Assembly (NCBI RefSeq): GCF_013283745.1
Contig: NZ_JABSTZ010000001.1
Coordinates: 948,406-1,012,405, forward strand
Length of the DNA stretch: 64,000 nt
DNA from: Aeromicrobium stalagmiti
GTDB taxonomy: Bacteria; Actinomycetota; Actinomycetes; Propionibacteriales; Nocardioidaceae
Direction: 5' to 3'
Under the pieces are notes generated by a model. It saw only the letters and a list, made by a program, of their open reading frames with translations, had not been told where the DNA came from and did not search any database. Made by a program: the position numbers and the translations under genes. This document shows, in pieces, positions 1 to 64,000 of this stretch. Every line of letters starts with the position of its first letter. Position 1 is the stretch's first letter.

Positions 1-159
1 GTCGTCGGAGACGGGGGCCTCGGGCCGCGGCGCATAGGCCAGGACGTGGGCGAGCTCGGGGGTGCGGGCGACGTACTCCTGCAGACCGGCGGCGAGTCCT
101 CCGCCGAAGGCCTCGGAGACGTGCAGGACGCCGCGGCGTGACTGCCCGCGAGTCTCCAT
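1..159 (-). CDS. Glycosyltransferase family 4, N-terminal fragment (cut by window edge)
   Basis: The reverse strand encodes 53 codons that run off the window edge. After a short basic start the protein reads VLHVSEAFGGGLAAGLQEYV, the typical first beta strand and glycine loop of GT-B glycosyltransferases of the GT4 type, which transfer a sugar from a nucleotide sugar in the cytoplasm. The start is taken as the ATG at 159, because GAAAGG lies about 10 bases upstream; an in-frame ATG at 168 is too close to that site. It diverges from the Wzz-like gene at 377, so it probably belongs to the same polysaccharide region. The acceptor and sugar cannot be inferred. Confidence 0.75.
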   Translation of the reverse strand, partial: METRGQSRRGVLHVSEAFGGGLAAGLQEYVARTPELAHVLAYAPRPEAPVSDD

Positions 160-317
160 CACACCCATACCTTTCGCCCGCAGCCGAGCGTCGGCCCGTT
201 CGGTCACTGGAGCCTGCGGCAGACGGGTCCGTCGCAGGCTGGTCTCCCACCCCGGGCATTGTTTCACGCGGGATGCGCCTTGCACGCGTCATCGGCCACG
301 CGGGGCGAGTTCTGACA

Positions 318-326
318 CCTAGGATG
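318..326 (+). promoter_or_regulatory. Possible -10 element for the left polysaccharide operon
   Basis: TAGGAT stands about 50 bases before the GTG of the Wzz-like gene at 377, in the 217-bp divergent intergenic region. This is a plausible -10 hexamer. No convincing -35 is visible, so the assignment is tentative. Confidence 0.3.
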
Positions 327-376
327 AGGATGCTGACCGGTGCAGGGGCTGGGGACGACGACGAAATGGGTGTGAC

Positions 377-1012
377 GTGACGTTCGGCGACTACCTTCGG
401 GTCGTGCGCGACTACTGGCGCTCGATCCTCGCGATCATCCTGGTCACGGTCGTCGTCGGCATCATCGCCTCCTCCCGGGTCACGCCGACCTACACCGCCG
501 ACGCCAAGGTGCTGTTCACCGGCTCGGCGGGCAGCAAGGGCCAGGACATCGCCTCGGTCGCGAGCTACACCGCGACGCGGATGTCGGCCTACCGCGCGCT
601 GGTCTCGACGCCCCAGGTGCTCGAGGGGTCCGGCGTCACGCCGGGCGCCGACGGCGAGGTCGCCGACGACGTCGCCGCGACCTACACGCTGGGGTCGACG
701 ATCCTCACCGTCACGGTCGTCGACGGCTCGGCGAAGCGCGCCGCCCAGGTCGCCGACGGCGTCGCCCGGAGCCTCGTCGCGTCGGTCGAGCGCATCGAGA
801 CCCCCAACGACGACGACACCAGCGTCGTGAAGGGCGAGGTCATCTCACCGGCGACGGAGCCTGCCGACCCCACCTCGCCCAACCTGCTGATCAACATCGT
901 CGGTGCCGCGCTGGTCGGCATCGTCCTCGCCCTCGGGGCGTCGGTGCTGCGCCATCTCTGGGCGACCGGACGGATCGGCCGCCGCGCCACGAAGCCCGGC
1001 CGGGGAGCCTGA
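377..1012 (+). CDS. Wzz/YveK-like chain-length determinant protein without kinase domain
   Basis: This 211-residue membrane protein has a transmembrane segment at about 16-33, an extracytoplasmic alpha/beta domain and a second transmembrane segment at about 171-192, followed by a short basic tail. That is the topology of polysaccharide co-polymerases (Wzz family), which set chain length together with a Wzy polymerase. It lacks the BY-kinase domain seen in its counterpart at 11445-12827. It starts with GTG and no strong ribosome site. It is the first gene of a tightly packed plus-strand operon reaching 7488; the next start follows after one base. The family assignment rests on topology and position more than on motifs. 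Confidence 0.75.
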   Translation: MTFGDYLRVVRDYWRSILAIILVTVVVGIIASSRVTPTYTADAKVLFTGSAGSKGQDIASVASYTATRMSAYRALVSTPQVLEGSGVTPGADGEVADDVAATYTLGSTILTVTVVDGSAKRAAQVADGVARSLVASVERIETPNDDDTSVVKGEVISPATEPADPTSPNLLINIVGAALVGIVLALGASVLRHLWATGRIGRRATKPGRGA

Positions 1013-1013
1013 C

Positions 1014-1553
1014 ATGACCAGGGTGCGACGGGCGTGGGCCCACCTGGGCGTGCTCGTCTTCAACATCGTCGTCACCCACGTCCCCGTCCGGCAGCTGCGC
1101 CTCGGCGTGCTGCGCCTGTGGGGGGCGCGCATCGGCCGCGACTCCTCGGTGTTCCGCGGCACCACGGTGCTGGGCATCGAGCTGCTGCGCATCGGCACGT
1201 CGACCAACATCGGCTTCCGGTGCATGCTCGACGCGCGGGGCGGCCTGACGATCGGTGACAACGTGGTGGTCGCGAGCGACACCCACTTCATCGCCGGCAC
1301 CCACGAGATCAACTCGTCGACGTTCGAGCCGCTCCTGCTGCCGACCGTCGTGGGCGACTACGCGTGGCTGACGTCGCGCGTCACCGTCACGGCGGGGGTG
1401 ACGATCGGCCGGGGCGCGGTCGTCGCGGCGTGCGCGCTCGTGCGCGACGACGTCGAGCCGATGGCGGTCATGGCCGGGGTGCCCGCCAAGCGGGTCGGCA
1501 CGCGCGAGGCCGAGCTCACCTACAGCCCCGGATGGCACCCGATCGGCTTCTGA
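1014..1553 (+). CDS. Left-handed beta-helix O-acetyltransferase (CysE/LacA/WcaF type)
   Basis: The 179-residue protein has an amphipathic N-terminal region and then isoleucine/valine-led hexapeptide repeats (IGTSTN, LTIGDNVVV, VTIGRGAVVAACALV), ending in the family's GVPAKRVG motif. Such enzymes move an acetyl group from acetyl-CoA to a sugar hydroxyl and act as trimers. The ATG at 1014 is chosen because it directly follows the upstream stop and begins a plausible family N-terminus; an upstream extension to 903 would overlap the Wzz gene. In this operon it most likely decorates the repeat unit of the polysaccharide. Confidence 0.85.
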   Translation: MTRVRRAWAHLGVLVFNIVVTHVPVRQLRLGVLRLWGARIGRDSSVFRGTTVLGIELLRIGTSTNIGFRCMLDARGGLTIGDNVVVASDTHFIAGTHEINSSTFEPLLLPTVVGDYAWLTSRVTVTAGVTIGRGAVVAACALVRDDVEPMAVMAGVPAKRVGTREAELTYSPGWHPIGF

Positions 1554-1558
1554 CCGTC

Positions 1559-2638
1559 ATGCCGACTCCTGCCGCGATCCGCCTCGTGCACCTGACCCCC
1601 CGACCGGGCGCGTCAGGCGTCGGTGACTACGCCGCCGACTTCGAGCAGGCGGTGGCGCCCTACGTCAACAGCGTCGAGGTCGTCCACTACGAGGCACCCC
1701 GCCACGACCGGGCGATCGACATGATCCGCTTCCGGCGGCACCTGCGCGAGGTGCTGGGCCGGGGCGACGGCACGACCGTCCTGCACACCGAGCTGAGCGG
1801 CGGATCGGCCACACCGTTCTGGGCGCTGGCGGGCCTGCGCGGCGTCACGATGACGGCGACCGTCCACGACGCACCGCGCCCGATCTGGATGCCGGCCCTG
1901 ACCCGCCTGGTCGGCCGCTACCGGTTCGTCTCGCCGGCGATCCACCGTGGTCTCCGACCGTTCTGGGAGTGGCTCGAGCGCCGCGTCGTCCGCCGGGCCC
2001 ACCTGTTCGCGCTGACCACGACGGGCGCCGACGAGATGCGGGCCATGCGGATGGGCGCCACGGTCGGCGAGAGCAGGCTGGTCGTGCCGCGGCGCACGGC
2101 CGTCCCGCCGATCTGGGAGCGGCCGCTGGCGGTGGGGCTGTTCGGCCACGTCTATCGCGGCAAGGGCTTCGAGCTCATCCCGGCGCTGCGCGAGGCCCTC
2201 GGGCCCGACGTGCTGATCCGGGTCGCGGGCCGTGGCACCGAGGACCTCGAGCCCCTCGACGGCGTCGAGATCGTCGGGCCGGTCGACGGCCCCGACGAGG
2301 ACGCGTTCTTCGCCTCGATCCGCACGCTGCTGCTGCCGTACGGGCGTCGCGCCGTCGGCGGTCGCATCGCCCTGCCGGCGTCGGCGACGCACCTGCAGGG
2401 CATCGCCTACGACACGCCGTCGATCGCGTTGCCGTGGCCGACGATGGACGAGCTCGCCGCCGAGGGTGCGTGCACCGTCGTCCACGGCGGCGTCGCCGAG
2501 CTGGCCGCTGCGGCCGAGCAGCTCGTCCGCTCCGACGCCGCGATGCGCACCGAGCACGACCGCATCTGCGCCTACCGCGCGTCGCTCACCGACGAGGCGG
2601 CCGTCGCGCCCTACCTCGCGGTGTGGGGCGCCCCGTGA
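1559..2638 (+). CDS. Glycosyltransferase, GT4-like (GT-B fold)
   Basis: This 359-residue cytoplasmic protein begins AIRLVHLTPRPGASGVGDYA, a GT-B N-terminal strand with an SGVGDY loop that also occurs in trehalose and mannosyl glycosyltransferases. The C-terminal half has the second Rossmann signature (VGLFGHVYRGKGFELIPAL) and a PYGRR...ASATHLQGIAYDTPSIA stretch in place of the usual EPFG motif. The start is the ATG at 1559; an ATG at 1532 is in frame but would overlap the acetyltransferase by 22 bases. The end overlaps the next gene by four bases (GTGA), showing tight translational coupling. Confidence 0.8.
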   Translation: MPTPAAIRLVHLTPRPGASGVGDYAADFEQAVAPYVNSVEVVHYEAPRHDRAIDMIRFRRHLREVLGRGDGTTVLHTELSGGSATPFWALAGLRGVTMTATVHDAPRPIWMPALTRLVGRYRFVSPAIHRGLRPFWEWLERRVVRRAHLFALTTTGADEMRAMRMGATVGESRLVVPRRTAVPPIWERPLAVGLFGHVYRGKGFELIPALREALGPDVLIRVAGRGTEDLEPLDGVEIVGPVDGPDEDAFFASIRTLLLPYGRRAVGGRIALPASATHLQGIAYDTPSIALPWPTMDELAAEGACTVVHGGVAELAAAAEQLVRSDAAMRTEHDRICAYRASLTDEAAVAPYLAVWGAP

Positions 2639-3783
2639 TCGCCTTCCGCTCGCGCCACGTCGCGGGCACGGTCGGCTCGGCCGCCTGGATGGTGTCGGGT
2701 CGCGGCTTCGGCTTCGTGTGGCGACTGGTCGTCATCGGTCACCTCGGCATCGGCGACTTCGGCCTGTTCGCGATCGCGATCGCCGCGGCGGCCCTGGTCA
2801 TGACGCCGCTCGAGGCCTACTACGTCGTGCGGGTCGCGCGGATCGACGATGCGAGCTTCGCCGTCGACCGGGCCAGCCGGTGGTGGCTGGGCCTCGCGGT
2901 CATGGTCGTGGGCCTCGCGATGTTCCACTGGTGGTTCGTGCCGGGCCTCATCCTGGCCAAGGCGGGCGCCGACATCGCCTTCAACGCCTATCGCAGCACC
3001 TCGATCCGGGCCGGCGACCCCTCGTGGTCGTACGCCGTGGAGGCCGCGCGCCAGCTCGTCGCCCTGGCCGCCGGCTCGATCGTGCTGTTCACCGCGGGGG
3101 CGACGCTCGAGCGCGCGTCGCTGGCCTATCTCCTGGCGCTCGTCCCGTTCGCCCTGCTCGCAGCCGGCTCGTCCCGCGGGGTGCGGCCGCGGCTCCCGCA
3201 CCGCGAGCGCCGCACCGGCTCGATGATCGTCGAGGCGCTCGGCGCGGCGGCCTACACGCAGGGCGACATCGTCCTGCTCGGCATCCTCGCCAGCTCGGCG
3301 CAGGCTGGCTACTTCTCGCTCGGGTCGCTGGTGGTCTGGACCGTGGCGCTGGTGGCGCAGAACTTCAGCATCACGTTCCACGAAGAGCTGCGCAGCACCC
3401 AGGGGCACGTCTCCAGCGGTCCGCGTCTGCGGCACACGCTCGGGCTCGCGGCGGCCTCCGGCCTCGCGACGCTGCTGACCGGTGTCGTGGTGCTGGTCGC
3501 CGACGCGCCGCGCGGTCTGTGGCTGACCTTCATGATCCTGTCGCTCGTGGCGTTCACCCGGGTGATCAGCTCGGTGTTCACGACGGTGCTGGCGGTGCAG
3601 GCCGCCGACCACCTGCGCATGCGCATCACGGTGACGGCGGTGCTCGTCAAGGCCGTGGTGCTCGTCGCCCTGACGAGCCAGGGTGCCGTCGGTGCCGCGA
3701 TCGCGTTCGTGCTCGGTGACCTCGTGATGGTCGCGTGGGCCTATCGCGCGCTCTACCGCTCGCCCGGGGCGGCGCGCGCATGA
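2635..3783 (+). CDS. Oligosaccharide-lipid flippase, Wzx/MATE-like
   Basis: This is a 382-residue polytopic protein with about ten to twelve hydrophobic segments, starting with GRGFGFVWRLVVIGHLGIGD, which resembles the first helix and loop of PST/Wzx exporters (a variant of the LGPxxFG motif). Such proteins flip undecaprenyl-linked repeat units across the membrane. It starts with a GTG that overlaps the previous stop by four bases, and its own stop overlaps the next ATG by four bases. A second flippase is encoded at 16197-17444, so the region carries two complete export sets. It is shorter than most Wzx proteins (about 420-480 residues), and no break is evident. Confidence 0.8.
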   Translation: MIAFRSRHVAGTVGSAAWMVSGRGFGFVWRLVVIGHLGIGDFGLFAIAIAAAALVMTPLEAYYVVRVARIDDASFAVDRASRWWLGLAVMVVGLAMFHWWFVPGLILAKAGADIAFNAYRSTSIRAGDPSWSYAVEAARQLVALAAGSIVLFTAGATLERASLAYLLALVPFALLAAGSSRGVRPRLPHRERRTGSMIVEALGAAAYTQGDIVLLGILASSAQAGYFSLGSLVVWTVALVAQNFSITFHEELRSTQGHVSSGPRLRHTLGLAAASGLATLLTGVVVLVADAPRGLWLTFMILSLVAFTRVISSVFTTVLAVQAADHLRMRITVTAVLVKAVVLVALTSQGAVGAAIAFVLGDLVMVAWAYRALYRSPGAARA

Positions 3784-4886
3784 GGCGGCGCATGGTCTTC
3801 CTGCTGTCGAAGGACCCGACCACGACGAGCAGCGGCGACATGGAGATGAACCGCATCCTGCTCGACCTCGCCGCCCGCGACCACGACGTCACCGTCATCT
3901 GCCTGTCGGAGCAGCCCGACCTGCCGCCCGAGCCGGGGCTGGTGCGGGTCGCGAAGCCCGAGGTCAACGCGCTCGCGATCGCCTGGCGCAGCCTGCGCCG
4001 CCGCCGGAGCCTGGTGTTCGCCCGGTTCGACACCGACGAGCTCGTCGCCGCCATCGACGCGACCGAGGCCGACGTCTATGTCGCGGTGCACCGCTACATG
4101 GCCGAGTCGTTCCTGCGGTCGACCCGCGCGGATGGACCCGCCCCGCTGCTGGTGTGCGCGGTCGTCTCCGAGGCGGTCGTCTGGGCCAACACCCGGGGGC
4201 TCGTCGGACGCCAGCAGGTGCGGCGCATCACCGCCGACGAGCGCCGCATTGCCCGGGCCGCCGACGCCATGGCGGCCTATGAGCAGGAGGAGGCCGAGCA
4301 GGCCCTCGCCGAGGGTGCGCGCCGCTCGGTGTGGCTCGAGCTCACCCGGCCGCCGCTCGCCGCCATCGACATCGCCGTCACGGGTCCACGGCTGCTCATG
4401 CTGGGCGATCGCACGTGGGGCCCCAACCAGGAGGCCTATCGCTCGGTGCTCGAGCTGTGGCCCGACATCGCGCGGGGCATCGACGGTGCGGAGCTGGTCA
4501 TCGTCGGCAAGCCCGCCGAGCAGGTGCCGCAGCTGCCCGATGGGGCGAGCGACCTCGGCTTCGTCGACGACCTCGAGGGCACGATCGCGTCGTGCCGGGC
4601 GATGGTGGCGCCGGTGTCGACGGGCGGCGGTGTGCGGGTCAAGATCCTCGAGGCGGCGTCGCGGGGCCTGCCGGTGGTCGGCACGTCCGTGGCGATCGGG
4701 TCGCTCGGCCCGATCCTCGGCCTCACGCCCCACGACGACCCGGCCGACTTCGTCGCCGCGTGCCGGGCGCTGCTGCTCGACCCCGCTGCAGCGGCCGCCG
4801 AGGGCAGCCGGCTGCACGCCGCCAACGCCGATCACTGGTCGACCGGCCGCCCCCAGCAGACGTTCGACGCCTGGGTGGCGCCGTGA
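3780..4886 (+). CDS. Glycosyltransferase family 4
   Basis: The 368-residue protein opens with RRMVFLLSKDPTTTSSGD. Its C-terminal donor domain contains LLMLGDRTWGPNQEAY and then VSTGGGVRVKILEAASRGLP, the classic GT4 nucleotide-sugar binding region in which a lysine and a glutamate contact the donor. It should add a sugar to the lipid-linked repeat unit in the cytoplasm. It overlaps the flippase stop (ATGA) and the polymerase start (GTGA), so three consecutive genes are coupled. The donor and acceptor sugars are unknown. Confidence 0.85.
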   Translation: MRRRMVFLLSKDPTTTSSGDMEMNRILLDLAARDHDVTVICLSEQPDLPPEPGLVRVAKPEVNALAIAWRSLRRRRSLVFARFDTDELVAAIDATEADVYVAVHRYMAESFLRSTRADGPAPLLVCAVVSEAVVWANTRGLVGRQQVRRITADERRIARAADAMAAYEQEEAEQALAEGARRSVWLELTRPPLAAIDIAVTGPRLLMLGDRTWGPNQEAYRSVLELWPDIARGIDGAELVIVGKPAEQVPQLPDGASDLGFVDDLEGTIASCRAMVAPVSTGGGVRVKILEAASRGLPVVGTSVAIGSLGPILGLTPHDDPADFVAACRALLLDPAAAAAEGSRLHAANADHWSTGRPQQTFDAWVAP

Positions 4887-6271
4887 GCACCCGCGACGAC
4901 GTCACGACCCGCCCGGCCACGTCGCCGTGGTGGCAGGGCGCGGCCGTGGTGGCCGTCGTCAGCGTGCTGGTCGCGACGATCCTCCTCGGCCCGCTGCCGT
5001 TCAAGCTGCTCGCGCTCCTGGCGGTCGTCGGCGTCGCGGCGATCTATCTGACGTTCGTGCACAACGTCGCCGTGTTTGCGCTGATGGCGTTCGTGCTGGG
5101 GGCCGCGCCGAGCACGCAGACGCCGGGCATCTCGGTGTCGGTGCTGTTCCTGCTCTGCGGCGCCGTCTGGGTCGGGCTGCTCACGTCGCCGCGTCGCTGG
5201 ATCGCACCGACCTGGGCCGACGGCCTCGTGCTGGTGCTGATCGTCGCCTCGGCGTTCTCGTGGATCGGCCACGTGCCGTCGGGCGCCTCGACGTCCGACT
5301 TCGTCCGCTGGGCCACGGTGTCGTCGATCATCTATCCGTTGCGCACCCTGAGCCGCCGCGAGATCGTCATCGTCGGCAAGTGGTTCGTCGCCGGCTGCTC
5401 GGCCGCCGCTGTCCTCGGCATCGGCCTGCTGGCCAGCGGCAACAGCACGGTGTTCTCCTCGCTCGGCGCCCTCGGCTACGACCCCGAGGGGTTCAACGAC
5501 CGGCTGGTCGTCGGCCCCGACGGCAGCCTGACGCCGCGCCTCATCGCGACCTACATCGACCCCAACATCGCCGGCCTCGTGCTGGGCGTAGGCGCGATCC
5601 TCGCCCTCGCCCTGCTCCGCGGATGGCGCCGGGTCGCCGTCTCGGGCCTGCTCCTGCTGGCCACGGCGCTGACCCTGAGCCGCTCGGTGCTCGGGTCGAT
5701 GGTGGTCGCGGGTCTCGTGCTCGTGGTCTTCGGGGGTCTCGCCGGGCGCGTACGCCTCAGGCTCGCGCTGGTCGGGGTCGTGGGGGCCCTGGCCGCGTTG
5801 AGCCTCGGTGCGGTGCGCAGCCGCCTGAGCAACTCGTTCGACCCCAGCGACATCGGCACCAACGCCCGGCGAGACGCCCTCGCCGACTGGGCCGACACGA
5901 TGCGCGGCAGCTGGATCCTCGGCAAGGGGTTCGGCTCCGCGGAGTTCACCGACGCGACGGTCGCGAGCACGACCAACTACGTCGCCAACGCCCCGTTCGT
6001 GGCGATGTATCGCGGTGGGCTCGTCGTGGGCCTGGTGTTCGTCGTGCTGCTGCTGGTCGGGCTCGTGATGGCGTGGCGGATGGTGCGCAGCGACTCGTTC
6101 GAGACGGCCGTCGTCGGTGCCGGGTTCATCGGCCTGACGCTGGTCGCCCTGCAGCTCGACTTCCCGGTCGTGACGCTGCTGCCGGCGATCGCGGTGTTCA
6201 TGCTGCTGCTCGCCTTCATGAGCCACCCGACCGCTCTGCCCCGCGGACGACGAGACGAGGACTCCCCATGA
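4883..6271 (+). CDS. O-antigen polymerase/ligase-like membrane protein (Wzy_C family)
   Basis: This 462-residue protein has about eleven or twelve transmembrane segments and a larger outside loop near the middle carrying FNDRLVVGPDGSLTPRLIA, followed by YIDPNIAGLVLGVGAILALA. The DPN-type motif before a helix is typical of the Wzy/WaaL family, which joins repeat units on the outer face of the membrane. Start and stop both overlap neighbours by four bases. A paralogue sits at 13066-14343, which has the same loop signature (GDPNFLAVLLA). I infer polymerase rather than ligase because an actinobacterium has no lipid A core. Confidence 0.8.
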   Translation: MSTRDDVTTRPATSPWWQGAAVVAVVSVLVATILLGPLPFKLLALLAVVGVAAIYLTFVHNVAVFALMAFVLGAAPSTQTPGISVSVLFLLCGAVWVGLLTSPRRWIAPTWADGLVLVLIVASAFSWIGHVPSGASTSDFVRWATVSSIIYPLRTLSRREIVIVGKWFVAGCSAAAVLGIGLLASGNSTVFSSLGALGYDPEGFNDRLVVGPDGSLTPRLIATYIDPNIAGLVLGVGAILALALLRGWRRVAVSGLLLLATALTLSRSVLGSMVVAGLVLVVFGGLAGRVRLRLALVGVVGALAALSLGAVRSRLSNSFDPSDIGTNARRDALADWADTMRGSWILGKGFGSAEFTDATVASTTNYVANAPFVAMYRGGLVVGLVFVVLLLVGLVMAWRMVRSDSFETAVVGAGFIGLTLVALQLDFPVVTLLPAIAVFMLLLAFMSHPTALPRGRRDEDSP

Positions 6272-7488
6272 CCGAGACCGTCCGCACGCCGCGGATCGTG
6301 GGCCTCGAGGGCCCGCGCGGCTTCGCGTCGCTGTGCGTCATCGTGGTCCACACGTTCGGCCTGACGGCCCCGACGGTCACGGGCGCGACCCACATCTATC
6401 TCGCCGGCCAGCTCGTCGCGTTCTTCTTCGTCCTGTCGGGCTTCCTCATCTATCTGCCGTTCTGCCGGGCGATGCTGCTCGGCCGGCCGGCGCCGAGCCT
6501 GCGCCGCTATGCCTCGCAGCGCGTGCGCCGGGTGTTCCCGGCCTATCTCGTGACGTTCCTGATCGCCAACTTCGTGCTGGCAGCAGTGTTCGTCGTCAAC
6601 GCCACCGACGTGCTGACGGGACGCAGCGACGCCGGCACCGGGCGCATCACCGACCCGTGGGCGCTGCTCGGGCAGATCACGTTGGTCAACAACCTCATCC
6701 CGTCGCAGCTGCAGACCGGCATCAACCCGTCGTGGTCGCTGACGACCGAGCTCTGCTTCTACCTCCTGCTGCCGCTCGTGGCCGCCGCGACAGCCGCGCT
6801 CGTGCGGCGACGCGGCTGGCGACCGGTGCCGCTGATGGTGATGCCCGCGATCTTCGTCGCGGTCGGCATCGTCACCAAGGTACTGCTCGAGCTGTGGCAG
6901 GCACGTCATCCCGAGGTGTCAGACCCCACGGCCTATTTCGGCGACTCGTGGGCGGCGGTCTTCACCCGCAGCCTGCTGGGCCAGGCCGACCTCTTCGGCT
7001 ACGGCATGGCGGTCGTCATCATCTTCGTCACGATGACCCAGGGCGGCCTGCCGACGTGGACGGGCCGGCGCCTGCAGGCCTGGTGCTGGAGCCTGGTCGT
7101 CCTCGGCCTGGCGGCGACCGTGGTGTGCGTCGAGCTGACGATCCGCCTCGACACGACGTTCTTCGGCATCGCCTGCGGCGCCGCGATCCTGCTGATCGTC
7201 GAGCCGACGGCCCGCGGCAAGGAGGCCCGTCTGGGCCGCCTCACCGACTGGGAGCCGTTCAGGCTGGTCGGCGTCATCTCGCTCAGCGCCTATCTCTGGC
7301 ACTACCCGGTGCTCGTGCTCATGACCCGGTGGGACCTCATCGGCGCCGACACCTATGCCGGGGCGCTGCAGTCGGCGGTCGTCGTCCTCGCGGTGACGTT
7401 GGTGGTGTCGGCGGTGTCCTACCGGTTCGTCGAGAAGCCGGCGATGCGGGTGGCTCCGTCAGCGACGGTGCTGCCCGACCCGACCTAG
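6268..7488 (+). CDS. Acyltransferase 3 family protein (OafA/YrhL-like)
   Basis: This 406-residue protein has about ten membrane segments and begins RIVGLEGPRGFASLCVIVVH, containing the family's first-helix motif and catalytic-type histidine (LEGxRG...VxxxH). Further on are FFVLSGFLI, the RR motif in QRVRRVFPAYL and a C-terminal LSAYLWHYPVL. These enzymes O-acylate surface glycans across the membrane. It ends the left operon and its ATG overlaps the polymerase stop (ATGA). Its last 30 bases overlap the convergent VanZ-like gene. No extracellular SGNH domain is attached. Confidence 0.88.
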   Translation: MTETVRTPRIVGLEGPRGFASLCVIVVHTFGLTAPTVTGATHIYLAGQLVAFFFVLSGFLIYLPFCRAMLLGRPAPSLRRYASQRVRRVFPAYLVTFLIANFVLAAVFVVNATDVLTGRSDAGTGRITDPWALLGQITLVNNLIPSQLQTGINPSWSLTTELCFYLLLPLVAAATAALVRRRGWRPVPLMVMPAIFVAVGIVTKVLLELWQARHPEVSDPTAYFGDSWAAVFTRSLLGQADLFGYGMAVVIIFVTMTQGGLPTWTGRRLQAWCWSLVVLGLAATVVCVELTIRLDTTFFGIACGAAILLIVEPTARGKEARLGRLTDWEPFRLVGVISLSAYLWHYPVLVLMTRWDLIGADTYAGALQSAVVVLAVTLVVSAVSYRFVEKPAMRVAPSATVLPDPT

Positions 7489-7884
7489 CACCAGGACCAC
7501 GACGATCGCGCCGATCGCGGCGCCGGCCGTGTTGGCGACGATGTCGGCGACGCTGCCGGTGCGCTCGGGACGCGCGATGGTCTGCGTCACCTCGATCACG
7601 ACCGAGAACAGCCCGGCCAGGGCGGTGACGCGCAGCCACCCGAGGCGGGGGAGCAGCGCGAGCGCGAGGGCGCCGAGAGGGATGAAGAGCAGGATGTTGG
7701 CGCTGAACTCGCCGATGCGATAGCCCTGCGCCGGGTCGAGGTCGAAGATGTCGATCAGCCAGGTCGTCGGCGGACGGTTGACCATGTCGAGGTTGCGGTC
7801 GACGTGGGTGGGCCAGAGGCCGACCAGCAGCAGCCCGACCAGATAGAGCGCCGCCGCACCGATGATCGGGAGGCGAAGGCGCAT
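7459..7884 (-). CDS. VanZ-like membrane protein
   Basis: The 141-residue protein has four hydrophobic segments and the VanZ-family pattern: NILLFIPLGALALAL, then SVVIEVTQ and SVADIVANTAGAAIG. In the family these (N, E and D/N residues) cluster in the membrane; VanZ gives low-level teicoplanin resistance, but most homologues have no known role. The start ATG at 7884 is preceded by TACGAT exactly six bases upstream with no ribosome site, which supports it over longer frames and suggests a leaderless mRNA. It converges with the acyltransferase gene and overlaps it by 30 bases. Confidence 0.85.
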   Translation of the reverse strand: MRLRLPIIGAAALYLVGLLLVGLWPTHVDRNLDMVNRPPTTWLIDIFDLDPAQGYRIGEFSANILLFIPLGALALALLPRLGWLRVTALAGLFSVVIEVTQTIARPERTGSVADIVANTAGAAIGAIVVVLVLGRVGQHRR

Positions 7885-7890
7885 CCCTCG

Positions 7891-7896
7891 ATCGTA
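7891..7896 (-). promoter_or_regulatory. -10 hexamer of leaderless VanZ-like gene
   Basis: On the minus strand TACGAT is followed by six bases (CGAGGG) and the ATG. A -10 at this distance places the transcription start at or next to the start codon. Confidence 0.55.
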
Positions 7897-7983
7897 CGGC
7901 GAGGCTGTTTCAGCCACGTGATCCTCGGGAGAGAGGGTGACACATCACACGGAGAGGCGGGCTGTCGCGGACCCGCCCGCCCG

Positions 7984-7989
7984 TAGGAT
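7984..7989 (+). promoter_or_regulatory. -10 hexamer of leaderless Asp-box gene
   Basis: TAGGAT is followed by six bases (CGACGC) and the GTG at 7996. No Shine-Dalgarno sequence is present, so the transcript probably begins at the start codon. Confidence 0.55.
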
Positions 7990-7995
7990 CGACGC

Positions 7996-8904
7996 GTGCC
8001 CAAGTCTCTGCAGCGCGTCCTCCTGGCGGTCTTCGTCATCGTCGACCTCGCGCTGATCGTGGGCGCCGTGCGCCACGTCAACGGCACCCCTCCGTCGTCC
8101 GACCTGCCCGAGGCGTCGGCCACCGTTGCGCCGTCGGCGCCCACCGGGTCGCCCACCGCCACCGCGACGGCTCCGGCCCAGCTCGACTACAACTTCCAGG
8201 CGTCCAAGGCCGTCGCCCTGTCGTCGGCCAACGACGGCACGATCGTGTTCGGCACCCGCGGCCGCTGCGCCGCCGGCGACGACGCCGAGGTGTCGGTCTC
8301 GACCAACGCGGGCGCCGACTTCTCCCCGTCCACGACAGGCCTCACGACGACACTGGCCGTCAAGACGACCGGCGCTGGCGCCATCAGCGTCGTCGGCACC
8401 GACGCCGACTGCGATCCCCAGCAGGTCTCGTCGACCGACGGCGGCAAGACGTGGACGGACGACGACGAGATCACCCTCTGGTATCCCGACCCCGAGCGCA
8501 CCCGCGAGGTCGTCTCGCCCGCCGGCAAGACGGCCGTCGGCGCCAAGTGCATCGTGACGTCCGTCAGCCAGGTCACCGCCGAGTCGGCTCGTGTCTCGTG
8601 CGCCAACGGCACGTTCCGCGGCACGGGCAACAGCGGCGAGAAGTGGGTCTCGCTCGGCCGCCTCGACAACGTCCGCGTCGGCACGTTCCTCACTCCCAGC
8701 AAGGGGTATGCCCTGGCCCGCTACAACGGCTGCGGCGCCAACCAGTTCTCCACCACCGACGGCGGCGTCACCTGGCAGCCCGGCGGCTGCATCTCCGGTG
8801 ACCCGGCCCAGGCCATCGCCGCCACGGTCAACGGCCTGACCGCCGTCGTGTCGGGCGATCCCTACGTCAGCACCGACGACGGCAAGACCTGGAAGCAGCC
8901 CTGA
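7996..8904 (+). CDS. Membrane-anchored Asp-box (BNR repeat) beta-propeller protein
   Basis: This 302-residue protein has an N-terminal hydrophobic helix (about 8-26) acting as signal anchor, a Pro/Ala/Thr-rich linker to about residue 62 and then a predicted all-beta exported domain. Four Asp-box turns are visible: STNAGADF (102), SSTDGGKTW (145), STTDGGVTW (252) and STDDGKTW (292). Asp-boxes occur in sialidases and in many non-enzymatic propellers. I see no sialidase arginine triad, so enzyme activity is not supported. Four repeats may not make a full propeller. It lies divergently from the VanZ-like gene. Confidence 0.7.
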   Translation: MPKSLQRVLLAVFVIVDLALIVGAVRHVNGTPPSSDLPEASATVAPSAPTGSPTATATAPAQLDYNFQASKAVALSSANDGTIVFGTRGRCAAGDDAEVSVSTNAGADFSPSTTGLTTTLAVKTTGAGAISVVGTDADCDPQQVSSTDGGKTWTDDDEITLWYPDPERTREVVSPAGKTAVGAKCIVTSVSQVTAESARVSCANGTFRGTGNSGEKWVSLGRLDNVRVGTFLTPSKGYALARYNGCGANQFSTTDGGVTWQPGGCISGDPAQAIAATVNGLTAVVSGDPYVSTDDGKTWKQP

Positions 8905-8935
8905 GCAGCTGGCCCGGCCCAAGCCCGAGCCAGCC

Positions 8936-10723
8936 TCAGCAGGCGCTCTTCCAGGTCTGCGTCGAGGCGCCCGGCACGATCGACGGCGTCAGGTTGACCG
9001 CGGTGTCGCCCTTCTGACCCTTGCCGCTCTTGATCGTGGCCTGCACCGTCGTGGTCTGCCCCGGGTCGAGCTGCAGGGTCAGGATGATGACCGGTCGACC
9101 CTCGTGGGTGTAGCGAGTGAACATGACCTCTTTGTTGTCGGCCTTGATGGTGCTGATCTCACCGGAGTCGGGGCCGTAGAGATAGAGGTTCATCAGCATC
9201 GATCCCGGCTCGGCGCCGAAGCCCGGGCCCTGGATCGACGCCGGCAGCGATGCGGAGTCGGCCGGCGCGGTCGACTTCAGCGTCATCTCCGAGGTGTACG
9301 ACTGCACGCCCGCGGCGGTGCACTTGGTCGCCTGGCCGGTGAGCGAGTAGTTCAGGTAGTACTGCATCTTCGCGCCCGTGGCGTCGTTGAGATAGAAGCC
9401 GACGGCCGGACTCTTCGCCGGGCCGAACGGCAGGGCATTGGCCAGCGGGGTGCCGTCGAGCTCCTGGGTGATGGACTTGCTGCTGGCCCACAGCGAGACG
9501 CGACGCTCGTTGGTCGCACGGCTCAGGGCCTTCAGCAGGGCGGTCGGGTCGCCGGCTCCTGAGACGACCTTGTCGAAGATCTTCTGCGTCGCGCTGGCGA
9601 AGAACGCGTCCTGCTCGTTGCCGTCGGGATAGGTCACGTAGACGCTGTTGAGCAGCACCTCGATCGCGTTGTCCGCCGTCAGGCGCGTGCCGTCCTCGAG
9701 GTCGACGGGCCCGATGGCCTTGAGCACGTACGACAGCGTGACCGGGTCGATCGACAGCACGCCGTCGACCTTGACGCCGTTCTCGTTCTCGATGATCGCC
9801 GAGGCGATCTGGGCTGCACGCGGGAAGTCGGGGGTGAAGTTGACGTCGCGGAAGTCGCGGACGAGCTTGGTCGTGAAGAGCTCGTCCTCCTCCTTGGTCA
9901 GGGGCGTCGCGTTCTTGGGCAGGTCGCCCAGCGATCCGCCGGTGCCCTGGCCGACCAGCTTGATCGACCCGTTGTCGACCTGCAGCCCCGCATAGGCGCC
10001 GGGCAGCCCGCCGGTGGCACGGATCTCTGCGTTGTTCTGGAACATCAGCAGATAGGTGTGCTGGCCCGAGAGCATCTTGGGCACCACGCGGCTCGCAGCG
10101 GTCGCGCGCTGGGCGATGTCATCGGCGTCGGCGATCTTGTCCTGCACGTCGACGACCTCGCGCCCCAGCTGGCTGATCAGCGACGAGGCGTCGACCGACT
10201 GGATCTTCGCGTTGGCCTTGCTGATGGCGGCCGACGACTCGGTGAGGCTCGACGTCAGCGACGCGATGGCCTCCACGTCGATCGTCCCGCCCTGGGGGTT
10301 GAACGTCTTGGCGTTGAACTTGTCGGCCACGTCGACCAGCGGCGGCAGTCCGTCGGTGGCGACGGTGCTGACGGCCGAGCTGATGGTGCGGGCGGCGGTG
10401 ACGTTCTTGCCGACGAAGGGGGTCTTCGCGGCGAGCGACAAGACGGAGCTGCCGAGGCTCGACTCGGCCGAGGTGACATGGTCCTGCAGCAGCTTCAGCG
10501 AGGTGCGCGCTGCGGCCTGGTCGCCGGCGGTGAGGGCGTCCTGCAGGGCGTTGGCGTCGGTGCTGGCGAGGTTGAGGTCATCGCGTGCCGACGAGAGCTT
10601 GCTGTAGGCGTAGGCGCCGACGCCGGCGATAACCACCGCCACCACGGCGACGAGGCCGAGCGCGATCCAGAGGCGTCGCCGCGAGCGGCCGGTCGTCGGT
10701 GCAGAGCTGCGTGTGCGTGCCAC
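8936..10723 (-). CDS. DUF4012 membrane-anchored surface protein
   Basis: The 595-residue protein has a basic N-terminus (GRSRRRLWIA), one transmembrane helix at about 20-42, a long helical region and then the DUF4012 core with NNAEIRATGGLPGAYAGL. DUF4012 proteins occur in actinobacterial and other Gram-positive exopolysaccharide loci, but their activity is not established. The GTG at 10723 is chosen because AGGAG lies nine bases upstream; longer frames would run into the terminator hairpin. A role in the polysaccharide machinery is inferred from position only. Confidence 0.8.
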   Translation of the reverse strand: MARTRSSAPTTGRSRRRLWIALGLVAVVAVVIAGVGAYAYSKLSSARDDLNLASTDANALQDALTAGDQAAARTSLKLLQDHVTSAESSLGSSVLSLAAKTPFVGKNVTAARTISSAVSTVATDGLPPLVDVADKFNAKTFNPQGGTIDVEAIASLTSSLTESSAAISKANAKIQSVDASSLISQLGREVVDVQDKIADADDIAQRATAASRVVPKMLSGQHTYLLMFQNNAEIRATGGLPGAYAGLQVDNGSIKLVGQGTGGSLGDLPKNATPLTKEEDELFTTKLVRDFRDVNFTPDFPRAAQIASAIIENENGVKVDGVLSIDPVTLSYVLKAIGPVDLEDGTRLTADNAIEVLLNSVYVTYPDGNEQDAFFASATQKIFDKVVSGAGDPTALLKALSRATNERRVSLWASSKSITQELDGTPLANALPFGPAKSPAVGFYLNDATGAKMQYYLNYSLTGQATKCTAAGVQSYTSEMTLKSTAPADSASLPASIQGPGFGAEPGSMLMNLYLYGPDSGEISTIKADNKEVMFTRYTHEGRPVIILTLQLDPGQTTTVQATIKSGKGQKGDTAVNLTPSIVPGASTQTWKSAC

Positions 10724-10757
10724 CTGTGCACACTCCTGTTCGTGTCGGGCCCAGTGG

Positions 10758-10800
10758 AACACAAAAGTGGGGCCGCCATCGGCAGCCCCACTTTTGTGTT
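10758..10800 (-). terminator. Perfect 16-bp stem hairpin
   Basis: AACACAAAAGTGGGGC (10758-10773) and its exact complement (10785-10800) enclose an 11-base loop. It follows the stop of the Ig-like secreted protein gene at 10816 and precedes the DUF4012 start by about 35 bases, so it probably ends the former's transcript. AT-rich ends on both arms would let it work in both directions. Confidence 0.75.
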
Positions 10801-10815
10801 GAACGACTGAGTCGG

Positions 10816-11205
10816 TTACTTCTTGTTCTTGACCTTGATGCTGGCCGAGCCGCTGCTCTTCTTGAAGACCGAGCCGGCGTACGGCTTGTACGAGAAGCTC
10901 GCGGTCTTCGTCGTGGTCTTCGAGACGCTGGGCGCCTTCAGCGAGAAGGTGGCCGCGCTGCCACTCAGGCTCTTGGTCTGCTTCTTGCCGTTGAAGACCA
11001 CGGTGACGGAGCCGCCGGGCTTGCCGGTGCCCGCCTTGACCTTGACGGTCAGCTTGAAGGTCGACTTCTCGTTGACCGACTTACTGGCCGCCGACACGGA
11101 CGTCGGGACGGTGTTGGGGTATGCAGCGTTCGCGCTGCTCACGAGGGCTCCCATGCCGAGAACCAAGGCGAGCGATGCAAACAGTGCGATGACTGTTTTC
11201 TTCAT
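10816..11205 (-). CDS. Small secreted protein with one Ig-like domain
   Basis: The 129-residue protein has a clear signal peptide (MKKTVIALFASLALVLGMGA, with cleavage after ANA near residue 27) and then a single lysine- and serine-rich beta-sandwich unit of about 95 residues. PGGSVTVVFNGKKQ and TFSLKAPS match the bacterial Ig-like group 3 pattern. It would be exported and soluble or loosely wall-bound, since no sorting motif or anchor is visible. AAGGA stands about eight bases before the ATG. A strong hairpin ends it on the 3' side, so it is a one-gene unit. Its binding partner is unknown; the high charge may suit polysaccharide contact. Confidence 0.75.
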   Translation of the reverse strand: MKKTVIALFASLALVLGMGALVSSANAAYPNTVPTSVSAASKSVNEKSTFKLTVKVKAGTGKPGGSVTVVFNGKKQTKSLSGSAATFSLKAPSVSKTTTKTASFSYKPYAGSVFKKSSGSASIKVKNKK

Positions 11206-11444
11206 GGATTTCCTTGTCCTGGCCGGTTAGCCATTCACGGAGAGTGCTTGCCAAAAGTTTTTGCTCTACACCAACCCTAGGTCAGGTCGGGGTCACCTTT
11301 GGACGATCCGACGAAGAGTTCACGGCGACGAAACACGTGTCCGTAAGAGTTACTGACGGGTGTTGAAAATTGCCTGCAATTGCAGGGGTGAAACCATGTC
11401 ACCAAAGCTGTGTGTGGCGCAGGTCACGTGATGTGACGTGGGCC
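11206..11444. other. Intergenic region 3' of the tyrosine autokinase gene
   Basis: This region holds the ribosome site and presumed promoter of the Ig-like gene and the 3' flank of the kinase gene. CCAAAGCTG (11402-11410) can pair with CAGCTTTTGG (11446-11455) over one bulge, and CACGT/ACGTG repeats lie in the loop. This might be a weak terminator. I see no gene. Confidence 0.35.
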
Positions 11445-12827
11445 TCAGCTTTTGGCTGGAGACGTCTCGGGCGCATAGCCATAGCCATAGCCATAGCCAT
11501 AGCCATAGCCCCCGCCACCCTTGGCCGGCGTCATGTTGAGGATGACGCCGACGGGCTTGGCGCCGACCGATTCCAGGCGCTCGACGGCGACCGAGACCTG
11601 GTCGGCGGTGGTCTTGCCGTGGCGCACGACGAGCAGTGCGCCGTCGGCCTGAGAGGCCAGCAGGGCACCGTCAGTGACGGGCAGCAGCGGCGGCGCATCG
11701 ATCAGCACGATGTCGAACTTCGCCCGCAGCGATGCGATCAGCGTGCGCATCGCATCCGACTTCAGCAGCTCGGCCGGGTTGGGCGGCGTGGCGCCGCTGG
11801 TCAGCACGTCAAGTCCGTCGTGCGAGGTCGGCTGCAGTGCGTCGTCGAGCGGCAGCCGGCCGATCAGCACGGTCGTCAGGCCGACGGCAGACTCGAGGCG
11901 CAGATATTCGCTGATCTTCGGGCGGCGCAGGTCGCCTTCCACGAGCGCGACGCGCTCGCCGCCTTCGGCCAATGCCAGCGCGAGGTTGACCGACGTGGTG
12001 GTCTTGCCCTCGCCCGGCAGCGAGCTGGTGACGACGAAGACCTTGCGCTCGATGTCGGGGTCGATGAACTGCAGGTTGGTACGCAGCACGCGAAACGCCT
12101 CGGCACGCGGCGCGTACGTGTCGAGCGACGAGATGAGCGGGGTGTCGACGGCGTCAGTGTCGTAGCTGATGGTTCCGATGACAGGCGCGTCAACCAATGG
12201 CTCGAGCTGCTTCGTCGACTTGATCGTGGTGTCGAGAGTTTCACGCAGCACTGCTACGGCGGCTCCGAGCAGCAGTCCGACGATCAGTCCGAGCGCAATG
12301 TTTCGCTTCGGACTAGGTGAGATCGGGCCTGCTGGCGTGGACGCCGGGTCGACCACAGTTGCCTTGATAGTGGCCGCGTCCTTGCCGGGGGGGGTCTCGA
12401 GTTCGGCCACATAGGACACGAAAACGCTCGCAACCGCGTTGGAGAGCATGCGGGCACGCTTCGGATCTTGGTCAGTGACTGTCACAGTCAGGATCACCGT
12501 GTCGACCTTCGCGGACGCCGAGATCTGACGTGAAAGGGAGGTCGGCGTTTCGTCCAGACCCAGTTCATCGACAACCCTACGGGCGATCTCCCGCCCGGTG
12601 AGAAGGTCGGCGTAGGACTTGACTCGCTGAAGTGAAAACTGACCGCCCTGATTTGCTTGCGCGTCGTCGGTAGACCCCTGTGTTGAGACAAACAGGCGGG
12701 TGGAGGACGCATATTCGGGGGTGGCTCGAATGGTCAGCAGCGCTGCGATAGCGACGCAGACGAGACCCCCAATTGCGACGGGAAGCCAGCGCGTCCGGAG
12801 GATCGTGAGATAGTCGCGCAGTTCCAC
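11445..12827 (-). CDS. Polysaccharide co-polymerase fused to BY-type tyrosine autokinase
   Basis: The 460-residue protein has an N-terminal Wzz domain between transmembrane helices (about 16-33 and 178-195) and a cytoplasmic kinase domain. It has Walker A at 270-277 (PGEGKTTT), the A' motif ALVEGDLRRP (294-303) and Walker B VLIDAPP (374-380). The tail is a tyrosine cluster, six Tyr alternating with Gly at 441-451, the usual site of autophosphorylation. In this family, cycling of that phosphorylation controls chain length and export. The Gram-positive split into separate modulator and kinase is absent here, as in many actinobacteria. The start is GTG. The tyrosine tail is encoded by a perfect hexanucleotide repeat. 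Confidence 0.92.
   Translation of the reverse strand: MELRDYLTILRTRWLPVAIGGLVCVAIAALLTIRATPEYASSTRLFVSTQGSTDDAQANQGGQFSLQRVKSYADLLTGREIARRVVDELGLDETPTSLSRQISASAKVDTVILTVTVTDQDPKRARMLSNAVASVFVSYVAELETPPGKDAATIKATVVDPASTPAGPISPSPKRNIALGLIVGLLLGAAVAVLRETLDTTIKSTKQLEPLVDAPVIGTISYDTDAVDTPLISSLDTYAPRAEAFRVLRTNLQFIDPDIERKVFVVTSSLPGEGKTTTSVNLALALAEGGERVALVEGDLRRPKISEYLRLESAVGLTTVLIGRLPLDDALQPTSHDGLDVLTSGATPPNPAELLKSDAMRTLIASLRAKFDIVLIDAPPLLPVTDGALLASQADGALLVVRHGKTTADQVSVAVERLESVGAKPVGVILNMTPAKGGGGYGYGYGYGYGYAPETSPAKS
11475..11510. repeat. Hexanucleotide microsatellite, six copies, encoding the Tyr-Gly tail
   Basis: Six perfect copies of ATAGCC (GGCTAT on the coding strand) encode Gly-Tyr six times. 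Slippage would add or remove phosphorylatable tyrosines without a frameshift. Confidence 0.95.
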
Positions 12828-13065
12828 AGGTGATTCCCGTCCGAGATGAGAGCGGCCAACTTGCCCGGCCGCGATGACTGAGTCTAACGATCCGCTACGG
12901 TCACCGGAGGCACTGTGACCAGTCCTACTCGGTCACTGCACGGTTCGCATGCACGACGGCGGCATAGGGTCATGACCAGTTGGGGCGGGGCGAGCCTTGT
13001 CGACGCGCGGCGTTTCTGCCTAGGTCGGCTGAAGGCAGGCATCCGTCAAACGCACAGTTCTGAGC
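12828..13065. other. Intergenic region upstream of the tyrosine autokinase gene
   Basis: On the minus strand GTTAGACT, a -10-like TAGACT, lies about 55 bases before the kinase start, so the kinase probably has its own promoter separate from the polymerase gene behind it. No gene or strong hairpin was found. Confidence 0.35.
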
Positions 13066-14343
13066 TCAATTCAGACTTCGACTACGACCAGTTCTTGAAG
13101 AGGTGGATTGCGTTGCCGTTGGGGCGGAGTTCGAGCGCGAGCGCCGCTTTGCAAGCGCGTCCGCGACGCCAATGGGGAACGCAAGAAGGGCAGTTCCCGG
13201 ATAACTGAGAAACAAGCCGCCGAGAACAATAGTCAAGCCAGTTAGCGCAAAGTTCGTGTTCCTATGACGGAAGAGAGCCACTGCAGCCGCCAGTGTGAGG
13301 GAGCCGATCAGAAGGCCAGCGATTCCCCCTTGCCCGAACAGTTGTATGAAGTTGTTGTGAGCGGCGTTCTGCCGTCCCGACTCGGTCTCGATGAAATCTT
13401 GAGCGTTAGATCCGGCCCCGAATGGGAGACTCTTTACTCCAAGGCGCATCCACGCCTCGGCATACTCGCGCCTGTCTGATGCTGATACCTCAGCTGCAGC
13501 ATCGGACTGATACGAGATGGCTGCGCTTCCAGATATTGCGACTTGAAGTCCATCGAGGACTCGATCTCGTTGACCTCCGACGTTCGCAGCGAAGCCGATC
13601 ATCAAAACAATGCACGCAGTAACGACCAGGCCGCGGCCGCGGGAATTGGGCTGCTGGCCCGACCCGCGGCGTTGTCTGTTGAAGAAGAGGATCACCACAG
13701 ACACAAGCGCGAGGATGAACCCTGCACGCGAGTTCGTGCTTAGAAGGCCAGCGGTGACTATCGCGAGGGCAGGGAGTCGGGCTTTGAGGCGGTGCCACTG
13801 CATGATTAGCGGGATTGACGAAGCCAACAGCACCGCGAGGAAGTTCGGGTCTCCAAGCAGTCCGCTTCCGCGAAGGCTCCCGTCTGCGGCGGTTGCTCTT
13901 CCCCAAAGGTCTCGACCCAATGCCCCGACCAGGCCTTGTTGCTGTAAAAATGCAACCGCGCCGCTAACGACCGAGAAGAAGATGTACATGTCTGTGAGGC
14001 GTTGACGCCCGCTCGTAGTCGCGAGCGATCTAGCGGCGACTATGGCCACACCTACCGCGGCGAATTGCTTCGTGAGTTCGGAAAGCACCTGAACGGCGTT
14101 TCCGTACCCTTCGATGGCCCACGGGAGGAGGCAGTATGCGGGCAGTAGCAGTGCTAATGTCGCCGCCCCGGGCGTACGAACGGAAGGCCCCTTGCAAAGT
14201 AAGAGGATGAGGGTTGGGATCAGCGCAAGCCGAAGGATTGACCCGAAGCCTGGGACGGGAACATCGACGAACAAAACGAGGCAAACGAGTAGAGGTCCCC
14301 AAGTCCCGTTTGCCCGAGAGGGGGTTTCCGTTGGCTCACTCAT
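13066..14343 (-). CDS. O-antigen polymerase/ligase-like membrane protein, second copy
   Basis: This 425-residue polytopic protein has about eleven membrane segments and a family-typical GSGLLGDPNFLAVLLASSIP region after the large loop, plus HNNFIQLFGQGGIAGLLIG near the C-terminus (Wzy_C/PF04932-like). It would polymerise repeat units exported by the adjacent flippase. The ATG at 14343 overlaps the upstream gene's end by eight bases, which argues against the longer frame. Codon third positions contain more A and T than the flanking operons. The C-terminus is a basic, serine-rich tail. Confidence 0.8.
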   Translation of the reverse strand: MSEPTETPSRANGTWGPLLVCLVLFVDVPVPGFGSILRLALIPTLILLLCKGPSVRTPGAATLALLLPAYCLLPWAIEGYGNAVQVLSELTKQFAAVGVAIVAARSLATTSGRQRLTDMYIFFSVVSGAVAFLQQQGLVGALGRDLWGRATAADGSLRGSGLLGDPNFLAVLLASSIPLIMQWHRLKARLPALAIVTAGLLSTNSRAGFILALVSVVILFFNRQRRGSGQQPNSRGRGLVVTACIVLMIGFAANVGGQRDRVLDGLQVAISGSAAISYQSDAAAEVSASDRREYAEAWMRLGVKSLPFGAGSNAQDFIETESGRQNAAHNNFIQLFGQGGIAGLLIGSLTLAAAVALFRHRNTNFALTGLTIVLGGLFLSYPGTALLAFPIGVADALAKRRSRSNSAPTATQSTSSRTGRSRSLN

Positions 14344-16195
14344 GGATCGTCTCCAACGCGGCGTCCAGGTTGTCGGCAAACGTGACGAAGGGTGAAGGCC
14401 AGGCACCGAAGTAGGCTCTGAGCTTTCCGTAACCGGTGTCGACTGCGATCACGTCGATCTCAAGTATCGAAGCGATGATCGCGGCGTGGAGTCGGTCAGT
14501 GATCAATCTCTGCGCTCCAGCAATCAATTGCACGGCGCGCCGCACCTCAGCATCTGCGTGCAAGTCGTATACAGGCGTATTCGGCAGGGCTCTCATGAGG
14601 ACGTTGAACGCGACAGAGTGCGGCGCCCGCGCTCGGACGAGTTCGTGAGTCCAGCGCAAAGCACGATTGGTTCTCGAACTCGGAGCATCCACGAAATCAA
14701 GCACAGGGATGTTCAGTTCGAGTGCTCGGGCGACTAGTGAGCCGTCACCTTCGGAGTCGGATCTAGCGATGACTCGCACGTCGCTGAGTGTCCGATCCGG
14801 TTGCTTGATGAGCTCGCTCAGGTCGGTAGCAGCGAGAGCTTGAGCGGAGTCCGGCACCAAATCAGAGTCTGCGGATGGGAACAGAGCCCGGGCGATGTCC
14901 AAGCTCCGAGCGTCCCGAAGTAAAAGTCGCACATCACCGTGTTGGCGGATGCTTGATTGCAAGGAATCGACGGTCGATTCACTTAGGGTTCCGATGGACT
15001 GTGGCATGAAAACGAGCCTGCTACCGGAATACTGGCGGCACGCATCGAAGAATGCCTTGAGTTCGGTCGGCCATAGGTCACCCAAATAGCCCCCGCCGCG
15101 CACCAGGACAATCGGTGCTGGGCCAGGCACGTCGAATTGGTCTAGAACATTTGTGAAGGATCTCAGACTTGACCGCCCAACGCCCAAGGCCTGGAGAAGC
15201 TTGCGTTGGCCGAGCCAGATCGCACTGTCGCCGCAATTGTTGTGCAGCGGAACATTGACCAAGTCGACGTGGGTGTTCGGAGGAAACTCCGATGAGAGGG
15301 CCTTGACCAATACTTGGGCGTGGCCCCCAAGCGACGAAGGGGTGGCGTCTCGCCTCGCCTCGCGGCTTCCTATAACCCGCCCAATTGACTCGACAATGTT
15401 CGCCGGTCGAAATGGAGCTAGCCGGCGAATGCCACGCCTACTTCGGGCGATGTTGATGGCGTGACTAGCCGCATCTTTGGGTGTCCATATGGCTCGACCC
15501 GCGAACTGGGCAAGTGATCTCGCCTCTTTGACTGCGCGGATATAGAGCGCTCGAAGTCCTTCTCTGCGGCGATGCAAGCCGGAGACTGAAAGGTCCGACA
15601 CATAGACGAGTTTCAATCCGCGGCGCGCTACCCGGTTCGCCCACTCCTTGTCCTCGCATGCCGCAAGAGTCTCGTCGAAGGGCTCAGACAGGGCGGTCGA
15701 GCGACGGACAGCGGAAGCGTGATTGGAGAAGCCGGCGAACGAAAACCACTCCTCACTTTGCTCGGCTGAACCAGCCACCGCAGCCAACTCGACCGCGGCC
15801 AGTGGATCGCGAACCGTCAGCGGGATACTGCCGCCGTTGACTGAGCTCACACCGTTCAGTCCGACGACGTCGTCATCTGTGAAATAGGCCAGTGCTCGCT
15901 CGGCCCAGTCGGTGTGAGGTAGTGAGCAGTGAGCGGAAAGTACGAGAACAACATCGGCGCTGGCCTCGCGAACGCCGATGTTGATCGCTCGGCCGTAGGT
16001 GAACTCACCAGGGTCGATCTCAATGACCTTCGCGCCGAGTGATCTCGCGACCTCTACCGTTCGATCGGAGGAGCCTGAGTCTATGACGAGCACCTCGCTG
16101 GAAACGCTCTGCGCCATCACGGACGCAATGGCGGCACCGATCGTTCCTTCCCTATCCTTTGCGCGGATGACAGCACTAATTGCAGGCGAAGTCAC
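14336..16195 (-). CDS. Fusion of family 2 glycosyltransferase and polysaccharide pyruvyl transferase
   Basis: This 619-residue cytoplasmic protein joins two enzymes. Residues 1 to about 230 form a GT2 fold: AVIRAKDREGTIGAAI, then LVIDSGSSDRT with the donor-binding aspartates, and an acceptor-side ACEDKEW. After a linker, residues from about 300 to 615 match polysaccharide pyruvyl transferases (PF04230): NNCGDSAIWLGQRKLL, RGGGYLGDLWP, FMPQSIGT and ITDRLHAAI. The product should be a sugar that is attached and then carries a pyruvate ketal made from PEP. The gene starts with GTG one base after the flippase stop. I do not know how widespread this fusion is. Confidence 0.85.
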   Translation of the reverse strand: MTSPAISAVIRAKDREGTIGAAIASVMAQSVSSEVLVIDSGSSDRTVEVARSLGAKVIEIDPGEFTYGRAINIGVREASADVVLVLSAHCSLPHTDWAERALAYFTDDDVVGLNGVSSVNGGSIPLTVRDPLAAVELAAVAGSAEQSEEWFSFAGFSNHASAVRRSTALSEPFDETLAACEDKEWANRVARRGLKLVYVSDLSVSGLHRRREGLRALYIRAVKEARSLAQFAGRAIWTPKDAASHAINIARSRRGIRRLAPFRPANIVESIGRVIGSREARRDATPSSLGGHAQVLVKALSSEFPPNTHVDLVNVPLHNNCGDSAIWLGQRKLLQALGVGRSSLRSFTNVLDQFDVPGPAPIVLVRGGGYLGDLWPTELKAFFDACRQYSGSRLVFMPQSIGTLSESTVDSLQSSIRQHGDVRLLLRDARSLDIARALFPSADSDLVPDSAQALAATDLSELIKQPDRTLSDVRVIARSDSEGDGSLVARALELNIPVLDFVDAPSSRTNRALRWTHELVRARAPHSVAFNVLMRALPNTPVYDLHADAEVRRAVQLIAGAQRLITDRLHAAIIASILEIDVIAVDTGYGKLRAYFGAWPSPFVTFADNLDAALETIHE

Positions 16196-16196
16196 T

Positions 16197-17444
16197 TCAC
16201 GAACCTCCGGTGACGATTGATAAAGTTGATCGGTTGGCTATCACTCGCGCGACGGTGTAGACGCACGCGTAGGTGACGACATTCACGAGCGCGGCTCCGA
16301 GTATGCCGCCGCCTAGGGGAACGACTACGAGCAACAGAGCGACGGACATGATGAGGCCTGAGCCTTGGCTAACGACGGTCAAGCGGCCCAGGCCGCGTGC
16401 GATGAGAGTGCTGTTCACGAGCCCCGCCGCGATGATGAAGGCGCTTGCAAGGATGAGAGACGCAAGAACTTGGGCGGCCGAGTCGAATGCTGATCCAAAG
16501 ACCCAACCCATGAGGGGACCGCCGACCATCAAGCTCGCCGACGAAATCAGAATTCCGGCAATCAGAATGGTGTTGGTGGCCTTGATGACTCCAGCAGCGC
16601 CTCCACGTTCGGACACGCGGACGATGATGATCTGGCGAAGACCAGAGGCGAGCACCACAGGGAGTTCGGCTAACGTGACGCATACGGCATAGATGCCAAG
16701 TTGATCCGGAGCGATCAGCGTGGCCAAGACGAGCTGGTCCAAGCGCGAGTTCAGCGACCATGCCAGGTTTGCGGGCCAGAGCGTCAGAGCCTCGTGGCCG
16801 ATGCGTCGGAACTCCTCAGGCTGCGACGTGATCGGCGCCTTGAATGGCCGCGCGAGGAGTACAGGGATGCTGGCGACCGCAGTCGAGCCCGCTATCAAGA
16901 TCAGCGCAAGGTTCGGATCATCGCGGTTGGCGAGGAGGAGGATCCCTGGAGCGATCAGCCGTACCACCCCGCCGGCCAGCACGACTCCAATGAGGCGTCG
17001 AAATGCGCGACGACCCGCCAAGACGCCTCGACCAAGTGCAGCAATGGTCGCGATCGGAACAACCGCTGCGGCGGTTGCAGCAGAAAGTGGCTCAAAACTG
17101 CGATCGATCGCCCACCACCAAACGATGGCCGCTGGGACCATCGATCCGGCCACACCGATGATCAAGACCCGACGGAGGGCGCTCGCAGAGATGGTCTTCC
17201 TGGAGACATGCCGCGTTAGTACATCAGGGAATCCAAAGACAAGCACCGCCTCGCACACCGCCAGCGCAGCAACTACAGCCGCTAGCTCGCCGCGACCAGA
17301 CGGACCGAGAGTGCGGGCGTAAACGATGTTTGCAGCGAAACCACCGATGGGTCCCAACAGGCTTGCGGCACCCAAGAGGAGTGCGGCGCGCCCGTCCTTG
17401 CCTAGGGCGCGGCTCGAGAATCGGCCGTTGGTGAGGCTAGCCAT
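16197..17444 (-). CDS. Wzx-like flippase, second copy
   Basis: The 415-residue protein has twelve or so hydrophobic helices and the Wzx/PST start pattern GFAANIVYARTLGPSGRGEL, including the conserved LGPxxxG loop. It should move the lipid-linked repeat unit outwards for the polymerase at 13066. Its ATG overlaps the end of the upstream glycosyltransferase gene by eight bases. It differs clearly in sequence from the flippase at 2635, so the two are not a recent duplication. Confidence 0.85.
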   Translation of the reverse strand: MASLTNGRFSSRALGKDGRAALLLGAASLLGPIGGFAANIVYARTLGPSGRGELAAVVAALAVCEAVLVFGFPDVLTRHVSRKTISASALRRVLIIGVAGSMVPAAIVWWWAIDRSFEPLSAATAAAVVPIATIAALGRGVLAGRRAFRRLIGVVLAGGVVRLIAPGILLLANRDDPNLALILIAGSTAVASIPVLLARPFKAPITSQPEEFRRIGHEALTLWPANLAWSLNSRLDQLVLATLIAPDQLGIYAVCVTLAELPVVLASGLRQIIIVRVSERGGAAGVIKATNTILIAGILISSASLMVGGPLMGWVFGSAFDSAAQVLASLILASAFIIAAGLVNSTLIARGLGRLTVVSQGSGLIMSVALLLVVVPLGGGILGAALVNVVTYACVYTVARVIANRSTLSIVTGGS

Positions 17445-18495
17445 GACGACTCCGAAGGCCGACCCAGAATGCCTCGCGTCGACCGCGAGCGTCGAGTTGG
17501 AAAGCCTCTAACCATCCTTGGCGTTCGGTCACGGAAAATGTCTGCGACTGCTTCTCGAGAAGTTGAGCCAGTTCCTCAGCAGTCCAAAAGGACCCGCCAG
17601 AGTCAGCGAACAGCTCGTGGTGAGGAGGAATTGAACTCCACAGGACATTGGCTCCAGCCAGGATTGCTTCCTGGCCAACGATGGGCATGCCCTCGGAGTA
17701 GCTGGGGAGCACCACGAGATGGGCGTGATGCATCATCGAGGTGATTCCCGGGATGCTCTGTGCAAATGTCACGTTCGACTCGACCCCCCGGAGTCGAGCC
17801 AGCTCGATCAATCGATCTCGGTAGGCCGGGTCGTCGACGGAACCGCAGAACAGAACAGGCCTCCGTGGGGCCGACGTCAATGCAAGCGCTTCAATCACGA
17901 CCTCAAGACGTTTCTGTGGGTTGTATCCGCCGGGGACAAGCACTGTGGAGTTGAGAGCCGGCACAGGGTCCGCTACAGGCGGGATGCTCACGCTGGCAAG
18001 GACCAAGTTTGGAAAAAACACGATGCGAGGTGACCCGTCGCGACGTGTCCAGTCCGCCTGCTCCGCACGCGAGACGCAAAGGACCGAGTCAGTCCGTCGA
18101 AGGAGGATCCGCTCCGAGATCTCGGTCATGAGGAAGCCGCGGGTGGAGCCGCCAGACCATGGAGTGCCATGCGGCGTGTATAAAACTGTCCCGACCTGAT
18201 TCCGGGGCCCCAAGAGCCGAAGTAGAAACCCGGCCTGTCGACCGTGGAGGTGCAGGATCTGCGGGCGGCTCTTGGCGATGGCGCGGCGTGCTTGGATCAG
18301 TCCGCGAAGCGAGGCGAGTGGGCGGGTCAACACCACATGATCGACTGTGGGCGGTAGTTCTTTGACGCGGTCGCCATCTTGGACCAGAACGCTGACCTCG
18401 AAGCCACCCAGAGCGGTCAATTCGGCGGCTTGTGACACGACGGCGGAGAAGCCTCCGCGCGTCGGACGAGAGTGAACAAGCATGATGCGTGTCAC
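17437..18495 (-). CDS. Glycosyltransferase family 4
   Basis: The 352-residue protein begins with MLVHSRPTRGGFSAVV (N-terminal glycine loop), carries LHLHGRQAGFLLRLLG in the first domain and has the donor-domain signatures VLVPGGYNPQKRLEV and VLPSYSEGMPIVGQEAIL (the E-x7-E motif of GT4). It starts at a GTG that overlaps the upstream TGA by four bases, so a longer frame at 18540 is unlikely. Its role would be to add one sugar of the right-hand repeat unit. Confidence 0.85.
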   Translation of the reverse strand: MTRIMLVHSRPTRGGFSAVVSQAAELTALGGFEVSVLVQDGDRVKELPPTVDHVVLTRPLASLRGLIQARRAIAKSRPQILHLHGRQAGFLLRLLGPRNQVGTVLYTPHGTPWSGGSTRGFLMTEISERILLRRTDSVLCVSRAEQADWTRRDGSPRIVFFPNLVLASVSIPPVADPVPALNSTVLVPGGYNPQKRLEVVIEALALTSAPRRPVLFCGSVDDPAYRDRLIELARLRGVESNVTFAQSIPGITSMMHHAHLVVLPSYSEGMPIVGQEAILAGANVLWSSIPPHHELFADSGGSFWTAEELAQLLEKQSQTFSVTERQGWLEAFQLDARGRREAFWVGLRSRHG

Positions 18496-19277
18496 GCGCG
18501 GTACCAGAATCGCTTGCCGACCCAAATGGAACTGGCGCAATTGCGGATCAGTCCGCGCGCTGAGACCTGACGCGTCAATCGTGCATGCTCAACAAGAATA
18601 CGGACGGTGCTCCGAGCCTGAAGCCGTCGCTTGCCAGCGTGTGTCGTACCCGCGCTGAGGCGATAGTCGTACACAGCCGTATCGATCGTGGCTAGACGAC
18701 CAATTCTCGAGAGGCGCATCCAGAGGTCGAAATCCTCGGCTCCGGGTAGGCGTCGGTACCCGCCGACATCCTCGATGGAGCATCGCTTTGCCAGTACAGC
18801 CCCATGAATTAGGGGATTCCCCCGCAACATGGATTGACGAAGCGGGTCCCCTGAGCGCGGGGGCGCTTGGATCGTTTTGATTTCGCCAGATGGGCGGCGC
18901 AGGATAGCGGCGCCAAAGACGGCGACCGCTTCGGGTTCTGACTCAAGGTGCTGTAGTAAGGAGTCGATATGCCCGGGAAGCCACAAATCGTCCGCGTCAC
19001 ATCGAGCGATGTATGTGCTTCGGCAGGTGACTAGGCCAGTGTTAAGGGCGTCAACGATTCCACGACCAGTGTTCTTCAATAGACGAATCGGTCCCGGGAT
19101 CGACTTCAGCACGTCTGATGTTGCGTCATCAGATCCATCGTCCACGACGACGAGTTCGTCATTTGGTCCGAGGTCGGCGAGCACCGATCGTGCCGCAGCT
19201 TCGACGGTTGCTGCCCCATTCTTCACGGGCATCAGCACGGAAACCCTCGCGGACGGCGTTTGGGTGTCAACGTTCAT
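18492..19277 (-). CDS. Glycosyltransferase family 2
   Basis: This 261-residue GT-A enzyme has SVLMPVKNGAATVEAAARSV, VVDDGSDDAT (donor-binding Asp), YIARCDADDLWLPGHI with the DxD metal motif (DADD) and GAEDFDLWMR (the ED catalytic base region). It is inverting in type and soluble or peripheral. The ATG at 19277 lies 11 bases inside the end of the preceding gene, consistent with coupling; the frame extends upstream to 19373 without a plausible ribosome site. Confidence 0.85.
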   Translation of the reverse strand: MNVDTQTPSARVSVLMPVKNGAATVEAAARSVLADLGPNDELVVVDDGSDDATSDVLKSIPGPIRLLKNTGRGIVDALNTGLVTCRSTYIARCDADDLWLPGHIDSLLQHLESEPEAVAVFGAAILRRPSGEIKTIQAPPRSGDPLRQSMLRGNPLIHGAVLAKRCSIEDVGGYRRLPGAEDFDLWMRLSRIGRLATIDTAVYDYRLSAGTTHAGKRRLQARSTVRILVEHARLTRQVSARGLIRNCASSIWVGKRFWYRA

Positions 19278-20424
19278 GTTGCCCCACTTGCTGCGAAACC
19301 TCTTGGTTGTCGCCGATCCACGATCGGATCCGTGACTGAAACTGTGTCTCACCGAATTGGCGAACCTGATCAAGCATCATCTTCTTGTCGATCGCTATTG
19401 CAAGAAGCGCGGCCTCGCGAAGCTCTGCGGCGCTGGCGGACTGTGGGACGACAGAGCCGCCCTGCGCCAGACGTACGCTTTCGGCGCCGCCGCCAACTGC
19501 GTTGGCCAGAACCGGTGTCCCTGCGGCCATGGCCTCAACCGGCATGATCCCAAAATCCTCGACGGCCATGAACACAAACAAGACTGAGCGTTGGTAAAGC
19601 GCATAGAGAAGCTCGTCAGACACACGGCCCAAGAAGGTCACTGGCGTGTCGGTCTTTTCCGCCTGATCAACTAGCTGGGAGCGAAAGGGGCCATCACCCG
19701 CAATGACTACAGGTAAATCGAGCAGGCTGCCGACCTTGATGGGCATATCCAATCGTTTGTACTCGACCAGGCGGGACGCGCCGAGGACGAAGTCGGAGGG
19801 CAGCGCTTCCAGCGTCTCCCTGTCCGTGTTCGATAGCGACCCGGACCAATTGTTGATTTCTTGGATGCGCTCAACGGCAACCGGGGGATAAATGACTTCG
19901 GCCGGCTGCGCCCACGCGCGTTCAATTCGTGAGCGGACGAAGTTGCTATTCGCCGCGTATTGGACGGCCGAGGACGTAAGCCGCTTGTCGCGCCGCTTCA
20001 GCGCAGAAGCCATCATGCGGGCCGCAGGACCAGCGCCGCGCTGATCAAGATCCGGGGTCCATAGATAGCGAGCCGGAGTATGAACGTAGGCGTAGGCATC
20101 GATGCCTTGCTCGGCGGCCCGTGTCGCTAGGTGGTGTCCGAATGCGTGACTACTTGATATCACCCGATCAACAGCGCGAAGGTCGACAGAGCCCCACGCC
20201 GAATCATGGAAGAGTAAGGACAACGCCTTTGAGTGTCGAACGGGCGTCCGGGCGAGCCACGTCTCAGAAACGTCGGACCCAAAGCGCTCAGGAGCATCAT
20301 TCCAAAGGCATTGCGCAGTTGCAGACGGGACCGCTTTGAGGAGTTGCTCAAAGACGTTTTCGGACCCGCCATGAGCGGCCAACCATTCATGACTGATCAG
20401 CGTCGATGCAGAAGGCGAGTTCAC
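19267..20424 (-). CDS. Glycosyltransferase family 4
   Basis: The 385-residue protein begins TLISHEWLAAHGGSENVFEQ, with the N-terminal GGSE loop, and has YVHTPARYLW. The donor domain shows FVLGASRLVEYKRLDMPIKV and VFMAVEDFGIMPVEAMAAGT, with the conserved EDFGIxPVEAMA motif. This resembles mannosyltransferases of the WbaZ type, but I would not fix the sugar. It begins with GTG and is the first glycosyltransferase transcribed after the initiating transferase gene at 20578-22128, from which 153 bases separate it. Confidence 0.87.
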   Translation of the reverse strand: MNSPSASTLISHEWLAAHGGSENVFEQLLKAVPSATAQCLWNDAPERFGSDVSETWLARTPVRHSKALSLLFHDSAWGSVDLRAVDRVISSSHAFGHHLATRAAEQGIDAYAYVHTPARYLWTPDLDQRGAGPAARMMASALKRRDKRLTSSAVQYAANSNFVRSRIERAWAQPAEVIYPPVAVERIQEINNWSGSLSNTDRETLEALPSDFVLGASRLVEYKRLDMPIKVGSLLDLPVVIAGDGPFRSQLVDQAEKTDTPVTFLGRVSDELLYALYQRSVLFVFMAVEDFGIMPVEAMAAGTPVLANAVGGGAESVRLAQGGSVVPQSASAAELREAALLAIAIDKKMMLDQVRQFGETQFQSRIRSWIGDNQEVSQQVGQHER

Positions 20425-20577
20425 GATCGCAGGCCCTTGATAGTCGCTCTCCAGACTCCGCGTATCGCTGGTCCGTGCGAGGCTCTGATGGGTGCTTCAT
20501 CTCGCCCCTTTGAGCACGAGCTTCTCTTCGCCAGCGGTCCGAATGCTTGCGTTGTCGCGCGGCCGCTCGATGTGACG

Positions 20578-22128
20578 TTAGTAGGCGCCATCGGAGCCCA
20601 GAACCGCTCGCACAGTTCGCCAGAGGATGATGAGGTCCGCGGTCATGGACCAGTTCTCGACGTAAGACATGTCGAGGCGGATCGCCTCTTCCCAAGACAG
20701 GTCGGATCGACCGGAGACCTGCCACAGCCCGGTCATGCCAGGGCGAACGCGGAGGCGACGGTGCGCCTTGTCGTCATAGAGCTCGACTTCGGCGGCCTGC
20801 TGGGGCCGGGGGCCGACGAGGCTCATGTCTCCCTTGAGGACGTTGAAGAGCTGGGGAATCTCATCAATCGAAAAGCGCCGAAGGAAGGCGCCGACCTTGG
20901 TGATCCGGGGGTCGTTGGAGATCTTGAACAGTGGTTTGTCAGCCGTGCCCTGCGCGACCAGCAGTGCCTGCAGCTCGGCATCGGCGCCGCTACGCATGGA
21001 CCGGAACTTCATCATCCGGAACGCCGTGCCGTCGCGGCCGATGCGCTCCTGGTGGAAGAAGACGGCGCCAGGGCTCGTCAGCTTGACGGCAATGGCTGAA
21101 CCAATGAGCAGTGGGGAGAGCATGACGATGAGGAAGGCCGCGCCAGCCCGGTCGAAGAGCGCCTTGGGCCAGGTGCCAGCTGCCGCATACTGCGGCTCCT
21201 CGAGGTGCAGGAACGACATGCCGGCGACCCCACGCATGTGAAGCCGTGACCCCGCGACGTCGACGAGGTTGGGCGCGACCATGAGGTCGATGCCGGCGCT
21301 CTCGAGCTGCCAGACCAGGTCGCGCAGGCCTTCGTGTCCGAGGTGCTCGGTGTCGGTGAGCACGACAGTGTTGGCGTTCGAGATCGCCAAGGCCTCCGAG
21401 AGACTGCGCTCGGTGCCGATCACCGGCACGAAGCGGTGGGGCACGTCGAGCCATTCAGTCATCACGTGGTTGCGGTCGGGCACCCAGACTCCGGTGACGC
21501 GGTAGCCGGCTGCCTTGTTCTTGTCGAAGCTGTCGGAGATGCTCTTGGACGACTGGGCGCCGCCAATCACCAGCACGCGAGACAACCCGCGACCGCGATA
21601 GCGCTGCTTGCGGAGCCACACCCGCCACAGCTTGCGGCTGACGAGGAGCACGGCGCCACCGAGGGGAAAGGCAAGGGCCAGGTAGCCGCGTGACATGTCA
21701 GCCTTGATCAGCAGCGAGACGATGGCCAGCAGGCTGAAGGTGAACACGGTGGCCTTGATGACGCGGCGATACTCCTCGGCGTCATCGCCAAACAGTCGCT
21801 GGTCGCGGGAGCGATAGATGATCAGGCTGAGCCACCAGGTCACGACGATGATGGCGCCGAGCTCGGCGTAGTTGAGCCCGACCGGGCCGTTGGTCCGCTC
21901 CTCGGGTGCCGAGCCGAACTTCGTGATCATGGCAATCAAGACGGCGACCGTGAGCACGATCAGATCTGTCGCGGCGAGGCGGGCCGCATGCCGGTGCTCC
22001 CAGGCGTCGCGCGCTGCATGCTGGTCCGCAGGCCGATCGAAGCGAGGCCGACGGCGTCTGGACGGTCCGCCGCGGCGGTCTCCGCTCTGACGGCGCTCCT
22101 TGCGCGCGGTCTCGATCTGTTGCGTCAC
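20578..22128 (-). CDS. Polyprenyl glycosylphosphotransferase (initiating sugar-1-phosphate transferase)
   Basis: The 516-residue membrane protein has an N-terminal basic segment (RRRRPRF), four or five helices, a nucleotide-binding-like middle region (VLVIGGAQSSKSI) and a C-terminal bacterial sugar transferase domain at about 324-516. Motifs there include FHQERIGRDGTAFRMMKFRS, RRFSIDEIPQLFNVLKGDMS and LVGPRPQ...RPGMTGLWQVSGRS. It transfers a hexose-1-phosphate from a UDP-sugar to undecaprenyl phosphate, the first committed step for the polysaccharide. The GTG at 22128 is preceded by GAGGGAG at six bases, so the TTG at 22167 is rejected. It is the only such enzyme in the window. Confidence 0.92.
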   Translation of the reverse strand: MTQQIETARKERRQSGDRRGGPSRRRRPRFDRPADQHAARDAWEHRHAARLAATDLIVLTVAVLIAMITKFGSAPEERTNGPVGLNYAELGAIIVVTWWLSLIIYRSRDQRLFGDDAEEYRRVIKATVFTFSLLAIVSLLIKADMSRGYLALAFPLGGAVLLVSRKLWRVWLRKQRYRGRGLSRVLVIGGAQSSKSISDSFDKNKAAGYRVTGVWVPDRNHVMTEWLDVPHRFVPVIGTERSLSEALAISNANTVVLTDTEHLGHEGLRDLVWQLESAGIDLMVAPNLVDVAGSRLHMRGVAGMSFLHLEEPQYAAAGTWPKALFDRAGAAFLIVMLSPLLIGSAIAVKLTSPGAVFFHQERIGRDGTAFRMMKFRSMRSGADAELQALLVAQGTADKPLFKISNDPRITKVGAFLRRFSIDEIPQLFNVLKGDMSLVGPRPQQAAEVELYDDKAHRRLRVRPGMTGLWQVSGRSDLSWEEAIRLDMSYVENWSMTADLIILWRTVRAVLGSDGAY

Positions 22129-22232
22129 TACGGCTCCCTCGAACCCGGCACCCTGGAGCCGGCTCAACTGACTAGGGACGACACGCCACTCCCATGAGTG
22201 CCGCCCTCTGAGATAACCGTAGGCACAATTCC

Positions 22233-22248
22233 GGCAGGTTTCTGCCGT
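22233..22248. promoter_or_regulatory. Short inverted repeat in leader of the initiating transferase
   Basis: CGGCAG and CTGCCG enclose GTTT about 105 bases upstream of the transferase GTG. It could be an operator or a small RNA hairpin. The evidence is only the symmetry and position. Confidence 0.3.
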
Positions 22249-22351
22249 TTGACGAACCTACGCATCAGTACCACTTGTGATGAGAGTCACCAATGCGCGG
22301 CAAAGAGGAAATCGTCGCGTCACCTTGGCGTTTCACTCTCGTTATCGATGC

Positions 22352-22513
22352 ATGGTGGTTGTGGTGTGGGTCACGATTTCGATCGTCGCGGTCAATGCGC
22401 TGGTCGTGGGTGCGCTCATCGTGAAGTTCCGAAAAGAGGCTCGGCGACGCGAGCCCGAGTCCGATGGCGATCGGTCGACCAGCCACGCGCGGCCGACCGT
22501 CAAACTGGCCTGA
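22352..22513 (+). CDS. Small single-pass membrane protein, 53 residues
   Basis: The frame encodes a hydrophobic N-terminal helix (VVVVWVTISIVAVNALVVGA), then a strongly charged tail (KFRKEARRREPESDGDR). It ends two bases before the convergent EamA gene. GC-rich third positions and the neat fit to the gap support coding. No good ribosome site is visible before the ATG, and a longer in-frame ATG at 22277 exists. No family is recognised. Confidence 0.45.
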   Translation: MVVVVWVTISIVAVNALVVGALIVKFRKEARRREPESDGDRSTSHARPTVKLA

Positions 22514-22514
22514 C

Positions 22515-22952
22515 TCAGCCCGTTGCCAGCAGGATGGCGCCGCTGGCGACAAGCGCGACCGCGAGCCACTGCTTGGGGTCAAGGCGCTCGCCCAGCAGGG
22601 CTACGCCGAAGATGGCGACCAGCACGACGCTGAGCTTGTCGACCGGCGCGACGAGTGAGGCGGGTCCGAGCTTGAGGGCCCGGAAGTAGCAGATCCACGA
22701 GGCTCCAGTGGCCAGCCCCGACAGGATCAGGAACGTCCACGTCTTCGTCGACAGCTGTCCGGGGGAGTGGAACTTGCCGAGCGAGACGAGGATCAGTCCG
22801 AGCGTCACCAGGATGACGATGGTGCGGATGAAGGTCGCGACGTCGGAGTCGACATCCTTCACCCCGACCTTGGCGAAGATCGCCGTCATGGCCGCGAAGC
22901 CGGCCGAGAGCAGAGCCCAGAAGGGCCACGAGTCGACGAGCGAGCTGTTCAT
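22515..22952 (-). CDS. Half-size EamA/DMT-superfamily transporter
   Basis: The 145-residue protein has five hydrophobic segments and one EamA repeat (WPFWALLSAGFAAMTAIFAK ... ATGASWICYFRALKLGPASL ... FGVALLGERL). Standard EamA permeases carry two such repeats in about 290 residues, whereas half-size members work as dimers. AAGGAG stands about six bases before the ATG at 22952. The GxxSWICYFRALK stretch is typical of the small bacterial sub-family annotated only as EamA transporter. The substrate is unknown. Confidence 0.8.
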   Translation of the reverse strand: MNSSLVDSWPFWALLSAGFAAMTAIFAKVGVKDVDSDVATFIRTIVILVTLGLILVSLGKFHSPGQLSTKTWTFLILSGLATGASWICYFRALKLGPASLVAPVDKLSVVLVAIFGVALLGERLDPKQWLAVALVASGAILLATG

Positions 22953-23056
22953 GGGTCTCCTTGGTGGTGTCACCTCGATAGTGCCCTTGTGGCTCAGGCA
23001 ACTCGATGACCCGAGAGTGTGTCGTTCGAGGGATCGTCGCGATGTGGCCGCACCGA

Positions 23057-23062
23057 TAGGCT
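23057..23062 (+). promoter_or_regulatory. -10 hexamer of leaderless UDP-glucose dehydrogenase gene
   Basis: TAGGCT is followed by six bases (CTCCGG) and the GTG at 23069, with no ribosome site between them. Confidence 0.55.
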
Positions 23063-23068
23063 CTCCGG

Positions 23069-24241
23069 GTGAGCACAAAGATTGCCGTTGTCGGGCTCGG
23101 CTATGTCGGACTGTCCATTGCCGTGCTGCTGTCGCAGCACCACGAGGTCGTCGGTCTGGAGATCGACGCCGCCAAGCTCGCTGAGCTCGAGGCCGGCCGC
23201 AGCCCCATCCAGGACCCCGAGATCGAGGGCTTCCTGGGTCGCGACGACCTGCACCTGTCGTTCACCGACGACCCCGCCGTGGCCTACGCCGGCGCGGAGT
23301 ATGTCGTCATTGCGACGCCGACCGACTACGACGCCGAGTCCAACTACTTCAACACCCGCACGGTCGAGAGCGTCATCAGCGACGTGACCAAGCGGGCGCC
23401 CGACGCCACTATGGTCATCAAGTCGACCATCCCGGTCGGGTTCGTCCTCGACGCCCGCAAGCGACTCGGCACCGAGAACGTCATCTTCTCGCCGGAGTTC
23501 CTTCGCGAGGGCAAGGCGCTCTACGACAACCTGCACCCGTCACGCATCGTCGTGGGGGAGCGGAGCGATCGTGCTCAGCGGTTCGCCGACCTGCTGATGG
23601 AGGGCGCCGCCGAGAAGGGGTGCCCGGTGCTGCTCACCGAGCCCACCGAGGCCGAGGCGGTCAAGCTGTTCGCCAACACCTATCTGGCGATGCGCGTCGC
23701 CTACTTCAACGAGCTCGACTCGTTCGCCATCAGCCACGGGCTGGACACGCGCCAGATCATCGACGGCGTCGGCCTCGACCCCCGCATCGGCACGCACTAC
23801 AACAACCCGTCGTTCGGCTACGGCGGCTACTGCCTGCCCAAGGACACCAAGCAGCTGCTGGCCAACTACCAAGACGTGCCGCAGACGCTGATCAGTGCGA
23901 TCGTCGACGCCAACCGCACTCGCAAGGACTTCATCGCTGACGACATCCTGAGTCGGCAGCCCAAGATCGTCGGCATCCACCGGCTGATCATGAAGGCCGG
24001 CTCCGACAACTTCAGGGCCAGCTCGGTGCAGGGCATCATGAAGCGGCTCAAGGCCAAGGGCATCGAGGTCGTCCTCTATGAGCCCGAGCTGGCTGAGGAC
24101 GAGTTCTTCCACTCCAAGGTCATCCGCGACCTCGACGAGTTCAAGCGGCTGTCGGACGTGATCGTGGCGAACCGACGTGTCGACGAGCTCGAAGACGTCC
24201 GTGATCGGGTCTACACGCGTGACCTGTTCGGGTCTGACTGA
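23069..24241 (+). CDS. ugd: UDP-glucose 6-dehydrogenase
   Basis: This 390-residue NAD-dependent enzyme oxidises UDP-glucose to UDP-glucuronate in the cytoplasm, supplying uronic acids for the neighbouring polysaccharide genes. Visible motifs: N-terminal NAD fold GLGYVGLS (9-16), EFLREGKA around 143-150, [16 protein letters not shown] with substrate-contacting Lys199 and Asn203, and the catalytic Cys255 in GGYCLPKDT. Length matches the short bacterial form (about 388). It has its own apparent leaderless promoter, so it is not transcribed with the minus-strand cluster. A UDP-N-acetylhexosamine dehydrogenase is a less likely alternative. Confidence 0.93.
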
Positions 24242-24269
24242 CAGCGACGAGAACCGCCACTGCAAACTG

Positions 24270-24302
24270 CCCCTCTGCTAGGGGGAGCGCTGGGAGCAGC
24301 GC
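24270..24302 (+). terminator. Two adjacent short hairpins after ugd
   Basis: CCCCT(CTGCT)AGGGG at 24270-24284 and GCGCT(GGGAGC)AGCGC at 24287-24302 lie about 30 bases past the ugd stop. They lack a T tract, so termination is only suggested. Confidence 0.4.
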
Positions 24303-24648
24303 ATACAGAGAGGCAGTCGCACGGGTTGGTACCCTCCCGCACTCCGAGCCTATGACCGCAAGGGAAATGTCGCCATCAAACGTGACTCTGTGTCTCAGGT
24401 CACAGGGCTTGTGGGAGTTTGTCCGCGGAGGGTCGCCTCAGCGCCGGCCGTGATACTTCGTCGGGTGCGGGCACGCCTGATGGTGCCTCAGACGGCAGCG
24501 CAGCTTGGATCGCTTCCAGATCCTCTTCATGCCCATACGAGAAGGGTCGTCTCGTCCTCTGGTTGGAGGCAACGTGATGTCGGGCACGCCCGCGAGGGGT
24601 TGGCGAACCGCCGGGGGCCGCTTGTGGGCCGCCGGTCTCAGGTGCGGA
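24303..24648. other. Gene-free stretch between ugd and a small convergent gene
   Basis: About 350 bases hold no coding frame with convincing codon bias on either strand. I found no tRNA cloverleaf or riboswitch I could recognise. Confidence 0.4.
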
Positions 24649-24798
24649 TCAGTTGGAGCGCGGACCCGTGCCGGGCTTGACGGGCTTGCCGTCCTTGAGC
24701 TGGTTCTTGCGCTCGGCCAGGCCGTACTGAGCCTTCACCTGAGCCTGCGCATCGGCCAGCTCCTTGACGAGACGCGCCTTGTCTCCCTCGAATGACAT
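24649..24798 (-). CDS. Small charged helical protein, 49 residues
   Basis: The protein begins MSFEGDKARLVKELADAQAQ and is predicted helical up to about residue 36, followed by a Lys/Pro/Gly tail. It has no membrane segment or known motif. The ATG is preceded by TATCAT exactly six bases upstream, with no ribosome site, matching the leaderless pattern of several neighbours; this is the main argument for the start and for a real gene. Function is unknown. Confidence 0.55.
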   Translation of the reverse strand: MSFEGDKARLVKELADAQAQVKAQYGLAERKNQLKDGKPVKPGTGPRSN

Positions 24799-24804
24799 AA
24801 CTGA

Positions 24805-24810
24805 ATGATA
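24805..24810 (-). promoter_or_regulatory. -10 hexamer of leaderless small helical gene
   Basis: On the minus strand TATCAT is followed by six bases (TCAGTT) and the ATG at 24798. Confidence 0.5.
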
Positions 24811-24922
24811 AACCGGTCCGGGGTCGGAGGCAGCACGGGCAAGGCCATCTCGGCGATCGAGGACTTTGGTCTCGACCTGTGGGCGGCATGGCCATTCGCC
24901 ATACCGGCGCGCCGGCAAGCGA

Positions 24923-24928
24923 TAGGTT
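24923..24928 (+). promoter_or_regulatory. -10 hexamer of leaderless membrane protein gene
   Basis: TAGGTT is followed by six bases (CGCGCC) and the ATG at 24935. No ribosome site is present. Confidence 0.5.
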
Positions 24929-24934
24929 CGCGCC

Positions 24935-25450
24935 ATGTTTTCGCGGAGGCAGGCGCGTCGAGCGGGGGCCTCAGAGGCCACGCCTTGGGGCGATCGGAAC
25001 GCCATCGACCTCTTCAGCTACGAGATGCTGCTCTCGCGTGAGGCCGAAGAGCATGCCCACATGTGGCAGACGCCAGCACTGGCACTGACTGCTCAGGCGT
25101 TCCTGCTCACCATCTCGCTCGACACGGGGCAGCACTGGTTCGCTCGATGCATCGCCTCCGGTCTGGGCGTCGTTCTGGCTTTCATGTCCGTCCAGCTCAT
25201 GGCCAAGCACAGGTTTCACATGCTGCTGGACCGCGAGATGCTGAAGCAGATCGAGACCCGCCTGGGCATGACCCCCGTGTCTCAAAGAAGCTGGGCTCCG
25301 AGCCCGCAGCATCCGTCGACTCGTCTCAACCGCCTGCGGAGCTACGCACTCTGGCGGACGGGGCTCCTGGCGATCCTGTTGGTCAATGCTGTCGTCTTCG
25401 GCTGGGCCCTCACCGATGCGCCGTGGGACTGGTCGATCGACGTCGGCTGA
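24935..25450 (+). CDS. Hypothetical three-helix membrane protein
   Basis: This 171-residue protein has a basic, soluble N-terminus (FSRRQARRAG), two closely spaced hydrophobic helices (about 48-63 and 70-88), a charged middle region and a third helix near 143-160 (GLLAILLVNAVVFGWAL). The pattern resembles unnamed actinobacterial inner-membrane proteins of similar size. I recognise no motif that gives a function. It stands alone between a divergent small gene and the MBL hydrolase, which has its own -10-like site. Confidence 0.65.
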   Translation: MFSRRQARRAGASEATPWGDRNAIDLFSYEMLLSREAEEHAHMWQTPALALTAQAFLLTISLDTGQHWFARCIASGLGVVLAFMSVQLMAKHRFHMLLDREMLKQIETRLGMTPVSQRSWAPSPQHPSTRLNRLRSYALWRTGLLAILLVNAVVFGWALTDAPWDWSIDVG

Positions 25451-25509
25451 GCCATCCACTCGATCAGGCAGCATCAGGCGTTCGGCTGCGGCACAGGCTG
25501 TCGGTCCGT

Positions 25510-25515
25510 CAGGAT
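25510..25515 (+). promoter_or_regulatory. -10-like hexamer of MBL hydrolase gene
   Basis: CAGGAT is followed by six bases (GCGGGG) and the ATG at 25522. The first base departs from TANNNT, so it is weaker than its neighbours. Confidence 0.4.
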
Positions 25516-25521
25516 GCGGGG

Positions 25522-26316
25522 ATGCGCGTCGGCCACCTCAACTGCGGCACCTTCGGACCCCCTTTCGTGGGTGAGATCGTCTGCCACGTCCTGCTCGTCG
25601 AGACGGGTGACGGGCTCGTGCTCGTCGACACCGGACTGGGTCTGGATGACTACGCCGACCCCAAGGGTCGGATGGGTCCGGTGCGCAAGCTGCTGCGCGC
25701 CCAGTTGGGCACCGAGGCGACCGCTCTGCGCCAGATCGAGGCGATGGGTCACTCGGCGGCCGACGTCTCGCACATCGTGCTGACCCACCTCGACTTCGAC
25801 CACATGGGTGGCCTGTCTGACTTCCCCGACGCCACGGTGCACACCACCGCCGACGAGCACGCGGCCGCGATCACGTCGCCCGACTTCCTCGACAAGCGGC
25901 GCTACCGCCCCGCGCAGTGGGCGCACGGCCCGGCGTGGAAGATCCACGGCGGACGCGGCGACGAGTGGAAGGACGGGCTGACCGGTCACGAGGTGCTGCC
26001 GGGCATCACGCTGGTGCCGATGCCCGGCCACTCACGGGGTCACGCGGCAGTGGCGGTCGACGCGGGGGAGCGGGGGCTGCTCGTCCACGCCGGCGACGCG
26101 GTGTTCGACGCGTCGTCGTACGCCGACGTCTCGCCGTCCGGAGCCCCGCTCACGAAGGTCGGCATGCTGCGGACGTTCGAGAAGACTGTCGGCCGCGACC
26201 GCGCGGCGATCAAGCGCAACCACGTGAGCCTGCGCCACCTCAACGACACCGACGGCATCACGGTGCTGCCAGCGCACGACAAGCGCATCCTCGATGCGTT
26301 GACCGCTCCCAGCTGA
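25522..26316 (+). CDS. MBL-fold metallo-hydrolase
   Basis: The 264-residue cytoplasmic protein has the metallo-beta-lactamase metal motif THLDFDHMGG (about 92-101), a later GHSRGH and HAGDAVFD (third ligand region), and a C-terminal LPAHD. The THxxxDH spacing and overall length suit the lactonase/AttM-like branch. Hydrolysis of a lactone or ester is likely, but the substrate is not shown. The start at 25522 directly follows a -10-like site and gives an MRVGHLNCGTF N-terminus typical of the family. Confidence 0.85.
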   Translation: MRVGHLNCGTFGPPFVGEIVCHVLLVETGDGLVLVDTGLGLDDYADPKGRMGPVRKLLRAQLGTEATALRQIEAMGHSAADVSHIVLTHLDFDHMGGLSDFPDATVHTTADEHAAAITSPDFLDKRRYRPAQWAHGPAWKIHGGRGDEWKDGLTGHEVLPGITLVPMPGHSRGHAAVAVDAGERGLLVHAGDAVFDASSYADVSPSGAPLTKVGMLRTFEKTVGRDRAAIKRNHVSLRHLNDTDGITVLPAHDKRILDALTAPS

Positions 26317-26498
26317 CAGTCGGTCGCTCCGGGACGGGCCACGTCACCGATCCGTGTGCCACAGGTCCCGCGATCGCCGATTCACCCCACGCGGGGGCCG
26401 TCCTTCCGCCAAACTCGGGTGTCGACGTATCGACAGGCTCCTGAGCGCGTCTGGGCTCACCGGGGGGAGAGCCCACCAGTGACACCGATGGAGACGCA

Positions 26499-28457
26499 AT
26501 GGGACAGACCGGACGGCAGATGCGGCAGCGCACCGTCAAGACCATGAAGGCCGGCACGAACACCAAGCAGGGCAAGGCGTACGTCGAGCCGACCCGCGGT
26601 GCACGGCTGCGCTACTGGTTTGACGGCACGATGGCGCGGGGCACGTCCGCTCTGGTCGGCTGGCTCGCCGTCGTCACCGTGGTGCTGATCCTCGTGTTCA
26701 CGGTCTTCGTCACCATCACGGGTCTCGAGCCCGGCCAGGGCAACGCCAAGGACGGCTTCTTCGGCCGCCTGCTCACGACGTTCTTCCACACCCTCGACCC
26801 CGGCACCGTCGCGGGCGACAGCGGCACGTGGCGCTTCCTCATCACGATGCTCGTGCTGACGGTCGCCGGCCTGTTCATCGTCAGCGCCCTGATCGGCGTC
26901 ATCGCGACCGGCATCGACGACAAGCTCGCCGAGCTGCGCCGCGGACGGTCCCTCGTCATCGAGAAGGACCACACGGTCATCCTCGGCTGGTCCGACTCGG
27001 TGTTCGCGATCGTCCGCGAGCTGTCGATCGCCAACGAGAGCCGCAAGAAGCCGGCCGTCGTCATCCTCGCCGAGCAGGACAAGGTCGAGATGGAGGACGC
27101 GATCCGCGAGAAGGTCGACGACCTCCACGGCACCCGCGTCGTCTGCCGCACCGGGTCGGCGCTCGACATCGGCGACCTCGCCCTCACCAACCACGGCCTG
27201 GCCCGCTCGATCATCGTGCTCTCGCCGGGCGGCGACGACCCCGACAGCGAGGTCATCAAGACCTTGCTCGCCCTGACCCACGAGGGGTCCGGGCCGCACA
27301 TCGTCGCGGAGATCCAGGACCCGCAGAATCTCGAGGCGGCCCGCCTCGTCGGCGGCGACCGCACGGTCATCGTCGACAAGCGCGAGACGATCGCCCGCCT
27401 CATCGTCCAGACGTCCCGCCAGTCGGGTGCCGCCGCGGTCTACACCGAGCTGTTCGACTTCGACGGCGACGAGATCTACTTCCACTCCGACGCGTCGCTG
27501 GCCGGCAGCTCGTACGCCACGGCCGTCGCGGCCTACGAGTCTGCGTCCGTCATCGGGCTCGTCTCGCCCGAGGGGATGGTGCAGCTCAACCCGCCGATGG
27601 ACACCGTCATCGCCGGCAGCGAGCTCGTCGTCGTCGCCGAGGACGACTCGGTGCTGACCGGTGCCGCGCGCACCTCGGCGCCGGTCGACGAGAGCCGCAT
27701 CAACACCGCCGACGTGCTGGCCGAGGCGACGTCCAAGATCCTGCTGCTGGGATGGAACGAGCGCGCCGCGACCGTCGTCCGCGAGCTCGACGAGTATGCC
27801 CAGACGGGCTCGACCCTCGAGATCCTCACCGAGCTCGGCACCCCCGACGTGCCCGAGCTGACCAACCTGACCGCGACCGTCCAGCACGGACGGACGTCGG
27901 ACCGGGCGACCCTCGACCGGTTCGAGATCTCGACGTACGACCAGGTCATCGTGCTCTGCTACTCCGACGAGCTGTCGGTGCAGCGGGCCGACTCCAAGAC
28001 GCTGGTGACGCTGCTGCACCTGCGCGAGATCGTCGGCGACCGCACCAAGGGCGAGCGCCCGTCGGTCGTCAGCGAGATGCTCGACGACCGCAACCGCGCT
28101 CTCGCCCAAGTCGCCCATGTCGACGACGTCATCGTCAGCGACGAGATCCTCAGCCTGATCCTGTCGCAGCTGTCGGAGAACGAGCGCCTCGAGGCGGTGT
28201 TCCAGGACCTCCTCGACGCTGACGGTGCCGAGATCTATCTGCGTCCCGCCCGCGACTACGTGCTGCCGGGGGAGCCCGTCACGTACGCGACCGTCGTCGC
28301 CGCGGCTGCCCGGCGCGGCGAGACCGCCCTCGGCTATCGGGTCTCGGCGGAGTCGGACGACCCGGCCGCCGGGTTCGGCGTCTACGTCAACCCGGCGAAG
28401 TCGGCACGTTTCTCCGTCGAGCCCGCCGACCGCGTCGTCGTCCTCGCCGAGGACTGA
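26499..28457 (+). CDS. CASTOR/POLLUX-type putative ion channel with two RCK-like domains
   Basis: This 652-residue membrane protein has a basic N-terminus, transmembrane helices at about 50-74 and 112-137 and between them a re-entrant-like segment (FFGRLLTTFFHTLDPGT). It is followed by two cytoplasmic Rossmann/RCK-like units opening with HTVILGWSDSVFAIVREL (158-175) and KILLLGWNERAATVVREL (about 410). This matches the CASTOR/POLLUX/DMI1 family known from plant nuclear envelopes, of which bacterial members are poorly studied. The ATG has GGAG seven bases upstream. The permeating ion is unknown (cation inferred). Confidence 0.82.
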   Translation: MGQTGRQMRQRTVKTMKAGTNTKQGKAYVEPTRGARLRYWFDGTMARGTSALVGWLAVVTVVLILVFTVFVTITGLEPGQGNAKDGFFGRLLTTFFHTLDPGTVAGDSGTWRFLITMLVLTVAGLFIVSALIGVIATGIDDKLAELRRGRSLVIEKDHTVILGWSDSVFAIVRELSIANESRKKPAVVILAEQDKVEMEDAIREKVDDLHGTRVVCRTGSALDIGDLALTNHGLARSIIVLSPGGDDPDSEVIKTLLALTHEGSGPHIVAEIQDPQNLEAARLVGGDRTVIVDKRETIARLIVQTSRQSGAAAVYTELFDFDGDEIYFHSDASLAGSSYATAVAAYESASVIGLVSPEGMVQLNPPMDTVIAGSELVVVAEDDSVLTGAARTSAPVDESRINTADVLAEATSKILLLGWNERAATVVRELDEYAQTGSTLEILTELGTPDVPELTNLTATVQHGRTSDRATLDRFEISTYDQVIVLCYSDELSVQRADSKTLVTLLHLREIVGDRTKGERPSVVSEMLDDRNRALAQVAHVDDVIVSDEILSLILSQLSENERLEAVFQDLLDADGAEIYLRPARDYVLPGEPVTYATVVAAAARRGETALGYRVSAESDDPAAGFGVYVNPAKSARFSVEPADRVVVLAED

Positions 28458-28478
28458 CCCCGTCCCTCTCCCACCCAA

Positions 28479-28535
28479 GATTTCGGCACTTATGGGTCAC
28501 CGTGCGCTCTCGCGCCACCCATAGGTGCCGAGATC
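28479..28535. repeat. Long imperfect palindrome, 19-bp arms
   Basis: GATTTCGGCACTTATGGGT (28479-28497) and ACCCATAGGTGCCGAGATC (28517-28535) pair at 17 of 19 positions around a 19-base loop, 22 bases past the channel gene. It may terminate transcription or belong to a dispersed palindrome family. Confidence 0.8.
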
Positions 28536-28602
28536 TCGAGTCTCGGGACGGGCTGGTGCGCGCTCCACCGTGACGGAACCCACGCAGCCGCCCGTAGATA
28601 TT

Positions 28603-28647
28603 CGGAGACACACTCCGTAAAGTTGGTTGCACGAAGCAATCGCTTCG
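28603..28647. promoter_or_regulatory. Two inverted repeats flanking a -10-like site before MFS gene
   Basis: CGGAG(ACACA)CTCCG at 28603-28617 and CGAAGC(AATC)GCTTCG at 28632-28647 bracket TAAAGT (28618-28623). Their position over and just after a promoter-like site suits a repressor operator for the exporter pair. No regulator gene is adjacent. Confidence 0.45.
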
Positions 28648-28681
28648 GAACTCCATCATGCTCTTCGAGGGATGTACAGCT

Positions 28682-30148
28682 GTGCCCACGTCCACCCGCC
28701 GCACCCACTACTGGGTGACCTTCGCGGTCCTCGCCGTCTCCGTCGCGTCCTACACGCTGATGCAGTCGCTGACGATCCCGGTTCTCTCCGAGATCGAGCA
28801 GGAGATGAACACCGACCAGAGCACCGTCACCTGGGTGCTCACGGCATACCTGCTGTCGGCCTCGGTCTTCACCCCCATCGTGGGACGCCTCGGCGACGCG
28901 TTCGGCAAGCAGCGGATGCTCGTGCTGTCGCTCGTCGCCCTCTCGGTCGGCTCGCTGCTCGCGGCCCTCGCGCCCAGCATCGGCGTGCTCATCCTCGCCC
29001 GCGTCATCCAGGGCGTCGGCGGCGGCGTGCTGCCCCTCGCGTTCGGCATCATCCGTGACGAGTTCCCGCACCACAAGGTCGGCAGCGCCGTCAGCGTCGT
29101 GTCGTCGCTGCTCGCCGTCGGCTTCGGCGCCGGCATCGTCCTGGCCGGCCCGATCTCGTCCGGCCTCGGCTACCACTGGCTGTTCTGGCTGCCGTTCATC
29201 GTCACGGCCGTCATGGCGGTCGCCGCGGTGCTGCTCGTCCCCGAGTCCCCGGTGCGTACGCCCGGCCGCATCGCGATCTTCCCGGCCGTGCTGCTCTCGG
29301 CGTGGCTCGTCGCCCTGCTGCTCGCGCTGAGCGAGGCGCCCAAGTGGGGCTGGGGCTCGCCCAAGACGGTCGGCCTGCTGATCGCCGCCGCCGTGCTCGC
29401 CGCCGCGTGGATCCGCGTCGAGCTCAAGGTCGACGTGCCGCTCATCGACATGAAGATGATGCGCCTGCCCGGCGTCTGGACGACCAACCTCGTCGCGCTG
29501 CTGCTCGGTGTCGGCATGTATGCCTCGTTCGGCTTCATCCCGCAGTTCAACCAGACGCCCAGCGCCAGCGGGTACGGCTTCGGGTCGTCCATCACCGAGT
29601 CGGGCATGCTGATGCTCCCGTCGGCTGTCGCCACGTTCCTCACCGGCCTCGTCGCCGCGTCGATCGCCCAGCGCATCGGCGCCAAGACGGTCGTCGTCTT
29701 CGGCTCGGCCGTGGGTGCGCTCGGCATGTTCCTGCTCGCGTTCTTCCACGACGAGAAGTGGCAGGTCGCCGTCGCCAACGGCATCGTCGGCATCGGGATC
29801 GGCCTGGCGTTCGCGTGCCTCGCCGGGCTCATCGTCGCGGCCGTCACGCCGGAGCAGACCGGTGTCGCGAGCGGCATGAACGCGAACATCCGCACGATCG
29901 GTGGCTCCATCGGCACCGCCGTCATGGCCAGCATCGTCACGGCGCACTACCTGCCCAACGGGTTCCCGAAGGAGATCGGCTACACCGCCGGCTTCCTGGT
30001 GCTCGCCGGCGGACTGCTCGCCGCGGCCATCGCCGGTCTGGCGATCCCGAGCGTCTCGCCCGAGAAGCTCGAGGAGCGCCTCGAGATGGACCCCGCCAGC
30101 GGCGAGACGTTCGACCGCGAGGGCAACCTCGAGCCTGCGTCGGCCTGA
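28682..30148 (+). CDS. MFS drug-exporter-type transporter (DHA2-like), copy 1
   Basis: The 488-residue protein has about fourteen hydrophobic helices. It shows MFS motif A (GRLGDAFGKQRML), a conserved RVIQGVGGGVLPLAFGIIRD and motif C-like GAGIVLAGPIS in the fifth helix, the antiporter signature. These point to proton-driven export. The GTG at 28682 is favoured, with GAGGGA about nine bases upstream, over an ATG at 28658. It is followed 21 bases later by a clear paralogue. The substrate is unknown. Confidence 0.88.
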   Translation: MPTSTRRTHYWVTFAVLAVSVASYTLMQSLTIPVLSEIEQEMNTDQSTVTWVLTAYLLSASVFTPIVGRLGDAFGKQRMLVLSLVALSVGSLLAALAPSIGVLILARVIQGVGGGVLPLAFGIIRDEFPHHKVGSAVSVVSSLLAVGFGAGIVLAGPISSGLGYHWLFWLPFIVTAVMAVAAVLLVPESPVRTPGRIAIFPAVLLSAWLVALLLALSEAPKWGWGSPKTVGLLIAAAVLAAAWIRVELKVDVPLIDMKMMRLPGVWTTNLVALLLGVGMYASFGFIPQFNQTPSASGYGFGSSITESGMLMLPSAVATFLTGLVAASIAQRIGAKTVVVFGSAVGALGMFLLAFFHDEKWQVAVANGIVGIGIGLAFACLAGLIVAAVTPEQTGVASGMNANIRTIGGSIGTAVMASIVTAHYLPNGFPKEIGYTAGFLVLAGGLLAAAIAGLAIPSVSPEKLEERLEMDPASGETFDREGNLEPASA

Positions 30149-30157
30149 TCGCTCGTC

Positions 30158-30163
30158 GAGAAT
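30158..30163 (+). promoter_or_regulatory. -10-like hexamer before second MFS gene
   Basis: GAGAAT is followed by six bases (GACCCC) and the ATG at 30170. It lies in the 21-base gap between the paralogues, so the second gene may also be transcribed alone and leaderless. Confidence 0.35.
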
Positions 30164-30169
30164 GACCCC

Positions 30170-31609
30170 ATGACGCCGCGCTCGTCCGACCGCGCCCACC
30201 CCCGCACCACGATCGTGGTGCTGGCGGTGGGCGTCGGATCGTTCGGGCTGCTGCAGTCGCTCGTCGTCCCGGTGCTGTCGCTCGTCCAGGACCGGTTCGA
30301 CACCGACCAGGCCACGACCGCCTGGGTGCTGACGTCCTATCTGCTGTCGGCCGCTGTGGCGACGCCGCTGATCGGACGCATCGGCGACGCCGTCGGCAAG
30401 CAGCGGATGCTGATCGTCACGCTGACGCTCCTCGCCGTCGGGTCGGCGATGGCGGCGCTCGCCCCGTCGATCGAGTGGATGATCGTGGCGCGCGTCGTGC
30501 AGGGCATGGGCGGCGGCGTGCTGCCCCTGTCGTTCGGCATCATCCGGGACGAGGTGTCGCCGCGGCGAGCGGCCACCGCGGTGGGGATCATCGCCTCGCT
30601 GGTCTCGGCGGCGTTCGGCATCGGGATCGTGCTCGCGGGCCCGATCGTCGACGTGCTCGGCTACACGTGGCTGTTCTGGCTGCCAGCGATCTTCACCGGG
30701 CTCGCGGCGCTCGGCACGCTGCTGCTCGTCCCGGAGTCGCCGGTGCGGATGGCCGGCCGCATCAGCATCCTCCCGGCGGTGCTGCTGTCGAGCTGGCTCG
30801 TGCTGCTGCTCCTCGCCCTCAGCGAGGGCAACGACCAGGGATGGACGTCAGGCGTCATCCTCGGGATGCTCGCCGCCGCCGTCGTGACGTTCGGCCTGTG
30901 GGTCCGCTCCGAGCAGCGAGCCAGGGTGCCGCTCATCGACATCCAGCTCATGCGCACGCGCGGGGTGTGGACGGCCAACGCCGTGGCGTTCGTGGCGGGG
31001 CTCGGCACGTTCGCCTCGCTCGGGTTCCTGCCGCAGCTGCTGCAGACCCCGACCGCGTCCGGATACGGCTTCGGTGCGTCGATCTCGGAGTCGGGGCTGA
31101 TCCTGCTGCCGTCGTCGGTCATGGGGTTCGTGATGGGGTTCGTCGCCCCGAGGCTCGTGCGGCGCTTCTCGGCGCGGGCGGTCATCTGCGTGGGGGCGGT
31201 CTCCAACACGTTGGCGTTCACCCTGGTGGCGCTGCTGCACGAGGAGACGTGGCAGATCAGCCTGTGGATGCTGCTGCAGGGCATCGGCGTCGGGTGCGTC
31301 GTGTCGAGCCTTGCCGGCGTCGTGCTGGGCTCGGTACCGCCCGAGCAGAGTGGCGTGGCCAGCGGGATGAACGCCAACATCCGGCTCATCGGTGGGTCGC
31401 TGGGGTCGGCGATGATGGCCGGCATCGTCACTGCTCGCGCGGACGCCAACGGGTTTCCGCTCGAGGCCGGCTATCGCGACGGCTTCCTCGTGCTGGCGGT
31501 CGGGGCGCTGCTGGCGGCAGGCGCGGCGCTGCTGATCCCGCGGACGCCGGGACGTGCTGTCGTGCGCTCGGTCGATGAGTCGGCGGCGCAGGCGCAGGTG
31601 CCGGTCTGA
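30170..31609 (+). CDS. MFS drug-exporter-type transporter (DHA2-like), copy 2
   Basis: The 479-residue paralogue of the preceding gene shares long identical stretches (GGGVLPL.FGIIRDE, VLLVPESPVR, SGVASGMNANIR) and the motif A variant GRIGDAVGKQRML. Motif C reads GIGIVLAGPIV. The two proteins probably arose by tandem duplication and have diverged through most of the helices, so they may differ in substrate or form a heteromer. No fused regulatory domain is seen. Confidence 0.88.
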   Translation: MTPRSSDRAHPRTTIVVLAVGVGSFGLLQSLVVPVLSLVQDRFDTDQATTAWVLTSYLLSAAVATPLIGRIGDAVGKQRMLIVTLTLLAVGSAMAALAPSIEWMIVARVVQGMGGGVLPLSFGIIRDEVSPRRAATAVGIIASLVSAAFGIGIVLAGPIVDVLGYTWLFWLPAIFTGLAALGTLLLVPESPVRMAGRISILPAVLLSSWLVLLLLALSEGNDQGWTSGVILGMLAAAVVTFGLWVRSEQRARVPLIDIQLMRTRGVWTANAVAFVAGLGTFASLGFLPQLLQTPTASGYGFGASISESGLILLPSSVMGFVMGFVAPRLVRRFSARAVICVGAVSNTLAFTLVALLHEETWQISLWMLLQGIGVGCVVSSLAGVVLGSVPPEQSGVASGMNANIRLIGGSLGSAMMAGIVTARADANGFPLEAGYRDGFLVLAVGALLAAGAALLIPRTPGRAVVRSVDESAAQAQVPV

Positions 31610-31787
31610 GCCTCGTCCTCGAGGTGATTTCGGCCCGTTCGTCCACAGGCGCGGTCGTCGGCATGGTGGGGTGTCGGGGGTGTTCTGTAGGCTTGGAGCG
31701 ACTCGCTCCGTATCTCGATATGCACTGTTATTGCAGTGAAAAAGTTTGCTCAGGCTCTTGTGCTCGCGGATTCCTGCTGGTTGAATA

Positions 31788-31799
31788 GAACACATGTTC
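31788..31799. promoter_or_regulatory. LexA-type SOS box overlapping the start codon
   Basis: GAACACATGTTC fits the GAAC-N4-GTTC core recognised by LexA in actinobacteria and Bacillus. The ATG of the HNH gene (31794-31796) lies inside it, and TTGAAT (31781-31786), a -10-like site, directly precedes it. LexA bound here would cover the transcription start. Confidence 0.7.
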
Positions 31800-33203
31800 G
31801 AGTCATCGTCACCGCAGTCGCCGGTCGGGAGCCTCCCGACCCTGGCGGGTGTCGCCGCGATGCTCGACTCGATCCCGTTGGACTCCTACGACCGCCTGGC
31901 CGTCCGCGACCAGATCGCCGCGTGCGAGGCGCTGGGACGGATCGAGGCCCGGGTCAAGGCCCACCAGCTCGCCGCCGCGACAGCCGCCGACCAGGGCGAT
32001 GCCGCCTCCAGCGTCGGCGCGACGTCGACCAGCGCGATGATGGCCAGCTCGTTCGGCGGTGACGTCAAGGCCGCCGGCCGCCTGCTCAACCAGGCCAAGA
32101 AGCTGCACGCCAACACCGCGACCCGCCAGGCGTTGGCCCAGGGCGAGGTGTCGTTGGGGCAGGCCGAGCTGATCGCCGACAAGCTCAACGACCTCAAGGG
32201 CGACCCGACCCCCGCCCAGCGTGAAGGGTGCGAGACCCAGCTGCTCGACGACGCGAAGAAGCTGTCGATCAAGGACCTCGCCCGCAGGGCCGACCGCATC
32301 ACCGACACCTTCGCCGCACCGGGCGACGTCGACGCCCACGAGGACCAGACCCTGCGCCAGCGCGAAGCCGCAGCGTTGAAGAAGTCGTACTTCTGGATGG
32401 CCGACCGAAAGGACGGCACCTTCAAGGGCGAGTTCGTCATCCCCGAGGCCCAGGGCGAGATGCTCAAGAACTGCCTCGAGGCCCTCAACGCACCCCAGGT
32501 CAAGAAGCCCGACGACGACCCCGCCCTGGCGATCCTCGACGACAAACCCACCTACGGCCAGCAGATGGCCGTCGCGTTCATGACCCTCATCGAGCACCTG
32601 CCCGGCAACAGCCTGCCCGACGTCGCCGGCGTCGGCGTGACCGTCACGGTCAACATCGACCTCAAGTCTTTGATCGACGGCCTCAAGGCCGGCACCCTGT
32701 CGACCGGCTGCCGCATCTCAGCCGTCGAAGCCCGGCGCATGGCTTGCGAGCAGGCGATCATGCCGATGGTATTCAACGGCAGACCACTGCCCCTGGACTG
32801 CGGACGTGAGCAGCGCCTGTTCAACCGCGCCCAGCGACGCGGCGCCGAACGCCGCGACCGCGGCTGCACCTTCCCCGGCTGCGAACGCCCACCCGCCTGG
32901 TGCGTCGGACATCACGCCCGCAAACGCTGGGCCGAGGGCGGCACCACCACCCTGGACGACATCGTCCTGATCTGCGCCCACCACCACCGCGTGGTCCACG
33001 CCCAGGACTGGGACGTCCACTTCGCCGACGACGGCTACCCCGAATACGTCCCACCCGCCACGATCGACCCCCACCGAAGGCCACTGCGGAACGCCCGATT
33101 CAGGGCCGACACCGCCACGGGTCCACCTGGCGCCAGTCCCGGTGCCACGAGCCCCAGCGCCGCGAGCCCCACCGCCACCAGCTCCACCAGCAACGCCGCC
33201 TGA
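31794..33203 (+). CDS. DUF222/13E12-repeat family protein with HNH endonuclease domain
   Basis: The 469-residue protein has the helical DUF222 region (about 20-330) and a C-terminal HNH nuclease fold at about 355-410: CTFPGC (358-363), VGHHARKRWAEGG and ICAHHHRVVHA. The tail is a low-complexity Pro/Ser/Ala/Thr run. This is the family called 13E12 repeat in Mycobacterium tuberculosis, multicopy in many actinobacteria; several mycobacterial members are known to lie behind SOS boxes. The box here overlaps the start codon. No ribosome site is visible, so the mRNA is probably leaderless. A DNA damage-linked nuclease role is inferred. Confidence 0.88.
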   Translation: MFESSSPQSPVGSLPTLAGVAAMLDSIPLDSYDRLAVRDQIAACEALGRIEARVKAHQLAAATAADQGDAASSVGATSTSAMMASSFGGDVKAAGRLLNQAKKLHANTATRQALAQGEVSLGQAELIADKLNDLKGDPTPAQREGCETQLLDDAKKLSIKDLARRADRITDTFAAPGDVDAHEDQTLRQREAAALKKSYFWMADRKDGTFKGEFVIPEAQGEMLKNCLEALNAPQVKKPDDDPALAILDDKPTYGQQMAVAFMTLIEHLPGNSLPDVAGVGVTVTVNIDLKSLIDGLKAGTLSTGCRISAVEARRMACEQAIMPMVFNGRPLPLDCGREQRLFNRAQRRGAERRDRGCTFPGCERPPAWCVGHHARKRWAEGGTTTLDDIVLICAHHHRVVHAQDWDVHFADDGYPEYVPPATIDPHRRPLRNARFRADTATGPPGASPGATSPSAASPTATSSTSNAA

Positions 33204-33247
33204 GCCTGCCCTCCGCAGGTTCATCGGCATGCCCGGGGTCGGGTGGT

Positions 33248-34606
33248 CTAGCGGCCGAGCTCCTCGACGAGGTCGATGAACCGCTGCGCCGGCTGGGCGC
33301 GGTCGGGGCCGCCGAGGTAGTGGTCGGCCCGCTCGGCGCGCACCACCGCCATGGGGTCCTTGCCGAGGGCCGCGTCGAGCACGGCGTCGAGCTGTGTCAG
33401 GTCGCGGTCGATGACGTAGGCGCCCTGGGCCGACGGGTGGGTGGCCCGGAACTCGTCGGGGTCGGCGTACTGCGCGGCATACATGACCAGCGGCTTGTTG
33501 CTGGCCATGAAGTCGACGACGATGCCCGAGACGTCGGAGATCATCGCGTCGGCCTCGTTGAACGCCTCGATGAGCGGCTGCTCCATCATGGCGACGCCCC
33601 AGCCGTGGGGGTCACCGGTGCTCTCGTGCTGACGCTCGAGCAGCTCGTTGACCCGCTCGATCATCGCCTCGGCCTCGGCATGCTTCTGGCCTGCGAAGTG
33701 GCGGCGGAACCGGACGATGCACCCACGGTCGATCAGCCGCTGCACGATCTGATCGGCGACTGCCAGCGACGAGACGTTGAGGGAGTCGTCGGCGTGACGC
33801 CAGGTGGGGGCGTAGAGCACGACCGGCTTCTTGGGGCGGCGGCGACCGCCCGGGGTGATGCCCTCGGTCTGGGGCCGGCCGATGACCCGGATCCGGTCGG
33901 CTGGGAGGTCGAGCCCGGCAGCGGCGAAGCGGTCGATCGCCGCCTGTCCTGCGACGGCGACGATGTCGTACTGCAGCACGCGCTCGGACGCGCTGAGCGG
34001 CTTGTCGCTGTCGCCGTGGCCGAGGAACACGTGGGTCGCGGCCGAGCCGGCGATGAAGTCGGCGTTGGCTGCAGCGCCGTGCGGGTAGAAGGCACCGGTG
34101 ACGCTGGCGGGGATCTCGCCCTGGACGATCGGGGTGTCGGGATACATCGCGGCGAGCTCGTGGAACAGGCCGGGCGTGCGGGCGACGATGACCCACGGGA
34201 TGCCGGTGCGATAGATCCACGGCGACCACATGCCGATGTGGACGCCGACCTTGCCGGCATAGGGGACGGCGATGCGGGGGGCGAACGCGTCGAGCGCCTG
34301 CTGGGACTCGCGGCACCCGGCAGCGTAGCGGCCGAGGATCGCGGTGATGAGGCCGAGGACGACCAGTGCCAGCAGGGCCGCGGCGACCTGGAACTCGGGC
34401 GCGAACGCGATGCACAGCGCCGTGATGACGGTCGTGACGACGGCCGCCACGGCCCAGACCCGGAGCCGGAACGGCGGGGCCGGGCTGAGCCAGGTCGGCT
34501 GGCCCGGGACGTGCGCGGCGAGCGGCGGGCGGGCGGCGACGTCGCGGCGGGCGGGGACGACGGTGGCCAGAGCTGCGAGGAGCACCACGACGGCCACGAC
34601 GATCAC
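33248..34606 (-). CDS. CDP-glycerol glycerophosphotransferase-family protein
   Basis: The 452-residue protein has two N-terminal membrane helices (1-19 and about 51-70, with a third possible at about 74-92), then a GT-B-like domain. It contains VVLYAPTWRH, RFRRHFAGQKH and EADAMISDVSGIVVDFMASN, the conserved signature of PF04464 enzymes that polymerise glycerol phosphate or transfer related groups to wall polymers. It starts with GTG directly behind a -10 hexamer. It stands alone, without other teichoic acid genes, so the product could be a different phosphodiester-linked glycan decoration. Confidence 0.85.
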   Translation of the reverse strand: MIVVAVVVLLAALATVVPARRDVAARPPLAAHVPGQPTWLSPAPPFRLRVWAVAAVVTTVITALCIAFAPEFQVAAALLALVVLGLITAILGRYAAGCRESQQALDAFAPRIAVPYAGKVGVHIGMWSPWIYRTGIPWVIVARTPGLFHELAAMYPDTPIVQGEIPASVTGAFYPHGAAANADFIAGSAATHVFLGHGDSDKPLSASERVLQYDIVAVAGQAAIDRFAAAGLDLPADRIRVIGRPQTEGITPGGRRRPKKPVVLYAPTWRHADDSLNVSSLAVADQIVQRLIDRGCIVRFRRHFAGQKHAEAEAMIERVNELLERQHESTGDPHGWGVAMMEQPLIEAFNEADAMISDVSGIVVDFMASNKPLVMYAAQYADPDEFRATHPSAQGAYVIDRDLTQLDAVLDAALGKDPMAVVRAERADHYLGGPDRAQPAQRFIDLVEELGR

Positions 34607-34612
34607 GGCTCG

Positions 34613-34618
34613 ACTCTA
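34613..34618 (-). promoter_or_regulatory. -10 hexamer of leaderless glycerophosphotransferase-family gene
   Basis: On the minus strand TAGAGT is followed by six bases (CGAGCC) and the GTG at 34606. Confidence 0.5.
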
Positions 34619-34750
34619 TCGGCCGGTCCGGCAGCCGACGGGCGCCCGGCCACCGGACGCCGCGGCGTCAGCCTGTCGCGCGGCCTACAGTGGCAACCGT
34701 CGGGGGCGACGATCGGTGACACCGGTCGACGACATCGACGAGGAGCCCAG

Positions 34751-35677
34751 ATGCGTACCATCACCCAGCAGGTCTTCGGCGGCACCGAGGTGCTCGAGCT
34801 CGTGGACATCGCGACGCCCGAGCCCGGCGCCGGTGAGGTGCGGGTCGCCGTGGCGGCGATCGGGGTCAACCCGCTCGACGTCGCCGTGCGTGAGGGCTGG
34901 TACCCGATGATCGGCGAGCCGCCGTTCACCCTCGGGTGGGACGTCGCCGGCAGGGTCGACGCCGTCGGCGCGGGGGTCACGTCGCTCGCGGTGGGTGATC
35001 GCGTCTTCGGCATGCCCGCGCTGCCGGGGGCGGGCAACACCTATGCCGAGCAGGTCGTCGTCCGCGCCGACGAGCTCGTCCGGACGCCCGACGACCTCGA
35101 CGACCAGCGGGCCGCGGCCCTCGGTCTGGTCGCCTACACTGCGCACCGGGCGATCGTCGAGATCGCCGACCTGCAGCCCGGACAGCGCGTCCTCGTGCAG
35201 GCCGCCGGTGGCGGGGTGGGGCACATCGCGGTGCAGCTGGCGAAGGCGCTCGGGGCAGAGGTCGTCGCGACCGCCAGCACGGGCAAGGTCGATGTCGTGC
35301 GCGGGCTCGGGGCCGACGAGGTCATCGACTACACGCGGCACGACTTCACCGAGGTGCTCGCCGACCTCGACCTGGTCATCGACCCGTTCGGCGGCGAGAG
35401 CGTCGAGCGCTCTCTGGCAGTCGTGCGCGACGGCGGGACGGTCGCGTCACTGCTCGACGTCCGGGACGAGGACGTCGCGACGGCTGCGGAGCGCGGCATC
35501 ACGCTCGACCGCATCCGCATCGTCCCGCGCACCGAGCACCTGCAGGCGATGCTCGACCACGTGATGGCCGGTCGCATCAACGTCCACGTCTCGGCGACGT
35601 TCCCGCTCGACCGGGCCGGCGACGCGCACGACCACCTCGGGACCGGTGTCGTCGGCAAGATCGTGCTGCTGCCGTAG
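34751..35677 (+). CDS. Quinone oxidoreductase-type NADP-dependent reductase (zinc-free MDR)
   Basis: This 308-residue cytoplasmic enzyme has the GroES-like N-domain (VGVNPLD-type IGVNPLDVAVREG, PFTLGWDVAGRVDAVGAGV) and the NADP fold QAAGGGVGHIAVQLAKALGA. It lacks the zinc-binding cysteine cluster, as in quinone oxidoreductases and enoyl reductases. AGGAG lies five to ten bases before the ATG. The following LLM oxidoreductase appears separately transcribed. The substrate is not inferable. Confidence 0.87.
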   Translation: MRTITQQVFGGTEVLELVDIATPEPGAGEVRVAVAAIGVNPLDVAVREGWYPMIGEPPFTLGWDVAGRVDAVGAGVTSLAVGDRVFGMPALPGAGNTYAEQVVVRADELVRTPDDLDDQRAAALGLVAYTAHRAIVEIADLQPGQRVLVQAAGGGVGHIAVQLAKALGAEVVATASTGKVDVVRGLGADEVIDYTRHDFTEVLADLDLVIDPFGGESVERSLAVVRDGGTVASLLDVRDEDVATAAERGITLDRIRIVPRTEHLQAMLDHVMAGRINVHVSATFPLDRAGDAHDHLGTGVVGKIVLLP

Positions 35678-35721
35678 CCGGTTCTCGGGCAGCACCGGGA
35701 ACACCCGGGCGGCCGAGATGG

Positions 35722-35727
35722 TTGAAT
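35722..35727 (+). promoter_or_regulatory. -10-like hexamer before flavin oxidoreductase gene
   Basis: TTGAAT lies five bases before the ATG at 35733, with no ribosome site. The same hexamer precedes the HNH gene start at 31794 by seven bases. Confidence 0.4.
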
Positions 35728-35732
35728 CTTGT

Positions 35733-36752
35733 ATGAAGAACGTCGGTTTTCTCTCCTTCGGCCACTACCAGGCCGTCCCGGGCTCGCAGACGCGCACGGC
35801 GTCCGACGTCCTGCTCCAGTCGATCGACCTCGCGGTCGCGGCTGAAGAGCTGGGCCTCGACGGCGCGTACTTCCGGGTGCACCACTTCGCCCGCCAGCTG
35901 GCGTCGCCGTTCCCGCTGCTGGCCGCCGTCGGTGCCCGCACGAGCCGCATCGAGATCGGCACCGGCGTCATCGACATGCGCTACGAGAACCCGTTGGGCA
36001 TGGCCGAGGACGCCGCCGCGGCCGACCTGATCAGCCAGGGCAGGCTGCAGCTCGGCATCAGCCGGGGATCACCGGAGACCGCGATCCGCGGCTACGAGGC
36101 GTTCGGCCACGTCCCGCCGGAGGGCATGTCGGACGCCGACATGGCGCGGGCGCACACCGAGCTGTTCCGGGCCGCGATCGACGGTGCCGGCCTGGTCGAC
36201 TCCGACCCCCGCATGACGGGTCGCTCCGTCCGGCTGCCGCTGATGCCGCAGGCCCCGGGCCTGTCCGAGCGCATCTGGTGGGGCTCCGGCACCCGCGCGA
36301 CGGCCGAGTGGACCGCGCAGCAGGGCATGAACCTCATGAGCTCGACCCTGCTCACCGAGGACACGGGCGTGCCCTTCGACGAGCTGCAGCTCGAGCAGAT
36401 CGAGATGTTCCGGGCCGCCTGGTCCGCCGCCGGGTGGGAGCGGACGCCGCGGGTCTCGGTGAGCCGCAGCGTCATCCCGATCCTCGACGCTCAGGACCGG
36501 GCGTGGTTCGGCGAGCGGTCGGGCGACGACCAGGTGGGTCACCTCGACGGCGGGCTCGCGCGGTTCGGCAAGTCGTACGTCGGCGAGCCCGACGTGCTGG
36601 CCGAGGAGCTCGCCGAGGACGTCGCGGTGCAGGCCGCCGACTCGGTGCTGCTCACGGTGCCCAACCAGCTCGGCGTCGACTACAACGCCCGCCTGCTCGG
36701 CGCGCTGGCCGAGCACGTGCTGCCGGCGATCGACTGGAAGCCGCGTCTCTAG
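35733..36752 (+). CDS. LLM-class flavin-dependent oxidoreductase
   Basis: The 339-residue protein is a luciferase-like TIM-barrel enzyme: MKNVGFLSFGHYQ at the first strand, AEELGLDGAYFRVHHFA at strand two and RIEIGTGVIDMRYENPLGMAEDAAAADLIS with the conserved PLxxAE region, then GRLQLGISRGSP. It would use reduced flavin (FMN or F420) for oxidation of an organic substrate. GIGRG is changed to GISRG. It is monocistronic by appearance. The family is certain; the substrate is not. Confidence 0.87.
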   Translation: MKNVGFLSFGHYQAVPGSQTRTASDVLLQSIDLAVAAEELGLDGAYFRVHHFARQLASPFPLLAAVGARTSRIEIGTGVIDMRYENPLGMAEDAAAADLISQGRLQLGISRGSPETAIRGYEAFGHVPPEGMSDADMARAHTELFRAAIDGAGLVDSDPRMTGRSVRLPLMPQAPGLSERIWWGSGTRATAEWTAQQGMNLMSSTLLTEDTGVPFDELQLEQIEMFRAAWSAAGWERTPRVSVSRSVIPILDAQDRAWFGERSGDDQVGHLDGGLARFGKSYVGEPDVLAEELAEDVAVQAADSVLLTVPNQLGVDYNARLLGALAEHVLPAIDWKPRL

Positions 36753-36851
36753 CCCAGGTGACGGCGAGATCGCGGCTGCTCCGGGTGCCTCCGTGGCGCC
36801 CCCACCTCTCCCCTCAGTGCCGCTGACACGGCACGACGAAAGGACATCCAG

Positions 36852-37247
36852 ATGCCTCTGGTCATGATCGACACCATCCGCGGCGCGTATGACGAGCCCC
36901 AGCTGCGCACCCTGCTGGACGTGGTGCAGGAGGCCGTGGTCGAGGCATTCGACGTGCCCGAGACAGACCGCTACCAGATCTTGACCCAGCACGAACCGTT
37001 CGAGCTCGTCGCCCTCGACACGGGGCTTGGCATCGAGCGCAGCGACCGCCTCGTCATGATCCGGCTGTCGTCGAAGGCGCGCACGCAGGAGGCCAAGGTC
37101 GCCCTGTACGCAGCGCTCGCGCGCAACCTCGGCGACCGTCTCGGCATCTCTGGAGACGACCTCGTCGTCACGATCAACGAGAACGGTGACGCGGACTGGT
37201 CGTTCGGGCACGGCACGGCCCAGTTCCTCACCGGCGACCTCGCGTAG
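36852..37247 (+). CDS. Tautomerase family protein
   Basis: The 131-residue protein begins MPLVMIDTIRG, so removal of Met exposes the catalytic Pro typical of the superfamily. The second half has RLVMIRLSSKARTQEAKVAL and an ADWSFGHGTAQFL end. Length matches the Tautomerase_2 (MIF-like) group rather than the 60-residue 4-OT type. GAAAGGA is placed about eight bases upstream. It converges on the mannosidase gene with 36 bases between. Confidence 0.85.
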   Translation: MPLVMIDTIRGAYDEPQLRTLLDVVQEAVVEAFDVPETDRYQILTQHEPFELVALDTGLGIERSDRLVMIRLSSKARTQEAKVALYAALARNLGDRLGISGDDLVVTINENGDADWSFGHGTAQFLTGDLA

Positions 37248-37283
37248 GGGAGAGGGTTCGCCGCCGGGACCGGCCGATCAGCC

Positions 37284-39674
37284 CTAGCGGTCGCGGGGGA
37301 CGTCGCGGGGGCTCGACCCCCACGACGTCTGCGGCTCGGGGCCGACCGAGACCGTCAGGTCGCCGCCGCGGTTGAGCACCGAGGCCGGGATCCACGAACG
37401 GGTGTGGGTCCGGCCGTCGAGCCGGGCCGACTGCACGTAGACCGCGTCGTCGGCGGCGCCGGGGGCGGTGACCGTCGTGGTCGGTCCGCCGTGGCGGTTG
37501 ATCCAGGCCTTCGAGAACGTGGGGCTCGACAGCAGCATCTCGCCGCGGCTCGGGGTCTGGGGATACATGCCCAGCGCACCCCAGACGTACCAGGCCGACA
37601 TCGTGCCGAGGTCGTCGTTGCCGGGCAGCCCGCGCGGGCCGGTGCCGTAGACGCGCGCCATGTAGTCGCGGACGGTGCGCTGGGTCTTCCAGGGCTGGCC
37701 GAGCGCGTTGTAGAGCCACGGGGCGTGGATGCCGGGCTCGTTGGTCGGGTCGTAGCCGTTGACGAAGAACGCGTCGAGGCGCGCGGCGGCCACCTCGTCG
37801 CCACCCATCAGCGCAGCGAGTCGGTGGACGTCGTGCTGCACCATCCACGTGTAGGTCGCCGAGCTACCCTGAGCGAAGCCGACGTCGCTGGTCGGGCTGA
37901 ACGGCTCGACCCACGAGCCGTCCGCCCGCCGGGCCTGCTGATAGCCGGCCTCGGGCGTCGCCTCCGGGTTGAACGTGTTGCGCCACCACCCGGCGCGCTC
38001 GGTGAAGCGCCGGGCGTCCCGGTCGCGGCCCAGCCGCTTCGCCCACTGGGCGAGGCCGTAGTCGGCGGCGCTGTCCTCGAGGGTCTCGGCGGCACCGCCC
38101 CAGCAGTGGCAGGTGTCCTGCGGGGCGTACTGGAGCCTGAGGTACTCGGCGAGGTTGGGGCGCATGCCGGCGCACTGGCCGGGGCAGCCGTAGTCGGACA
38201 GGCCCGCGGGGTTGGGCACGGTCGCCTGCCTCGCGAGGGACGCGTATGCCGCCGCGACCTCGAAGTTGTCGACGCCGAGGGCGTTCATGCCCGCGAGGGT
38301 CGGGGCGCTCGGGTCGCCGGTCATGACCCGGGTCGGGCCGTTGACGTGCACCCAGCGGTCCCAGACGCCGCCGTTCTGACGTGACAGGTTGAGCAGCGAC
38401 TGCGCGAAGTCGCCGGCGATGCGCGGCTCGAGCAGGGCGAGCAGCTGGGTGTGGGCGCGGTACTGGTCCCAGCCGGAAAAGTTGCCGTACTGTGCCCGCT
38501 GGCCGCGCTCGAGCCGGTGGACCAGGCGGTCGGCACCGAGGTAGGTCCCGGCGACGTCGCTGGTGATGTTGGGCTGCAGGAACGAGTGGTAGAGCGCGGT
38601 GTAGAACGTCGTGAGCCTGTCGCGGCTGCCGCCGGCGACCTCGATGCGGCGCAGCTGGTCGTTCCAGTCCCGGGTGCCGGCGTCGGCGACCCGGTCGACC
38701 GTGGTGCGGGGTCGCAGCTCGTCCGCGAGGTTGGCCTCGGCAGCGCGCTGGCTCGTGTAGGAGATGCCGACCCGCATCGTCACGGGGCGGTCGGTGTCGA
38801 AGCCGACGTAGCCACCCGAGCCACGTCCGGCGCGCTTGGCGCCCGTCTCGTAGCCCTCGCCGCCGCTCGCGGACGTGGTGCCGGGCCGCAGCTGGTCGTC
38901 GATCCAGGTGCCGGTGCGGACGAACGGCTGGTCGAAGTGGGCCGTGAAGTAGAGGCGGTAGTAGCTGAACTTGTTGCTGCCGCCGCCGTTGCCGCGGCGA
39001 CCGCAGAATCCGCCGGTCAGCACCGATCCGGTCACGGTGCGGGCCTTCGCATCGATGCGGGTCGTGGCGTCCTCGCTGCCGTTGAGCGAGTTGGACGTGC
39101 GGAAGAGCAGGTTGGCCTGCTTGCCCTGGGGGAAGTCGAACGTGCCGACGCCGGCGCGGGTCGTCGCGGCGAAGTCGGTCTCGACGCCGTTGGCGAGCCC
39201 CAGGGCGTACCGGCCGGGCTCCGCGCGCTCGTCGTCGTGGGAGAAGTCGCTCGCGTAGGTGGCGTCCTTGGTGTCGGCCGTCGGAGACCCGGTGACCTCG
39301 CCGACGTGCGGGAAGATCGGCACGTCTCCGGCGGCGCCGGGGTGGCAGCCGGCCCCGTTGACGTGCGTGAGGGCGAAGCCGCGCAGGCGGGTCGTGTCGT
39401 ACTGGTAGCCGTTGGCCGCGCCGGTGTCGGTCTGGTCGCCCTTGGTGCTGGTCGGCGACCACGAGAGCATCCCGAACGGGCGGACCGCGCCGGGATAGGT
39501 GTTGCCGCCGTTGGCGGTGCCGATCAGCGGGTCGACGTACTGCGTCAGGTTGCCGTGCGGCCGCCCGGCCGGGGGCGGTGCTGCCGCCGGATCGGCCGTC
39601 GCCGGTCGGGCGACCCCGATCGGTGCCATCAGGCCCAGCGCGAGAGCGGCGGACAGCATGCGTCGAACGTTCAT
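37284..39674 (-). CDS. Secreted GH92 alpha-mannosidase
   Basis: The 796-residue protein has a signal peptide (RRMLSAALALGLMAPIGVA, cleavage near residue 28) and begins the mature part with YVDPLIGTANGGNTYPGAVR, the GH92 opening. Also seen are GFALTHVNGAGC, SGWDQYRAHTQL, GNDDLGTMSAWYVWGALGMY and PGAADDAVYVQS. GH92 enzymes are calcium-dependent exo-mannosidases (mostly alpha-1,2). The ATG at 39674 has a GGGGGGAAG site; the frame stays open upstream only as a shadow of the facing ppc gene. It has the core length, without added carbohydrate-binding modules. It may process mannosylated glycans outside the cell. Confidence 0.9.
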   Translation of the reverse strand: MNVRRMLSAALALGLMAPIGVARPATADPAAAPPPAGRPHGNLTQYVDPLIGTANGGNTYPGAVRPFGMLSWSPTSTKGDQTDTGAANGYQYDTTRLRGFALTHVNGAGCHPGAAGDVPIFPHVGEVTGSPTADTKDATYASDFSHDDERAEPGRYALGLANGVETDFAATTRAGVGTFDFPQGKQANLLFRTSNSLNGSEDATTRIDAKARTVTGSVLTGGFCGRRGNGGGSNKFSYYRLYFTAHFDQPFVRTGTWIDDQLRPGTTSASGGEGYETGAKRAGRGSGGYVGFDTDRPVTMRVGISYTSQRAAEANLADELRPRTTVDRVADAGTRDWNDQLRRIEVAGGSRDRLTTFYTALYHSFLQPNITSDVAGTYLGADRLVHRLERGQRAQYGNFSGWDQYRAHTQLLALLEPRIAGDFAQSLLNLSRQNGGVWDRWVHVNGPTRVMTGDPSAPTLAGMNALGVDNFEVAAAYASLARQATVPNPAGLSDYGCPGQCAGMRPNLAEYLRLQYAPQDTCHCWGGAAETLEDSAADYGLAQWAKRLGRDRDARRFTERAGWWRNTFNPEATPEAGYQQARRADGSWVEPFSPTSDVGFAQGSSATYTWMVQHDVHRLAALMGGDEVAAARLDAFFVNGYDPTNEPGIHAPWLYNALGQPWKTQRTVRDYMARVYGTGPRGLPGNDDLGTMSAWYVWGALGMYPQTPSRGEMLLSSPTFSKAWINRHGGPTTTVTAPGAADDAVYVQSARLDGRTHTRSWIPASVLNRGGDLTVSVGPEPQTSWGSSPRDVPRDR

Positions 39675-39800
39675 CGTCTTCCCCCCAGAAGAGACCGGCG
39701 TGGTCTGCCCGCATTGTGCGCACGTCGAGATGGCGAAGGGAAGGCCCGCAGGTGAACGGCGGTGGGAGCGACCGAACATACGCCCGCAACATTCGTTCGG

Positions 39801-39806
39801 CAGACT
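39801..39806 (+). promoter_or_regulatory. -10-like hexamer of leaderless ppc
   Basis: CAGACT is followed by six bases (GGTGCC) and the GTG at 39813. It departs from TANNNT at the first base. Confidence 0.4.
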
Positions 39807-39812
39807 GGTGCC

Positions 39813-42638
39813 GTGACACCACAGAGCCGATTGACCACCGAGGAGATCCTCGAGTCCGACCGTCGCCAGCCCGACGCCGCCCTGTTCGGCGGTGGGCTGT
39901 CGTCCGACACCGAGCACGCTGCGCTGCGGGCGTCCGTCCGCCAGCTCACGACGCTGCTCGGCGAGGCGCTGACCCGGCACGAGGGCGCCGACCTGCTGGC
40001 GCTCGTCGAGCAGGTGCGACGGCTCGCGCGTCAGCCCGAGGACGCCGAGCTGCACCGGGTGCTCGACGAGATCGACCCCGCCACGGCGGTCGTGCTGGCG
40101 CGGGCGTTCACGGCGTACTTCCAGCTCGTCAACACCACCGAGCAGCTGCACCGCTGGCAGGAGATCACGGCCGACGACGAGGGGCCGCTGTCGGCCACGG
40201 TCGGTCGCATCGGCGCGGCGCTCGAGGACGGGTCGCTGTCGCGCGAGCTGCTCGACGACGTGCTGGGCCGGCTGGAGTACCGCCCGGTGTTCACCGCGCA
40301 CCCGACCGAGGCCAGCCGCCGCAGCGTGCTGCGGCTGCTGCGCAAGGTCGCCGAGACGATCCGCGCCATGGAGGACCCGCGCCGGGCCGCCTCGCAGGTG
40401 CAGGCCGACGACCGGCGGCTCGCCGAGCTGGTCGACCTGCTGTGGCAGACCGACGAGCTGCGCGTCGTCCGGCCCGAGCCCCAGGACGAGGCCCGTACCG
40501 CGGTCTACTACCTGCGGTCGATCGCGTCGGAGGTCGTGCCCGACCTGCTGGCCGAGCTCGACCGCCAGCTCGCCCGCATCGACGTGACGCTGCCGACGAC
40601 GGCGCGTCCGCTGCGCTTCGGCACGTGGGCCGGCGGTGACCGCGACGGCAACCCCAACGTGACGCCCGCGGTGACGCTGGAGATCCTGCACCTGCAGCAC
40701 ACGTCGGGCCTGGCCGAGCTGGTCGGCATGGTCGACGAGATCCTCACCGAGATGACCGCGTCGACCCGCATCGTGCCGGCGACCGACGCGCTGCGCGAGA
40801 GCCTCGAGGCCGACGCCGTGGCGCTGCCGATCACGTGGGAGTCGATCCGCCGGCTCAACGCCGACGAGCCCTACCGGCTCAAGCTGAGCTTCGTCCGGGT
40901 GCGGCTGATGCGCGCCCGCGACCGTCTGGTCAACGGGACGCCGCACGAGCCCGGCCGCGACTACCTGACGTTCGACGAGCTCGTCCACGACCTGCAGCTG
41001 GTGCGCGACTCGATGCTCGCCGGTGGCGACGAGCTGACCGGTGACGGGGCGATCCTGCGGCTCATCCGCACCGCCGTGGCGTTCGGCGCCGGTCTGGCGA
41101 CGATGGACGTCCGCGAGCACAGCGAGAAGCACCACGCGGCGCTCGCCGAGCTCTACGCCCGCGTCGGCGACGACACCTACGGGACGCTGGACCGTCCGGC
41201 GCGCATCGAGGTGCTGCAGCGCGAGATGGCCTCGGCCCGCCCGCTGACCGGTGTCGTCGGCGGCGGTCTGGGCGACGCGGCGACGGCGTCGCTGAGCCTG
41301 CTGACGGTGATCCGCGACGCCCTCGACGCCTACGGGCCCGAGGTCATCGAGACCTACATCGTGTCGATGACCCACGACATCGACGACCTGTTCGCGGTCG
41401 TCGTGCTGGCCCGCGAGGTCGGCCTGGTCGACCTCACCGGTGACGAGGCCACCGCCCGGATCGGCTTCGCGCCGCTGTTCGAGACCGTCGCCGAGCTCGA
41501 GGCGGCCGGTCCGCTGCTCGAGGCGCTGCTGGCCGACCCGTCGTACCGCCGCATCGTCGCCGCGCGCGGTGACGTGCAGGAGATCATGCTGGGCTACTCC
41601 GACTCGTCGAAGGACGCCGGCATCGCCGCCTCGCAGTGGCAGGTGCACCGGGCGCAGCGCGGCCTGCGCGACATCGCCCGCCAGCACGGCGTCGTGCTGC
41701 GGCTCTTCCACGGGCGCGGCGGGTCGACCGGTCGCGGGGGAGGGCCGACGGCCGAGGCGATCATGTCGCAGCCGTACGGCAGCCTCGACGGGCCCATCAA
41801 GATCACCGAGCAGGGCGAGGTCATCTCCGACAAGTACGCCCTGCCGGGCCTCGGCCGGCAGAACCTGGAGTCGGCGCTCGCCGCGGTGCTCGAGGCGTCC
41901 GTGCTGCACCGCACGTCGCTGCTGCCCGCCGACCTGCTCGACGGGTGGAACGGCACGATGGACCTCGTCGCCGAGCAGGGCAAGCAGGCCTATCGCGCGC
42001 TCGTCCGTGATGACGCGCTGGTGCCGTTCTTCGTCGCCGCGACGCCGGTCGACGAGCTGGGCAAGATGAACATCGGCTCACGGCCCGCGAAGCGTCCCGG
42101 TGGCGCGGGCGGTCTCGACGACCTGCGGGCGATCCCGTGGGTGTTCGGGTGGACCCAGTCGCGGATCATCCTGCCCGGCTGGTTCGGTGTCGGGTCGGGG
42201 CTCAAGGCCGCGTTCGACGACGGCCGTGGCGAGACGCTGCGCGAGATGTACGGCTCGTGGGCGTTCTTCCGCACGTTCGTCTCCAACGTGCAGATGACGC
42301 TGGCCAAGACCGATCTCGACATCGCCGCGGAGTACGTCCAGGCGCTGGTGCCGGACGGTGCCCGCCAGGTCTTCGACGTCATCCGGCGTGAGCACGAGCT
42401 GGCGGTGGAGCAGGTGCTGCGGGTGACCGGCGACGGCTCGCTGCTGGAGTCGGCTCCGGTGCTGCAGCGCACGCTCGAGCTGCGCGACTTCTACCTCGCG
42501 CCGCTGCACGCCCTGCAGATCTCGTTGCTCCGCGCGGTGCGGGCCGTCCCCGACGGCGAGGAGCCCGACGACGACCTGCAGCGCGCCCTGCTCCTGACGA
42601 TCAACGGCATCTCCGCCGGTCTGCGCAACACCGGATAG
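39813..42638 (+). CDS. ppc: Phosphoenolpyruvate carboxylase
   Basis: The 941-residue enzyme makes oxaloacetate from PEP and bicarbonate, refilling the TCA cycle. Hallmarks in order: FTAHPTEASRRSVL with the catalytic His, GTWAGGDRDGNPNVTP, GYSDSSKDAGIAAS, FHGRGGSTGRGGGP, FGWTQSRIILPGWFGVG and the C-terminal GISAGLRNTG needed for activity. Length is usual (880-970). It faces the canonical PEP carboxykinase gene head to tail across a palindrome, so the forward and reverse reactions of the PEP-oxaloacetate node are encoded side by side. Confidence 0.96.
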   Translation: MTPQSRLTTEEILESDRRQPDAALFGGGLSSDTEHAALRASVRQLTTLLGEALTRHEGADLLALVEQVRRLARQPEDAELHRVLDEIDPATAVVLARAFTAYFQLVNTTEQLHRWQEITADDEGPLSATVGRIGAALEDGSLSRELLDDVLGRLEYRPVFTAHPTEASRRSVLRLLRKVAETIRAMEDPRRAASQVQADDRRLAELVDLLWQTDELRVVRPEPQDEARTAVYYLRSIASEVVPDLLAELDRQLARIDVTLPTTARPLRFGTWAGGDRDGNPNVTPAVTLEILHLQHTSGLAELVGMVDEILTEMTASTRIVPATDALRESLEADAVALPITWESIRRLNADEPYRLKLSFVRVRLMRARDRLVNGTPHEPGRDYLTFDELVHDLQLVRDSMLAGGDELTGDGAILRLIRTAVAFGAGLATMDVREHSEKHHAALAELYARVGDDTYGTLDRPARIEVLQREMASARPLTGVVGGGLGDAATASLSLLTVIRDALDAYGPEVIETYIVSMTHDIDDLFAVVVLAREVGLVDLTGDEATARIGFAPLFETVAELEAAGPLLEALLADPSYRRIVAARGDVQEIMLGYSDSSKDAGIAASQWQVHRAQRGLRDIARQHGVVLRLFHGRGGSTGRGGGPTAEAIMSQPYGSLDGPIKITEQGEVISDKYALPGLGRQNLESALAAVLEASVLHRTSLLPADLLDGWNGTMDLVAEQGKQAYRALVRDDALVPFFVAATPVDELGKMNIGSRPAKRPGGAGGLDDLRAIPWVFGWTQSRIILPGWFGVGSGLKAAFDDGRGETLREMYGSWAFFRTFVSNVQMTLAKTDLDIAAEYVQALVPDGARQVFDVIRREHELAVEQVLRVTGDGSLLESAPVLQRTLELRDFYLAPLHALQISLLRAVRAVPDGEEPDDDLQRALLLTINGISAGLRNTG

Positions 42639-42654
42639 CCCCCCCAACCCAGAA

Positions 42655-42705
42655 GCGGTGCACTGGCGTCCAGATCAGTGACGATCGTGGACGCCAGCGC
42701 ACCGC
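42655..42705. terminator. Near-perfect 18-bp palindrome between convergent ppc and pckG
   Basis: GCGGTGCACTGGCGTCCA (42655-42672) pairs with TGGACGCCAGCGCACCGC (42688-42705) at 17 of 18 positions, loop 15 bases. Placed between two convergent stops, it is well suited to a bidirectional terminator, though there is no T tract. Confidence 0.65.
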
Positions 42706-42722
42706 CCTCGCGCTGGCGGGTC

Positions 42723-44546
<1,824 letters not shown>

Positions 44547-44730
44547 ATGTGGACTTTTCCTTCTCGCGCATCGCGAACCAAGCGCATTGGATCGCACTCC
44601 CGGGACGGTCGGGGTCACGGGTAGCTGATGTGTGATGAATCGCCACCGACCGGCGGTGACGATTCAGCCGACTTTACGGGTGATGCCCGTGAGCGGCTAT
44701 GGCGAGGCGGGTGAACATCGTCACACGTAT

Positions 44731-44769
44731 GTCAGGAGGGAGGCACCGGACCGGCGCCTCCCTCCTGAC
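44731..44769 (-). terminator. Perfect 14-bp hairpin after the S55 peptidase gene
   Basis: GTCAGGAGGGAGGC (44731-44744) and its exact complement (44756-44769) enclose an 11-base loop. It lies 18 bases past the S55 peptidase stop on the minus strand and upstream of pckG, separating the two. Confidence 0.75.
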
Positions 44770-44786
44770 CTGCTGTGCTGCTGCGG

Positions 44787-46694
44787 CTACTTGCGGTAGG
44801 ACAGCTGGAGCGCGAAGTCACCACGGGTCACGGCAGATGTCGAGACCTTGTTGCGGCTGATCTTCGACGTCCCGTTGGAGTTGCGGAAGATCTGGTCGCT
44901 GACCACCGAGTCGCTGCGGACCTGGGCCTTGAGCGCGGCCAGGACCTCGGCCAGGGTGGCCGGGGTCTCGTCCTCGTAGAAGTACTCCTCGTCCTCCTCG
45001 TCGAGGCCGATCGTGAAGTCCTCCTCCGACGTCGGGTAGTAGCTCTGGCCGCCGCTGATCAGCGCCAGGCCGCTGCCCGCGGCGTACTTGTCGATCTTCT
45101 GGTCGATCCGCTTGACGGCCGGAGCGGCCACCGAGTCGGGGTTGGCGGGCGTCAGGAAGACCTGGAGCGGCAGGGTGCGTCCGCGCTGGGCGGAGAGCCT
45201 CTGGCCGTTCTTGACGGTCACCCACTTCATGACGGTCTTCTTGCCGACCTTCGTGCTCTTGCGGTACTGCACCTTGGAGATGCGCAGGGCGTTGTAGTCG
45301 GGCTTCAGCGCCGTGTTGACCGTGATCGAGTGGATCGCGACCTTCTGGTCGGAGCCGAACTGCAGGAACTCGACGTCGCTGGCGACCTCGTACGGCAGCT
45401 GCTCGGCGAGGTACTCGTTGTAGGAGATGCGCTGCGAGCGGGTGTAGCTCGCGGCCGCGCCGCCCTGGGGCGTGTAGTTGATCGTCCAGCTGACCTCGGC
45501 CTCGCCGCCGTTGGCGTACGCGTCGAGGCCGTCGAGCACGTCGTTGAACAGCTGGCTGGCCAGCACCGTGGAGACAGCGGCCGGGGTGCCGACCTTGGAG
45601 ACCGCCTGGGTCGAGTCGCCGTCGAGCGTCGTGTTGGTCGTGATGGTGGTCTCGGTCGGGAACACGCCCTTGATGCCGAGGATGCCGCTGAGGCGGTCCT
45701 GCGTCAGCTTGCCGACGGGATCCTGGTCGATCGACGCGAGCTTGTAGGAGCCGAACGTGCCGTCCTCCTGGATGTAGTCGGCGTACGCCGCGTGGAACGT
45801 CTCGTTCGTCTTGTTGCCGTCGAACTCGTCGGGGTGGCCGTAGGCGAAGACCTGGTTGCCGCACACCGCGGTGATCGAGCCGACCGCCGCGAGGGCGACG
45901 TCGCCGTGCGACCACGAGGTGGCGATGTTGCCGCCGGGGACGATCGCGGCGTCCTGGTCGAGGTCGCCGTCGTACTGGGTGCCGGGGGAGAACTTCGGCG
46001 TCGCGTTGTTGAGCTTCTTGTTCAGCGCGCGTGACCTGCCGGCGAAGTCGGTCGCGGCGTCGGCGAGGCGGCTGCCGCCGACCGACACCTTCGGCAGCGT
46101 GAGCTGGCGGATGTAGCCGTACTGGGACGCGCTGTCGCTGGTGGTCGTGGTCGACTGCGCGACCTGCTTGCTGACCGCGGACGGCACGGCGACCTTGCCC
46201 GCGGCGGCGGCCGGCGAGCTCTGGATGTCGAGGACGTCCTTGGCCGGGGTGATGCCGGCGAGGTTGCTGGGGGCGCCGCTGAAGCCGTAGGAGACCGATC
46301 CGACGAGGTTGTTGTCGTCGTCATAGACGGGGGAGCCGGAGATGCCGGCCCAGATGCCGGCGTCGACGTTGACGTTGCCGTCGGCGTCGGTCTTGGTGAT
46401 GCGGCTGCCCTCGAGCTTGAACAGCAGGATGTCCTTGCCGCGGCCCGCGCCGTTCTTGAGCGTGCTGACGTACTCGCCGCTGAACGACTCCGGCGTGATG
46501 CCGTGCGTCGTGGTCAGGCCGTGGACGGACTGGCCGGCGGTGAAGCCGCCGGTCCACACCGGGGTGCCGGCGCACAGGGTCGTGTCGACGTCTCCGACGG
46601 CCGTGGCTGCGGTGGTCGTTGCTGCGATTCCTGCTGCCACGAGAGCAAGAGTGGACGTGGCGCTGGCAGCGATGCGCAGCGGTCGTGATGACAT
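44787..46694 (-). CDS. Exported SpoIVB-type (S55) serine peptidase-like protein
   Basis: The 635-residue protein has a signal sequence (SATSTLALVAAGIAA, ending near residue 32). Its first half matches the SpoIVB S55 domain: SVHGLTTTHGITPESFSGEY with candidate His residues (58, 64), GIWAGISGSPVYDDDNNLVG with the GxSGSP nucleophile (Ser119) and GVFPTETTI. The C-terminal half, with acidic EEDEEYFYEDE, has no clear family. In Bacillus, SpoIVB cleaves a signalling partner during sporulation. This lineage does not make endospores, so the substrate must differ. A GGGGAGG site precedes the ATG. It is monocistronic, with a strong terminator. Confidence 0.8.
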   Translation of the reverse strand: MSSRPLRIAASATSTLALVAAGIAATTTAATAVGDVDTTLCAGTPVWTGGFTAGQSVHGLTTTHGITPESFSGEYVSTLKNGAGRGKDILLFKLEGSRITKTDADGNVNVDAGIWAGISGSPVYDDDNNLVGSVSYGFSGAPSNLAGITPAKDVLDIQSSPAAAAGKVAVPSAVSKQVAQSTTTTSDSASQYGYIRQLTLPKVSVGGSRLADAATDFAGRSRALNKKLNNATPKFSPGTQYDGDLDQDAAIVPGGNIATSWSHGDVALAAVGSITAVCGNQVFAYGHPDEFDGNKTNETFHAAYADYIQEDGTFGSYKLASIDQDPVGKLTQDRLSGILGIKGVFPTETTITTNTTLDGDSTQAVSKVGTPAAVSTVLASQLFNDVLDGLDAYANGGEAEVSWTINYTPQGGAAASYTRSQRISYNEYLAEQLPYEVASDVEFLQFGSDQKVAIHSITVNTALKPDYNALRISKVQYRKSTKVGKKTVMKWVTVKNGQRLSAQRGRTLPLQVFLTPANPDSVAAPAVKRIDQKIDKYAAGSGLALISGGQSYYPTSEEDFTIGLDEEDEEYFYEDETPATLAEVLAALKAQVRSDSVVSDQIFRNSNGTSKISRNKVSTSAVTRGDFALQLSYRK

Positions 46695-46836
46695 GGGAGG
46701 GCCTCCCCGATAGGTGAAAGGTTGTGACCTGACACACTAGGTCCACCGGGTTCACGCGGGGGGAAGTCCAAGAATGTTGGCCGGATTTTCACCCACGGCC
46801 AGGGCACGGTAGGATCGACGAGGCCCTTCGGGGTGT

Positions 46837-46909
46837 GCGCCCGTAGCTCAACGGATAGAGCATCTGACTACGGATCAGAAGGTTAGGGGTTCGAATCCCT
46901 TCGGGCGCG
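46837..46909 (+). tRNA. tRNA-Arg (anticodon ACG)
   Basis: The 73-base cloverleaf has acceptor GCGCCCG paired with CGGGCGC, D arm GCTC...GAGC, anticodon stem TCTGA/TCAGA with loop CTACGGA (anticodon ACG), and T arm AGGGG-TTCGAAT-CCCTT with the standard GTTCGA-type loop. The discriminator base is G. CCA is not encoded. Confidence 0.97.
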
Positions 46910-46919
46910 CAAAGCAAGT

Positions 46920-46956
46920 CCCCCACCTGCATCGCTGCAGGTGGGGGGCTTTTTTT
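46920..46956 (+). terminator. Rho-independent terminator of the tRNA-Arg gene
   Basis: CCCCCACCTGCA and TGCAGGTGGGGG form a perfect 12-bp stem with a TCGC tetraloop, followed by GC and seven T. It starts 10 bases past the tRNA end. Confidence 0.93.
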
Positions 46957-46967
46957 GTGTGCTCTGC

Positions 46968-47050
46968 CGAGTGGCGCAAACCGCACCGCGAGTGGCGCAG
47001 AAGTGGACGACTCGCCGTCTCAAAAACTTCTGTCTGCGCCACTCGCGGTG
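46968..47050. repeat. Repeat cluster with 21-bp inverted arms at the 3' end of the second PEPCK
   Basis: CGAGTGGCGCA occurs twice directly (46968, 46989) and once inverted (about 47034-47045). The arms at 46984-47004 and 47026-47050 pair over 21 bp apart from a four-base insertion. It lies 11 bases past the PEPCK stop and could act as terminator for that gene. Confidence 0.75.
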
Positions 47051-47061
47051 AGGGGGGTGGG

Positions 47062-48897
47062 TCAGGCGTCGGCTTCGAGGTCGGCCTTGACGCGGCGGTG
47101 CGCCTCCCAGATCTCCTCGGGCAGGTCGTGGAACTGCTCGAGGTGGGTCTGGCGGAAGCCGATCTCCTGCTGCCAGCGGGCGTTGTCGATCGTGAGGATC
47201 GTGTCGAGGTCCTCCGGAGTGATCTCCACGCCCTCGAGGTTGAGCTCCTCCTTGGTCGGGATGATGCCGACCGGGGTCGTGCGACCGGTGACCTCGCCGG
47301 CCTTGAGCTGCATGAGCCACAGCAGCGGGCGCAGGTTGTCGCGGTAGCCGGGCCACAGGAAGTGGCCGTCCTCGCCGCGCTGGAACCAGTTGACGTGCGC
47401 GAACATCGGCACCTCGGTGGCCTCGCCGATGATCTTGAGCCAGTGGGCGGCGTACGCGCCCTCCGGGTAGGACATGAACGGACGCATCGACATGGGGTCG
47501 TAGCGCAGCTGGCCGTCGACGCCCTCGGCCGCGAACGTCGCCTCGGCGCCCAGCGTCAGGCCGTCGTAGACGCCCTCGGCGAGGTCGGTGATCGCGCGGA
47601 TCAGCGGCTCACGGTCGCGCGTGCGGCCGCCGAAGATGATCGCGTCGATCGGCACGCCGGCCGGGCTGTTGAAGTCGGGCGCGACGTTGGGGACGTTGGC
47701 CAGCGTCGTCGTGAACCGGCTGTTGGGGTGCGCCCACGGCGAGTCGTCGCCCTCGGTGCGCTCGGAGACGAGCTCGCCCTTCCAGTCCTGCCAGCCCGTG
47801 ACGTCGGCGGGCGGCTCCTTGGTCTTGCCCTCCCACCACACCTCCTGGGTGTCGGGGTTGTAGGCGATGTTGGTGAAGATGGCGCCGGAGCCCGGGCCGA
47901 TCGAGTCGAGGGCCGTCGGGTTGGTCGCCTCGTTGGTGTCCTTGGCGACGCCGAACACACCGAACTCGGGGTTCATGCCGTAGAGCTTGCCGTCCTCCGG
48001 GTCGACCCAGAGCCACGCGATGTCGTCGCCGTAGAAGTCGACGTAGTAGCGGTCGCCGAGGGCGTCGGGCGCCAGCGTCATGGCGAGGTTGGTCTTGCCC
48101 GAGGCGCTCGGGAAGCCACCGCAGATGTGGTACTTCTTGCCCGTCTCCTTGTCCGTGATGCCCAGCAGCATGAACTGCTCGGACAGGAACTTGCCCGACG
48201 CCCAGCCGTCGTACGCCGCCTGGCGCAGGCCGTGGGCGATCTTGCCGAGCAGCGCGTTGCCGCCGTAGGACGAGCCGAAGTGCAGGATCGTGCGCTCGTC
48301 GGCGACCGTCACGAAGTAGCGGGCGTCGTCGGGCGTGCCGTGACCCAGGTTCTCCAGGTCGCCGGTCACGTGGACGGCGCGCGCGAAGCTGTTGGGGTCG
48401 GCGAGGTTGTTGATGAAGTCGACGCCGACGCGGGCCATACGGATCATGTGCATGACCACGGTGCGCGAGTCGGTGAGCTCGACGCCCGCGGCGTAGGCCT
48501 CGAGGGGGGAGCCGGGAGGTGCCATCAGGTAGGGCACGACGTACATCGTCTTGCCCGCCGAGGCGCCGCGCATCTTGCCCTCGAGCAGCGGCTTCATCTC
48601 CGACGACGGACGCCAGTTGTTGTACTGGCCGGCGTCGGACGGGTTGCTGGTGGCGACGATCGTCCGCTCCTCGGAGCGTGCGGTGTCCTTGTGGAAGCTG
48701 CGCGAGTAGTAGAGCCCCTCGCCGGCGGGCAGGAGCTCTCCGGCAGCCAGCGCCTCCTCGGCCAGGCGCGGGTCGTCCGACGCGCTGATGACCTCGACCC
48801 GGTCTGCGCCGGTCAGGTCTGCCCAGTAGTGGACGTACTCACGGACGTGCGGATTGGTCAGTCCCGCCAGGTCCAGTGCTGCCTCAACATCTGCCAT
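47062..48897 (-). CDS. Divergent phosphoenolpyruvate carboxykinase (GTP) paralogue
   Basis: This 611-residue protein is PEPCK-like over its full length. [30 protein letters not shown] and the guanine-pocket NWFQRGEDGHFLWPGY are kept. Against the canonical copy, three active-site positions differ: the second Lys of LLGKK is Ile220, the His of AEHM is Gln241 and the P-loop Cys is Ser266 (FPSASGKTNLAM). In the known enzyme the first two bind Mn2+. GTP binding is thus likely, but metal use or reaction may be altered. GAGAGG ten bases upstream favours the ATG at 48897 over that at 48906. It could be a PEPCK with another metal preference, a different kinase, or a regulator. Confidence 0.85.
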   Translation of the reverse strand: MADVEAALDLAGLTNPHVREYVHYWADLTGADRVEVISASDDPRLAEEALAAGELLPAGEGLYYSRSFHKDTARSEERTIVATSNPSDAGQYNNWRPSSEMKPLLEGKMRGASAGKTMYVVPYLMAPPGSPLEAYAAGVELTDSRTVVMHMIRMARVGVDFINNLADPNSFARAVHVTGDLENLGHGTPDDARYFVTVADERTILHFGSSYGGNALLGKIAHGLRQAAYDGWASGKFLSEQFMLLGITDKETGKKYHICGGFPSASGKTNLAMTLAPDALGDRYYVDFYGDDIAWLWVDPEDGKLYGMNPEFGVFGVAKDTNEATNPTALDSIGPGSGAIFTNIAYNPDTQEVWWEGKTKEPPADVTGWQDWKGELVSERTEGDDSPWAHPNSRFTTTLANVPNVAPDFNSPAGVPIDAIIFGGRTRDREPLIRAITDLAEGVYDGLTLGAEATFAAEGVDGQLRYDPMSMRPFMSYPEGAYAAHWLKIIGEATEVPMFAHVNWFQRGEDGHFLWPGYRDNLRPLLWLMQLKAGEVTGRTTPVGIIPTKEELNLEGVEITPEDLDTILTIDNARWQQEIGFRQTHLEQFHDLPEEIWEAHRRVKADLEADA

Positions 48898-49006
48898 TGA
48901 CTGCATGCCTCTCGTATCAGTGGTGCCGCGCGGGCGCGCCGTGCTGCACCGAAGGTTACGCGTGGTGCTGCGAGAACGCCCGTGTCCGTGCGATTTCTCA
49001 CGTGTG

Positions 49007-49026
49007 ACGCCGTGTGACCACGGCGT
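49007..49026 (-). terminator. Hairpin after the STAS gene
   Basis: ACGCCGTG(TGAC)CACGGCGT is a perfect 8-bp stem with a tetraloop, about 70 bases past the STAS stop. It probably ends the phytochrome-STAS operon. Confidence 0.55.
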
Positions 49027-49094
49027 GGACGGCGGCGCCGGCCGCGATCAGGCCCAGCACCAGCGCCGTGCCGATCTGGCCGGACGGGCGCGCG

Positions 49095-49421
49095 TCAGGC
49101 CGTGGCGTCCTCGACGCTCCCGAAGACCTGGAAGACGTCCTCCATGCCGGTGATCGTCAGCACGCGGTGCACGGCCGGGTTGGCGCCGGCGAGGCGGAAG
49201 TCGCCCTCGTCGCGCGTCATCTGCCAGCCGCTGACGAGCGCTCCGAGGCCGGACGAGTCCATGAACTCGACGTCGGAGAGGTCGATGACGAGCTTGGACG
49301 TGGGATCGGCGCGGTCGACGATGTGGGCGCGCAGGTCGCGGGCGGTCTCGATGTCGATGTCGCCGGCCAGCGCGACGACGTGGAAGTCGCCGGCGGAGCG
49401 GTCCGAGATGGAAAGGGTCAT
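49095..49421 (-). CDS. STAS-domain anti-sigma factor antagonist
   Basis: The 108-residue protein is a full single STAS domain: ALAGDIDIETARDLRAHI, LVIDLSDVEFMDSSGLGALV and a final helix. The DSSG motif holds the phosphorylatable serine (Ser57) that in SpoIIAA/RsbV is phosphorylated by the anti-sigma kinase and dephosphorylated by a PP2C phosphatase. Unphosphorylated, it binds the anti-sigma factor and frees the sigma factor. Its ATG overlaps the stop of the phytochrome-PP2C gene (ATGA), making that phosphatase the obvious partner. No RsbW-type kinase is encoded in the window. Confidence 0.93.
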   Translation of the reverse strand: MTLSISDRSAGDFHVVALAGDIDIETARDLRAHIVDRADPTSKLVIDLSDVEFMDSSGLGALVSGWQMTRDEGDFRLAGANPAVHRVLTITGMEDVFQVFGSVEDATA

Positions 49422-51709
49422 GAGGTGGCTCCTGTCGTGCGGAGTGCGACGATCGTGAGGTCGTCGTCGAGGGTCCCGGGGACGGCCGTCAGGAGGTCGT
49501 CGATCCAGGTGTCGAGAGTGCGGGTGTGGTCGGTCGTGACGGCGGCGCGGCGGAAGCGCTCGATCGAGGTGTCGATCTCGACGCCCCGGCGCTCGACCAG
49601 GCCGTCGGTGTACATCAGCAGGACGTCTCCGGGGGCGAGCACGAGCTCGTCGGTGCGCGCCTGCCCGTGGGCCACGCCGAGCAGCGGGCGTCCCGCGGTC
49701 GGCAGCGCCTCGCAGGCGCCGTCGTGCAGCAGCAGCGGCGGCGGGTGGCCGGCGTTGGCGACCTCCACGCGTCCGGTGGTCGGGTCGACCGCGGCCACCA
49801 CGACGGTGGCCGTCTGGCCCGGCAGCAGCGACTGCACGAGCACGTCGAGACGGTCGAGGCAGGCCGCAGGGGAGTGGCCGTCGATCATGTACGCCCGCAG
49901 GGCCGTGCGGACCTGCGCCATCGCGGTGGCGGCAGAGACGCCGTGGCCCGCGACGTCGCCGACGGCGAGGACGACCCGTCCGTCGGACAGCGGGAACGCG
50001 TCCCACCAGTCACCGCCGAGCTGGCTGCCCTTGGCGGGGCGGTAGCGCGAGAGCACGTCGATGCCGGCGAACTCCGGGGCCTCGTCGAGCACGACGGCGC
50101 GCTGCAGCGACTCGGCGATCGCGGTGTGCTCGTGGCTGCGCCGCAGCAGCTCGCTCGCCAGGTGCTGGCGCAGGTTCTCGACCATGCTGAGCTGCCACGC
50201 GTGCCAGGGCGCGCTCTGGCCGCGGACGACCTGCTGCCACTTCTCGAACGACTTGCGGGGGCTGAGGCGGACCGAGGGGTCCTCGGCGGCGGCGAGCGCC
50301 TTGTTGGTGGGGTCGCCGCCCCAGTCGACGGTCTTCTCGATCTCGGGGCGCAGCCACATCATCCAGCGGTCGGGGCCGTTGCCGATGTGCACGGCACCCG
50401 CGGCCACGTGAGCCGCGTCCGCGAGCTCGGGAGCGAGGCCGGCGAGGTGGCTCGTCGACGTGACGTGGCCGTCGGCCGAGCCGAGGTGGCGGGCGATGAC
50501 GTGCAGGGTGGACTCGTCGGGCACGTCGCCCACGGTCAGCAGGCGGCCGTCGACCCACAGGGCGGCGCCCCGGGCGTCGATCAGGTCGAGCAGCCCGGGG
50601 TGGGCGAACAGCGCGTCGTAGACGGGCCGCGGGTCGGCCGCGAGTGCCGCGGTGAGGCGGGCCAGCACGACGCTGGCCCGCAGCTCGTCGGTGTGGCTGT
50701 CGGCGCGCTCGCGGTCGTCGATGAGCTGGGACGCGGTCTGGCCGAGGAACTCCGCGGCGGAGCGGGCATCGAACGGCACCCGGAGCGGTCCGGAGTAGTG
50801 GTGGCAGGCCACGAGGCCCCAGAGCAGCCCGTCCTTGACCATCGACACCGACATCGACGCCGAGACGCCCATGTTGGACAGGTACTCGACGTGGATCGGC
50901 GAGACGCTGCGCAGCACCGAGTGCGACAGGTCGAGCGGCGCCCCGGTGGACGGGTCGAGCACGGGGTCGAGCGCGACGGGCTCGTAGAGGACGTCGGCGA
51001 TGAGCCGGGTCCAGTTGACGGTGTAGAGCCGGCGCGCCTGGGCCGGGATGTCGGTCGCCGGGTAGTGCAGCCCCAGGAACGGGTTGAGGTCGTCGCGCCG
51101 TTCCTCGGCGACGACCTCGCCGTTCCAGGCCTCGTCGAAGCGATAGACCATGACCCGGTCGAACCCGGTGATCCGGCGGATCTCCCGGGCGAGCTGCTGG
51201 CACAGCTCGGCGGTCGTCGACGACTCGGTCAGGCGGGTCACGGCCGCTCGGGCCGACCGGTACGAGACGGTCTGCGAGGTCTGGGGCGCGGCGACCGGCT
51301 CGAGCTCGACGACGGTGCGGCTGCCCGAGCGGTGGACGATCAGGTCGACCTCGGCGGCGCCGAGCTGGCCGAGGTTGGGCGCGATGGTGACCGGGATGGG
51401 TGCCGAGAGGTCGCCGTTGGCCAGGGCCTGGGCGATCGCGGTGGCCGGTCCGGCCCCCAGCACCTCGCGGACGTCGAGGCCGAGCAGGTCGCGCGTCGGT
51501 CGGCCGATCAGCTGGGCGGTGTTGCGCGAGGCCATCACGATGCGGCGCTGCTCGTCGAGCGCGAGGAGCAGCCCGTGCGGCTGGATGGCGCCGGGAATGT
51601 GGATCGGCTCCTGCTCACAGTTGGTGAGATCGGGAGCCGAGTAGGCCGGGGTGTGGTCGAGTCGACCGAGGGCGTCGGAGGTCAAGGCGCAACTTTCTAC
51701 AGGTGTCAC
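49418..51709 (-). CDS. Bacteriophytochrome with PP2C (SpoIIE-type) phosphatase output
   Basis: Numbering is from the GTG at 51709 (763 residues). Order: PAS with the biliverdin-binding Cys31 in CEQEPIHIPGAIQPHG; GAF with PATDIPAQARRLY (DIP at 220-222) and the chromophore histidines in SPIH (273) and CHH (303); PHY with the tongue motifs WGG (463) and PRKSF (484-488). A SpoIIE-like PP2C phosphatase follows from about 530: GSQLGGDWWD, VGDVAGHG and DDDLTIVAL with metal Asp567, Asp585 and Asp749. The usual histidine kinase is absent. Red/far-red light should control dephosphorylation of the STAS protein encoded by the overlapping gene. Start uncertain: TTG at 51724 or 51685 is possible. Confidence 0.93.
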   Translation of the reverse strand: MTPVESCALTSDALGRLDHTPAYSAPDLTNCEQEPIHIPGAIQPHGLLLALDEQRRIVMASRNTAQLIGRPTRDLLGLDVREVLGAGPATAIAQALANGDLSAPIPVTIAPNLGQLGAAEVDLIVHRSGSRTVVELEPVAAPQTSQTVSYRSARAAVTRLTESSTTAELCQQLAREIRRITGFDRVMVYRFDEAWNGEVVAEERRDDLNPFLGLHYPATDIPAQARRLYTVNWTRLIADVLYEPVALDPVLDPSTGAPLDLSHSVLRSVSPIHVEYLSNMGVSASMSVSMVKDGLLWGLVACHHYSGPLRVPFDARSAAEFLGQTASQLIDDRERADSHTDELRASVVLARLTAALAADPRPVYDALFAHPGLLDLIDARGAALWVDGRLLTVGDVPDESTLHVIARHLGSADGHVTSTSHLAGLAPELADAAHVAAGAVHIGNGPDRWMMWLRPEIEKTVDWGGDPTNKALAAAEDPSVRLSPRKSFEKWQQVVRGQSAPWHAWQLSMVENLRQHLASELLRRSHEHTAIAESLQRAVVLDEAPEFAGIDVLSRYRPAKGSQLGGDWWDAFPLSDGRVVLAVGDVAGHGVSAATAMAQVRTALRAYMIDGHSPAACLDRLDVLVQSLLPGQTATVVVAAVDPTTGRVEVANAGHPPPLLLHDGACEALPTAGRPLLGVAHGQARTDELVLAPGDVLLMYTDGLVERRGVEIDTSIERFRRAAVTTDHTRTLDTWIDDLLTAVPGTLDDDLTIVALRTTGATS

Positions 51710-51795
51710 CGCCTGGCTGCACAACCGGTGGTCGTCAGCATATCCACTCGGCGAGCCGCCTGCTGAGAGCGATCGAGTCTGAGCGCCGACTCCGT

Positions 51796-51801
51796 TATGG
51801 T
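51796..51801 (+). promoter_or_regulatory. -10 hexamer of leaderless PAS-PP2C gene
   Basis: TATGGT is followed by six bases (TCGGGC) and the ATG at 51808. It lies in the short divergent gap shared with the phytochrome gene. Confidence 0.55.
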
Positions 51802-51807
51802 TCGGGC

Positions 51808-53010
51808 ATGGACGTCACGCACGAAGACTTCTTCGACGAGGCCCCGTGCGGATGTGTCGAGCTCGACGCCGACGGTGTCGTCATCGCCGCCAACCGCCGA
51901 TTCCTGGCGCTGGTCGACCGTTCGTCCGCCGACGTCGTGGGCTCGTCGTCGTTCGCCACCCTCGTGGCGGCCGCCGACCGGAGCCGGCTCGAGGCGCTCC
52001 TGCGACAGGACGAGCAGGCCGGCGGCGAGACGACCGGGACCGCCGTGTCGCTGGTGCGCCCCGACGGCAGCCTCGTCCGGGTGCTGCTGAGCGCCAGCTG
52101 CCGCACCGTCGGCGGCGCTGTCACGACGCGGGTCGTCGTCCTGCCCTCCGGCAGCGAGCAGGCGCCCGCCGAGGAGCACACCGCCTCGCTGGTCAAGGCC
52201 CTGCAGCGCACCTTCGTGCCGGCGATGGTCACCGACGTCCCGGGTCTCGAGGTCGCAGGCGCCCATCGTCCGGCCGGTGACGGCACCGAGATCGGCGGCG
52301 ACTTCTACGACGTCTTCCAGATCCGCTCCGGCGAGTGGGTCGTCGTGGTCGGTGACGTCTCCGGCAAGGGCGTCGAGGCCGCGGTGCTGACGACGTACGT
52401 CCGTCACGCCGTGCGGGCCCTTGCCGTCCAGAACGACTCGCCCGCCGGGGTCCTGAGGGCCCTCAACACCCTGCTGCTCGCGCACGGCAGTGAACGGTTC
52501 TGCACCGTCGCGATCCTGCGGCTGCTCAAGGAGGACGACCACTGGCTGGCGACCGTCAGCTCCGGCGGACATCCGTTGCCGCTGCTCGTCGCCTCCGAGG
52601 GAGCCGTCGCCGAGGTCGGCACCCCCGGCTCGCTCATCGGCATGCTGTCGACGGTGCAGCTCGACGACGGCCGAACCACGATCGGCCCGGGGGACCGGGT
52701 CGTCCTCTACACCGACGGCGTCACCGAGGCCAGGCGCGACTCCGAGCCCTTCGGCATCGACCGGCTCATGTCACTCACGTCCGGCGACGCGTTGTCGGCA
52801 GACGAGACGACGGCCGCGGTGCTCGACCGGGTCCTGGAGTTCCAGGACGGCCAGGCCCGCGACGACATCGCGATCGTGACGGTTCGGGTGCTCGAGCCCG
52901 CAGAGGCCGAAGCAGGCGGGGCAGGGCAGGCGCCGACCGCTCCGCTCGACGCCGAGGCCAGGAACCGTGCCCTGATCGCCCTCCAGCAGGCCGAGTCAGA
53001 CGCGGAGTGA
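51808..53010 (+). CDS. PAS-domain PP2C (SpoIIE/RsbU-type) phosphatase
   Basis: The 400-residue cytoplasmic protein has a PAS domain (about 5-112: FFDEAPCGCVELDADGVVIA) and a PP2C phosphatase domain (about 140-362). The metal-binding motifs are complete: EIGGDFYDVF (Asp165), VGDVSGKG (Asp183) and RDDIAIVTV (Asp352, Asp353). Such proteins dephosphorylate STAS antagonists in response to the PAS ligand. It diverges from the phytochrome-PP2C gene, so two phosphatases with different sensors may act on one STAS protein. A 40-residue acidic/Ala tail follows. It converges with the ligase gene, with stops one base apart. Confidence 0.92.
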   Translation: MDVTHEDFFDEAPCGCVELDADGVVIAANRRFLALVDRSSADVVGSSSFATLVAAADRSRLEALLRQDEQAGGETTGTAVSLVRPDGSLVRVLLSASCRTVGGAVTTRVVVLPSGSEQAPAEEHTASLVKALQRTFVPAMVTDVPGLEVAGAHRPAGDGTEIGGDFYDVFQIRSGEWVVVVGDVSGKGVEAAVLTTYVRHAVRALAVQNDSPAGVLRALNTLLLAHGSERFCTVAILRLLKEDDHWLATVSSGGHPLPLLVASEGAVAEVGTPGSLIGMLSTVQLDDGRTTIGPGDRVVLYTDGVTEARRDSEPFGIDRLMSLTSGDALSADETTAAVLDRVLEFQDGQARDDIAIVTVRVLEPAEAEAGGAGQAPTAPLDAEARNRALIALQQAESDAE

Positions 53011-53011
53011 C

Positions 53012-53986
53012 TCAGCTGCGACCGGTCTCGGTCGCCAGCAGCTCGGGTCGCACGCGCACGAGCGCCAGGGGCTGGTGCCACGGGTCGTCCAGCGACGAGT
53101 CGATCGCGATCTCGACGACGGTGCCGGGATGCACGAGGTGGACGGTCTCGCGCTCCTGCGCAGGCCAGCCGGGGACGTCGCCCGGAGCGAGGTCCGACCA
53201 CGGGTGGTCGTCGTGCGGGCGTTCCAGGTGGGCGCCCAGGCGCCGGCTCTGCGGGAGGGTGAGCTCGGTCGTGCAGCCGACGATCTCGACGGTGCCGTCG
53301 GCGCCGGCCCGACCGAGGACGAGACGACACGGCGCACGCAACGACCCGGTGACGGCGCCGACGACGCAGGTCACGGCGTCGCGGATGCGGAGCGTCGACC
53401 AGCCTCGCTCGCCCGACTCGTACGTCGTGGCGAGGCCCTTGGCGACGACTCCCTCGACGCCGACGTGCGCCTCGGCATAGCTGACCATCCACTGGCTCGC
53501 CTCGTGGAAGTCGCGCGTCTGCGGCACGACGTGCAACGGAGCGGGGAGGTCGTCCATCAGGATCGTGAGGGCCTGGCGTCGCACCCGGAACGGGCTGTTG
53601 CGCATGTCCATGCCCGCGCCGGCCAGCACGTCGAACGCGATCAACGACGCGGGGTGTGACGCCATCAGGTCGTCGGGGACGTCGCCGTCGAGCCGGCGCT
53701 GCAGCTCGGTCGCGTCAGACGCGTCGTCGCCCCACACGACGATCTCGCCGTCGAGCACGACGCCTGACGGCAGGCACTCGATCGCCGCCGAGACGATGTC
53801 GGGGAACGACGCGGTGATGTCGCGGCCGTGCCGTGACTGGATGCGGCACCAGCCGTCCTGGACGAAGACCAAGGCCCGATAGCCGTCGAACTTCGGCTCG
53901 TAGACCGTGCCACCCGGCAGGGCGTCCTCGTCGGGGAGGGCGTGCACCGTCCGCGCGAGCATCGGCTCCTGCGGATACGGCAACAC
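53012..53986 (-). CDS. ATP-dependent DNA ligase, small LigC/LigD-ligase type
   Basis: The 324-residue enzyme has an adenylation domain with motif I EPKFDGYRAL (adenylated Lys), III VLDGEIVVW, IIIa LIAFDVLA and IV VEGVVAKGL, then an OB-fold region ending in VEIAIDSSL. Motif V, usually KxK, reads WSTLRIRD, so both lysines appear as arginines. The GTG at 53986 is taken because GTGGAG lies six bases upstream. It seals nicks, probably in end joining, since the nearby LigD-like protein has no ligase domain and Ku is 5 kb away. Confidence 0.85.
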   Translation of the reverse strand: MLPYPQEPMLARTVHALPDEDALPGGTVYEPKFDGYRALVFVQDGWCRIQSRHGRDITASFPDIVSAAIECLPSGVVLDGEIVVWGDDASDATELQRRLDGDVPDDLMASHPASLIAFDVLAGAGMDMRNSPFRVRRQALTILMDDLPAPLHVVPQTRDFHEASQWMVSYAEAHVGVEGVVAKGLATTYESGERGWSTLRIRDAVTCVVGAVTGSLRAPCRLVLGRAGADGTVEIVGCTTELTLPQSRRLGAHLERPHDDHPWSDLAPGDVPGWPAQERETVHLVHPGTVVEIAIDSSLDDPWHQPLALVRVRPELLATETGRS

Positions 53987-54171
53987 GGAGAACTCCACTT
54001 CCTGGGCCCGATCGGAGAAAGACTGTCGTCGAGGAGTCTGCCACCGTTGACGGGAGTGGTGATGGTTCGTCCTGATCTGGCGTGGCTGCGTCAGCTTCAC
54101 GGTATCCCCTCTCACTGCAGGAGGAGTACCCAACAGTCCGCGGCGCAACCCGTCAGTCGGGTCGGGTCACC

Positions 54172-54552
54172 TCAGTGGGCGCAGGTCATGCACAGGGTCG
54201 CGCGTGGGAACGCCTCCAGCCGGGGCCGGGCGATCTCGCCGGAGCACGACTCGCAGACGCCGTAGAGACCGGCCGACAGGCGGTCGAGCACGTGCTGGGT
54301 CTGGGCCAGGATCGCGGCGACGTTCTCGGCCTGCACGGCGTCCTGCAGCAGCTCGGAGCGCTGCGACGCGAGGTCGAGCTCGTCGTGGAGGACGTCGAGC
54401 GTCGAGGCCGAGGCGGCGGCACCGAGGTCGCTGTCGACGACCATGAGCTCGGCCTGCAGGCGGGTGACGGCGGTCTCGAGCCCTTCGCGGACGGCGTCCA
54501 GCTCGGCGGCGGACCAGGCGGACGGGGCGGTGCGTTGCAGCTCGGCAGTCAT
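54172..54552 (-). CDS. TraR/DksA-type C4 zinc-finger protein
   Basis: The 126-residue protein has a helical N-terminal hairpin and a C-terminal zinc finger, CESC...CMTC (17 residues between pairs), followed by AH. This fits DksA/TraR proteins that bind the RNA polymerase secondary channel. The usual coiled-coil tip acidic motif is not obvious. GAGGTG stands about six bases before the ATG. It lies just downstream of a hairpin that separates it from the preceding gene. A role as stress transcription factor is inferred. Confidence 0.85.
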   Translation of the reverse strand: MTAELQRTAPSAWSAAELDAVREGLETAVTRLQAELMVVDSDLGAAASASTLDVLHDELDLASQRSELLQDAVQAENVAAILAQTQHVLDRLSAGLYGVCESCSGEIARPRLEAFPRATLCMTCAH

Positions 54553-54561
54553 GAGACACCT

Positions 54562-54609
54562 CGGGGTCGGGCGGAGAAAGGTGAAGTGCCTTTACCCCGC
54601 CCGACCCCG
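54562..54609 (-). terminator. Nested 13-bp stem hairpin
   Basis: CGGGGTCGGGCGG (54562-54574) pairs exactly with CCGCCCGACCCCG (54597-54609). AAAGG and CCTTT inside the loop can extend the structure. It follows the stop at 54624 on the minus strand. Confidence 0.7.
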
Positions 54610-54623
54610 GGCAATCGTGCGCG

Positions 54624-55187
54624 TCAGGACTTTTTCGTCGGCGCCTTCTCGGCGGCCGCCGCCGCCTCGTCGAGCACGTCGGCAGCCGTCGGCACGTCGG
54701 TGGGCGCCGGGGCGGCCTCCGGTGCGGGCGGGGCGGCAGCGGCGGGCGCCGGTGCCGGTGCCGGCGGCGGGGTCGGCGGCACGTACGCGGCCGGTGCATC
54801 GTCCTTGCGCTTGAGCACCGCGAAGGCGGCCGCTCCGGCACCGGTCAGGACGCCGACGGCGGCGATCCGGCGCAGGCGCTTGCGCTTGGGCTTGACCTTC
54901 TCGGGCAGCTTCTCCTGGACGTTGTCGGGGAGACGGTCGAACAGGTCGTCGCGCAGGTCGAGCAGCTGGTCCTTGTCGGGCAGCGCCGCGACGATCTGGT
55001 CACGGACCACGGGGGCCCGGTCGGCGACGTGCTGGCGCAGCCCACCGGCCTGCTCCACGATCTGGTCGCGCACGCCCGGGGCGCGCTCGACGACCTGCTT
55101 GCGCAGCTCGTCGGTCTGCTCCACGAGGTCGCTCAGCTGAGTCTCGAGCTTGTCGCGCAGCGTCTTCTTCTTGAAAGGCCTGGCCAT
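54624..55187 (-). CDS. Single-pass membrane protein with amphipathic repeats and Pro/Ala tail
   Basis: The 187-residue protein starts with basic ARPFKKKTLRDKLETQ. It contains three related helical units (VVERAPGVRDQIV, GGLRQHVADR, APVVRDQIVAAL) with heptad character and a KPKRKRLRRI patch. A hydrophobic helix (AAVGVLTGAGAAAFAVL) follows, then a 50-residue Pro/Ala tail ending ADVLDEAAAAAEKAP. GAGGAG lies about nine bases before the ATG at 55187. The repeats resemble apolipoprotein or YtxH-like stress proteins, but I recognise no family with confidence. Confidence 0.7.
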   Translation of the reverse strand: MARPFKKKTLRDKLETQLSDLVEQTDELRKQVVERAPGVRDQIVEQAGGLRQHVADRAPVVRDQIVAALPDKDQLLDLRDDLFDRLPDNVQEKLPEKVKPKRKRLRRIAAVGVLTGAGAAAFAVLKRKDDAPAAYVPPTPPPAPAPAPAAAAPPAPEAAPAPTDVPTAADVLDEAAAAAEKAPTKKS

Positions 55188-55218
55188 GTGCTTGCTCCTC
55201 TTCATCGGTCGTGCCTGC

Positions 55219-56601
55219 TCAGGTGATCTTCATCCGGTGGATGAGCCACTGGTTCTTGTTGGTGTGGATCAGTGCGTACTTGCGGCGGCCGCCGAGCCCG
55301 CCCTTCTTCGTGCCGGTGAGCGTGGCGATGATCTCTCGACCCTTCCACTTCTCGAGCTCGTACGTGCCGTGGTCCCAGATGGTGACCCTGCCACCTCCAT
55401 ACTCCCCCTTCGGGATGGTGCCCTCGAAGGAGCCGTAGGAGAGGGGGTGGTCCTCGGTCTGCACCGCAAGATGATTCTTCGCCGTGGTGGTCGGGACGCC
55501 CTTGGGCAGGGCCCACGAGACCAGCACGCCGTCGTGCTCGAGCCGGAAGTCCCAGTGCAGGCTGCTCGCGTGGTGCTCCTGGATCACAAAGGAGCGACCG
55601 TCCGACGGCTCGGGCGCGTCGTCCGGCACCGGCTCGGGGGTCTTGGCGCCGTCGCGCTTGGACCGGTAGGTCGCGAGCCGGTCTCCGGCACCGTCGGCCG
55701 GCTCGGCCGCGTGGTCGGCGAGATCGGCCATCGGGTCCTTGCGCCGCTTCATGCGCGCCAGCACCTCGTCGAGCGTCAGGTGCGTCAGGTCGTCGTTCAT
55801 CTCCCGCCACGTGCGGGGGACGGCGACGCGTGGCTCGACGGTGCCGCGCAGCGAGTAGGGGGCGACGGTCGTCTTGCTGCCGTTGTTCTGGCTCCAGTCG
55901 ACGAGCACCTTGCCGTGGCGCTCGCTCTTGCGCATCGAGCTGACGACGAGGTCGGGCAGCTCGGACTCCAGCGCCTGCGCGACCTGCTTGGCGAAGGCGT
56001 TGATGTAGTCGGAGTCGTGCGAGCCGTCCAGCGGGGCGTAGAGGTGGATGCCCTTGCTGCCGCTGGTGACGGGGCAGGTCGTCAGGCCGAGGTCGCCGAG
56101 CAGCTTCTTGGCCCGCTTGGCGACGGCGACGCACTCGGGCAGGCCCGTGCCGGGCCCCGGGTCGAGGTCGAGCACGAAGCGGTCGGGGTGCTGCGGTGTG
56201 CCGTGCCGGTCGACGCGCCACTGCGGCACGTGCAGCTCGAGCGCCGCCACCTGACCCGCCCATGCGAGCGCCGCGGCGTCGTCGAAGACCGGGTAGGTGT
56301 TGGCGTGGTCGCGGTGCTTGATCTCGACCCGTCGGATCCAGGACGGCGCCGAGTCGGGCAGGTTCTTCTCGAAGAACACGTCGCCCGGTGTGCGGGCCGT
56401 GCCGACGCCGTCGACCCAGCGCTTGCGGGTCACGATGCGGCCGGCCACGTGCGGGAGCAGGTAGGGCGCGATCTGCTGGTAGTAGGCGATGACGTCGGCC
56501 TTGGTGGTGCCGGTCGACGGGTAGAGCACCTTGTCGGGGTGCGTCAGGCGCAGGCGGTGCCCGGAGACCGACACGGTGTCGGGGGCGCTGCTGCGGGCCA
56601 T
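55219..56601 (-). CDS. LigD-like polymerase/3'-phosphoesterase without ligase domain
   Basis: The 460-residue protein has a LigD-type primase-polymerase domain (about 10-290) with FVLDLDPGPGTG (catalytic Asp145, Asp147), TSGSKGIHLYAPL and KVLVDWSQNN (Asp235). After a linker comes the 3'-phosphoesterase domain (about 335-460) with FVIQEHHASSLHWDFRLE and ALPKGVP, carrying the metal His/Asp residues. It processes broken DNA ends in Ku-dependent joining. In Mycobacterium LigD the order is POL-PE-ligase; here the protein ends after PE and a separate ligase is encoded 1.2 kb downstream. AGAGGA precedes the ATG at 56601. Confidence 0.92.
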   Translation of the reverse strand: MARSSAPDTVSVSGHRLRLTHPDKVLYPSTGTTKADVIAYYQQIAPYLLPHVAGRIVTRKRWVDGVGTARTPGDVFFEKNLPDSAPSWIRRVEIKHRDHANTYPVFDDAAALAWAGQVAALELHVPQWRVDRHGTPQHPDRFVLDLDPGPGTGLPECVAVAKRAKKLLGDLGLTTCPVTSGSKGIHLYAPLDGSHDSDYINAFAKQVAQALESELPDLVVSSMRKSERHGKVLVDWSQNNGSKTTVAPYSLRGTVEPRVAVPRTWREMNDDLTHLTLDEVLARMKRRKDPMADLADHAAEPADGAGDRLATYRSKRDGAKTPEPVPDDAPEPSDGRSFVIQEHHASSLHWDFRLEHDGVLVSWALPKGVPTTTAKNHLAVQTEDHPLSYGSFEGTIPKGEYGGGRVTIWDHGTYELEKWKGREIIATLTGTKKGGLGGRRKYALIHTNKNQWLIHRMKIT

Positions 56602-56719
56602 GGAGTCCTCTCGCCGCCGGGGACGTCCCGGATCGCGTGGGAGCGTCGTACCCGTCGCGAGGTCACCGAAACCCGGGTCGCCGAGGCAATCGCGAGGTGA
56701 ATAGTCCCTCCGAACTAGG

Positions 56720-56731
56720 TGAACTAGTTCA
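56720..56731. promoter_or_regulatory. 12-bp perfect palindrome between sigma factor and POL-PE genes
   Basis: TGAACTAGTTCA is a perfect palindrome in the 233-bp divergent intergenic region, with a half-site CGAACTAGG eight bases upstream. It differs from a LexA box in spacing. It could be an operator for either gene. Confidence 0.45.
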
Positions 56732-56834
56732 TCCTCACCGCGACGGGCTTGCCATGCAGGGTCGAACAGTGCCATGCTCGAATGGTCGGTTGAGCAGTTA
56801 GCCGCACGTGGTTCTAGACCCTTAGGGGGTCGTC

Positions 56835-57641
56835 ATGAACATTGCTCCCGCAACATCCAGCATCTCCACGAACGTCTCGTCGGCGCTGTCCTCGACCGAG
56901 TCGGACGACACGTCAGCGCTCATCGAGGCCGCCGCGAAGGCCGGTCCGGCCGAGCGTGCAGCCCTCGAGGACGAGGTCGTTCGTCGTCATCTCGGCCTGG
57001 CCCGGCACCTCGCCGGCCGCTATGCCGGTCGAGGCATCGACCGCGAGGACCTGGTGCAGGTCGCCAACTTCGCGCTCGTGAAGTCGATCCGCGGATTTCA
57101 CCACGACCGGGGCGAGTTCGTCCCGTTCGCCACGGTGACGATCCTCGGCGAGATCAAGAAGTACTTCCGCGACCACGGTTGGGGGGTGCGTCCTCCGCGG
57201 CGCATCCAGCAGCTGCAGGCCGACATCTCCGCCGCGTCCGAGCGCATCTTCCACGCCGAGGGTCACGCACCCGACGCCGCCGAGATCGCCAAGGAGCTCG
57301 GCGCTGACCGGGCTGACGTCGACGAGGCCATGGCGGCCCGTGGATGCTTCTCGCCGACGTCGCTCGACCAGCCGGTCCGCGACGGCGGGCAGCCGCTCGG
57401 CGAGACGATCCGGTGGGACGAGTCGGCATACTCGTTCATCGACGACTGGGTCACGGTCGGCCCGCTCTGCGAGGGTCTGGAGGACGATGAGCGCGAGCTG
57501 CTCCGCCTCCGGTTCGTCGAGGACCGCACCCAGCAGGAGATCGCCGACCTGGTCGGCGTGAGCCAGATGCAGGTGTCGCGCCGTCTCGCCAAGCTGCTCG
57601 AGCAGCTGCGCACCAAGGCGGCCGTCGAGGACGTCGCCTAG
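56835..57641 (+). CDS. RNA polymerase sigma factor, SigB/SigF family
   Basis: The 268-residue protein has a Ser/Thr-rich N-terminus, then region 2 (RHLAGRYAGRGIDREDLVQV, GFHHDRGEFVPFATVTILGE, IKKYFRDHGWGVRPPRRIQQ), region 3 and a region 4 helix-turn-helix (RTQQEIADLVGVSQMQVSRR). The IKKYFRD-WxVRxPR pattern is diagnostic of stress/sporulation sigma factors controlled by partner switching. The matching phosphatases and STAS protein are encoded at 49.1-53.0 kb, but no anti-sigma kinase adjoins it, unlike classical rsb operons. GGGGG lies before the ATG. Confidence 0.93.
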   Translation: MNIAPATSSISTNVSSALSSTESDDTSALIEAAAKAGPAERAALEDEVVRRHLGLARHLAGRYAGRGIDREDLVQVANFALVKSIRGFHHDRGEFVPFATVTILGEIKKYFRDHGWGVRPPRRIQQLQADISAASERIFHAEGHAPDAAEIAKELGADRADVDEAMAARGCFSPTSLDQPVRDGGQPLGETIRWDESAYSFIDDWVTVGPLCEGLEDDERELLRLRFVEDRTQQEIADLVGVSQMQVSRRLAKLLEQLRTKAAVEDVA

Positions 57642-57655
57642 CCGGCACCCCTTCC

Positions 57656-57697
57656 ACGCAGCAGGTCCCGGGCGGGTGCGCCCGGGGCCTGCTGCGT
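57656..57697 (+). terminator. 18-bp stem hairpin after the sigma factor gene
   Basis: ACGCAGCAGGTCCCGGGC (57656-57673) pairs with GCCCGGGGCCTGCTGCGT (57680-57697), one G-U pair, six-base loop. It begins 14 bases past the stop. No long T tract follows. Confidence 0.75.
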
Positions 57698-57764
57698 TGG
57701 TAGGGTCCTGTCACCGGTTCAGCAGCAGCCGTTCGCTCTGCTGATCCGGAAAGGCCCTTCCCCG

Positions 57765-57989
57765 ATGCCTCGCACCACCTTGGTGTTCAGCCTGAGCAGC
57801 AGCCAGGCCCAGCGTGACCTGCTCCACGAGTTCTCGCTCCACCGCGACCTCGACGCGACCGGCGAGGTCACGGCTGGCCTGCCGACGATCCAGGTCGTGG
57901 TCGGTGACGTCGCCACCCGGGTCTGGGAGGTGCGAGCGACCGTCGGGATGTTCGACGATGCCGCGACCGAGGTCGGTGGTCAGGCGTGA
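57765..57989 (+). CDS. Hypothetical small protein, 74 residues
   Basis: The protein reads as alternating strands and one helix (TTLVFSLSSSQAQRDLLHEF, then TIQVVVGDVATRVWEVRATV), suggestive of a small alpha/beta fold. GGAAAGG lies about ten bases before the ATG. The last ten bases overlap the convergent gene at 57980. Codon bias fits its neighbours. No family is recognised. Confidence 0.5.
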   Translation: MPRTTLVFSLSSSQAQRDLLHEFSLHRDLDATGEVTAGLPTIQVVVGDVATRVWEVRATVGMFDDAATEVGGQA

Positions 57990-58495
57990 CCGCGGTGGCG
58001 GCGCGGCTCGAAGGTCTGGGTCACGAACGACGGCGCGGACGTCCACGCCTCCTGGACTCCGACCTCGTCGGCGATCGTCGCCGCGAGGTCGCGGGGCGCC
58101 GGGGTCAGCTCTGCTGGCAGGACGCGGCGGGCCTCGTCGAGGCGCACCTCGAGCGGGGCGTGCCAGATGACCGAGACGTCGTGGTGCTCGCCGCACTGGC
58201 GGCACAGGTCCTGCAGGCGCTCGGTGGTGGCCGCGTCGGTAGGCGTCCCACACACGATGACCACGTGGCTGGCCGGTGCGTCCCGGCTCGCCAGGTCACG
58301 GATCGCCTGCTCGCCGGTCGTGGTGTCCAGGCGGATGACGGCGTGACTGACCGACGTCAACCAGCCGACCGGCGTCGTGACGGAGTGTGTGCTGCAGCCG
58401 CGCCGACCGAGCTCGGCGCTGAGCGCCTCGTCGAGTGCATCGCGCTCGCCGAACACGGTCACGGTGGGGCCGGAGAGGTGAAGGTCGGCGGTCAT
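57980..58495 (-). CDS. Hypothetical Rossmann-like protein, 171 residues
   Basis: The start TVTVFGERDALDEALSAELG and later strands HAVIRLDT, HVVIVCGTP and VSVIWHAP look like a short nucleotide-binding-type alpha/beta protein, without a full glycine-rich loop. AAGGAA stands before the ATG at 58495, which is preferred to the open frame reaching 58705. The family resemblance is to sugar-nucleotide dehydratase fragments, but this is weak. It may be regulated with the divergent GAF-ANTAR gene. Confidence 0.6.
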   Translation of the reverse strand: MTADLHLSGPTVTVFGERDALDEALSAELGRRGCSTHSVTTPVGWLTSVSHAVIRLDTTTGEQAIRDLASRDAPASHVVIVCGTPTDAATTERLQDLCRQCGEHHDVSVIWHAPLEVRLDEARRVLPAELTPAPRDLAATIADEVGVQEAWTSAPSFVTQTFEPRRHRGHA

Positions 58496-58671
58496 GCGTG
58501 CGTTCCTTCTGGTCGAGGTCCACGGCGGAGGGTGTCGCCGGTCGGGCGTATTGGTGTCCTTGCCGTACCCTGCCGTGCATCGGGCAAACGATCGGCCTAT
58601 CCTCACCTGTATTCCGACCGCGGGCCGTGGTTCTCGTGACCAGCGGCTCTGACTTCTGGAGGAGTGGATCC

Positions 58672-59385
58672 GTGGAGAGCTCGACCTTCTTCGCCCAGAT
58701 GGCACTCGACCTGCACGACGAGCCGACGGCCGAGCGCACGATCGAGCGCATCACGGAGTACGCCCAGCTGGCGACCAGCTGCGACGACGCCGGCATCATG
58801 CTCGTCCACGCCCGCAACCAGATCGAGACTGCGGCCGCCACCTCGCAGCGCGTGGGCGAGTCGCACAACCTGCAGATCGTCCACGACGAGGGACCGTGCC
58901 TCGACGCGATCGAGGGCGAGCCCCACTACCAGTCGCCCGACGTGAGCGCCGATCCGCGATGGACCAAGTGGGGGCCGGCCGTGGCCGAGCTCGGCATAGG
59001 CAGCGTGCTCAGCCTGCGGCTCGAGACGCGCTCGCGCCGCTACGGATCGCTCAACCTCTATGCCGATCGGGTCGAGGCCTTCGACGACGACGACCTCGCC
59101 GTCGCCACGATCTTCGTCCGGCACGCCTCCGTCGCCCTCGCCAACGCGCACAACGAGGAGGGCCTGCAGACCGCGATCGACGCACGCAAGCTCATCGGCC
59201 AGGCGCAGGGCATCCTCATGGAGCGGTTCAACATCGACGCCGACCGGGCCTTTGAGTTCCTGCGGCGCCAGTCGCAGACCCACAACGTCAAGCTGCGCTA
59301 CGTCGCGGAGTGGGTCGTCGACCACCGTGGATCGCCCGACGCCGTCTTCGCGGTCTCGGCATCGAGCGAGGTGCCCTCGACCTAG
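58672..59385 (+). CDS. GAF-ANTAR domain RNA-binding antiterminator
   Basis: The 237-residue cytoplasmic protein has a GAF domain (about 15-165, including VHDEGPCLDAIEGEPHYQSP) and a C-terminal ANTAR three-helix domain (about 168-222: LIGQAQGILMERFNIDADRA, FEFLRRQSQ). ANTAR domains bind paired RNA hairpins and prevent termination. The GAF ligand is unknown; no kinase is adjacent. GGAGGAG lies eight bases before the GTG at 58672. Its stop overlaps the Ku stop on the other strand, sharing CTAG. Confidence 0.9.
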   Translation: MESSTFFAQMALDLHDEPTAERTIERITEYAQLATSCDDAGIMLVHARNQIETAAATSQRVGESHNLQIVHDEGPCLDAIEGEPHYQSPDVSADPRWTKWGPAVAELGIGSVLSLRLETRSRRYGSLNLYADRVEAFDDDDLAVATIFVRHASVALANAHNEEGLQTAIDARKLIGQAQGILMERFNIDADRAFEFLRRQSQTHNVKLRYVAEWVVDHRGSPDAVFAVSASSEVPST

Positions 59386-60293
59386 CCGGTCTTGCGGGCC
59401 GCCCTCTTGGCAGGAGTCTTCTTGGCGGCGGGCTTCTTCTTCGCCGCCGTCTTCTTCGCGGGTGCCTTCTTGGTCCCCGCCTTCTTCGCCGCTGTCTTCT
59501 GGGTGGTGGCCGACTTCTTGCGGTCGAGGCTCTTTTTGAGCGCCTCCATCAGGTCGACCACCTCGGCGTCGTCGCCGTCCTCGGTCTCGCCGAACGTGGC
59601 GTCGGTGTCGAGGGCGTCGCCCTCCTTGATCTTGGCCTCGACCAGGGTCCGCAGCTGCTCCTGGTAGTCGTCGGTGAACGAGGCGCTGTCGAAGTCGCCG
59701 GCCAGCGAGTCGACGAGCTGCGCGGCCATGTCGCGCTCCTTCTGGCTGATGCGCGGCACCTGCTTCAGCACGTCGAACGCCGGAGCGCGGACCTCGTCGT
59801 CCCACAGCAGCGTCTGCAGGAGCAGGACGTCACCGCGCACACGCAGCGCCGCGAGTCGGGTCTTCTGGCGCAGGGCGAACCGGACGATCGCGGTGCGGTC
59901 GGAGTCCTCCAGCGCCCGGCGCAGCAGGGTGTACTGCTTGAGGGTCTTCTCCTCGGGCTCGAGGTAGTAGCTCTTGTCGAGGCGCAGCAGGTCGACCTGG
60001 CTCGCCGGGACGAACTCGACGACCTCGATCTCGTGGTTGCGCTCGGCCGGCAGGGACGCGAGGTCCTTGTCGGTGAGCACGACGGTCTGCTGGCCGTCGT
60101 CGTACGCCTTGTCGATGTCGCCGTAGTCGACGACCTTGCCGCACACCTCGCAGCGACGTTGATAGCGGATGCGACCGCCGTCCTTGGCGTGCACCTGGTG
60201 CAGGGGGACGTCGTGGCTCTCGGTCGCGCTGTAGACCTTGACCGGCACGCTCACCAGCCCGAAGCTGATCGCGCCCTTCCAGATGGACCTCAT
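59382..60293 (-). CDS. ku: Ku DNA end-binding protein
   Basis: The 303-residue protein begins MRSIWKGAISFGLVSVPVKV, the bacterial Ku signature, and has the zinc-like CEVCGK region, YYLEPEE and the ring-forming core up to about residue 250. The last 45 residues are an (A/P)KK-rich basic tail (KKAPAKKTAAKKKPAAKKT), as in mycobacterial Ku, that contacts DNA. Homodimeric Ku threads onto broken ends and recruits LigD activities, encoded here as separate proteins at 55219 and 53012. Upstream lie three palindromes that may control it. Confidence 0.95.
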   Translation of the reverse strand: MRSIWKGAISFGLVSVPVKVYSATESHDVPLHQVHAKDGGRIRYQRRCEVCGKVVDYGDIDKAYDDGQQTVVLTDKDLASLPAERNHEIEVVEFVPASQVDLLRLDKSYYLEPEEKTLKQYTLLRRALEDSDRTAIVRFALRQKTRLAALRVRGDVLLLQTLLWDDEVRAPAFDVLKQVPRISQKERDMAAQLVDSLAGDFDSASFTDDYQEQLRTLVEAKIKEGDALDTDATFGETEDGDDAEVVDLMEALKKSLDRKKSATTQKTAAKKAGTKKAPAKKTAAKKKPAAKKTPAKRAARKTG

Positions 60294-60334
60294 GCTCCAT
60301 TGGACCGCCGTCACCCCCACCCCGCACCTCGGGC

Positions 60335-60420
60335 GGTGGATTCGCCACCTTTTCGCGGGGCGCGGTGGATCCTCCACCGTACGAGCGCCGTCCGGCCCTG
60401 GGACGGTGGAGAATCCACCG
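60335..60420. promoter_or_regulatory. Three GGTGG-type palindromes upstream of ku
   Basis: GGTGG(ATTCG)CCACC at 60335-60349, CGGTGGA(TCC)TCCACCG at 60363-60379 and CGGTGGA(GAA)TCCACCG at 60404-60420 share the same half-site. Their centres are 29 and 41 bases apart, near whole helical turns. A repressor or activator array for ku is the simplest reading. Confidence 0.6.
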
Positions 60421-60433
60421 CGCCGGGGTGGGG

Positions 60434-61171
60434 TCAGCGCAGGAAGAAGCGGCGGCGCCGTGCGGGGGACGGGGCGGCCGGCTTGGCGATCTCGACGAAC
60501 CCCGGGTCGTACGGCTCGAGGCCTGCGGCGATGCGGGGTCGCAGCTGGGCCGCCGCCGCGGCCGGGTCGTCGTAGGGGATGCCGCTCAGCTGGTTGGGGG
60601 AGTGGCGCCACCACTGCAGGTCGAGCAGCTCGGCGCGCAGGTCGTCGTCGACGCGGGAGCGGATGACCTTGGCGGGCATGCCGCCGGCGATCGAGTAGGG
60701 CGGGATGTCCTTGGTGACGACGGCGTTGGCCGCGACGATCGAGCCGTCGCCGATCGAGACGCCGCGCAGGACGACGACGTTGGCGCCGATCCATACGTCG
60801 TTGCCGATCGTGGCGAGGTCGCCGGCGACGCTGCGGAACGACTGGCGTCCGCCCGCCTCGGGGTCGACGACCTCGGTGTCGTCGGCCGAGGGGTGCCAGC
60901 CCCACGTGGCCTTCTTGTACTGGAACGCCGAGACGCTGAGCCACGACGTCGGGTGACCCGTCGCGCCGATCAGGCTGCCGGGGCCGATCTCGCAGTAGCG
61001 GCCGAACGTGGCGGCCTGCACCTCGACCTCGCGGCCGAACTCGGTGAACGCGCCGATGCGGGTGTCGGCGCGGATGACGAACGGGCCGAGGAACCGCACC
61101 GGCGGCTCGACGATCAGGCGTGACGAGCCGATGCGCTGCACGTGATGTGCGCCGCGGGTGTGCTCGTCCAC
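60434..61171 (-). CDS. Left-handed beta-helix acetyltransferase (CatB/xenobiotic type)
   Basis: The 245-residue protein has hexapeptide repeats (TRIGAFTEFGREVEVQAATF, CEIGPGSLIGATGHPTSWLS) and, after a loop, IGNDVWIGANVVVLRGVSIG with PYSIAGGMPAKVIRSR. This is the layout of CatB-like and Vat-like acetyltransferases that use acetyl-CoA and act as trimers. A drug substrate should not be assumed. AGGAGGAACG immediately precedes the GTG at 61171. It is transcribed towards ku. Confidence 0.85.
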   Translation of the reverse strand: MDEHTRGAHHVQRIGSSRLIVEPPVRFLGPFVIRADTRIGAFTEFGREVEVQAATFGRYCEIGPGSLIGATGHPTSWLSVSAFQYKKATWGWHPSADDTEVVDPEAGGRQSFRSVAGDLATIGNDVWIGANVVVLRGVSIGDGSIVAANAVVTKDIPPYSIAGGMPAKVIRSRVDDDLRAELLDLQWWRHSPNQLSGIPYDDPAAAAAQLRPRIAAGLEPYDPGFVEIAKPAAPSPARRRRFFLR

Positions 61172-61256
61172 CGTTCCTCCTCAGGGGTGCCGCCTCAGGC
61201 TATCGAGTGCGACGACGTGCCGATCGGCGACACCGCGCAACGGGGTCGCGGGGCGA

Positions 61257-61262
61257 TATCGT
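61257..61262 (+). promoter_or_regulatory. -10 hexamer of leaderless Pr6Pr gene
   Basis: TATCGT is followed by six bases (CGGGGT) and the GTG at 61269. Confidence 0.5.
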
Positions 61263-61268
61263 CGGGGT

Positions 61269-61889
61269 GTGATCAGACTCTGGCACGGCCTCGTCGCGGC
61301 CCTCACGGCCTTCGCGCTGGTGGGCCAGGCCTGCCTGACGATCGACCGCGACCGCTCGTTCACCAACTTCATCAGCTACTTCACGATCGAGTCCAACATC
61401 CTCGTGCTCGTCACGAGCCTGCTGCTCGTGCAGCGGCCCGACCGCGGAGGCACGGCGTTCGGCATCCTGCGCCTCGGCAGCCTGGTCGCGATCACGGTGA
61501 CCGGCATCGTCTATGCCACGGTGCTCGCCGGCAACGGCAGCTTCACGGGTGTCGAGTGGTGGTTCGACAAGATCTTCCACTACGTCGTCCCGGCCATGTC
61601 GGTGATCGGCTTCCTGTTCCTGCGCCCGCGCACCCGCCTGGGATGGACGGCCCTGTGGTCGCTCGCGTTCCCGATCGTGTGGCTGGCCTACACGCTGGTG
61701 CGGGCCGAGGTCGCCGACCCGGTCTTCGACCTCACGCCGACGGTGACCGCCAAGGTTCCCTACGGATTCCTCGACGTCGCCGAGCACGGAGCCGTCGCCG
61801 TCACGGTGGCCTGCCTCGTCGTGACGGCGCTGTTCGTCGCGCTCGAGCTGGCCTACGTCCGCGTCAGTCGCCGCGGCGTCAACGCCTGA
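61269..61889 (+). CDS. Pr6Pr family membrane protein
   Basis: The 206-residue protein has six membrane helices. FTNFISYFTIESNILVLVTS near the second helix and WWFDKIFHYVVPAMSVIGFL are typical of the Pr6Pr family, distantly related to eukaryotic FAR-17a/AIG1 proteins, some of which are threonine hydrolases of fatty-acid esters. The conserved Thr/Asn (TIESN) and His (FHYVVP) are present. Activity in bacteria is not established. The end overlaps the convergent cache gene by 11 bases. Confidence 0.85.
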   Translation: MIRLWHGLVAALTAFALVGQACLTIDRDRSFTNFISYFTIESNILVLVTSLLLVQRPDRGGTAFGILRLGSLVAITVTGIVYATVLAGNGSFTGVEWWFDKIFHYVVPAMSVIGFLFLRPRTRLGWTALWSLAFPIVWLAYTLVRAEVADPVFDLTPTVTAKVPYGFLDVAEHGAVAVTVACLVVTALFVALELAYVRVSRRGVNA

Positions 61890-62547
61890 CGACGGACAGG
61901 GGCAGCCGCGCACAGCTGACGACCTGGGAGCACTCCTCGAGGTCGATCAGGCTGCCGGTCGCCTGGTGCGGATCGGCTGACATGACGGTGCGTCCGAGGT
62001 CGTTGACGAGCGTCGCGCCGACGGCACGGAAGGTCGGGAGCAGCAGCTTCTCGAGGGTCTCGACGAGGGTGTCGGCGCCGACGACGCCGACCATGCGGCC
62101 GTGCGAGAAGACCGGCGTCGTCGACGTCATGACGTACTCGTCGGTGCAGACGAAGTCGACGTAGGGCCCCGTGACGTGGGGCTCGCCGGTGCGCTCGGGC
62201 GTGCGGAACCACGGGTGGCGCGTGTAGTCGAGCGGTGCACCGGTGGCGGGTGCGTCCGGCTCGGCGAGCAGGTGCTGGTCGTCGCCCTGCCACCACGCGA
62301 GGTAGAGCGGCTGGTCGTCGAGGGCGCCGCGCGCCGCGACGTAGCCGGCACCGACGATGTCGGACGTGGCGAGGAACGTGCGCACGAGCGGCTCGATGCT
62401 GCTGCGGGCGGTGTCGGCGTCGACGGGCCCCCGGTCGAAGAGCCCGACCAAGGGGGCGCGCATCGACTCGAGCTGGTCGAGGATGTGGTGGAAGTGGGTC
62501 TCGACCCGCTCGACGCACGCCGCGAGCTCCGCTGTCTGGACCGTCAT
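61879..62547 (-). CDS. Cache-domain protein, apparently cytoplasmic
   Basis: The 222-residue protein has no signal peptide or membrane helix. Its PDC/dCache-like core includes YLAWWQGDD, HPWFRTPERTGEPHVTGPYV and TDEYVMTSTTPVFSHGRMVG, the usual small-ligand pocket of extracellular sensors. A soluble single cache protein next to a FadR regulator and a polyamine-type importer suggests an intracellular ligand sensor or binding protein for the same substrate. AAGGAG lies about nine bases before the ATG at 62547; only 43 bases separate it from the regulator gene, so they form an operon. Confidence 0.8.
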   Translation of the reverse strand: MTVQTAELAACVERVETHFHHILDQLESMRAPLVGLFDRGPVDADTARSSIEPLVRTFLATSDIVGAGYVAARGALDDQPLYLAWWQGDDQHLLAEPDAPATGAPLDYTRHPWFRTPERTGEPHVTGPYVDFVCTDEYVMTSTTPVFSHGRMVGVVGADTLVETLEKLLLPTFRAVGATLVNDLGRTVMSADPHQATGSLIDLEECSQVVSCARLPLSVVRR

Positions 62548-62590
62548 GCGGGGTGCTCCTTCGTCGTGAGCCGGGGCCGTATTTGGTTGA

Positions 62591-63334
62591 TCATTGCATC
62601 GATGCGTGCACATCGGCCAGCCTTTCCAGGGCATCGCCGACGTGCTCCTTCACACAGGTCCGGGCCGTCGCGGCATCATGCTGCTCGATCGCGTCGACGA
62701 GGGCGGCGTGCCGCGCGCACGTCTCGGTGCGGAAGTCCTCGTCGGCCAGGGGCATGCGCAGCAGCGCGCCGAAGTCGGCCTCGAGGCGGACGACCTCGCG
62801 CGTCATCCGCGCCGACTGGGTGAGGGCCGCGACCGAGAGGTAGAGCTCGGAGTCGGCGTGGCGCCAGACCCCGACGTCGGGCTCCTCGGCCTCGACGAGC
62901 AGCTGGCGCAGACCCTCGACGTCGGTGGGGTCGGAGCGCTCCGCGGCGAGCTCGGCGCACCCGGCGAGGATGACGCCGTAGATCGTGCCGCGGTCGCGCA
63001 GCTCGACCCGTGACATGGCCGTCAGGCGGCTGCCCAGCTCGTCGACGCTGCTCGGCTCGGGGCGGGTGACGAAGCTGCCGCCGCCCCGTCCGCGGGTCGT
63101 GGTGACGAGTCCCTGGGCGCGCAGGGCGACCAGCGCCTCGCGCGCGGTGACGGTGGCGACGCCGAGCATCGAGGCCAGCTCGGGCTCGCTCGGCAAGCGT
63201 TCGCCGTCGGCGAGGACGCCTGAGCGGATGGCCTCGGCAAGGCGGTTCTCGACGCGGACGGCGCGGCCTTCGTCACCGAGGGGGGCGAAGATCGCGGATC
63301 GTGCACGCGTGGCGGGACGTCGGACGGTCGCCAT
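62591..63334 (-). CDS. FadR-subfamily GntR transcriptional regulator
   Basis: The 247-residue repressor has an N-terminal winged helix-turn-helix (VRVENRLAEAIRSGVLADGE, RLPSEPELASMLGVATVTAR, GLVTTTRGRGGGSFV) and a C-terminal helical FCD effector domain (about 100-245), with HADSELYLSVAALT and RHAALVDAIEQHD containing the metal-type His residues. GAGGAGG before the ATG at 63334 fixes the start. It diverges from the ABC importer gene and is likely to control it and the cache gene through sites in the shared AT-rich gap. Confidence 0.9.
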   Translation of the reverse strand: MATVRRPATRARSAIFAPLGDEGRAVRVENRLAEAIRSGVLADGERLPSEPELASMLGVATVTAREALVALRAQGLVTTTRGRGGGSFVTRPEPSSVDELGSRLTAMSRVELRDRGTIYGVILAGCAELAAERSDPTDVEGLRQLLVEAEEPDVGVWRHADSELYLSVAALTQSARMTREVVRLEADFGALLRMPLADEDFRTETCARHAALVDAIEQHDAATARTCVKEHVGDALERLADVHASMQ

Positions 63335-63389
63335 CTGCACCTCCTCGGGATCGTCACCTGATCGTTACAGAGTGAGCCTAGCCATTTAA

Positions 63390-63408
63390 TATCTGGTCCC
63401 ATATGATT
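63390..63408. promoter_or_regulatory. AT-rich divergent promoter/operator region for regulator and importer
   Basis: ATATCTGGTCCCATATGAT contains TATGAT (63402-63407), a -10-like site for the importer gene, and TGGTCCCA, which is like a GntR half-site pair. The region stands out as AT-rich. The assignment as FadR-type operator is tentative. Confidence 0.4.
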
Positions 63409-63462
63409 TTGCCACCACGTGGCTCAGGTCACACCCACCGACCTCGAGGGGACCGCACACCG

Positions 63463-64000
63463 ATGGCTGTGAGCACGACCGACGAGACCTCCGCAGGGCT
63501 CACGGCGCCCTCCGGCACCGCGATCTCCCTGCGCGGGCTGAGCAAGCACTTCGGCGAGGTCAGGGCCGTCGACGACGTCGACCTCGACATCGCCGACGGC
63601 GAGTTCTTCTCGATGCTCGGCCCCTCGGGCTCCGGCAAGACCACGGTCCTGCGCCTGGTCGCCGGCTTCGAGCAGGCCACCAGCGGGACGATCGAGCTGG
63701 CCGGCGAGGACGTCACGTCCCGCGCGCCCTTCGACCGCGACGTCAACACCGTCTTCCAGGACTACGCCCTCTTCCCGCACATGAGCGTGCTCGACAACGT
63801 CGCGTACGGGCTGCGGGTCCGTGGGGTCAAGAAGTCCGTCCGTCGTCGCCAGGCCGAGGAGGCCCTCGGCACGGTGCAGCTCGCGCACCTCGCCGACCGC
63901 AGCCCCGGCCAGCTCTCCGGCGGTCAGCGCCAGCGCGTCGCCCTCGCCCGCTCGATCGTCGTCCAGCCCAAGGTGCTGCTGCTCGACGAGCCGCTCGGTG
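63463..64000 (+). CDS. PotA-like ABC transporter ATP-binding protein, 5' part (cut by window edge)
   Basis: 179 codons are present: ISLRGLSKHFGEVRAVDDVD, Walker A GPSGSGKTT, Q-loop FQDYALFPHMSVLDNVAYGL, signature LSGGQRQRVALARS and Walker B VLLLDEPLG, where the window ends. The FQDYALFPHM stretch is typical of the spermidine/putrescine (PotA) type importers. GAGGGGACC lies about ten bases before the ATG. The permease and binding-protein genes should follow outside the window. With the FadR regulator and cache protein it suggests an inducible uptake locus for a polyamine or amino-acid-like compound. Confidence 0.9.
   Translation, partial: MAVSTTDETSAGLTAPSGTAISLRGLSKHFGEVRAVDDVDLDIADGEFFSMLGPSGSGKTTVLRLVAGFEQATSGTIELAGEDVTSRAPFDRDVNTVFQDYALFPHMSVLDNVAYGLRVRGVKKSVRRRQAEEALGTVQLAHLADRSPGQLSGGQRQRVALARSIVVQPKVLLLDEPLG

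Follow-up and report, generated by a model that had tools for sequence, protein, structure and literature searches.

In Bacillus subtilis, the sensor phosphatases RsbP and RsbU act through RsbV and RsbW on SigB, and the locus described here resembles that route in its components: a sensor-PP2C protein, a STAS protein with a DS motif, RsbW-type kinases, a SigB/F-type sigma factor and a helical linker. It differs in its scattered genes, in a phosphatase-STAS pair that makes up a two-gene unit of its own, and in the sensor, which is a complete bacteriophytochrome. Red-light activation of SigB is reportedly the subject of a 2010 paper by Avila-Perez. Red light reaches SigB in both B. subtilis and Listeria, with RsbP/Q required in B. 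subtilis; no phytochrome was found in those genomes, the receptor being left open in Listeria and only RsbP being proposed in Bacillus in the sections drawn on (PMC3019169), whereas here the phytochrome itself carries the phosphatase. A STAS/PP2C stress cascade also receives light through the LOV-STAS proteins YtvA and Lmo0799 and through LOV-SpoIIE proteins, but these use a blue-light flavin sensor, and YtvA works within the stressosome (PMC3019169, PMC4844311). Photocobilins are bilin photoreceptors for which a link to STAS and SpoIIE proteins has been predicted in Saccharothrix; they differ in being B12- and bilin-binding sensors, and the portions of that study used here give a predicted interaction network only and no phytochrome-PP2C fusion (PMC10979010). 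Bacteriophytochromes with SpoIIE/PPM-type output, sharing the domain order PAS-GAF-PHY-PP2C, appear in a published distance tree, so that the fusions, which the sequence-only reading called known from genomes, are already in print; that study deals with diguanylate cyclases, and the parts consulted give no substrate or genome context of the phosphatase type (PMC9587094). In open-access text, no paper was found that links phytochrome-SpoIIE fusions to STAS/RsbW. The novel element would be partner switching with phytochrome input.

The window is a stretch of 64,000 nucleotides from Aeromicrobium stalagmiti (contig NZ_JABSTZ010000001.1, positions 948,406 to 1,012,405), a soil-type actinobacterium. 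The features considered are as follows.

49095..49421, minus strand: predicted STAS anti-anti-sigma protein, 108 aa (Pfam STAS, 5.9e-21; TIGR00377 above cut-off)
49254..49256, minus strand: predicted phosphoacceptor Ser56 in the DSSG motif (alignment to RsbV and SpoIIAA; conservation)
49418..51685, minus strand: predicted bacteriophytochrome whose output domain is a PP2C (SpoIIE/PPM); 755 aa when read from the likely TTG (Pfam, 71-row alignment, AlphaFold2)
49436..49987, minus strand: PP2C phosphatase domain (SpoIIE match; catalytic Asp in 71/71 rows)
50093..50200, minus strand: continuous linker helix, residues 496-531, PHY to PP2C (AlphaFold2 model)
51617..51619, minus strand: Cys23 codon; this residue is expected to bind biliverdin (Cys in 68/71 rows, gap in the other 3)
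51808..53010, plus strand: RsbP-like PAS-PP2C phosphatase, its gene diverging from that of the phytochrome (ATG start; Pfam SpoIIE and PAS)
56835..57641, plus strand: SigB/F-type sigma factor (TIGR02980, 2.7e-57, 195 bits)

The phytochrome-PP2C reading frame opens at 51724 (TTG) and ends with a TGA at 49418-49420 on the minus strand; the likeliest start is the TTG at 51685, with GTG 51709 and TTG 51724 as alternatives. Pfam matches to PAS_2 (1.2e-24), GAF (1.5e-15) and PHY (2.1e-41) make the PAS-GAF-PHY sensory module complete, and a SpoIIE match (1.8e-46) covers the output. In the 755-aa numbering, the protein has Cys23, DIP at 212-214, His265, His295, WGG at 455-457 and PRKSF at 476-480, and the alignment places Asp559, Asp577, Asp694 and Asp742 in the PP2C part; we take these to be the pigment-binding and metal-binding residues. 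DIP was kept in 70 of the 71 aligned homologs (one gap) and PRxSF in all 71. The chromophore residues named in the sequence-only reading (PAS Cys, GAF DIP, both His, PHY PRxSF and WGG) were thus found intact, and the SpoIIE-like PP2C that it saw at the C-terminus was confirmed, catalytic Asp residues included. The protein is therefore predicted to be a bacteriophytochrome by its sensory module and chromophore residues, with a putative SpoIIE/RsbU/RsbP-type PP2C phosphatase as output. With the NCBIfam BphP equivalog it scored 364 bits against a cut-off of 1040, the 622-position model being matched over 4-511. The AlphaFold2 model had a mean pLDDT of 87.7, and its top Foldseek matches were phytochrome structures. 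The distance from the PHY tongue to GGDWW was 82 residues in 51/51 rows and in 67/71 rows of a second alignment set, and this near-constant spacing offers a defined object for asking how shared sensors drive PPM phosphatases. A test of the PHY-PP2C linker helix for heptad periodicity gave no significant result (p 0.20). A linker that turns into a coiled coil has been described as activating a PPM phosphatase (PMC12143880).

The ATG of the STAS gene at 49421 shares four nucleotides (ATGA) with the phytochrome TGA, placing both genes in one operon and confirming the overlap noticed earlier. The STAS protein exceeds the cut-off of TIGR00377 (anti-sigma factor antagonist) and is predicted to be a single-domain anti-anti-sigma factor of the RsbV/SpoIIAA/BldG type with a phosphoacceptor Ser. 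The DSSG motif is present as first read, but the predicted phosphosite is Ser56 and not Ser57, because of the alignment to RsbV and SpoIIAA, which are phosphorylated on the first Ser, and because this first Ser is invariant (50/50 aligned STAS rows) while the second Ser position is variable. The conservation alignments include, and count, three kinase rows from this genome and two STAS rows from decayed loci.

The second PP2C with a PAS sensor was confirmed in its divergent orientation. Its counterpart overlaps an RsbQ-like gene in the relatives L047 and L052, and also in L312; no RsbQ ortholog was found in the window genome, where the best match had 26% identity. The PAS-PP2C thus appears to be RsbP-like by descent, without a complete RsbQP module in this genome, and on account of the RsbQ neighbor in relatives it is probably an older input. 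The idea of a second input through PAS therefore stands in altered form, as an RsbP-like one. The sigma gene lies 3.8 kb past the PAS-PP2C, in line with the roughly 4 kb first given; SigB/F/G is its best model, as claimed, although its 195 bits fall below the curated TIGR02980 cut-off of 234. The next sigma matches in the genome reached 130 and 107 bits, with 26-31% identity to it, and it appears to be the only clear SigB/F-type sigma factor encoded there. A SigF-like promoter, by a pattern that we assumed, was found upstream of the phytochrome in 0/118 loci, a search that says little because shuffles gave an expectation of 0.1-0.9 loci and it had no positive control.

We infer the photochemistry, the dimer, the phosphorylated STAS substrate, the direction in which light acts, the identity of the kinase and the sigma target of the following scheme. 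The phytochrome would bind biliverdin at Cys23 and photoconvert between red- and far-red-absorbing forms, and the change would travel from the PHY tongue along the continuous, fixed-length helix and reach the PP2C domains at the C-termini of a dimer, so that phosphatase activity would be raised or lowered by light. The phosphatase would dephosphorylate the product of the next gene, STAS, at Ser56; STAS without phosphate would bind an anti-sigma kinase of the RsbW type, whose gene lies elsewhere in the genome, and the bound kinase would release sigma, most likely the single SigB/F-type factor about 4 kb away. The divergent PAS-PP2C would serve as an RsbP-like second input. That the phytochrome acts on the STAS protein is highly likely, and output through the SigB/F-type sigma is slightly favored; the route as a whole, from phytochrome-PP2C through STAS and an RsbW-type kinase to that sigma factor, is reasonably probable. 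If so, phytochrome would have a direct route to a general stress sigma factor, non-photosynthetic actinobacteria would set their stress physiology by red/far-red light, and a one-step light-controlled phosphatase would be usable in cell engineering. A phytochrome-regulated Ser/Thr phosphatase also becomes testable with a defined substrate.

The pairing recurs among other phytochrome-PP2C loci. Removal of identical C-termini reduced 153 such loci to 118, which are not independent because close relatives remain among them. Neighbor genes came from a simple codon-usage gene caller, so that some starts and small genes may be miscalled (e.g., the STAS start in L054), and the genome searches scored the best three or best two candidates per genome, which makes the resulting counts lower bounds, to be read as "at least". 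Within three genes of the phytochrome-PP2C, STAS was found at 37/118 loci, a stand-alone RsbW-type kinase at 21/118 and heme oxygenase at 21/118, in several arrangements; the kinase was always accompanied by STAS (21 loci), and 63/118 loci had none of the three. All three occurred together in L105, L110 and L166, the heme oxygenase of L166 being counted on its profile alone. Of the genes one or two positions away from the phytochrome, 40/459 carried STAS labels, versus 1/726 of those at position 4 or beyond, a linkage beyond chance. The first neighbor profiles for STAS, RsbW and heme oxygenase were built partly from phytochrome-linked neighbors; profiles from unlinked genes again gave 40/459 near versus 1/726 far for STAS, and 17/459 versus 0/726 for RsbW. 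RsbW labels on proteins of at least 200 aa (286-327 aa) were dropped from the 118-locus counts as another family, and these proteins accounted for all six far RsbW labels in the first position count. By the unlinked profile, heme oxygenase was found at only five loci (three near and two far genes), because the one-sequence profile misses a second heme-oxygenase group. The profile of this group did not align to the first, and Pfam gave no match for one member; it was counted as heme oxygenase because its relative L246 matched the Pfam heme oxygenase above cut-off (and HemO at 3.3e-7) and L232 fell just below. Heme oxygenase linkage is hence recurrent, on a weaker basis than that of STAS and RsbW.

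Among PP2Cs with other sensors, a STAS gene or a protein containing STAS stood within three genes in 4/14 (L321, L325, L327 and L334), and phytochromes with kinase or GGDEF output, assigned by inspection, had STAS in 0/6 and heme oxygenase in 1/6 (L319 being cut by the contig end); both sets are too small to test a difference from 37/118. A STAS pairing specific to phytochromes was not borne out. Since STAS also stands beside other PP2Cs, it is the phytochrome input that is special, rather than the operonic pairing with a substrate that had been singled out as the notable part.

The genus survey covered 49 Aeromicrobium genomes, 19 of them phytochrome-bearing. STAS lies directly downstream of the phytochrome in 11 of these 19, with the four-nucleotide overlap in 10, and adjacent STAS is absent in eight, G130 among them. 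The STAS orthologs found across the 49 genomes (at least 52% identity) adjoined, in 13/13 cases, the phytochrome or a decayed remnant of it. The repeated pairing in relatives, in some with the kinase or the pigment enzyme, suggests a sigma-factor switch under direct control of light. The core of the proposal, that a red/far-red phytochrome sets STAS phosphorylation in a partner switch, is strengthened by the recurrent STAS/RsbW and partly heme oxygenase linkage, the conserved residues and a STAS ortholog seen only beside the phytochrome; its sigma step is plausible, because the genome has no other clear sigma of the SigB/F type, but that factor also occurs in relatives lacking the phytochrome. 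For Actinomycetota at large, we hold as evenly balanced the idea that a red/far-red stress switch is widespread, with the phytochrome itself as the partner-switch phosphatase, pigment from heme oxygenase, and STAS and RsbW kinase leading to a SigB/F-type sigma, without a histidine kinase or response regulator.

The phytochrome could act on STAS, with the output of the pair going not to the SigB/F-type sigma but elsewhere, e.g., to a non-sigma partner of the kinase. Relatives with a close sigma ortholog but without the phytochrome (e.g., G106, G109, G112, G115 and G142) are consistent with this, as are G118, G145, G155 and G161, where a kinase of this genome (kinase A, C1:922572) is present at 60% identity or more and no SigB/F-type sigma was seen. 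The same genome also has an operon on C12 with GAF-PP2C, a cellulose-synthase-like glycosyltransferase, STAS and RsbW, which suggests a partner switch with non-sigma output. On the other hand, the window and six close relatives, all of one clade, have their single SigB/F-type sigma 2-6 kb from the phytochrome, and no further output gene was seen linked to the phytochrome; we regard the other target as unlikely, though a serious contender. It is far less probable that STAS is mainly the substrate of the RsbP-like PAS-PP2C and that the phytochrome has a different one. The two phosphatase genes are direct or near neighbors in the window, L047, L048 and L052, but STAS follows the phytochrome without a PAS-PP2C within four genes in L049-L051 and L053-L056, and L052, close to the window, retains PAS-PP2C and RsbQ, yet its genome (G130) has no STAS ortholog anywhere.

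Only marginally better placed, and still quite improbable, is a sensor that does not serve light, lacking chromophore in vivo or having a temperature or redox role, with a constitutive phosphatase. The heme oxygenase of this genome lies away from the phytochrome and, by inspection, beside heme-uptake genes, and two fragmented genomes carry a decayed phytochrome with an intact STAS gene. Against this stand the near-complete conservation of Cys23, DIP and PRxSF in the alignment above, the presence of heme oxygenase in the genome at all, and its proximity to the phytochrome at the loci counted above.

RsbW-type kinase and heme oxygenase are missing from the window, as first reported, and the genome search proposed with that report found three small stand-alone RsbW-type (HATPase_c_2) candidate kinases, all outside the window (C1:922572, C1:228767 and C12:614470), and a heme oxygenase gene. 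Kinase A occurs at 60% identity or more in 47/49 genus genomes, at 43% in G147 and not in the incomplete G171; being near universal, it is uninformative by co-occurrence and says nothing for a phytochrome partnership. Second kinases resembling kinase B were found, by inspection, in 14/19 phytochrome-positive versus 1/30 negative genomes (G147). An independent-pair test on a rough quick tree was not significant (median p 0.125; six pairs, about 4.4 the same way, 0.4 opposite and 1.2 without difference), and with relatedness taken into account the association is no more than suggestive. Of the 14, 11 scored at least 110 bits; the other three are G074, G080 and G149, the last with a partial match. 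Low-scoring hits on longer proteins (about 20-38 bits), PP2C-HATPase fusions among them, were left out. In G063 and G124, the kinase-B-like domain is fused to PP2C.

The window (C1:948406-1012405 of a 3.68-Mb genome) harbors a bacteriophytochrome gene ending in a SpoIIE-like PP2C phosphatase, whose stop codon shares bases with the start codon (ATG) of a gene for a 108-aa STAS protein. The latter matched the anti-sigma factor antagonist model above its cut-off. The divergent phosphatase gene with a PAS sensor (PAS-PP2C) and the sigma gene, as described in the sequence-only reading, agree with the domain and model matches.

49418-51685, minus strand: phytochrome-PP2C, 755 aa, with the domains PAS_2, GAF, PHY and SpoIIE
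49095-49421, minus strand: STAS gene
51808-53010, plus strand: PAS-PP2C gene
56835-57641, plus strand: sigma factor gene

Alignment of 71 phytochrome homologs showed the expected biliverdin Cys in 68 rows (three gaps), DIP in 70 (one gap), and PRxSF as well as the phosphatase Asp residues in all 71. The STAS phosphoacceptor column was Ser in 50/50 rows. All 24 aligned RsbW-type (anti-sigma) kinases have the N-box Glu and Asn.

Full-length phytochrome-PP2C was found in at least 70 of 294 family genomes (including a split gene in G149 and two copies in G289) and in at least 2 further genomes of a phylum sample of 396, both counts being lower bounds as only the best candidates per genome were scored. 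Profiles detected both the phytochrome and PP2C parts in all of the best 80 loci (one genome per species). The genera among the matches listed include Aeromicrobium, Nocardioides, Kineococcus, Motilibacter, Cellulomonas, Isoptericola, Cellulosimicrobium, Sanguibacter, Georgenia, Blastococcus, Geodermatophilus, Frankia and Mycolicibacterium, among others. Phytochromes with SpoIIE/PPM output are shown as a class in PMC9587094. A link of this class to STAS or RsbW was not found among the open-access papers listed by the search, which is a weak sign of absence.

To describe gene neighborhoods, 153 phytochrome-PP2C loci were reduced to 118 non-redundant ones, and Pfam searches on example proteins served to check the neighbor labels. 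At a distance of up to three genes from the phytochrome, STAS was present in 37/118 loci, a stand-alone RsbW-type kinase in 21/118, every one of which also had STAS, and heme oxygenase in 21/118; at least one of the three occurred in 55 loci and none in 63. STAS labels were assigned to 40/459 genes at positions 1-2 vs 1/726 at position 4 or more. As the neighbor profiles had been built in part from phytochrome neighbors, the genes were recounted with profiles derived solely from genes unlinked to phytochrome-PP2C. The recount gave 40/459 near vs 1/726 far for STAS (37 loci), 17/459 vs 0/726 for RsbW (18 loci) and 3/459 vs 2/726 for heme oxygenase (5 loci). Hence, the linkage of STAS and RsbW to the phytochrome stands, and the heme oxygenase count leans on a second group, identified through two related genes.

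The arrangement varied among taxa. In Aeromicrobium, STAS follows the phytochrome with a 4-nt overlap, and in some Nocardioides phytochrome, STAS and RsbW are consecutive. Other family members showed an upstream set of STAS, RsbW and a facing STAS, with heme oxygenase nearby in some. RsbW-STAS is convergent in Isoptericola and Cellulosimicrobium, Sanguibacter has both genes near the phytochrome, and in some Blastococcus, Geodermatophilus and Frankia heme oxygenase overlaps the phytochrome start. In a small control set, STAS was near 4/14 PP2Cs with other sensors vs 0/6 phytochromes with other outputs, which fits STAS going along with the phosphatase part. L315, L316 and L317, from three large genomes belonging to the same class, each have a kinase-output phytochrome with a separate PP2C gene 1-2 genes away on the opposite strand.

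Within the genus, the phytochrome was present in 19/49 genomes (split in G149) and directly followed by STAS in 11/19, the remaining eight being G130, G094, G100, G103, G136, G083, G074 and G167. STAS orthologs (at least 52% identity, at least 95 bits) were found in 13 of the 49 genomes searched, namely, these 11 together with G163 and G165, two related, fragmented assemblies in which STAS lies directly 3' of the short pieces left of a decayed phytochrome gene.

L309:6237-7134 (G163): phytochrome remnants, then an intact STAS gene with DSSG
L310:5836-6551 (G165): phytochrome remnants, then an intact STAS gene with DSSG

Either the sensor was lost earlier than its STAS partner, or these are assembly faults. 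No STAS ortholog away from a phytochrome or its remnant was found in the 49 genomes; the next match (G167, 44%, 81 bits) was unlinked to the phytochrome. Judged from its phytochrome (74% identity), G130 is close to the window, and the genome search found neither a STAS ortholog nor a kinase-B-like gene in it.

The RsbW-type kinases and heme oxygenase, noted earlier as missing from the window, were located by searching the genome, which yielded three stand-alone small kinases and one heme oxygenase (1.1e-49), the latter adjoining what look like heme-uptake genes.

C1:922572 (L117:8167-8562): RsbW-type kinase, kinase A
C1:228767: RsbW-type kinase
C12:614470: RsbW-type kinase
C12:614470-618417 (L118:7471-11418): operon of GAF-PP2C, cellulose-synthase-like glycosyltransferase, STAS and RsbW-type kinase

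The kinase partner would be either the near-universal kinase A, the patchy kinase B (one of the other two) or the third kinase. The C12 operon is a predicted partner switch whose target may be a polysaccharide instead of a sigma factor. Genome-wide, SpoIIE gave 7 matches and STAS 6. The window sigma gene is the sole clear SigB/F/G match (195 bits; curated model cut-off, 234 bits), the next matches scoring 130 and 107 bits with only 26-31% identity to it. Kinase A occurs at 60% identity or more in 47/49 genus genomes, among them G118, G145, G155 and G161, which have no SigB/F-type sigma match. In the two closest relatives (L298, L299), the kinase-B-like domain forms the C-terminus of a ∼1040-aa PP2C fusion; in the window genome, it is a stand-alone gene.

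Structure prediction placed residues 496 to 531, from PHY to PP2C, in one helix (mean pLDDT 87.7). The spacing from PHY tongue to phosphatase was 82 residues in 51/51 proteins (that of the window plus 50 from the 80 best loci), and in a second set 82 residues in 67/71 and 81 in 4/71. This near-constant spacing differs from phytochrome diguanylate cyclases, for which several linker lengths are described in PMC9587094. In RsbU, activation turns flexible linkers into a coiled coil that dimerizes the phosphatase domains, as reported in PMC12143880. Owing to the helix model, the fixed spacing and this precedent, light would most likely act through helix register or dimer geometry to raise or lower phosphatase activity.

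The PAS-PP2C is RsbP-like because in relatives (L047, L052, L312) its counterpart overlaps an alpha/beta hydrolase gene that is RsbQ-like; the best solved relative of the L047 hydrolase is B. subtilis RsbQ (6.9e-86). No RsbQ ortholog was found in the window genome or G063 (best 26% and 27% identity). The phytochrome-free G153 (L312) has a matching neighborhood of RsbQ-RsbP, LigD and sigma, from which it is likely that RsbP beside sigma predates the phytochrome there. In the window, positions 53012-60944 hold a split NHEJ set, with ATP-dependent DNA ligase, LigD polymerase/phosphoesterase and Ku each encoded by a gene of its own; the gene for the sigma factor and one for a GAF-ANTAR regulator are interleaved with them.
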